A stretch of 22,870 bases of DNA from positions 1-22,870 of the IMG/VR virus record IMGVR_UViG_3300015371_000194; one strand, written 5' to 3'. The notes beneath the pieces were generated by a model, which ran no database searches, was not told the DNA's origin, and saw only the letters and a list, made by a program, of their open reading frames with translations. A program made the translations under genes and the position numbers. This DNA comes from a virus. Of the stretch, positions 1-22,870 are shown piece by piece; positions within the stretch are counted from its first letter, which is position 1, and each line of letters opens with the position of its first letter.

Positions 1-30
1 CCCGACGGTTCCCATCGACTAGCCGCTGAA

Positions 31-55
31 GGCCGCCGGGCGCCCCCCGGCGGCC
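31..55. terminator. GC-rich hairpin, possible terminator of a gene ending at the left edge
   Basis: A perfect 9-bp inverted repeat (GGCCGCCGG at 31-39, CCGGCGGCC at 47-55) encloses a 7-nt loop. Two plus-strand frames entering from the edge stop just before it, at TAG 20-22 and TGA 27-29, so a gene may end here. There is no T-run after the stem, so it is not a classical intrinsic terminator. Too little coding sequence is visible to call the upstream gene. Confidence 0.35.
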
Positions 56-125
56 ATCCGGCGCGCCCCCGGCCGGCCGTGCCCCCCCTGCGAATCGGGG
101 GGGCGCGGCTATCGCTGCTTGCAGA

Positions 126-327
126 AGTGGTCGTCCACCAGGGCGCCGGCCCGGCCGGAGTGGTCGTCCAGTGCGAGTGGGCACACCAGCAGAGGTGTGA
201 GCACTCGCAGTGGGCGTCCTGTCGCAGAGGACACGCCACCAGAGGACACACCTCTGCCAGTGGGCGTCCTGTGACCAGTGGACACACAACCAGAGGACAC
301 ACCTCTGCCAGTGGACACACCTCTGCC
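126..327. repeat. Iteron-like array of about 17-bp direct repeats
   Basis: Eleven copies of a unit beginning AGTGG or AGAGG, usually followed by NC(A/G)(C/T)(A/C)C, start at 126, 159, 176, 191, 209, 226, 241, 259, 277, 292 and 310. Spacings are 33, 17, 15, 18, 17, 15, 18, 18, 15 and 18, a mean near 17 with one vacant position. A higher-order 51-bp repeat is visible: a 26-bp segment at 238-263 recurs exactly at 289-314. Each of these copies contains CAGAGG-ACACA-CCTCTG, a 6-bp inverted repeat. Spacings are not all multiples of three, which argues against a protein repeat. Iterons for a replication initiator or operators for a repressor are the likeliest roles; this is inference. Confidence 0.7.
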
Positions 328-393
328 CTGCCACGGCCGTGCTGGCAGGACCCCTGCCAGCGCCGGGGCAGCAGCAGCAGCACCAGGGCACCG

Positions 394-430
394 AAAAGTG
401 ACATTTTTCTGCAAAGCGAGATTTTTCCTG
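394..430. other. AT-rich island with paired 13-mers, possible DNA-unwinding element
   Basis: This is a sharply AT-rich patch in otherwise GC-rich DNA, with two related 13-mers: AAGTGACATTTTT (396-408) and AAGCGAGATTTTT (414-426), 18 bp apart. It lies about 70 bp after the direct-repeat array, the arrangement of iterons and melting element in many plasmid and phage origins. A third close copy, AAGTGAGATTTTT, lies at 5724-5736 inside a minus-strand gene. The origin role is inferred. Confidence 0.45.
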
Positions 431-608
431 CGTTTCCGGCGCCAGGGCGCCCGGCCGGCCGCGCCCAGGCCGCCGCTGCGCTCGCCCGGTCGCCGCACTC
501 GCGCCGCGCCCCCGGCGCCATCGCTGGCCGCCCCACGCGCGGGCGCGTGACGCCCGGGTTCCCCTGGCCGGCCGCCGGCCGGGCCGGGGTTGCCAGTCCC
601 GCTATCGG
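431..608. other. Non-coding GC-rich stretch
   Basis: Together with the array and AT-rich island this completes a leader of nearly 690 bases without a credible gene. Open frames run through it, but they are arginine-, proline- and alanine-rich artefacts of GC content with no ribosome binding sites. Apart from short GGCCGG-type palindromes I see nothing specific here. Confidence 0.5.
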
Positions 609-625
609 TTTGCCATACTATCCCT
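609..625 (+). promoter_or_regulatory. Conserved promoter-like motif, copy 1
   Basis: TTTGCCATACTATCCCT contains a good -10-like hexamer (TACTAT, 616-621). Eleven of 17 positions are invariant with sites at 2010-2026 and 4644-4660, each on the plus strand ahead of a gene. It lies 62 nt before the first gene of the plus-strand cluster. A TTGCCA -35-like hexamer exists at 590-595, but the 20-bp spacing is long, so the recognising sigma factor is uncertain. Confidence 0.5.
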
Positions 626-687
626 CAGCAGCCGGGCGCGCCGCCCTGCTGCCCACCGTCCACCCCGCATCGAAGGACCCCGCACTC

Positions 688-948
688 ATGCCCAAGCCGC
701 TCACCCCTATCGACCCGCGCATCGCCGAGGCGATGCAGGCCATCGGCACCATCGTCGAGAACGACGACCTCGACCACGCCGACTTCGAGCCCATCGCCAT
801 CGCCCTGGAGCAAATGGCGCGGATCACCCGCAACATCGCCCTGGCCCGGGCGTACCGCCTCGCCGGCCGCATCGAGCTGGCGGTGCGCTTCGAGAACGCC
901 AACGAGCGCCTGATCGGCTCGATGCCGGAGGGCGCGCTGTGGTCCTGA
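688..948 (+). CDS. Small hypothetical protein, 86 aa
   Basis: The first gene of the plus-strand cluster. I do not recognise it. The ATG at 688 is chosen over the much longer open frame from 79 because GAAGGA lies about 10 nt upstream, a promoter-like motif lies at 609-625, and the extension is low-complexity sequence over the repeat array. The protein is mostly helical in appearance, with an acidic stretch (IVENDDLDHADFEP) followed by two helix-like segments rich in Ala, Arg and Leu. No signal peptide or membrane segment is seen. The next gene starts 10 nt before this stop, so the two are probably translationally coupled. Confidence 0.65.
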   Translation: MPKPLTPIDPRIAEAMQAIGTIVENDDLDHADFEPIAIALEQMARITRNIALARAYRLAGRIELAVRFENANERLIGSMPEGALWS

Positions 949-1178
949 ACCCTGCCGCCGACGGCATCCAGGCCGCGCGCCGCGAAGCCCGGATCATCCA
1001 CCTGCGCGAGGAGGCGCTCGGCTATCTCGCCCAGCTCACCACCTACTGCGAGAACGACATTCCCTGCGAAGCGACCTGGGGCGACATCGAGTGGCAGGCG
1101 GACATCAACCGCCAGCTGCGCGAGCTGCGCGACCGGGCGCTGCGCCTGGGCGAGTACGCGCCCCCGCCGCAGGCGTGA
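939..1178 (+). CDS. Small hypothetical protein, 79 aa
   Basis: Starts at GTG 939, overlapping the preceding gene by 10 nt. I do not recognise it. It is a charged, alpha-helical protein with two Cys (around residues 37 and 43) and a Trp-containing middle (TWGDIEWQADIN), then an amphipathic Arg/Leu/Glu-rich helix near the C-terminus. Length, charge and coupling suit a small early phage protein, but nothing identifies a function. The repeat array before the next gene begins about 20 nt after its stop. Confidence 0.6.
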   Translation: MVLNPAADGIQAARREARIIHLREEALGYLAQLTTYCENDIPCEATWGDIEWQADINRQLRELRDRALRLGEYAPPPQA

Positions 1179-1198
1179 CGCCCGGCGCCCTTGGCCGC

Positions 1199-1273
1199 CA
1201 GGGAGACGAATTGCCAGGGAGACGACTTGCCCGAGACGAATTGCCACCGACACGAATTGCAGGAGACGAATTG
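1199..1273 (+). repeat. Tandem array of a GAGACGAATTG repeat
   Basis: Five copies of an 11-mer, GAGACGAATTG or one mismatch from it, start at 1203, 1219, 1233, 1249 and 1263. Spacing alternates 16, 14, 16, 14. A sixth copy (GACACGAATTG) lies at 1294-1304 inside the next gene. Exact copies recur at 1613-1623, 6536-6546 and 6581-6591. The last tandem copy supplies the Shine-Dalgarno-like AGGAGA and abuts the ATG of the next gene. Operators, or duplicated translational leaders, are the two readings I favour. Confidence 0.75.
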
Positions 1274-1624
1274 ATGCCCATCCACATCCGCGTGACACGA
1301 ATTGACGAGCACGGCTTCTGGGGCCGCTGCCCACACCCGCCGGCCGGCCTCGCCGGCAGCATCGGGACCATCCTCCAGGTGACCACGGACCCCGGCGACG
1401 CCGACCTGCTGGTCTACACGGTGCGCGTCGAGCATCCCGACCCGGCCGATGGCGAGACGGATTGGGAGCTGCTGGAGCACGAGTTCACGGTCCTCGGCCT
1501 GGACGGCGATGCGCCGGCCGCGCCGGTTCCGGCTTGGCTGATGCGCCTTTGGAATGGTATACTTACCTATTGGCATCGTTCGCGCCTGTCGCGCGGCGGC
1601 CAGCAGCCAGGAGAGACGAATTGA
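1274..1624 (+). CDS. Hypothetical protein, 116 aa
   Basis: ATG 1274 follows AGGAG (1261-1265) with an 8-nt spacer. The in-frame TTG at 1271, inside the repeat motif, could also serve, as TTG apparently does for the next gene. The protein is not recognised. Its N-terminal two thirds look beta-rich (IRVTRIDEHGFWGRC, then GTILQVTTD and LLVYTVRVEH) and could be a small beta-barrel. A Trp-rich helix-like C-terminus (AWLMRLWNGILTYWH) might associate with membrane or a partner, but is short for a membrane anchor. The stop TGA overlaps the next gene's TTG start. Confidence 0.6.
   Translation: MPIHIRVTRIDEHGFWGRCPHPPAGLAGSIGTILQVTTDPGDADLLVYTVRVEHPDPADGETDWELLEHEFTVLGLDGDAPAAPVPAWLMRLWNGILTYWHRSRLSRGGQQPGETN
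1555..1563 (+). promoter_or_regulatory. Possible extended -10 promoter inside a gene
   Basis: TGGTATACT fits an extended -10 element (TGN followed by TATACT at 1558-1563). It lies in a locally AT-rich patch near the 3' end of the preceding gene, about 58 nt before the TTG-started gene at 1621. No good -35 hexamer is seen. It could give an internal transcript start for the downstream genes. Confidence 0.3.
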
Positions 1625-1821
1625 CGAGCCCAGCCCTTCCCCGCATCCCGATCCCGCATCGCATCCGCACCATCCAGGTGCCGGTGTTCGCCAAGGAGGA
1701 CGTGTTCTACGTGGCCATCTCGAAGGCCGAAGCCCGGCGGCTGCTCGACCTCGGCGTGTTCGACCTGATCGACAACGGCAACGGCTGGGCCAGCATCGAG
1801 GCGAAGGGACAGAACTCGTGA
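1621..1821 (+). CDS. Small hypothetical protein with TTG start, 66 aa
   Basis: The start is read as TTG 1621, overlapping the preceding TGA. AGGAGA (1610-1615) lies at a good distance and there is no better in-frame ATG or GTG until well into the conserved-looking part. The start sits within an exact GAGACGAATTG repeat (1613-1623). The protein has a Pro/Ile/Arg N-terminus, then IQVPVFAKEDVFYVAISKAEARRLLDLG broken by charged residues and a C-terminal Trp segment. This beta-beta-alpha look suggests a small folded domain, but I do not recognise it. It overlaps the next gene by 4 nt (GTGA). Confidence 0.55.
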   Translation: MTSPALPRIPIPHRIRTIQVPVFAKEDVFYVAISKAEARRLLDLGVFDLIDNGNGWASIEAKGQNS

Positions 1822-2009
1822 GCACCGTCACCTACACGATCCGCAAGACCCCGCACGAGCGCGAGTGGGCGGCCCGCTTTCACCAGGACGGCGTGTTCAT
1901 GCCGACCTGGACCGTGTTCGAGACGGATCGGCCGGCCGCCGAGGCCAGCGCGCAGGCCACGGTCGCCTGGGCGGCCGCGCGTGACAAGGCGGCGCTGCCG
2001 CAGCCCTAA
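1818..2009 (+). CDS. Small hypothetical protein, 63 aa
   Basis: Starts at GTG 1818 in a GTGA overlap with the preceding stop, the typical coupling geometry of this cluster. It reads as a beta-rich N-terminal half (TVTYTIRKTPHERE, then FMPTWTVFETDRP) and an Ala-rich helix at the C-terminus (EASAQATVAWAAARDKAA). I do not recognise it. It is the last gene before a short intergenic region carrying a promoter-like motif and a double hairpin, so it probably ends the first sub-operon. Confidence 0.6.
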   Translation: MSTVTYTIRKTPHEREWAARFHQDGVFMPTWTVFETDRPAAEASAQATVAWAAARDKAALPQP

Positions 2010-2026
2010 TTTGCTAGACATTCCCC
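2010..2026 (+). promoter_or_regulatory. Conserved promoter-like motif, copy 2
   Basis: TTTGCTAGACATTCCCC begins immediately after the TAA of the upstream gene. It shares TTTGC, AC, T and CCC positions with the motifs at 609 and 4644. The -10-like hexamer would be GACATT, the weakest of the three. It precedes the double-hairpin element and the gene at 2107. Confidence 0.4.
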
Positions 2027-2027
2027 T

Positions 2028-2087
2028 GGGTGACACAAGGCGCTTCGGCGCCTTGCGGTCGTGACAGCGGCGCCCATTCCGGGCGCC
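2028..2087 (+). promoter_or_regulatory. Double-hairpin intergenic element, copy A
   Basis: Hairpin 1 has a perfect 8-bp stem (CAAGGCGC 2036-2043, GCGCCTTG 2048-2055) closed by a C(TTCG)G tetraloop, an exceptionally stable RNA fold. Hairpin 2 has a 7-bp stem (GGCGCCC 2069-2075, GGGCGCC 2081-2087) with loop ATTCC. The whole unit recurs at 3219-3275 with identical first-stem bases but a different loop. Neither copy has a T-run. Role as attenuator, RNA-stability element or processing site is inferred. Confidence 0.65.
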
Positions 2088-2106
2088 CGACCAGGAGACG
2101 AATCCG

Positions 2107-2403
2107 ATGGCCCAGCACTACAGCGACCCCGCGCGCGAGCCCAGCCCGTACACCCTGCCCGACATCGAGACGTTCGAGATCACCGCCACGGGCACGCCCT
2201 GGGAGGGCGCCGATGGCGAGCGCCTGGAGCCCGGCTGGTACTGGTGGTCGTGCACGCCCGGCTGCCTGCCCGATTCCGAGCCCTTCGGCCCCTACGACAC
2301 GGAGGCCGACGCGCTGGCCGATGCCCAGATCGACCTGGGCGGCGATGACGACGACGACGACGACCAGGAGCTGCCGCAGGCGGCTCGGAAGATGTGGAGC
2401 TGA
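2107..2403 (+). CDS. Acidic Trp-rich hypothetical protein, 98 aa
   Basis: ATG 2107 is preceded by AGGAGA (2093-2098), part of a GAGACGAAT repeat variant, and by the double-hairpin element. The protein is strongly acidic, with a Trp/Tyr cluster (GWYWWSCTPGC, around residues 43-53) that includes two Cys, and a run of seven Asp near residue 80. The Asp run comes from a short (GAC/GAT)n repeat. DNA-mimic proteins of phages can look like this (small, acidic, no catalytic motifs), but that is only a suggestion. It is separated from the next gene by 3 nt. Confidence 0.6.
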   Translation: MAQHYSDPAREPSPYTLPDIETFEITATGTPWEGADGERLEPGWYWWSCTPGCLPDSEPFGPYDTEADALADAQIDLGGDDDDDDDQELPQAARKMWS

Positions 2404-2406
2404 CCG

Positions 2407-2892
2407 ATGAAGAACACGAATACCCGCGCCCTCGCTGCCGCCAACGCCGTCCAGGTCGAACACCGCCGCGCGTGGCGCCAGCTCACGGACACGGCGATCA
2501 CGCCCGAGACCGCCCTCGACCACATCCGCACCTTCCTGGAGCAGGCCGCGCCGGCGGGGATGCAGAGCCGGGCCATCACCCCGACGCTGCACGGCGTCCA
2601 GGTCGGCGTCGATCACGGCTTCGCCGTCGGCGCCACGCTGTTCGTGCAGATCACGCAGCGGCTCGACGACGCGGTCGTGAACCCCGACAGCATCCTGATC
2701 GAGCCCACCGACAAGCACGAGGTCGCGGTGCCCTGCTCGGTGGTCGCCACGGTCAGCTGGTCGGGCACGACGCGCTCGATGAGCGAAGCGGCCGCGAGCA
2801 TCTTCCTCTACCAGCAGCTGGTCGCCCTCGGCGCGGCCGTCGAAGCGCGCTTCGGCCACGGCGTGCGCATCACGTCGCGGGTGACCCGCTGA
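2407..2892 (+). CDS. Hypothetical protein, 161 aa
   Basis: The longest gene of the plus-strand cluster. It begins at ATG 2407, just after the preceding TGA, and its own stop overlaps the next ATG (TGATG). Residues 1-60 look helical (ALAAANAVQVEHRRAWRQL). The middle looks like alternating beta strands (VQVGVDHGF, GATLFVQITQRL, EVAVPCSVVATVSW), followed by a helix (EAAASIFLYQQLVALGAAVEARFG). This is a compact alpha/beta profile with no nucleotide-binding or metal motif that I can see. I do not recognise the family. Confidence 0.65.
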   Translation: MKNTNTRALAAANAVQVEHRRAWRQLTDTAITPETALDHIRTFLEQAAPAGMQSRAITPTLHGVQVGVDHGFAVGATLFVQITQRLDDAVVNPDSILIEPTDKHEVAVPCSVVATVSWSGTTRSMSEAAASIFLYQQLVALGAAVEARFGHGVRITSRVTR

Positions 2893-3212
2893 TGACGAGT
2901 GCCGAGTTCAAGGCGTGGTTGAAGGACTACGACCGGCGCCGGCAGGAACACGCGGAAGCCCGCTGGGCGCTCCACGCCCGGCCCGAGGCCGCAGCCGCGA
3001 CGTTGCCCCAGGACGAACCAGCGCCCCCGGCCGGGCCGGTACCCCCGGCGCCCCCGGCCGGCGCGCCCCCGGCGCCCCCGGCGCCCCTGGCTGCCCCTTG
3101 GACGGCGGCCGGGGGCGCCCCCGGGCCGGCCTTGGCCGAACCGCCGCCCCTGCCACCGCTGCCGCCCCCGCTGCCGCAGCCCCCACCGCTGCCCTGGGAG
3201 AGGGCGGCCTGA
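2892..3212 (+). CDS. Small protein with proline-rich C-terminal tail, 106 aa
   Basis: Starts at ATG 2892, overlapping the preceding stop by one base. The first 30 residues form a charged helix (EFKAWLKDYDRRRQEHAEAR). From about residue 40 onward it is almost only Pro, Ala and Gly, with PPAP, APPAPPAP and PPLPPLPPP runs, so that part should be disordered. The DNA beneath is a CCCCCGGCG-type low-complexity expansion, also present in non-coding parts of the window. The tail may therefore be a repeat expansion rather than a selected domain. The helical N-terminus makes me think the gene is real. Confidence 0.5.
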   Translation: MTSAEFKAWLKDYDRRRQEHAEARWALHARPEAAAATLPQDEPAPPAGPVPPAPPAGAPPAPPAPLAAPWTAAGGAPGPALAEPPPLPPLPPPLPQPPPLPWERAA

Positions 3213-3218
3213 TCACCC

Positions 3219-3275
3219 GGGTGACCACAAGGCGCGCAGGCGCCTTGCGGTCGTGACAGCGCCCATGCCGGGCGC
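3219..3275 (+). promoter_or_regulatory. Double-hairpin intergenic element, copy B
   Basis: The second copy of the element at 2028-2087. Stem 1 is CAAGGCGC (3228-3235) with GCGCCTTG (3240-3247) and loop GCAG instead of TTCG. Stem 2 is GCGCCC (3259-3264) with GGGCGC (3270-3275) and loop ATGCC. The stems are kept while the loops differ, so the structure seems to be what is conserved. It ends just before the AGGAG (3277-3281) of the next gene. Confidence 0.65.
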
Positions 3276-3290
3276 CAGGAGAACGCCTCG

Positions 3291-3599
3291 ATGATGACCG
3301 TGAAGATCCTCCCCGTCGACCCCCCCACGAACGACAAGGTGGCTGACGCCGAACTGCACTTCGGCGCCGGCCCGCTGGACGGCTTGAAGCTGGTCGGCTT
3401 CAGCATCTGGACCCGCCGCACCGCGCCGGCCGGCTACAGCATCACCTACCCGGCCCGCACCTACAGCGTGAACGGCGAAGCCCGGAGCTTTGCGCTGCTG
3501 CGGCCGGTCACCGACACCAAGGCGCACGACGCGCTGCGCGAGCTGATCCTGGCGGCCTGGGCCGAACACCGCGCCGCCGAGCAGGAGGCCGGCCGATGA
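3291..3599 (+). CDS. Hypothetical protein, possibly SpoVG-like fold, 102 aa
   Basis: ATG 3291 (or the adjacent ATG 3294) has AGGAG 9 nt upstream. The sequence pattern is a small hydrophobic domain: GLKLVGFSIWTRR, then YSITYPARTYSVNGEARSF, then LLRPVTDTKAHDALRELIL. The order 'beta strand, P-A-R-x-Y with a glycine hairpin, P-V/I-T, long helix' reminds me of SpoVG-type nucleic-acid-binding proteins, which phages do carry. The resemblance is from memory and weak, and a profile search would decide it. The gene overlaps the next one by 4 nt (ATGA), so the two are probably co-translated. Confidence 0.6.
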   Translation: MMTVKILPVDPPTNDKVADAELHFGAGPLDGLKLVGFSIWTRRTAPAGYSITYPARTYSVNGEARSFALLRPVTDTKAHDALRELILAAWAEHRAAEQEAGR

Positions 3600-4051
3600 A
3601 CGCCGACCGCGAACAGATCCTCCGCGATGTCCTCACCTGCGCGGTCGAGGGCGGCATCAACTACTGGGCGAACGAGCCCAGTGAGAAGGGCGAGCTGCAG
3701 GTCGAGCGCATCGACCGAGGCCAGGAGGCGACCGTCGAGCGCATCGTGTTCAACGTGGCCGCGGTTGAGGAATGCAGCGGCGCCTCGGTGCGCAAGGGCT
3801 TCACCAATGGCGCGCGGACGAACAGCACCGTGGTCACGCTCGATGCCGCCGCGCTGCAGCGGGCGCTGCGCGCGATCATCGCCGGCACGGTGACGTTCGG
3901 CGGCAAGCCGCTCGGGCCGAACAGCACGATGCGCAAGCTGGCGCCGCAGCTGGTGTTCGCCAAGGACCGGGACGATGTCCCGGACTACGACGCGGGCGAC
4001 GCCGACAACCTGCTCCAGGCCGCCCTCTTCGGGGATGTGATCTATGGCTAA
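3596..4051 (+). CDS. Conserved-looking phage hypothetical protein, 151 aa
   Basis: ATG 3596 overlaps the preceding stop (ATGA). The N-terminal DVLTCAVEGGINYWAN and the C-terminal DADNLLQAALFGDVIYG resemble, in my memory, a family of uncharacterised proteins in phages of high-GC bacteria. No function is known to me. Middle segments include ERIVFNVAAVEEC and a Ser/Thr-rich linker, then LQRALRAIIAGTVTFGGKP. The DADxxxQAALFG end and several conserved-looking acidic residues might form a site, but no catalytic motif can be assigned. It overlaps the next gene by 8 nt. Confidence 0.65.
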   Translation: MNADREQILRDVLTCAVEGGINYWANEPSEKGELQVERIDRGQEATVERIVFNVAAVEECSGASVRKGFTNGARTNSTVVTLDAAALQRALRAIIAGTVTFGGKPLGPNSTMRKLAPQLVFAKDRDDVPDYDAGDADNLLQAALFGDVIYG

Positions 4052-4256
4052 CCCAGTGATGTCGGAAGCCGAGGCGAACGCACGCCACCGCCGCGCCTGT
4101 GGACGCAAGGCGGTCACGGCGCTGCAGGCGGCGCTGGCCGCCGCGCAGACCGAGGACTGGTATCTGGTCGAGACGATGGTCGAGCAGGTCCAGCGACAGC
4201 TGCAGGAAGTGCTCTGGCGGACCGTGAAGGAGGCACCACCATGCCGGACACGATGA
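4044..4256 (+). CDS. Small helical hypothetical protein, 70 aa
   Basis: ATG 4044 lies inside the end of the preceding gene (8-nt overlap), and the gene's end overlaps the next start by 16 nt. The sequence is almost entirely helix-forming: AEANARHRRACGRKAVTALQAALAAAQ, broken by EDWYLVETMVEQVQRQLQEVLW. It could be a small coiled-coil or two-helix hairpin. I do not recognise it, and the length gives little to work with. Confidence 0.55.
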   Translation: MANPVMSEAEANARHRRACGRKAVTALQAALAAAQTEDWYLVETMVEQVQRQLQEVLWRTVKEAPPCRTR

Positions 4257-4429
4257 CCATCGACGAGCGGCTGCGCGCGACCGCCGCAGCCCTCAAGACC
4301 ATCGGCGCCCTGGCCGAGAACCCACACTGGACGGCGTCGCGGCGCTGGGAGATTGCGCGGCTGGCGCAGCACGCGCGGCAGCAGCTCGACGCCGCGCAGA
4401 CGGCGCTCCGGGACCAGGAGGCGATGTGA
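4241..4429 (+). CDS. Small helical hypothetical protein, 62 aa
   Basis: ATG 4241 is preceded by GAAGGAG-type purines (around 4228-4233). It overlaps the preceding gene by 16 nt and the next ATG by one base (TGATG). Like its neighbour it reads as two amphipathic helices (IDERLRATAAALKTIGALAE and RRWEIARLAQHARQQLDAAQ) around a short HWT turn. The similar layout of this protein and the one before it might reflect an old duplication or an interacting pair. That is a guess from pattern only. Confidence 0.55.
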   Translation: MPDTMTIDERLRATAAALKTIGALAENPHWTASRRWEIARLAQHARQQLDAAQTALRDQEAM

Positions 4430-4677
4430 TGGCCGACACCCCCAAGGAGATCCAGTTGCGCCCGGCCGGGATGACGATCACGGTCACGCCGACGAAGGCG
4501 CGGCCGCACGACTTCGCGCTGCTGTGGATCACTGACGCGCACTCGGATGAGGACCAGCCGGCGCACCTACTGAGCCGCGCCGATGTGGAACGGCTGATCG
4601 AGGCCGCGACCAAGGCGCTCGCCCTGATGACGGCCAGCCCTGCTTTGCCCTACAATCCCCAGGGAGACACGCGATGA
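4429..4677 (+). CDS. Small hypothetical protein, 82 aa
   Basis: I take ATG 4429, which overlaps the previous TGA; GTG 4426 is the alternative. The N-terminal half looks beta-rich (EIQLRPAGMTITVTPTKA, FALLWITDA), and the second half has LLSRADVERLIEAATKALALM, a helix. The alternation resembles small phage proteins of unknown role. Its last codons contain the third copy of the promoter-like motif (4644-4660), so coding and regulatory sequence overlap. It overlaps the next gene by 4 nt (ATGA). Confidence 0.6.
   Translation: MADTPKEIQLRPAGMTITVTPTKARPHDFALLWITDAHSDEDQPAHLLSRADVERLIEAATKALALMTASPALPYNPQGDTR
4644..4660 (+). promoter_or_regulatory. Conserved promoter-like motif, copy 3
   Basis: TTTGCCCTACAATCCCC has the best -10-like hexamer of the three (TACAAT, 4651-4656). 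It ends 13 nt before the ATG of the ribbon-helix-helix gene. A start near 4663 would give a very short leader containing AGGGAGA. It sits inside the coding end of the preceding gene, yet keeps 11 of 17 bases in common with the two copies at 609 and 2010. Confidence 0.45.
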
Positions 4678-4895
4678 CGAAACGGAAAGCGCCCGGCACC
4701 CACCTGCCACGCGGCGGTCCCAGGCCGGGCTCGGGCCGGCCGTCGGTGTATCGGGGCAAGACCACGAGCCTGATCACCCGGGTGCGGCCACAGACGATGG
4801 AGAAGCTGCGGGGCATCGCCGCGCACCAGGGCATGTCGGTCAGCGATGCCCTGGAGCTGGTGGTCGAGCGGGCTGATCCTGGGGTGGCAGTATGA
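4674..4895 (+). CDS. Ribbon-helix-helix DNA-binding protein with basic N-terminal arm, 73 aa
   Basis: The last gene of the plus-strand cluster, starting at ATG 4674 with AGGGAGA upstream. Residues 1-27 are a flexible basic arm with PRGGPRPGSGRPS, similar to AT-hook-like GRP segments common in small phage DNA-binding proteins. Residues about 32-67 fit a ribbon-helix-helix domain: a beta strand (TSLITRVRP), helix 1 (TMEKLRGIAAHQG) and helix 2 (SVSDALELVVERA). Such proteins act as dimers and repress their own or neighbouring promoters. The repeated motifs in this cluster are plausible targets, but nothing shows this directly. A terminator-like hairpin follows 56 nt after the stop. Confidence 0.75.
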   Translation: MTKRKAPGTHLPRGGPRPGSGRPSVYRGKTTSLITRVRPQTMEKLRGIAAHQGMSVSDALELVVERADPGVAV

Positions 4896-4951
4896 CGACG
4901 GCCGGCCGGCGCCCTGGCGCCCGGCCGGCGCGCCCGTGTGCCGAAACCGAG

Positions 4952-4978
4952 GCCCGACGTTGCCCGACGTCGGGCTTT
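4952..4978 (+). terminator. Intrinsic terminator-like hairpin after the plus-strand cluster
   Basis: A perfect 9-bp stem, GCCCGACGT (4952-4960) and ACGTCGGGC (4967-4975), with loop TGCCCG is followed by TTT. It stands after the last plus-strand stop and before the convergent minus-strand operon. The T-run is short, which is usual in high-GC genomes. Confidence 0.65.
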
Positions 4979-5220
4979 CGCGCGGGGGGGCGCCCCTACG
5001 GTATGACCGGGGGGGCGCGCCGCGCCTACGCCAAGCGGGCGACTGCGCAGCGGACGGTGTGGGGGGCGCCGGCGCCCGGGCGCCCGGCCGGCGCCCCCCA
5101 GGCCGGCCGCCAAGGCGCCACGTTGCCCCACGTCGCGCTTCGGGCCGGGGGCGCGCCCCTACCCCCGGCCCGGCGGCCGCGCCGCTCCTACGCCAACGTC
5201 GCGGCTGCTCGAGCCGCGTG
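4979..5220. other. Convergent intergenic region, GC low-complexity DNA
   Basis: Between the two converging operons lies DNA built from GGGGGGCGC, GCGCCCGG and CCGGCCGG blocks. It includes a 21-bp segment (5183-5203) repeated exactly at 17939-17959, and near its end an inverted repeat CGCGGCT-GCTCG-AGCCGCG (5200-5218) next to the minus-strand stop. That last hairpin could terminate the minus-strand transcript. An arginine/alanine/proline-rich open frame spans it, but I do not believe it is a gene. Confidence 0.5.
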
Positions 5221-6567
5221 CTACGGGACGGCGAAGTGCCGGCCCTCGACGGCCAGCGGTCCACGGATGGGACCGGCGACGCCGGGCTCGGGGGGCGCTG
5301 GCTTCTCGCCACGTTCCGCCTCGATGACATGGAACGTGTGATCCAGCGCAAGGTTCCGGCGGGTGTCCCAGCCCGGGCCGTCGCTGGGCAGCGGGCCGAG
5401 CCGGCAGACCTCCGGGCACCACTCCCCGATCAGGTACGCGCTGACCACGTCGATCCGCTGCGCCATCGACGTGCCGTCCCAGGGCGTCGGCCAGATGCCA
5501 GCGGGCAGGCCGAGCCGGGGGTTGCCGATCAGGTATGTCTCGATGGCCTCGGCCGCCATCACGGTCTGATCCCTGGGAATCTGGTCGACTGTCGGCTGTG
5601 GCATCTCTGGCTCCGGTGGCAGGGGCTCAGGTGGCAGGGGGCCGGGCTCCGGTGGCAGGGGCTCTGGTCCCGGCTCTGGGCCAGGGCCAGGGCCGGGCTC
5701 CGGCTCCGGCGGCTTCACATCAGAAGTGAGATTTTTTTGGGGCGCGGTCAGGTCGACCGACACCAGCCCCAGGTCGCCCGACGGCGTCATGTAGGCCACG
5801 CGCACGAGGTGCGGGTCGCCGCCCAGGATCGCCAGATCCCAGTCGAACGCTGATCCGCCGCTGCGGACCACCGGCCAGCCGGTCCCGGCCCGGGCCAGGA
5901 GACTCCCCCACTCACAGAGCGTCAGGTCGCCGTCGTCGAGGACCATCCCGACGACCAGGACCGCGCCCGTCCACAGCGCGACCGGGAAGGTGCACGCGTG
6001 CCCCGGGACGCTCAGGTCGACGGTCGGCTGGTCCGGGGAGCTGCGCCCGAGCACCCGGCCGTAGGGCAGCGTGTCCCAGACCAACGTCTGCGACGACCAG
6101 CGCGGCCGCGTGCCCGGTCCCGGCGCCGGGCCGCTCGCGTCGGTGCAGCCGGCCAGCCGTTCGAAGCGCAGCGCGCCCGACGCGAGGTCGCGCACGACGA
6201 GGCTGCCGCCGGCCGACAGCTTCGGTTCGAAGGTGGACGGAAAGGTGCGCTCCGGCTTGCCGTTCACGTAGGCCGTCACACCCACGCCTCGGTCCGGGGT
6301 GAAGGCGGCCCGGCCGGCGGCCGCATCGAGGTCGCCGTCGTTGGCGCCCACGTAGCCGCACGCGAAGCCGTCCTGCTCCATGTAGCTGCCGGCGCCGTCT
6401 TGCGACCGCGCGAGCAGCGCCTGCGGCCCGATCCAGCACGGGTCGTGGCCGCCGGGCAAGCGCGTGACGACCCGGCCCGTGGCCGCTTCCACGATGGCGA
6501 CCGACAGCGGGCCGCCGCCATAGCCGGCCGTGAAGGAGACGAATTGACCGTCGGGAGAGAATCGCAT
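5221..6567 (-). CDS. Putative beta-propeller protein with Pro/Glu/Gly linker, 448 aa
   Basis: The last gene of the late operon. ATG 6567 is chosen because MRFSPDGQFVSFTAG is a typical first blade of a TolB/WD40-like (PD40) propeller. GGGAA lies upstream and the preceding gene ends 26 nt before. Longer versions run into that gene. Residues 1 to about 280 show repeated strands with Gly/Asp turns (SVAIVEAATGRVVTRL, SLVVRDLASGALRFERL). Residues about 284-330 are a P-E-P-G repeat linker, presumably extended. Residues 331-448 form a separate unrecognised helical domain containing WPTPWDGTSMAQRID and two Cys (EWCPEVC). There is no signal peptide. Position suggests a tail-tip or surface-binding protein; this is inferred. 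An AT-rich 13-mer (5724-5736) sits at the linker boundary. Confidence 0.7.
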   Translation of the reverse strand: MRFSPDGQFVSFTAGYGGGPLSVAIVEAATGRVVTRLPGGHDPCWIGPQALLARSQDGAGSYMEQDGFACGYVGANDGDLDAAAGRAAFTPDRGVGVTAYVNGKPERTFPSTFEPKLSAGGSLVVRDLASGALRFERLAGCTDASGPAPGPGTRPRWSSQTLVWDTLPYGRVLGRSSPDQPTVDLSVPGHACTFPVALWTGAVLVVGMVLDDGDLTLCEWGSLLARAGTGWPVVRSGGSAFDWDLAILGGDPHLVRVAYMTPSGDLGLVSVDLTAPQKNLTSDVKPPEPEPGPGPGPEPGPEPLPPEPGPLPPEPLPPEPEMPQPTVDQIPRDQTVMAAEAIETYLIGNPRLGLPAGIWPTPWDGTSMAQRIDVVSAYLIGEWCPEVCRLGPLPSDGPGWDTRRNLALDHTFHVIEAERGEKPAPPEPGVAGPIRGPLAVEGRHFAVP

Positions 6568-6591
6568 CTTGAGTTCCCGGGAGACGAATTG
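6536..6591. repeat. Pair of GAGACGAATTG repeats flanking a start codon
   Basis: Exact copies at 6536-6546 and 6581-6591 lie on either side of the ATG (6565-6567) of the minus-strand propeller gene, 45 bp apart. In the minus-strand sense they read CAATTCGTCTC. Here they cannot act as Shine-Dalgarno sequences because they are inverted, which favours a DNA-binding site or a mobile short repeat. Confidence 0.6.
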
Positions 6592-6593
6592 AC

Positions 6594-7721
6594 TCAGCGC
6601 GGGATGCCGGGCGCCTCGCCCAGCACCTGTCGACCGAACCGATCCACCAGCCACTCGCGCGGCCCCTTGGCCTTGGCGGTGCTCGTGCCCGGCGCGCAGG
6701 TCGTCCGCCAGCACTGGACGAGGGCGCCGTCGAAGCCGGTCATCTGGGAGAGCAACGTGTCCCAGCGCCAGCCTTCGTTCAGCTCGATGGCGGCGTTGTC
6801 GACCGAGCCCTGCAGGCCGAGCGCGACGGTCATGGCCTCAACGCCGCTGGGCATCAGGCCGGAGTAGACCCGCACGACCTTGTCGAAGTTCGCGTCGCGC
6901 ACGGGCGAGCCTTCGTGGCCGGCGTTGCGGTAGCCGAGCACGTCGCCGGTCGGCCACAGCCGCGCCCCGGAGACGAATGCCTCGGCGCACTTCCGCTGCT
7001 GCGGGCCGAGCGGCAGCGCGTCGAGCCCGTCGTTGCTGTGGAAGATGTCCACCGTGCAATCGAAGAGCCGATTCAAGAGCGCCATCGTGTGGAAGATGGC
7101 GGGGTCGGCGCAGCGCCGGCCGGGCTCGTCCTGTTCGGCCGCGCCGATGGGCTCCTGGTTGTTCGCGGGCCGCTTGAACCGTTCGGTGTGGGCGTAGATC
7201 TCGCGGACCCTTCTCACCATGTTCCAGGGGTCGCGGCCCCGATCCAGGTGCACGCTCGTGTGGTCGCGGCCGGTGTACTTGTCCGATTCGTCGCCCTCCA
7301 GCGTGGCGCCGAACGACGTCGGGCCGTTCAGCCGGTCGGCAAGGTCGGCGCAGCGGTCCGGGTCCAGCCGGCCGCCCTGCGTCTCGTGGTCGGCTTCGTT
7401 GGCCACCTCGCGCAGCACGACGACCGGATACGCCTGGGCGATGCGTTCGACTTCGTCGGTGTGCGCTTCGAGGTCGTAGCCGGTGCCGGCTTCGGTGTGG
7501 TACGCCAGATAGCCGTTCAGGCCGCGCGCCTGCAGCTCGCCCAGGTAGGTGGGCAGGCGCTCGTAGACGTGGTGGATCTCCTGGCCGCACCACGGCAGCG
7601 CGCCGCAGAAGGTGCGGACGATGTTCCAGCCGAGGGCCACGGCTTCATCGAGGGCCGGCCGATACTCGTGGCCGGGCCGGAGCGGGGAGAGCATCGACGC
7701 GCCAACAGCGCGGTGCAACAT
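6594..7721 (-). CDS. Putative TIM-barrel glycoside hydrolase, 375 aa
   Basis: ATG 7721 has GGAGG 5 nt upstream. The order of motifs suggests a (beta/alpha)8 barrel of the GH clan-A kind: GWNIVRTF (residues 31-38) as strand 1, NGYLAYHTEAGTGYD as strand 3, and VVVLREVANEADH (100-112) as strand 4. In that clan the residue after the strand-4 Asn is the acid/base, so N108-E109 is the candidate. Later strands may be EPIGAAEQDE and TVDIFHSNDGLD. The nucleophile Glu cannot be fixed by eye. Candidate role: cutting host capsule, exopolysaccharide or cell-wall glycan at the tail tip. It has no signal peptide, and holin or endolysin genes are not seen nearby. Alternative: a catalytically dead binding domain. 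Confidence 0.65.
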   Translation of the reverse strand: MLHRAVGASMLSPLRPGHEYRPALDEAVALGWNIVRTFCGALPWCGQEIHHVYERLPTYLGELQARGLNGYLAYHTEAGTGYDLEAHTDEVERIAQAYPVVVLREVANEADHETQGGRLDPDRCADLADRLNGPTSFGATLEGDESDKYTGRDHTSVHLDRGRDPWNMVRRVREIYAHTERFKRPANNQEPIGAAEQDEPGRRCADPAIFHTMALLNRLFDCTVDIFHSNDGLDALPLGPQQRKCAEAFVSGARLWPTGDVLGYRNAGHEGSPVRDANFDKVVRVYSGLMPSGVEAMTVALGLQGSVDNAAIELNEGWRWDTLLSQMTGFDGALVQCWRTTCAPGTSTAKAKGPREWLVDRFGRQVLGEAPGIPR

Positions 7722-7725
7722 GAAC

Positions 7726-7744
7726 GCCTCCGGGGAACGGAGGC
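7726..7744 (-). promoter_or_regulatory. Hairpin masking the hydrolase ribosome binding site
   Basis: A perfect 7-bp inverted repeat (GCCTCCG 7726-7732, CGGAGGC 7738-7744) with a 5-nt loop. On the minus strand its 3' arm contains the GGAGG Shine-Dalgarno sequence of the hydrolase gene, ending 4 nt before the ATG. In RNA the ribosome binding site would be paired, which could lower or time translation. It might also be a weak terminator for the upstream tail genes, though no T-run follows. Confidence 0.55.
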
Positions 7745-7780
7745 CCTGGGCGCGGCCCGGGCGGCCGAGCAGGGACGAAT

Positions 7781-8050
7781 CTACGGGGCCGGGGGTGCGG
7801 GCGGTTCGAACGCGAGCGTCTGCCAGTTGAAACGGTACTCGTCGGGCGGCTGCACGAGGTCGCGCGCCTCGCGCTCGATGGCGTCCTGGCCGGCGGCCAT
7901 CGCTTGGCGTTCGGCCAGCGCCAGTCGGGCCTGCGCCTCTGCGAGCTGGATCGTCTGCTCGTAGACGACCAGCTGCAGCCGCACGGCCAGCGCCTTGTAG
8001 TAGACCGGGTCGGTCGGGGTCAGCGCCGGCTGGCGCGCCGTGTCATGCAC
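7781..8050 (-). CDS. Small coiled-coil hypothetical protein, 89 aa
   Basis: GTG 8050 overlaps the end of the preceding gene by 8 nt. After a Thr/Pro-rich start, residues about 18-65 form a long amphipathic helix (YYKALAVRLQLVVYEQTIQLAEA, then RLALAERQAMAAGQDAIERE), a likely coiled coil. The C-terminus is a short aromatic segment (YRFNWQTLAFEPP) and a Pro/Ala tail. It lies between the tail fibre and the hydrolase, so a structural or chaperone role for tail-tip proteins is possible. I do not recognise a family. Confidence 0.65.
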   Translation of the reverse strand: MHDTARQPALTPTDPVYYKALAVRLQLVVYEQTIQLAEAQARLALAERQAMAAGQDAIEREARDLVQPPDEYRFNWQTLAFEPPAPPAP

Positions 8051-8426
8051 GGCCCACCTCGCGCTCGCGCAGCGGCACGTCCTCTTCGATGACCGGCGGC
8101 GGGGCCGGCGGGATGCCGCCCGCCAGGATCTCCCAGAGGTTGATGACCGCGCCCTTCAGGCCCAGGTCATCGACGGCGATGGGATCGACCACGGTCAGCG
8201 CGAGGCCGGCGCTGTTCTGCTGCGCGAACATATCCGGCTGCGCGAGGCAGGTTTGGCTGACGCGCACGCGGTTCTGGTGGTAGGTCAGCGACCGCGTCGC
8301 GTCCTCGGGGATGAGGCTGTAGGGGTCGGTGCGCACGACCTCGCCCGCGTAGGCGATGCACTGCGCCTTGACGCGGTTGCGCCACAGCGCGCCTTCGGAG
8401 TAGCAGAGCTTTTCATCAGGAGTCAC
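8043..8426 (-). CDS. Hypothetical tail-region protein, 127 aa
   Basis: GTG 8426 is chosen because AAAGGA lies 7-8 nt upstream and the start falls within the last codons of the fibre gene. An in-frame codon 21 nt further up is less favoured. The protein has a compact N-terminal segment with Cys, Tyr and Trp (EKLCYSEGALWRNRVKAQCIAYAGEV), a middle RSLTYHQNRVRVSQTCLAQPD, and LTVVDPIAVDDLGLKGAVINLWEILAGG. The end is acidic and Pro-rich. No family is recognised. It is co-transcribed with the fibre gene and overlaps the next small gene, which suggests a part or assembly factor of the tail tip. Confidence 0.65.
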   Translation of the reverse strand: MTPDEKLCYSEGALWRNRVKAQCIAYAGEVVRTDPYSLIPEDATRSLTYHQNRVRVSQTCLAQPDMFAQQNSAGLALTVVDPIAVDDLGLKGAVINLWEILAGGIPPAPPPVIEEDVPLREREVGRA

Positions 8427-10830
8427 GGGAGGTCCTTTCGAGCGCATCGAGACGAGCCGCCAGCGCCTGCACGGCGGCGACGTTCAGCACGAACAGTTCG
8501 TGGGCGTTCCACCCGAGACGCGCGCCCGTCAGGTCGGGCTTGAAGCTGTCGGGCATGATCTCCATCACGTCCTCGGCCACGACGCCGATGGCCCGCTCGC
8601 CCGCCAGCGAGCTGAGCGCCCCGTTGTAGCGGAAGCGCACCAGCGGCACCCGACGCACCAGCGCCAGGGCGTCGTCGGGATCGACCGGCGTGATCTCGTC
8701 CTTCGCCTCCCGGCTGCAGGGCGGCACCGTCCAGGTCGAGGACAGCGGCTTGGCGGCGTAATCGGCGGCCAGTTCCAGGTAGTACGCGTTCGGCGTGGCC
8801 CCGGCCAACCCCGCGTACTGTGTCTTGAGGTAGTTGCCGCCGCCGACGCCGAGGAACGACAGGGCCTGCACGCTCACGGTGTAGGTCGTGCGAAAGCGCC
8901 GCGAGCCGTTGCCGATGTCCCAGAGGTTGTCGGCGTCGGGCTGGAACTGCGGCCGGCCGCCGCCAGCCACCACGCCCTGCAGCTGGATGTAGTTCGAGCC
9001 GATATTGAGCTGCGCGCGGTCGATGCCTGAGCCGCCGCCTTGGATGATGCACGCGCCGTTGAGCGCCACCAGCGAGACGTTCCCGCTCGCCCGCTGCAGC
9101 TCGAACGCGTTGTTCACCGACGAGTCCCACAAGTACGCGCCGCCGGTCCACTGCACCGCCCGGGTCGGGGAGTAGACGCCACTCGCCTGCTGCTGCAGCG
9201 CGATGCCGTTCTCGTCGATGGTCAGGCCGTCGCTGATGACCTTCAGGGACGCGCCGTCCCACGTCACGCGGCGGCCGGCGCTGTTGCCGATCAGCGCCGT
9301 CGTCAGGTTGGTGGCCTGGACGTACTTGAACACGAAGCCGCTGCCGGAGTTCCAGTCGATGGCGTTCGCACTACGCACCACCGCCGTCGTGCCGGCGAAC
9401 GCGCCGCAGATCAGCGCGCTGCTGAGATACAACGCGCCGTCGTTGAGCAGCGCCATCTTGTCCGCCCCGTTGACCCGCATCCGCAGACTGCCGTCGCCCG
9501 CCGTGAACAGAAGCTGGCCGGCAGTCGTGTAGCCCAGCGTGACGTTCCCCGACATGTCCCACTGGCCGTACTGGGTCGACGGCCCGTTCATCATCCGAAT
9601 GCCGTAGGTGGCGTCGACCTGGAGGTGGACGCCGGCCGCGTAGCCGAACGCCGCGCCGAACACCGCGCTGCTGTTGCCATAGAGGCCCTGCAGGTTGCCG
9701 ATGGCCCAGCGCTCTTGCCACGCCACGGCGGTGCCGCCGGTGCGGACGTTGCCGACGATGGTCGGGCCGGCGGTGGTACCGGGGTTCACGCCGCGCACGC
9801 TGTAGAGATCCATGAACGCGCCGGTCGGCGGCCCCACCCGGCCGGTGTCGAACACGGCATCGCCGGCGTACCAGCTGTTCGCCGTGCCGCCCCAGGCCCG
9901 CGCGACCGCATACGGGTAATCGCCCTGCGCGGTGGCGACCGGAACGGTCTGGTCCTGCACCACCATGACCTCGAACTTGCCGTTCGATTCGAGCACGAGG
10001 TTCGAGCCCAGCTCGACGCCCGGCACGTGCAGGCCGAAGAACTTGTGCTTGACGTAGATCGTGGTGTCGCCCGCCGCGACGTCGCGCGTCAGGGACGTCG
10101 TCGGGCCGATGAGGATGCGTCCGCCGATGGTCGCCATCGTGCTCTGCGCGACCAGCGTCTCGACCCACAACTCGGCGGCGTGCAGGCTGAGATACTTCCG
10201 GTTCAGCGCGCCGAGGTTCTCCCGGTAGCCCAGGGCCGGCAGGATCTGCCGGTTGGTCGTGCTGAACGTCAGGCCGCCCGCCAGCGCGTTCAGGTTCAGG
10301 CTGCCCATCGCCGTCAGCCCGCCGTCGCCGGCCGGCACCGAGTTGAGCACGACGGTGCCCGACCCGTTGACGACGTGCAGCGTGCCATCGGTCTCCAGGC
10401 GCAGCCGCTCGGTCGCGCCGTAGTACCAGCGGTGCTGGTTGCCGACCGGCACCGACGTCCAGAGCGCGCTGGTCTCGCGGCCGATGGCCCACTCGGTGGC
10501 TCCGGGGTTGGGCTGCAGCACGAGCCGCGTGCCGAGGCTGCGGGTCGCCGCATCCGGGGGGGCCAGCGTGCCGGCGGCGAACGTGATGGTCTGCCCGGCC
10601 GCCCAGGTCCACGAGGCCGCGATGGTCTCCGCGACGTCGCGCCGCGTGAACACGGCCGGCAGGTCCGCCGCCACCAGCGCGCCGGCCGCCACGTCGCCGT
10701 TCGCGCCGACGCTGAGCAGCGCGGAGCTCGTGGCCCGCGCCGGCAGCGTGCCCAGGCGCAGCGGGCTCGCCTGCCCCGGCGTCAGCACCGCGCCGAACGC
10801 GCCCCGATCTCCGCGCAGGGTGACCGCCAT
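8416..10830 (-). CDS. Tail fibre/tailspike with C-terminal S74 intramolecular chaperone, 804 aa
   Basis: ATG 10830 overlaps the hub stop by one base (TGATG). The N-terminal 60 residues are a Gly/Ala/Leu-rich attachment-like segment. The middle is repetitive, beta-rich and poor in Lys and Cys, as in fibre shafts (SVNNAFELQRASGNVSLV, LNIGSNYIQLQG). From about residue 700 there is a peptidase S74 domain: CSREAKDEITPVDPDDALAL, then RAIGVVAEDVMEIMPD, ending in a coiled coil (LNVAAVQALAARLDALERT). S74 domains trimerise fibres and then cut themselves off through a Ser-Lys pair. K710 matches; the Ser is either S706 or, by the usual Ser-x4-Lys spacing, replaced by C705. Expected role: receptor binding. 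Confidence 0.85.
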   Translation of the reverse strand: MAVTLRGDRGAFGAVLTPGQASPLRLGTLPARATSSALLSVGANGDVAAGALVAADLPAVFTRRDVAETIAASWTWAAGQTITFAAGTLAPPDAATRSLGTRLVLQPNPGATEWAIGRETSALWTSVPVGNQHRWYYGATERLRLETDGTLHVVNGSGTVVLNSVPAGDGGLTAMGSLNLNALAGGLTFSTTNRQILPALGYRENLGALNRKYLSLHAAELWVETLVAQSTMATIGGRILIGPTTSLTRDVAAGDTTIYVKHKFFGLHVPGVELGSNLVLESNGKFEVMVVQDQTVPVATAQGDYPYAVARAWGGTANSWYAGDAVFDTGRVGPPTGAFMDLYSVRGVNPGTTAGPTIVGNVRTGGTAVAWQERWAIGNLQGLYGNSSAVFGAAFGYAAGVHLQVDATYGIRMMNGPSTQYGQWDMSGNVTLGYTTAGQLLFTAGDGSLRMRVNGADKMALLNDGALYLSSALICGAFAGTTAVVRSANAIDWNSGSGFVFKYVQATNLTTALIGNSAGRRVTWDGASLKVISDGLTIDENGIALQQQASGVYSPTRAVQWTGGAYLWDSSVNNAFELQRASGNVSLVALNGACIIQGGGSGIDRAQLNIGSNYIQLQGVVAGGGRPQFQPDADNLWDIGNGSRRFRTTYTVSVQALSFLGVGGGNYLKTQYAGLAGATPNAYYLELAADYAAKPLSSTWTVPPCSREAKDEITPVDPDDALALVRRVPLVRFRYNGALSSLAGERAIGVVAEDVMEIMPDSFKPDLTGARLGWNAHELFVLNVAAVQALAARLDALERTSRDS

Positions 10831-12617
10831 CAGCTCGCCCTCCGCAGCGGGGCCCGCAGCCGCGCGATGCCCGGCGGGTAGATCACCGCGCCGGCCACCG
10901 CGCCTTCACCGCCGGTGCCGTTCACGATGGCTTCCATCCGGTAGAACTGCGGCGTGCTCTGCACGGTGCAGACGAAGTCTTGGAACGCGCTGGGCTGCGT
11001 CGCGCCGGTGGCCGACGTCAGCGTGCCGACGCCCACGACGACGTCGCTGAGCGTGGAGACGCGCACGTTGATGGACTGGCCGGCGGCCAGCACCCAGCTC
11101 TGACAGCGCACGGTGACCGTGGTGCCGACGAACGCCGGGTCGAGCAGGATGTCCACGAAGCCCGGGATCGGCCGCCACGTCGGCACGGCCTCGGCCTGCA
11201 GAAACACCTGTCGCTCGCCGCCGAAGTAGATGGGGCCGGGTCGCGTCGCGGTGCTGCTGCCGCCCCCGCCGCCGCCGCCGGGGGCTGGCGGCGGGCCGAC
11301 CGTCTCGCTGCCCGACTGCGACGAGCCGGTGTCCTGGTTCACCCGCCAGAACTTCTGCCACGTCTCGAAGTACTGCGCGCCCTCGACCAGCCCGACGTCG
11401 AACTTCCAGTATTCGCTGTTGTCCTCGGCCTTGACGCCGTCGAGGCTCATGTTCACCGAGAGCACCAGGCAGCGCTCATCGAGGTTGCGCTCGGGCACCT
11501 GGACGAGGATGTTCTGGCCGACCGCGAGGCCGGGCCGGTGCGTCGTCGCGTCGATCTTGCGCAGCGGACCGCCCCGCTCGATCAGCCGGCCGGCGGCCAC
11601 CTGCCGCGCCTGGGCGACGTCGAAGATGGCCGGCTGCGCTTCGATGATCGCGCGCTCGCCGTAGGCGGCCACGCCGGGACCATCAACGGCGACGACGGCG
11701 CCCGGGAAGTTCGCCACGTAGACGGCGATCAGCGTGTCGGCCGGCGTCAGCGCCGGCAGGCTGAAGTCCTGGATCAGCGCGGCGTCGGACGCGCGCCAGT
11801 ACCAGTCGTAGCCGGTGTCGACGCCCCAGTTGGCGACCGGCTTCGTGATGCCGTTGATCAGCACGGTCGGCGGCTGGCCGATGACGCCCTCGGGCTGCGG
11901 GAAGGTGACCGGAAACAGCTTGGTCGAGCTGTCGCCATGCCACGTATCGGTGACCTCGCGCGCCCCGCCGGTGCCGTAGTGAATCCACACCACGTTGGCG
12001 TAGTCATCGAGCCCGTGGTGCACGCTGATCGCGTTGATCGTGTCGTTGGTGGCGGCAAGCGCGAACGGGCCGCCGGCCAGCCCGGGCTCGGCGAACAGGA
12101 TCTCTTTGTAGTGCGTGACCATCCACGGCCAGCGGGCCATCGTGCCCAGGCTGTCGAAGATGTCCCGGATGTACATGAAGCCGAAGCCCGCCGGGCCGAT
12201 GGCCGGGCCTTCGGCCATCAGCGGATGCACCGTGTAGCCGAGGCCGGCGAGGCGCAGGTCCACGACCTGCTGCACCATCTGCCGAAGCGTGGTGCCGGAG
12301 AGGATGCCGTTCAGGAACATCGTGTCGAGCGTGGCGCCGAAGTCGGCGGCCTCGCACGGGCACCAGATCCCCCGGTAGTCGCCCCAGTCCTGCTCATCGA
12401 CCGTGGTGAGGTTGCCGCCGAACACGCGGACGCCGTCCAGCGCCGCGATCACCTCGGCGTTGAGCGCCGGCCGGTACGCGCCGGTGCGATCCTTCAGGGT
12501 GCAGCGGAACAGGCCGCGCGACTGGAGCGTGCTGTCGAGCGACACTGACCCGCTGGCGAGGTGCAGGTAGTTCGCCGCGATCACGTCCACGCCGCCGACG
12601 GTCAGGGTGAAAGCCAT
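10830..12617 (-). CDS. Baseplate hub / tail-tip protein, 595 aa
   Basis: I start it at ATG 12617 (MAFTLTVGGVDV). GTG 12635, which overlaps the tape-measure stop as GTGA, would add six residues and is equally possible. The N-terminal strand pair and GLFRCTLKDRTG fit the first domain of siphovirus hub proteins. RVFGGNLTTVDEQDWGDYRG and the later QARQVAAGRLIERGGPL with GLAVGQNILVQVPERNL are the hallmark 'x-Ar-x-A-x-x-L' and 'G-x-x-x-G-Q' region of the T4-gp27/Tal-like fold. A Gly-Ser linker (about residues 442-456) separates a C-terminal beta domain that may be a carbohydrate- or wall-binding module. It sits between tape measure and fibre, as expected for the tail tip. Confidence 0.8.
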   Translation of the reverse strand: MAFTLTVGGVDVIAANYLHLASGSVSLDSTLQSRGLFRCTLKDRTGAYRPALNAEVIAALDGVRVFGGNLTTVDEQDWGDYRGIWCPCEAADFGATLDTMFLNGILSGTTLRQMVQQVVDLRLAGLGYTVHPLMAEGPAIGPAGFGFMYIRDIFDSLGTMARWPWMVTHYKEILFAEPGLAGGPFALAATNDTINAISVHHGLDDYANVVWIHYGTGGAREVTDTWHGDSSTKLFPVTFPQPEGVIGQPPTVLINGITKPVANWGVDTGYDWYWRASDAALIQDFSLPALTPADTLIAVYVANFPGAVVAVDGPGVAAYGERAIIEAQPAIFDVAQARQVAAGRLIERGGPLRKIDATTHRPGLAVGQNILVQVPERNLDERCLVLSVNMSLDGVKAEDNSEYWKFDVGLVEGAQYFETWQKFWRVNQDTGSSQSGSETVGPPPAPGGGGGGGSSTATRPGPIYFGGERQVFLQAEAVPTWRPIPGFVDILLDPAFVGTTVTVRCQSWVLAAGQSINVRVSTLSDVVVGVGTLTSATGATQPSAFQDFVCTVQSTPQFYRMEAIVNGTGGEGAVAGAVIYPPGIARLRAPLRRAS

Positions 12618-12631
12618 CGCCAGCGCCCCGA

Positions 12632-15600
12632 TCACCGCATCACGCCGTAGGCGCGCAGCACGCCCGGCTGCCGCTTGGTGACCGCCCGCGCGATGACCGC
12701 GCCATCGAGGTAGATGTTCGTGGTCACGTCGGCGGCGCCGCCGATGTCGGCCGGCAGCGGGATGACCGCCTCGGGACCGCGCTCCCCGATCAGCGCGCGC
12801 GTCGGCCGGGTGACGATGCCGCCCGCGCCGAGCGCCGGCAGGCTGGTCTGCGTGGCCTGCCCGCCGGGCAGCCCGGGGCTGTTCTGCGGGTCCCAGTAGT
12901 ACGGCAGCGCGATGGGGTCGGGCTGGACGTTGTTGAGCGCGTTCTCCAGGTCCTGGGCGGCGGTGTCCGCCAGGGCCGGCATCCCCTCCAGCTTGGTGAG
13001 GAACTTGTCGAGGCGCGCGACCAGCGCATCGATGGCGCTGATCATCCGGTCGGTGGCCGGCCGGAACTTGTCGCCGATGAGCCCGCCGGCTTCGGCGTAG
13101 TCGAGCAGCTGCTGCTGCTGGGCATCGAGTTCGTACCCGAAGTCATGGCTCAGCTCCCAGAGCTTCTGCAGCGCGCCGCGCATCCCCTGCAGCCCCTGGA
13201 GGCCGCCCATGCCGTTCTCTTCGAGCGTCTTGTAGCCGGCCGCCACCTCGGCGGCGAAGCCCTTGAACGTGTCGGTGTTCATCAGCCCGAGGTTGAACAC
13301 CGACGTCATGGCCTGCTCCAGGCCGGCCATCGCGTCCAGCACCGGGCCGCCGACTTCGCTCGCCGCGATGCCGGCCAGGATCTGCAGCTGGGCGAACGCG
13401 GCACTGGTCTCGACGCCGGCCAGCTTCATCTTCGCGGTGTACTGGTCGATGAGCGGCTGGACCTGGGCGAACGCCTGCGACGGGCTGGCGCCCTGGCGCT
13501 GCAGCTCGTCGTAGAGCGCGGCGATGGTGCCGGCGATGGCCGATGCGCCCTGCTGGGTGCGGACGACGGAGTTGTCGAGGAACGTCTGCAGGCCGGCGAT
13601 GGCGTTGGTGGCCTGCTCGCCCATGAAGGCGAAGATGGCCTCCTTGCCGCCGGGCGGCGATGCCTTCAGCGCTTCGAAGAGCGACTTCGACATCAGCGCG
13701 CCCTTGCTCGCGGTGTCGCTGAGCGCATCGCCCAGCTCCTTGACCTTCTTCTCCTCGGCGGCGACGGCCATCTGGAGGTGCTCGGTGGTCTTGGCGAACA
13801 CGTCGAGGTCGTCGGTGGCGAAGGCGCGGTCGATGTCCACGCCCAGGCGGGTCGCCTCCTCGCGGAGGTGCTCCATCGTCCCGTAGATCTTGATCAGCTC
13901 CACGCGGGCGTCCGACATCGCCTTCCGCTGTTCCTTCTCTTTCTGCTTGCCGCCCCACCAGCCGGCGAACGCCCCCACGGCGGCGCCCACCGCTGCGCCG
14001 TAGTAGCCGCCGTACTGGTAGCCCATCAGCGCGCCCGCGCCCGCGCCCGCCGCGATGCCCGGGGCCTTGCCGGCGGCCCGGCCGACCGTGTAGCCGGCGG
14101 CCGCGCCCGCGATGGCGCCGGCGATGGACCCGGCCGTCTTGCTGCCCTTCTCGATGGCCTCCTGCAGCCACCGCTTGAAGCTGCCCATCATGTCGTCGAG
14201 CATTCCCTGGAAGATGCTGTTGGCGAAGCCCTGCAGGGTTTTCCACATCTCCTTCCAGGCGTCCTCGAACTTGGTCTGCCCGCTCATCAGCGCCGCGCCC
14301 CAGTCCGACAAGCCGATGAACAGCGCGTCCATCGCTTTGCCCAGGCGGTCGGCCAGCTTCCTGTCGCGCAGGTACTTCTCCAGCTCCGGGCCGAAGTTCC
14401 AGTTCTCCCAGTGGATGCCGTTGAGGGCCGTCTCGATGGCGGCGGGGATGTAGTTGAAGGTCCAGGGCGGGATCGGCAGCTTCAGCTTCTTCTGAAACAT
14501 GTCCTGGAACTTCTGCAGCGAGAACTCGACCTTCTCGAAGCTGTCGAGCCACGCGTTCAGGAAGTCGGCCGGCACCTCCTCGCCGCGCGACTTCATGGCG
14601 TCCATCGCCTCCTCGAACACGCCGTGGACGTCCTTCATGGCCTTCTCGGTGAGCTTCCAGCCGGGCGGCATCAGCGCCAGGACCTGCAGGTACTTCTGCG
14701 CCTTGGCGATGGCGGCCGCGCCCGTCAGCTCGTCGAGCAGCTCCTGCATCTTCTTGAGGTCCTTCAGCTCCTCCTTGGTGGGGCCGCCGCCGCCCGCGTG
14801 CGGGTCGTAGGGGGACGGCGGGGCCTTCGGCACGACCGGCGCGGCCAGGATCTTCTTGATCTTCTCGGCCGCCTCCTTCGCCGCAGCGATGGACTTGGCG
14901 GCGGCCTCGCGCGCGGCCGCGACCGTGTCCTTGGCGAACTTCGCGGCGTCGGCCGCTGCCTGGAGCGCGGCCTTGCCGAACTTCTCGAAGCCCGGGATCA
15001 GCCCGAACACGTCCGCCGACCGCACGAAGGCGCTCAACAGGCCACTGAGGCCGGTCGTGACCTTCTCGATGGCGTAGAGCAGGCCGGAGACGAGCTGCTC
15101 GGCCAGCCACAGCGTCCACTCGCCCCAGGACTGGGTCGCGGGCACGACGCCCGACGTGCCCACCATCGCGTTGACGATGGTCGAGATGACCGCGTACATC
15201 TCGTGGCCCAGGATGCCGATGAAGTCCCAGACCATCTTGATGACGCCGCCCAGGGTCTTGATGTTTTCGTAGAAGGCGTTCGCCAGCCAGCCCACCACGG
15301 TGATCGCCGCCTCGATGGTGGCGCGCAGCAGCGTGTAGACCGTGACGGCCGCGAACACGATGCTCCAGCCGGCGACGGTGGCGAGGAACTCCACCCACGC
15401 GATGACCATCTTGCCGATGGCGCTGGTGGCGACATCGCTGATCGCCTGCCCGAGGGCGTTCCAGACGCCAATCGCCGTCTCGATCACCTGGGTGCGGAAC
15501 GCCTGCTCCAGCTCGTAGGCGGCGACCACCAGCTTGCCCATCGGGACGATGACCCAGTCCCAGATGACCTGCCCGAGGATCTTCATCCCCTCCCAGAGCG

Positions 15601-17131
15601 CCGAGGCGCCCATCTTCAGCAGCTCCCAGACGGTGACCACGTCCTCGAAGGTGACGAGCCCGCCGCTGAGCAGCGTGACCGTGGCTTCCCAGGAGCCGGT
15701 GAAGTAGCGCACCGCGCCGACGGCGGCCGCGATGAGCGCCGGAATCCAGAACCACGGTTCCAGCGCGACGGCGAGGACGCTGCCCAGCACGCCCCAGGCG
15801 TCGCCGAGCAGCCCCGTCACGCCGACCATCAGCCGCATCCCGCCGGTGACCTCCGTCAGCAGCTTGACGGCGCCCCCGATGGTGGTGATGAACGACCCGG
15901 CGATGTAGAGCATCGGCCCGACGGCGGCGACGAAGGCCGCCGCGTAGAAGATGAAGTCCTTCAGCCCCTGCGGCATGTCGTGGAGCGCCGGCACCAGCGT
16001 GTCGTGGATGAAGGTCGCCAGCTTGGTCGCACCGGCCACGATCTTCTCGAACGTCGGCTGGAACTCCTTCCCGATCTCGATGCCGGTGGTCTGGGCGATG
16101 TTGCGCAGGCGGATCAGCGTGCCGATCAGCCCCTCGTTCATCTTGTCGGCCACGCTCTTGGCGGTCACCGACATGTCGCCCAGCTTGGCCTCCATGTCCT
16201 TCCACGCCTGCCCGCCCTTCTGAGCGTCCTGCACGAGCTTCACCATGACCGGGCCGGCGCGCACGCCGAACAGCCGCATCGCGGTGAGGACCGGGTCCTG
16301 CGCCTTGAGAATCTCCTTCAGCGCGTTGGCGAGGCTGATCGAGCCATCGGCGGCGCGGAAGGTGCTGATGCCCAGCTCGCCCATCACGTCCCGCACGGCC
16401 TTGTGGGCGCTGGGGTTGGCGAGGCGCTCCAGGACGTTGCGCAGCGCGGTGCCGGCCATGTCCGCCTTCACGCCGACCTTGCCGAACAGCGCGACCGCCG
16501 CCGCCGTGTCCTCGATGTTCATCCCGAACGCCGAGGCGTAGATGGCCGCGTAGCGGAAGCTCACGCCGAGGTCGTGCACGTCGATGGTCGAGGCGTTGGC
16601 CGCGCGCGTCAGCGCATCGGCCACGCGGGTCGCCTGGGTCGCCGGCAGCCCGAACTGCACCAGGGTGTCGGTCAGCTGCGTGGCGGTTTCCGCCAGCGAC
16701 TTCCCGCTGATGGTGGCGAGGTCGAGGACCGCCGGCAGGGCGGCGATGGCGCTGGGGGCGTCGAGACCGGCCTTGGCCAGTTCCTCCAGCGCGCCGGCGG
16801 CCTGGGTCGCACTGTAGACCGTGGTCAGCCCCATGTTGAGGGCGGTCTGCTCGAGGAGCTGAAACTCGTCACCCGTCGACTGCGTGACCGCCGCGACGCG
16901 GTTCATCGCGCGCTCGAACTGCGATGAGAGGCCGACCACGGCCGTGCCCAGGGCCAGGATCGGCGCGGTGACGTTCGCGGTGAGCCCGGCCCCCACCGAC
17001 TTCATCTGGGGCCCGAGCTTGCTGAACGTGTCCCCGATCTTGGTGACCTTCTCCGACAGGCGGTCGAAGACCGCGTCGGCCTGGGACTGGTCGATCTCGA
17101 CCTTGACGCCGAGGACAGAGACGATGGCCAT
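12632..17131 (-). CDS. Tail tape measure protein, 1499 aa
   Basis: The longest gene. It sets tail length and is ejected with the DNA. ATG 17131 follows GGAGG of the upstream ORF. Residues about 60-390 match the TP901 tape-measure core (FERAMNRVAAVTQ, ALEELAKAGLDA, AGTALRNVLERLANPS, RLFGVRAGPVMVKL). Hydrophobic segments at about 391-424, 454-475 and 577-620 could insert in the host membrane. A coiled-coil Ala/Lys region follows. A glycine-zipper segment at about 1000-1057 repeats AGAIAG, AGAGAG and GAAVGAAVG. Near the C-terminus TRPTRALIGERGPEAVIPLP (about 1441-1460) is a near-universal tape-measure end motif. By the common 1.5 Angstrom per residue rule the tail would be about 220 nm. There is no lysozyme or peptidase motif that I can see. 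Confidence 0.93.
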   Translation of the reverse strand: MAIVSVLGVKVEIDQSQADAVFDRLSEKVTKIGDTFSKLGPQMKSVGAGLTANVTAPILALGTAVVGLSSQFERAMNRVAAVTQSTGDEFQLLEQTALNMGLTTVYSATQAAGALEELAKAGLDAPSAIAALPAVLDLATISGKSLAETATQLTDTLVQFGLPATQATRVADALTRAANASTIDVHDLGVSFRYAAIYASAFGMNIEDTAAAVALFGKVGVKADMAGTALRNVLERLANPSAHKAVRDVMGELGISTFRAADGSISLANALKEILKAQDPVLTAMRLFGVRAGPVMVKLVQDAQKGGQAWKDMEAKLGDMSVTAKSVADKMNEGLIGTLIRLRNIAQTTGIEIGKEFQPTFEKIVAGATKLATFIHDTLVPALHDMPQGLKDFIFYAAAFVAAVGPMLYIAGSFITTIGGAVKLLTEVTGGMRLMVGVTGLLGDAWGVLGSVLAVALEPWFWIPALIAAAVGAVRYFTGSWEATVTLLSGGLVTFEDVVTVWELLKMGASALWEGMKILGQVIWDWVIVPMGKLVVAAYELEQAFRTQVIETAIGVWNALGQAISDVATSAIGKMVIAWVEFLATVAGWSIVFAAVTVYTLLRATIEAAITVVGWLANAFYENIKTLGGVIKMVWDFIGILGHEMYAVISTIVNAMVGTSGVVPATQSWGEWTLWLAEQLVSGLLYAIEKVTTGLSGLLSAFVRSADVFGLIPGFEKFGKAALQAAADAAKFAKDTVAAAREAAAKSIAAAKEAAEKIKKILAAPVVPKAPPSPYDPHAGGGGPTKEELKDLKKMQELLDELTGAAAIAKAQKYLQVLALMPPGWKLTEKAMKDVHGVFEEAMDAMKSRGEEVPADFLNAWLDSFEKVEFSLQKFQDMFQKKLKLPIPPWTFNYIPAAIETALNGIHWENWNFGPELEKYLRDRKLADRLGKAMDALFIGLSDWGAALMSGQTKFEDAWKEMWKTLQGFANSIFQGMLDDMMGSFKRWLQEAIEKGSKTAGSIAGAIAGAAAGYTVGRAAGKAPGIAAGAGAGALMGYQYGGYYGAAVGAAVGAFAGWWGGKQKEKEQRKAMSDARVELIKIYGTMEHLREEATRLGVDIDRAFATDDLDVFAKTTEHLQMAVAAEEKKVKELGDALSDTASKGALMSKSLFEALKASPPGGKEAIFAFMGEQATNAIAGLQTFLDNSVVRTQQGASAIAGTIAALYDELQRQGASPSQAFAQVQPLIDQYTAKMKLAGVETSAAFAQLQILAGIAASEVGGPVLDAMAGLEQAMTSVFNLGLMNTDTFKGFAAEVAAGYKTLEENGMGGLQGLQGMRGALQKLWELSHDFGYELDAQQQQLLDYAEAGGLIGDKFRPATDRMISAIDALVARLDKFLTKLEGMPALADTAAQDLENALNNVQPDPIALPYYWDPQNSPGLPGGQATQTSLPALGAGGIVTRPTRALIGERGPEAVIPLPADIGGAADVTTNIYLDGAVIARAVTKRQPGVLRAYGVMR

Positions 17132-17137
17132 CGACCG

Positions 17138-17398
17138 TCACCCCTCCAGGCGCCGCACGGGCCGCTTCGGCAGCTTGATCAGCTTGTCGACGGTGATCTT
17201 CTTCTTCACCCAGGGCTGCATGATCCACACGGCGAGCTGGGCCAACTTGCGCCACTCGCCTTCCTCCCGCCGCTCTGCGGCGTCCAGGAGCTGGTGCACC
17301 TCGACCGGGGTGCAGCGGTCCAGCTCGCGCGGCGTCAGCGTGGTCAGCTCGTAGACTCGGGGATCGACGACAGCTCGCCAGCGCCGGAACGGGTAGGG
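17138..17398 (-). CDS. Second tail chaperone ORF in the -1 frame (GT-type extension)
   Basis: An open frame overlapping the end of the chaperone gene, in the -1 frame, stopping at 17138 just before the tape measure. It reads as real protein (YPFRRWRAVVDPRVYEL, LTPRELDRCTPVEVHQLLDAAE, EWRKLAQLAVWIMQPWVKKK) but has no credible start codon. Many siphoviruses join two such ORFs by programmed frameshift into a gpG-gpGT-like chaperone pair acting on the tape measure. The position fits exactly. No canonical heptamer is visible; the only obvious slip point is C-CCC at 17359-17362. The left limit given is an open-frame estimate. Confidence 0.6.
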   Translation of the reverse strand, partial: PYPFRRWRAVVDPRVYELTTLTPRELDRCTPVEVHQLLDAAERREEGEWRKLAQLAVWIMQPWVKKKITVDKLIKLPKRPVRRLEG

Positions 17399-17784
17399 CG
17401 CGGCGGACCATCTCCGTTCTCGCTCGGGCTGCCGTTGATCTCCGCGAGGTCCTCTTCGTGGATCAGCCCGGCGAACGCCGTCGACTTCTGCACGGCGCCG
17501 TAGACCGCCTCGATCACGTCGCGCAGGGACATGTGCCCCGCTTCCAGGTCGCGGTCGAGCATCGTGCGGACGCGGTCGCGGGACAGGTTGCCCTCGCCGC
17601 CGTGCTTCACGCCGATCCAGAGCGCGGTGATCAGCTCCTTGACGCTGAGGCGCTGGAGGTTCTCCTTGTTGAACAGCTCCGCGAGCCCCTTGCCGTTGGT
17701 CTGATCTTCCAGTTCGTCGATGGCCGCCAGGGTGAACACGAGCGGCCGGTGCTTGTTGCCGAGGTGAATGGTGGTTGGAGCCAT
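17344..17784 (-). CDS. Tail assembly chaperone (gpG-like), 146 aa
   Basis: ATG 17784 has GGAGG about 12 nt upstream. FTLAAIDELEDQTNGKGLAELF and LSVKELITALWIGVKHGGEGNLSRDRVRTML match the pattern of small tail assembly chaperones encoded just before tape measures, which keep the tape measure soluble and recruit tube subunits. The C-terminal 30 residues are Ser/Pro/Gly-rich and probably disordered, overlapping the second ORF in the -1 frame. It lies 192 nt after the tube gene, separated by strong inverted repeats, so it may be expressed less than the tube protein, as chaperones usually are. Confidence 0.8.
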   Translation of the reverse strand: MAPTTIHLGNKHRPLVFTLAAIDELEDQTNGKGLAELFNKENLQRLSVKELITALWIGVKHGGEGNLSRDRVRTMLDRDLEAGHMSLRDVIEAVYGAVQKSTAFAGLIHEEDLAEINGSPSENGDGPPRPTRSGAGELSSIPESTS

Positions 17785-17867
17785 GCGGGCCTGCTGCCTC
17801 CGGGAATCGCGCGGATGAACGAAACGCGCCCCGCGCGCCGGTGTGTCAGCCGGCGCGGGGGCAGAAC

Positions 17868-17962
17868 AGGCGCGACGTTGGCGTCTACGCGACGCGGGCG
17901 GCCGGTCGGGTCGCTACCCCGGCCCCCCAGGCGGTCGTCGCTCCTACGCCAACGTCGCGCCT
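17868..17962 (-). promoter_or_regulatory. 17-bp inverted repeat between tube and chaperone genes
   Basis: Arms at 17868-17884 and 17946-17962 are perfect inverted repeats with 61 bases between them. The arm sequence contains CGCGACGTTGGCG and its complement. A second, imperfect GC hairpin lies at about 17828-17862. Both lie between the highly expressed tube gene and the chaperone gene, so a partial terminator or RNA-stability structure is likely. The right arm is part of a 21-bp segment shared with the convergent region at 5183-5203. Confidence 0.55.
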
Positions 17963-17976
17963 CGGCGCGGCCGCGT

Positions 17977-18525
17977 TCAGGCGGCCGCTTCCGCTCGGGG
18001 CGCCGGCCTGGGCGCGCCGCCCGGCCGCTGCTGCCCGCCGTAGGCCCGGGTCGCTTCTTCGCCTTCGCGCCCCGACAGCGGCACGACGGGGAACACGCCG
18101 CTGGTCTTGCTGTCGAGCCGCAGCTCCACCGTGAACGTGGTGATGCCGTCGACCGACGCCTGCGGGCCCGAGTAGCTGAGCACCGAGCACGTCCCGGAGA
18201 TGAGCGGCATCCCTTCGTCCAGGCCCGCCGGGCCGTACTCGTAGAGCAGGTTCGTCATGCCTTCCAGGGGCGCGAAGAACAGCTCCGACTCCGGCGACCA
18301 CTTGCCGCCGAGCGAGATGCTGCGGGTCGAGAAGCCCGGGATGATCGTCTTGTTCGGCCGGCGGAAGGTGGTCGCATCGAGTTCGTCGGCATCGCTCGAC
18401 GGCTCGACCGAGTCGAGGAAATCGCTGATGTCGTCGATGACTGCCGGCGGCGTCGGCCCGGCCGACGTCGACAGCCCGAAGTAGGTGTGGATGCCGGCAA
18501 CGGGGTTGCCCGTCTTGATCGCCAT
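17977..18525 (-). CDS. Major tail tube protein, 182 aa
   Basis: ATG 18525 has GAGG about 8-10 nt upstream. Its size, position between the tail terminator and the chaperone genes, and motifs fit a siphovirus tube protein: an early Ile/Asp stretch (VIDDISDFLDSVEPSSDADELDATTF), then RSISLGGKWSPESELFF and ASVDGITTFTVELRLDS as beta strands. The subunit would stack as hexameric rings around the tape measure. The last 25 residues (from GREGEEATRAYGGQQ) are Ala/Pro/Arg-rich and probably disordered, an add-on to the fold. The gene order and pattern make this call firm even though sequence conservation in this family is low. Confidence 0.82.
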   Translation of the reverse strand: MAIKTGNPVAGIHTYFGLSTSAGPTPPAVIDDISDFLDSVEPSSDADELDATTFRRPNKTIIPGFSTRSISLGGKWSPESELFFAPLEGMTNLLYEYGPAGLDEGMPLISGTCSVLSYSGPQASVDGITTFTVELRLDSKTSGVFPVVPLSGREGEEATRAYGGQQRPGGAPRPAPRAEAAA

Positions 18526-18567
18526 GTTCGTGACCTCGTCGCGTGTGGGAACAGGTGGGGTCGACGC

Positions 18568-18819
18568 TCAGGAGCGCAGCCCACTCGGGGAAGCCGGCAC
18601 CTCGGCATCGAGTGCGCCGTCAACGAACTGATTGCAGCCTCGGCACCAAAACCGCTGCCGCGTGAGCGTGCTGGCGTCGACGCGGCTGTCGACCGGGTGC
18701 GCGCACTCGGCCGGGACCGCCGCCAGCAGCCCATCGAGGCAGGCGGCGACCACGTCGGCCTGCATCCGCACCGCCTCCAGCTGCTGCCGCGCCGCCAGGA
18801 TCTGCAGCCGCAGGTTCAT
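18568..18819 (-). CDS. Small putative zinc-binding protein, 83 aa
   Basis: ATG 18819 overlaps the tail terminator stop as ATGA. I recognise only a pattern. A helical N-terminus (LQILAARQQLEAVRMQADVVAACLDGLL) is followed by C39-x-H41 and C59-x2-C62 in the context RFWCRGCNQF, a likely Cys-His-Cys-Cys zinc site. Small zinc proteins of this kind are commonly found among tail genes of phages from high-GC hosts. Their role is unknown to me. It precedes the tube gene by 42 nt. Confidence 0.7.
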   Translation of the reverse strand: MNLRLQILAARQQLEAVRMQADVVAACLDGLLAAVPAECAHPVDSRVDASTLTRQRFWCRGCNQFVDGALDAEVPASPSGLRS

Positions 18820-19292
18820 ACCGTCACCGTCACGCGGTAGATGTCCGGGCGATGGAATGTGACGACGCCCGCGAGGTCGTCCGTGAACACCGCGCCGCCG
18901 GGGTCGAAGCGCCAGATCGCCTGCCGGTACGGCGGCAGCGGCACTTGATGGCTGTCGACCACCATCCGAATGCGGTCGCTGATGCGATGGCACTCGTAGT
19001 CGCCCTTGAGCTGACTGGACGAGCGCACCTGCAGCGTGACCTCGTAGCCGAACCCGCGCATCCGGTCGAAGGGCCGCGCCATCGCGCCCTCGATGCGCAC
19101 CAGGGGGAACGGCGTGTTGGCCGGCACGTTGGTGTAGACCCGGCCGGCAATCAGGGCGGTCAGCTGCGGGTCGTCCTTGATCCACCCGATGATCTGCACC
19201 TCCAGCAGCTCCAGGACCGACAGCACCGAGACGGCCGGCGGCAGCACGGTCGTGGGCCAGGGCACCGACGTCGTCGTGGTCCGGGTCGTCAT
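18816..19292 (-). CDS. Tail terminator / tail completion protein (DUF3168-like), 158 aa
   Basis: ATG 19292 overlaps the preceding stop (ATGA) and its own stop overlaps the next ATG. After a Thr/Pro N-terminus the body fits the terminator fold: VLELLEVQIIGWIKDDPQL, then GRVYTNVPANTPFPLVRIEG and GYEVTLQVRSSSQ, and a helix HRISDRIRMVVDS. The 'P-x-x-P-Y/F-V-R-I-E' and 'L-x-V-R/W-S' features are typical of DUF3168 proteins, which cap the finished tube and join it to the head. Position after the gp10-like gene is as expected. The N-terminal Thr run makes the first 20 residues less certain. Confidence 0.75.
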   Translation of the reverse strand: MTTRTTTTSVPWPTTVLPPAVSVLSVLELLEVQIIGWIKDDPQLTALIAGRVYTNVPANTPFPLVRIEGAMARPFDRMRGFGYEVTLQVRSSSQLKGDYECHRISDRIRMVVDSHQVPLPPYRQAIWRFDPGGAVFTDDLAGVVTFHRPDIYRVTVTV

Positions 19293-19687
19293 GCCGCCCG
19301 CACCGCCGCTTCCAGCTGCTGCTTCACCTGCCGCATCCGCGTCGGCAGATAGGCGCGCTCCAGTTCCGCCGCCGGCCGGATGAACGGCTGCGCCTCGGCG
19401 TGCACGGTCCCGTACTCCACGAAGTGCGCGTACTGCGCGGGGTCGGTGCGCGAGCCATCGCCCTGGCGGACGCCGATGATGTAGACCAGCCCCGTCACCT
19501 TGGTGGCTTCGATGGCCTTCTCCAGCGCGTGCGTGCGCTTCGGCGCGAGGCGCTTCGCCCGGGTCACGATGGCCTTGGCGCCCTTCGCGGCGGCCTGCTC
19601 GTTCAGCTTGCGCAGGAGGTACGGCGTGACCCGGAACTTCCGGGCCAGATCGGCGCCGCCGCGCAGGGAGATGCGGACCTCGATCAC
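19289..19687 (-). CDS. HK97 gp10-like head-tail joining protein, 132 aa
   Basis: GTG 19687 overlaps the preceding TGA (GTGA) and begins VIEVRISLRGGADLARKF. The pattern matches the HK97-gp10 family: an N-terminal strand, then a helix LLRKLNEQAAAKGAKAIVTRAKRLAPKRTHALEKAI, and VTGLVYIIGVRQG followed by YAHFVEYGTVHAEAQPFIRPA. The last motif (H-F-V-E-Y-G-T-x-x-x-x-A-x-P-F-x-R-P) is diagnostic. These proteins act at the head-tail interface or as tail-completion partners. A much longer open frame upstream in the same frame is an artefact of GC content over the connector and capsid genes. Confidence 0.88.
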   Translation of the reverse strand: MIEVRISLRGGADLARKFRVTPYLLRKLNEQAAAKGAKAIVTRAKRLAPKRTHALEKAIEATKVTGLVYIIGVRQGDGSRTDPAQYAHFVEYGTVHAEAQPFIRPAAELERAYLPTRMRQVKQQLEAAVRAA

Positions 19688-20067
19688 GTCACGCGCTCCA
19701 CGGTGAGCAGGTTCAACTCGCGGCCGCGCTCGTTCACGTTCATCACCTGCAGCAGGTCGAACGTCCGCACGCGGTCCTGATACGGGTCGTTGATCTGCAC
19801 CCGGTGCTCGACCTTGATGGTCGGCGTGTAGTGCAGACGAATCTGGTGGGTCGCCTCGGCGTACTGCGTGCCCAGGCGCACCTTCTCGGTGGCGTCGAGC
19901 GGCTGCAGCGTGCACGGGACGTCGCGTTCGATGACCCCCTCCACTTCCGACTGGCCGCCGTTCGGCAGGTCGACGGTGGTTGACCCGATCACCGTCATGC
20001 GGTGAATCAGCTGGCCGGCCTTGAGCCCGCCGCCGACCAGTCCGCCCGCGCCGTAGGTGATCGGCAT
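19684..20067 (-). CDS. Head closure / head-tail adaptor protein, 127 aa
   Basis: ATG 20067 lies 3 nt after the connector stop. Features of the head-tail adaptor (SPP1 gp16-like, Phage_H_T_join) family are visible: AGQLIHRMTVIGSTT near the N-terminus, a central beta segment (DVPCTLQPL, HQIRLHYTPTIKVEHRVQI), and the typical end RTFDLLQVMNVNERGRELNLLTVE. In this family the last part reads 'x-F-x-I-x-x-V-x-N-x-x-E-R-x-R-E-L-x-L-x-x-V-E'. The protein stacks on the connector ring and stops DNA leaking from the filled head. It shows perfect GTGA coupling to the gp10-like gene. Confidence 0.85.
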   Translation of the reverse strand: MPITYGAGGLVGGGLKAGQLIHRMTVIGSTTVDLPNGGQSEVEGVIERDVPCTLQPLDATEKVRLGTQYAEATHQIRLHYTPTIKVEHRVQINDPYQDRVRTFDLLQVMNVNERGRELNLLTVERVT

Positions 20068-20070
20068 CGC

Positions 20071-20727
20071 TCACGCCAGGATGGCGACCCGATACGGTTC
20101 GAGCAGCTGCTGCACGTTGACCGGCAGCATGTCGACGCGCGACTCGACCCGGAAGCTGACCACCGGGTCTTCTTCGCGGTGCAGGAAGTAGGTCGCCATC
20201 AGCTTCCGCATCGCTTCGACCAGCGCCGCCGGCACCTTGCTGGTGTCGTCGCTGTAGCCGATCACGTACTCGATGACCAGCTCGCCCTCGGGCGGCCAGT
20301 CGGTCAGGATCAGCCGCGCCGGTTCGCTGCGCTCGATGCGGTAGCTCGGGAACGCGACGCCGTTGATCGTGAACGTCCGAATGCTCTGCAGCGGCGCGGC
20401 GCGGCGCAGGTCGATGCCGGCCGCGCCGCTGCTGGAGCCATAGCCCGAGTCGTAGGCGACGAGGTTCCGCACGAAGTAATCCGCGTGCGACTCCGAGGAC
20501 CGGGTCCCGTAGCCCGCTGCCGACCCGACGCCCACGTAGGCTTCGTGCCGCCACGTCTGGGTGCGCAGGCCGCGCTCCAGGTAGGCTTCGACCAGATCTT
20601 CGGCCGCCCGGATCTGCCCCTCGATCACGGCGTCCTGGGTGTCGTAGGCGAACTGGAGGTATTGCTTGGCCTCCGCCGCTGTCCACCAGGGCGTCGTGGG
20701 GGCTTCGAGCAGGAACGCCGTCGCCAT
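20071..20727 (-). CDS. Head-tail connector protein (gp6-like, phiE125 gp8 family), 218 aa
   Basis: ATG 20727 lies 3 nt after the capsid stop. The opening TTPWWTAAEAKQYLQ, then DAVIEGQIRAAEDLVEAYLERGL, matches the Phage_gp6 connector family: two helices that form a dodecameric ring under the portal. The middle includes RTFTINGVAFPSYRI and ARLILTDWPPEGELVIEYVIGYSDD, with VPAALVEAMRKLMATYFLHRED-like sequence, also typical. The length is near the 190-220 aa of the phiE125-gp8 subgroup. Gene position directly after the capsid gene supports it. Confidence 0.85.
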   Translation of the reverse strand: MATAFLLEAPTTPWWTAAEAKQYLQFAYDTQDAVIEGQIRAAEDLVEAYLERGLRTQTWRHEAYVGVGSAAGYGTRSSESHADYFVRNLVAYDSGYGSSSGAAGIDLRRAAPLQSIRTFTINGVAFPSYRIERSEPARLILTDWPPEGELVIEYVIGYSDDTSKVPAALVEAMRKLMATYFLHREEDPVVSFRVESRVDMLPVNVQQLLEPYRVAILA

Positions 20728-20730
20728 CGA

Positions 20731-22107
20731 TCAGCGTCCGTTCCCGGCCTTCTCGCGCTCGCTGCGGCCGCGCGCCGCCTCGTCGCCGCTGCCGCCGGGC
20801 AGCCGCCGCGTGCCGCCGTTGCCGCCTTCCAGCGCGCCCGCGCCGGTCGGGGTCGCCAGCCCGCTCGTCAGGCCGGTCACCGTGCCGAACGCCGCCGGCC
20901 GGTAGACGGCCAGCATCCCGCGCGTCTCGGCGCGGATCGCCACGAGGTTCTTGATGAAGAAGTCCGCGTGGCTGTTCGACGCCTGGACGACGATGCCCTG
21001 CCGGCGCCAGTACTGGCCGCCGACCTTGAACGCGCCGACCAGCCCGGTGCCCTGCACCATGCCGGTCGTCGGCACGACCTTGAGCCCCCACAGCGAGGGC
21101 GACGGCAGGTCGCTGAACATCCCGGGCCCGTAGTACACGCCGTTCTGGTCCTTGAGCGTGACCACGCCCGCCCAGTCGGCGGGGTTCAGCACGACCGCGT
21201 CGGGCATCAGGAACTGCGTGGTCATGATCGTCATGGCCTGCCGGAACACGACGTCGGCGGTGTTCTCGCCCGCGCCCAGCGCCAGGGCCGGCGACAGCCC
21301 GGGCCGGGTCAGGATGCCGTGCAGGTGCGGCGCGACGCCGCTGCCGTTGATCACCTCGTCCTCGACCTTGAGGTCGACGAACAGCCGCAGACGCGCGTCG
21401 ATGTAGGCGCGGATCTGCGAGACGTCCGCCAGCATTTCCTCCGACACCGGCAGCCACGTGGCGATCTTGCGGACCGTCTCGGTGAGCGCATCGAACGTCA
21501 GGGCCGACTCGGGCTTGACGCCGCCCTCGGCGACCGCATCGGCCGCGTTGGTGGACGACTTCTCCACCATGTAGGTGATGGTCACGGCGTCGGTCGTGCC
21601 CTGCGCGAACAGGTCGACGACCTTCGGCACCTGATAGCCGGGCTGCAGGATGCCGGGCAGCAGCTGCGGCACGAGCAGCTTGCCGCCGCTGGCCACGTCC
21701 TCGGTGAGCGTGGCCGCCAGCAGTTCGACGGGCGGCGTCGCCCAGGCCGAGCCCTTCATGTGGCCGGCCTTGATGAAGTCCATCGCGGCCGACTCCGCGA
21801 ACTGCTGGCCCAGGCTCTTGACGCTCCGGGTGAGCGCGGTCGACTGGCCGGGGCTCACCAGCGTTGCGCGCGCTTCGATCATCGCGGCGAGTTCGGCGCG
21901 CACGTCGGTGGCCGATGAGGCGGCGGCGATCTTGTCGCGCTGCTCCCGGGCGGTGGCGAGGTAGCCGTCGATCTTCGTGCGTTCCTCGGCGGTGAGTTCG
22001 CGCTTCTCGGTGTCGGCGGTCTGCATCGCGGCCTGCGCGGCATCAACCGCGGCGTTCAGGTCCTTGTGCATCTCGCCGACGTCGCGGCTGTTGACGATGG
22101 CCGTCAT
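20731..22107 (-). CDS. Major capsid protein, HK97 fold, 458 aa
   Basis: ATG 22107 has AGGAG about 7 nt upstream. Residues 1-110 are a charged coiled-coil delta/scaffold domain (DVGEMHKDLNAAVDAAQ, REQRDKIAAASSATDVRAEL) expected to be removed by the protease upstream. The rest fits HK97 gp5: PQLLPGILQPGYQVPKVVDL as N-arm, VAEGGVKPESALTFDALTE in the E-loop region, VRKIATWLPVSEEMLAD, EVINGSGVAPHLHGIL, AVVLNPADWAGVV and GLKVVPTTGM. The final part (after about residue 415) is Gly/Ala/Arg-rich and probably disordered, unlike HK97. Whether this tail is exposed or cleaved is unknown. Confidence 0.93.
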   Translation of the reverse strand: MTAIVNSRDVGEMHKDLNAAVDAAQAAMQTADTEKRELTAEERTKIDGYLATAREQRDKIAAASSATDVRAELAAMIEARATLVSPGQSTALTRSVKSLGQQFAESAAMDFIKAGHMKGSAWATPPVELLAATLTEDVASGGKLLVPQLLPGILQPGYQVPKVVDLFAQGTTDAVTITYMVEKSSTNAADAVAEGGVKPESALTFDALTETVRKIATWLPVSEEMLADVSQIRAYIDARLRLFVDLKVEDEVINGSGVAPHLHGILTRPGLSPALALGAGENTADVVFRQAMTIMTTQFLMPDAVVLNPADWAGVVTLKDQNGVYYGPGMFSDLPSPSLWGLKVVPTTGMVQGTGLVGAFKVGGQYWRRQGIVVQASNSHADFFIKNLVAIRAETRGMLAVYRPAAFGTVTGLTSGLATPTGAGALEGGNGGTRRLPGGSGDEAARGRSEREKAGNGR

Positions 22108-22146
22108 GGTCTGCTCCTGGTCGTTCGGGGGTCGGCGGGGACGGTC

Positions 22147-22869
22147 TTAGACAGACCGCAGCCGCTGGAGTTCGCTGCGTCGGGCCTGATCGGTGAGCTG
22201 GTCGCTGAGGATCGCCAGCGTGGTGTCGAGGCTCTGGATGCCGTCCACGAGGCCGGCGGCCTTCGCGTCCTCGGCAGCCAGCACGCGGCCTTCGCCGTAG
22301 CCCTGGCGCACGGCGTCCGTAGACACCCCGCGCCCGGCCGCGACGTCGGCCACGAAGCTCGCATAGTGCGCGTCGACGCGCCGCTGCATCGCCGCCTGCG
22401 CGTCCTTGGACAGCGGCGCGAGGTCGGTGGCTTCGGTCTTGAACCGGCCGGCCGACACCACGGTGTGCTGGACGCCCTTGTCGGCCCAGAACGCCGACAT
22501 GTCGGCATGGACGCCGAACACGCCGATGCTGCCGGCTTCGCCGCTCGGGGTGAGCAGGATGCGCGAGGCGGCGCTGGCGATCCAGTAGCCGCCGCTCGCC
22601 GCCAGCCCGCTGATCACCGCCGTCACCGGCTTGATGGCCGACAGCGCCCGGACCGCCGCCCACGTCTCATGCACGCCGTAGACGCTGCCGCCGCCGGAGT
22701 CGATGTCGAGGACGACCTGCTTGACGCCGGGCGCCTGGGCGATGGCGCCGAGCGTGGCCTGGAAGTCGACCAGCCCGCGCGCGCCGAAGATGGCCGCCAG
22801 CCCGGTGGCGCGGCGCATCAGGAAGCCGTGCAGCGGCACGACCACCAGGGGCGCGGCCGACCGGGGGTC
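22147..22869 (-). CDS. S49-family head maturation protease, N-terminus beyond the window
   Basis: The frame is open to the right edge; 240 codons are visible, so the gene is cut here. GTG 22845 could be a start, but the strand pattern LVVVPLHGFLM suggests more N-terminal residues. The S49 (SppA/lambda gpC-like) signature is clear. LDIDSGGGSVYGVHE forms the oxyanion loop and AASGGYWIA holds the nucleophile Ser (residue 84 from GTG 22845). TPSGEAGSIGVFGVHAD follows, and SAGRFKTEATDL supplies the Lys base (136). The C-terminus carries a helical tail (LAILSDQLTDQARRSELQRL). It should cleave the capsid scaffold domain. It precedes the capsid gene by 39 nt. Confidence 0.92.
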   Translation of the reverse strand, partial: DPRSAAPLVVVPLHGFLMRRATGLAAIFGARGLVDFQATLGAIAQAPGVKQVVLDIDSGGGSVYGVHETWAAVRALSAIKPVTAVISGLAASGGYWIASAASRILLTPSGEAGSIGVFGVHADMSAFWADKGVQHTVVSAGRFKTEATDLAPLSKDAQAAMQRRVDAHYASFVADVAAGRGVSTDAVRQGYGEGRVLAAEDAKAAGLVDGIQSLDTTLAILSDQLTDQARRSELQRLRSV

Positions 22870-22870
22870 G

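Follow-up and report, generated by a model that had tools for sequence, protein, structure and literature searches.

A short repeat at predicted gene starts of an uncultured phage and its likeness to start-associated sequences

Introduction

Start-associated repeats have been described in a few actinobacteriophage groups, and their function is not known. These start-associated sequences (SAS) are asymmetric, occupy the position of a ribosome-binding site (RBS) and are conserved beyond the Shine-Dalgarno (SD) bases (PMC3203893; PMC7302621). The SAS of the Cluster K mycobacteriophages reads GGGATAGGAGCCC (PMC3203893) and that of the Cluster EF Microbacterium phages GGGAAAGGACCCC (PMC7302621); for neither is the function known (PMC3203893; PMC7302621). 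Short repeats of other kinds are the stoperators of Cluster A, asymmetric 13-14-bp sites that are dispersed outside promoters, run in the same direction as transcription and serve as binding sites of a known repressor (PMC6550527), and the 17-bp dyad repeats of Cluster O, which are palindromic and number more than 30 per genome (PMC4351075).

The following sections concentrate on an 11-bp repeat, GAGACGAATTG, in an IMG/VR virus record of 22,870 bases (GC 70.7%), the whole of which is referred to as the window. 'Early' and 'late' are used by position, denoting the small plus-strand genes and the structural minus strand, respectively, and start codons are predictions throughout. The repeat is real; its function is read from position and sequence, and all results rest on one viral population. 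As an example from an uncultured phage that combines tandem expansion with complementary copies at a late start, it would offer a compact system in which ribosome, DNA-binding or RNA-pairing action can be tested.

The motif resembles SAS in its short asymmetric form, in the RBS position of some of its copies, in conservation well past the SD bases where an SD is present, in a mostly uniform orientation, in the association with non-structural genes, and in its absence or rarity in bacterial genomes. With the Cluster K SAS, of which rare opposite-orientation copies occur away from starts, it also has AGGAG in common, at two copies. Its sequence is different, and so is its distribution: two exact copies and one partial copy are start-associated, compared to 10-19 in SAS phages, and a five-copy tandem array, one in-gene copy, loss of the SD in some copies and two antisense copies around a late-strand start are peculiar to it. 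Measured against the at least ten dispersed, start-associated copies that characterize a SAS, six exact and nine near copies were found, five of them in one array, in a record that is a genome fragment. In a SAS, one orientation that matches the genes predominates; here all nine copies are on the plus strand, but two of them lie over minus-strand genes. Open RNA at the starts is an added feature relative to the SAS of Clusters K and EF, and the extended 17-bp inverted repeat (ESAS) of SAS systems was not identified here. What goes beyond the SAS pattern of these two clusters is the array, the copy within a gene and the pair of antisense copies. Like the Cluster A stoperators, the motif is a short, asymmetric, dispersed site; like the Cluster O repeats, it is short, over-represented and of unexplained role, with some copies in genes near their 5' ends, but it is asymmetric and rare where those are palindromic.

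Gene layout of the record

The minus strand of the window carries a siphovirus-like structural module. Its head maturation protease and major capsid protein were recognized by family search and its tape measure protein by tblastn to phage records; the module also has a tail fibre with a chaperone domain. Small genes, mostly without known function, occupy positions 688-4895 of the plus strand. A second record, L036 (16,399 bases), very probably represents the same phage, since it is 99.8% identical to window positions 17976-22870; it extends about 11.5 kb past the window and was obtained from a metagenome that we take to be soil. Positions 4684-6042 of L036 encode a 452-aa ORF that, by eye, resembles a ParB-domain DNA-modification protein.

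Copies of the repeat and their context

The features around the repeat are as follows.

1197-1273, plus strand: tandem array with a 30-bp unit of two copies, about 2.4 repeats, in the 95 bp that separate gene 939-1178 from gene 1274-1624
1203-1213, plus strand: exact copy 1 of GAGACGAATTG, in the array; its context is strongly SD-like and its TTG 1211 shares the frame of gene 1274
1219-1229, plus strand: copy 2 (GAGACGACTTG), in the array
1233-1243, plus strand: exact copy 3, in the array; the SD has been lost and TTG 1241 shares the frame of gene 1274
1249-1259, plus strand: copy 4 (GACACGAATTG), in the array; SD lost
1263-1273, plus strand: exact copy 5, abutting ATG 1274; AGGAG SD, TTG 1271
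1274-1624, plus strand: 116-aa ORF with the array at its start; no family
1294-1304, plus strand: copy 6 (GACACGAATTG), inside gene 1274, reading V-T-R-I-D
1534-1563, plus strand: putative sigma-70-like promoter (TTGGCT-18-TATACT) upstream of copy 7, a consensus match only
1613-1623, plus strand: exact copy 7, uniting an SD, the stop TGA 1622-1624 of gene 1274 and the start TTG 1621 of the next ORF
1621-1821, plus strand: ORF of 66 aa starting at the TTG of copy 7; no family
2095-2105, plus strand: two-mismatch relative (GAGACGAATCC) just before ATG 2107
5221-6567, minus strand: ORF of 448 aa; copies 8 and 9 lie on the two sides of its predicted start
6536-6546, plus strand: exact copy 8, antisense inside ORF 5221-6567, over the codons CAA TTC GTC TCC (QFVS)
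6581-6591, plus strand: exact copy 9, antisense, in the gap that separates ATG 6567 from the stop of ORF 6594-7721

The six exact copies (1203, 1233, 1263, 1613, 6536 and 6581) are all found on the plus strand, at the positions given in an earlier note on this DNA. That note counted three one-mismatch copies; the number is four (1219, 1249, 1294 and 1454), of which the one at 1454 (GAGACGGATTG) was set aside as ordinary coding sequence (E-T-D-W) that is probably unrelated. The remaining nine near-identical copies follow GASACGAATTG with one further change and, when aligned, have sharp 11-bp borders at which similarity ends abruptly on both sides. Allowing up to two mismatches, 15 matches occur in the window versus 3.58 expected, a number reached by none of 100 shuffles. 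GAGACGAATTG is by far the most over-represented 11-mer of the window (log10 P -21.4); in 100 sequences simulated with a third-order Markov model, the strongest k-mer excess was -8.7. Motif copies account for all but one of the nine AATT tetramers of the window, and L036 contains a single AATT.

The array consists of five copies: a 30-bp unit that contains two copies occurs twice and is followed by a single copy next to ATG 1274. The alternating 16/14/16/14 spacing pointed out earlier is correct and reflects this tandem unit. No stop separates the TTGs at 1211, 1241 and 1271 from gene 1274, whose frame they share. Although this frame is open across the array, a coding repeat was ruled out, because third-position GC is 0.38 in the array versus 0.79-0.97 in the genes of the window. 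Among the seven early copies, two (1263 and 1613) contact a start, four are upstream array units and the one at 1294 lies in a gene. The view that plus-strand copies end exactly at start codons holds for the copy at 1263, which abuts ATG 1274, and has to be modified for that at 1613, whose last three bases are the TTG itself (1621-1623). Both combine an AGGAG SD with the conserved CGAATTG, and at both the bases GAG ACG AAT TGA close an upstream frame and overlap the next start; for copy 5, the TGA at 1272-1274 of another frame overlaps ATG 1274. The anti-SD energy is -7.4 kcal/mol at 1263 and 1613, and array units 1 and 2, with an SD-like GGGAG, score -8.2. No SD is present in array units 3 and 4 (1233 and 1249) or at 1294, yet ACGAATTG is kept there. 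Overall, RBS position applies to 1263, 1613 and the partial copy at 2095, the latter in the context AGGAGACGAATCCG-ATG 2107, and not to 1203-1249, 1294, 6536 and 6581. In gene 1274, copy 6 uses the rare codons ACA, CGA and ATT (1.5%, 3.6% and 5.1% of their synonymous sets; synonymous-choice P 1.1e-5).

While the early copies are all sense, the late pair is antisense, over ORFs 6594-7721 and 5221-6567. The two copies indeed flank a minus-strand start in inverted orientation, lying on both sides of ATG 6567, with the qualification that the copy at 6536 is inside the ORF and that this start, which has a weak SD, is a predicted one. The reading Q-F-V-S at copy 8 uses the rare codon CAA. ORF 5221-6567 looks beta-propeller-like by eye (SPDGQFVSFTAG) and had no match in family searches. 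A 45-bp spacing is common to 1249-1294 and 6536-6581; comparison by eye showed no further homology between these segments. Consensus matching found no promoter-like site near the array or before ORF 5221-6567.

RNA structure at the early starts

The predicted folding of the array RNA is weaker than that of 198 of 200 shuffled sequences. By z-scores that compare starts within this window only, the starts at 1274 and 1621 are the first and second least structured among 25 starts, for four choices of the folded stretch. No Rfam family matched at the gathering score, and the searches found neither a structured RNA nor a tRNA.

Searches outside the window

No exact motif copy occurs in 24 capsid-relative records, and L036, including the 11.5 kb beyond the window, has none at up to one mismatch. 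The motif-flanking genes are absent from eleven larger capsid relatives examined in full. Relatives of the motif-flanking ORFs were found neither in viral contigs nor in phage records, for ORF 6594-7721 also not in bacterial genomes, and the search for relatives of ORF 3596-4051 was likewise negative. The capsid relatives (27-40% identity) are spread over several phyla. A wide occurrence of the motif in bacteria, a question raised for the host in the earlier note, was not observed: ten genomes holding capsid relatives contain 11 copies of GAGACGAATTG in 41.5 Mb, the background level, and paired copies in 794 bacterial genomes are as rare as a reversed-pattern control. A host-derived interspersed repeat was rejected on the counts in these bacterial genomes.

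Among viral sequences, the paired 11-mer matches only two unrelated contigs, where it encodes V-D-G-D-E-L repeats, and a looser three-copy pattern matches 37 contigs in other sequence contexts and spacings. An array common to other viruses was therefore rejected, the two paired-motif contigs being coding repeats and none of the 37 looser matches showing this array. The 16-mer AGGAGACGAATTGATG occurs in 14 other viral contigs with one copy per record, mostly directly before an open frame; this string is therefore in RBS position elsewhere as well.

Interpretation of the repeat

The motif may be a phage-specific start-associated sequence, a SAS-like element that has been tandemly expanded, a tentative reading to which we assign a probability of about 0.4. 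It is favored because the copies at 1263 and 1613 are placed exactly at starts with an AGGAG SD and the overlap of frame end and start, with a partial copy just before ATG 2107; because these two starts are the least structured, the array RNA is open and AGGAGACGAATTGATG takes the RBS position elsewhere; and because asymmetry, RBS position and conservation past the SD are also traits of known SAS. Against the SAS-like reading stand the two antisense copies among nine, the SD-less copies at 1233, 1249 and 1294, the last of which lies in a gene at three rare codons, and the many plus-strand starts, the majority, that have no motif. As for conservation of the sites, no relative shows it, none with the flanking genes having been found. 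The earlier statement that a ribosome-binding role cannot explain all copies is borne out, since two are antisense and three SD-less ones keep ACGAATTG.

As a SAS-like element, the early-strand motif would act as a compact translation-initiation module made up of an AGGAG-type SD, the fixed spacer ACGAA, and a TTG or a following ATG, with the TGA stop of the previous frame overlapping the start within the module. The motif is found where genes 1274 and 1621 begin. Before gene 1274, the module would have grown to five tandem units, which would hold the RNA open and offer the ribosome further SD-like sites to land on; the array may raise or tune ribosome loading. The antisense copies at 6536 and 6581 fall outside the SAS-like reading and may represent a later spread or sites for a second factor.

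A possible, though doubtful, alternative is a DNA operator or roadblock. The motif would then be recognized, as an asymmetric site, by a DNA-binding protein of the phage, which would bind the array and the copies to either side of ATG 1274 and of ATG 6567 and so control early and late transcription together. Such a site would work on either strand, and the operator reading agrees with the copy pairs straddling two opposite-strand starts (1263/1294 and 6581/6536), with the sharp 11-bp borders, with the retention of the coding copy despite its three rare codons, and with the asymmetric dispersed repressor sites known in Cluster A phages (PMC6550527). The promoter searches near the array and before ORF 5221-6567 speak against it; moreover, the copies are few and all on one strand, so that the late-strand ones oppose transcription instead of following it as stoperators do, and no repressor was found. 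The candidate named earlier, ORF 4674-4895, is weakly supported as a ribbon-helix-helix protein: a NikA-like Pfam match exists (E 0.22, sub-threshold), while no phage or PDB relative was found and the low-confidence structure model (pLDDT 63.8) is helical without strands. With a sub-threshold regulator match and no promoter-like site near the array, the earlier proposal of operators that control early and late genes together found no support.

The repeat might also have arisen by neutral local duplication, an ordinary RBS string (AGGAGACGAATTGATG) having slipped into an array and been copied elsewhere by short template switches, without any function. The array can indeed be described as a simple tandem duplication of 30 bp, other phages have the string as an ordinary RBS, and the window contains other short repeat arrays (e.g. 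at 175-327). We nevertheless regard this origin as unlikely, given that two copies are exactly at starts and two straddle another, that copies 5 kb apart are identical across 13-14 bases, and that coding copies retain rare codons. Quite improbable is cross-pairing of RNAs, in which the early transcript carries GGAGACGAAUUGA and the late transcript its complement around AUG 6567, so that a mutual block of ribosome sites would separate early from late translation. Such pairing would account for the sense orientation of the early copies and the antisense orientation of the late ones. Between the two sets, complementarity is perfect over as many as 14 nt and includes the SD and start region, the array RNA is open, and the duplex between array and late RNA is predicted at -70.3 kcal/mol (shuffled mean -46.2, minimum -59.5). 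Complementarity is, however, a trivial consequence of antisense copies of any one repeat, the duplex energies for the starts at 1621 and 2107 are within the shuffled range, and only two late copies exist. A self-complementary early/late switch of RNA alone, each message blocking the ribosome entry of the other, is accordingly given as little credence.

Other repeats and promoter-like sites in the window

Sites matching TTTGCNNNACNATCCC are found at 609-624, 2010-2025 and 4644-4659 (one with a mismatch), upstream of genes 688, 2107 and 4674. They may constitute a shared early promoter type, since two of the three overlap sigma-70-like promoter matches. The second short array, at 175-327 near the left end and upstream of gene 688, is built from CAGAGGACACACCTCTGCCAGTGG-type units with inverted parts. 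In the region 4905-5210, a GC-rich repeat of about 95 bases occurs at 4905-4999 and 5068-5162 (79% identity), and a 27-base element, CGCCGCTCCTACGCCAACGTCGCGGCT, is present at 5018, at 5180 and, between tail genes, at 17936 (17936-17962). Finally, a 36-base leader element is located upstream of genes 2107 and 3291 (2034-2069 and 3226-3261, 92% identity). Both copies carry the perfect hairpin AAGGCGC-NNNN-GCGCCTT and are followed by GTCGTGACAGCG, CCGGGCGCC and CAGGAGA, and the regions of the starts at 2107 and 3291 are the two most structured of the 25 in 100-base folds.
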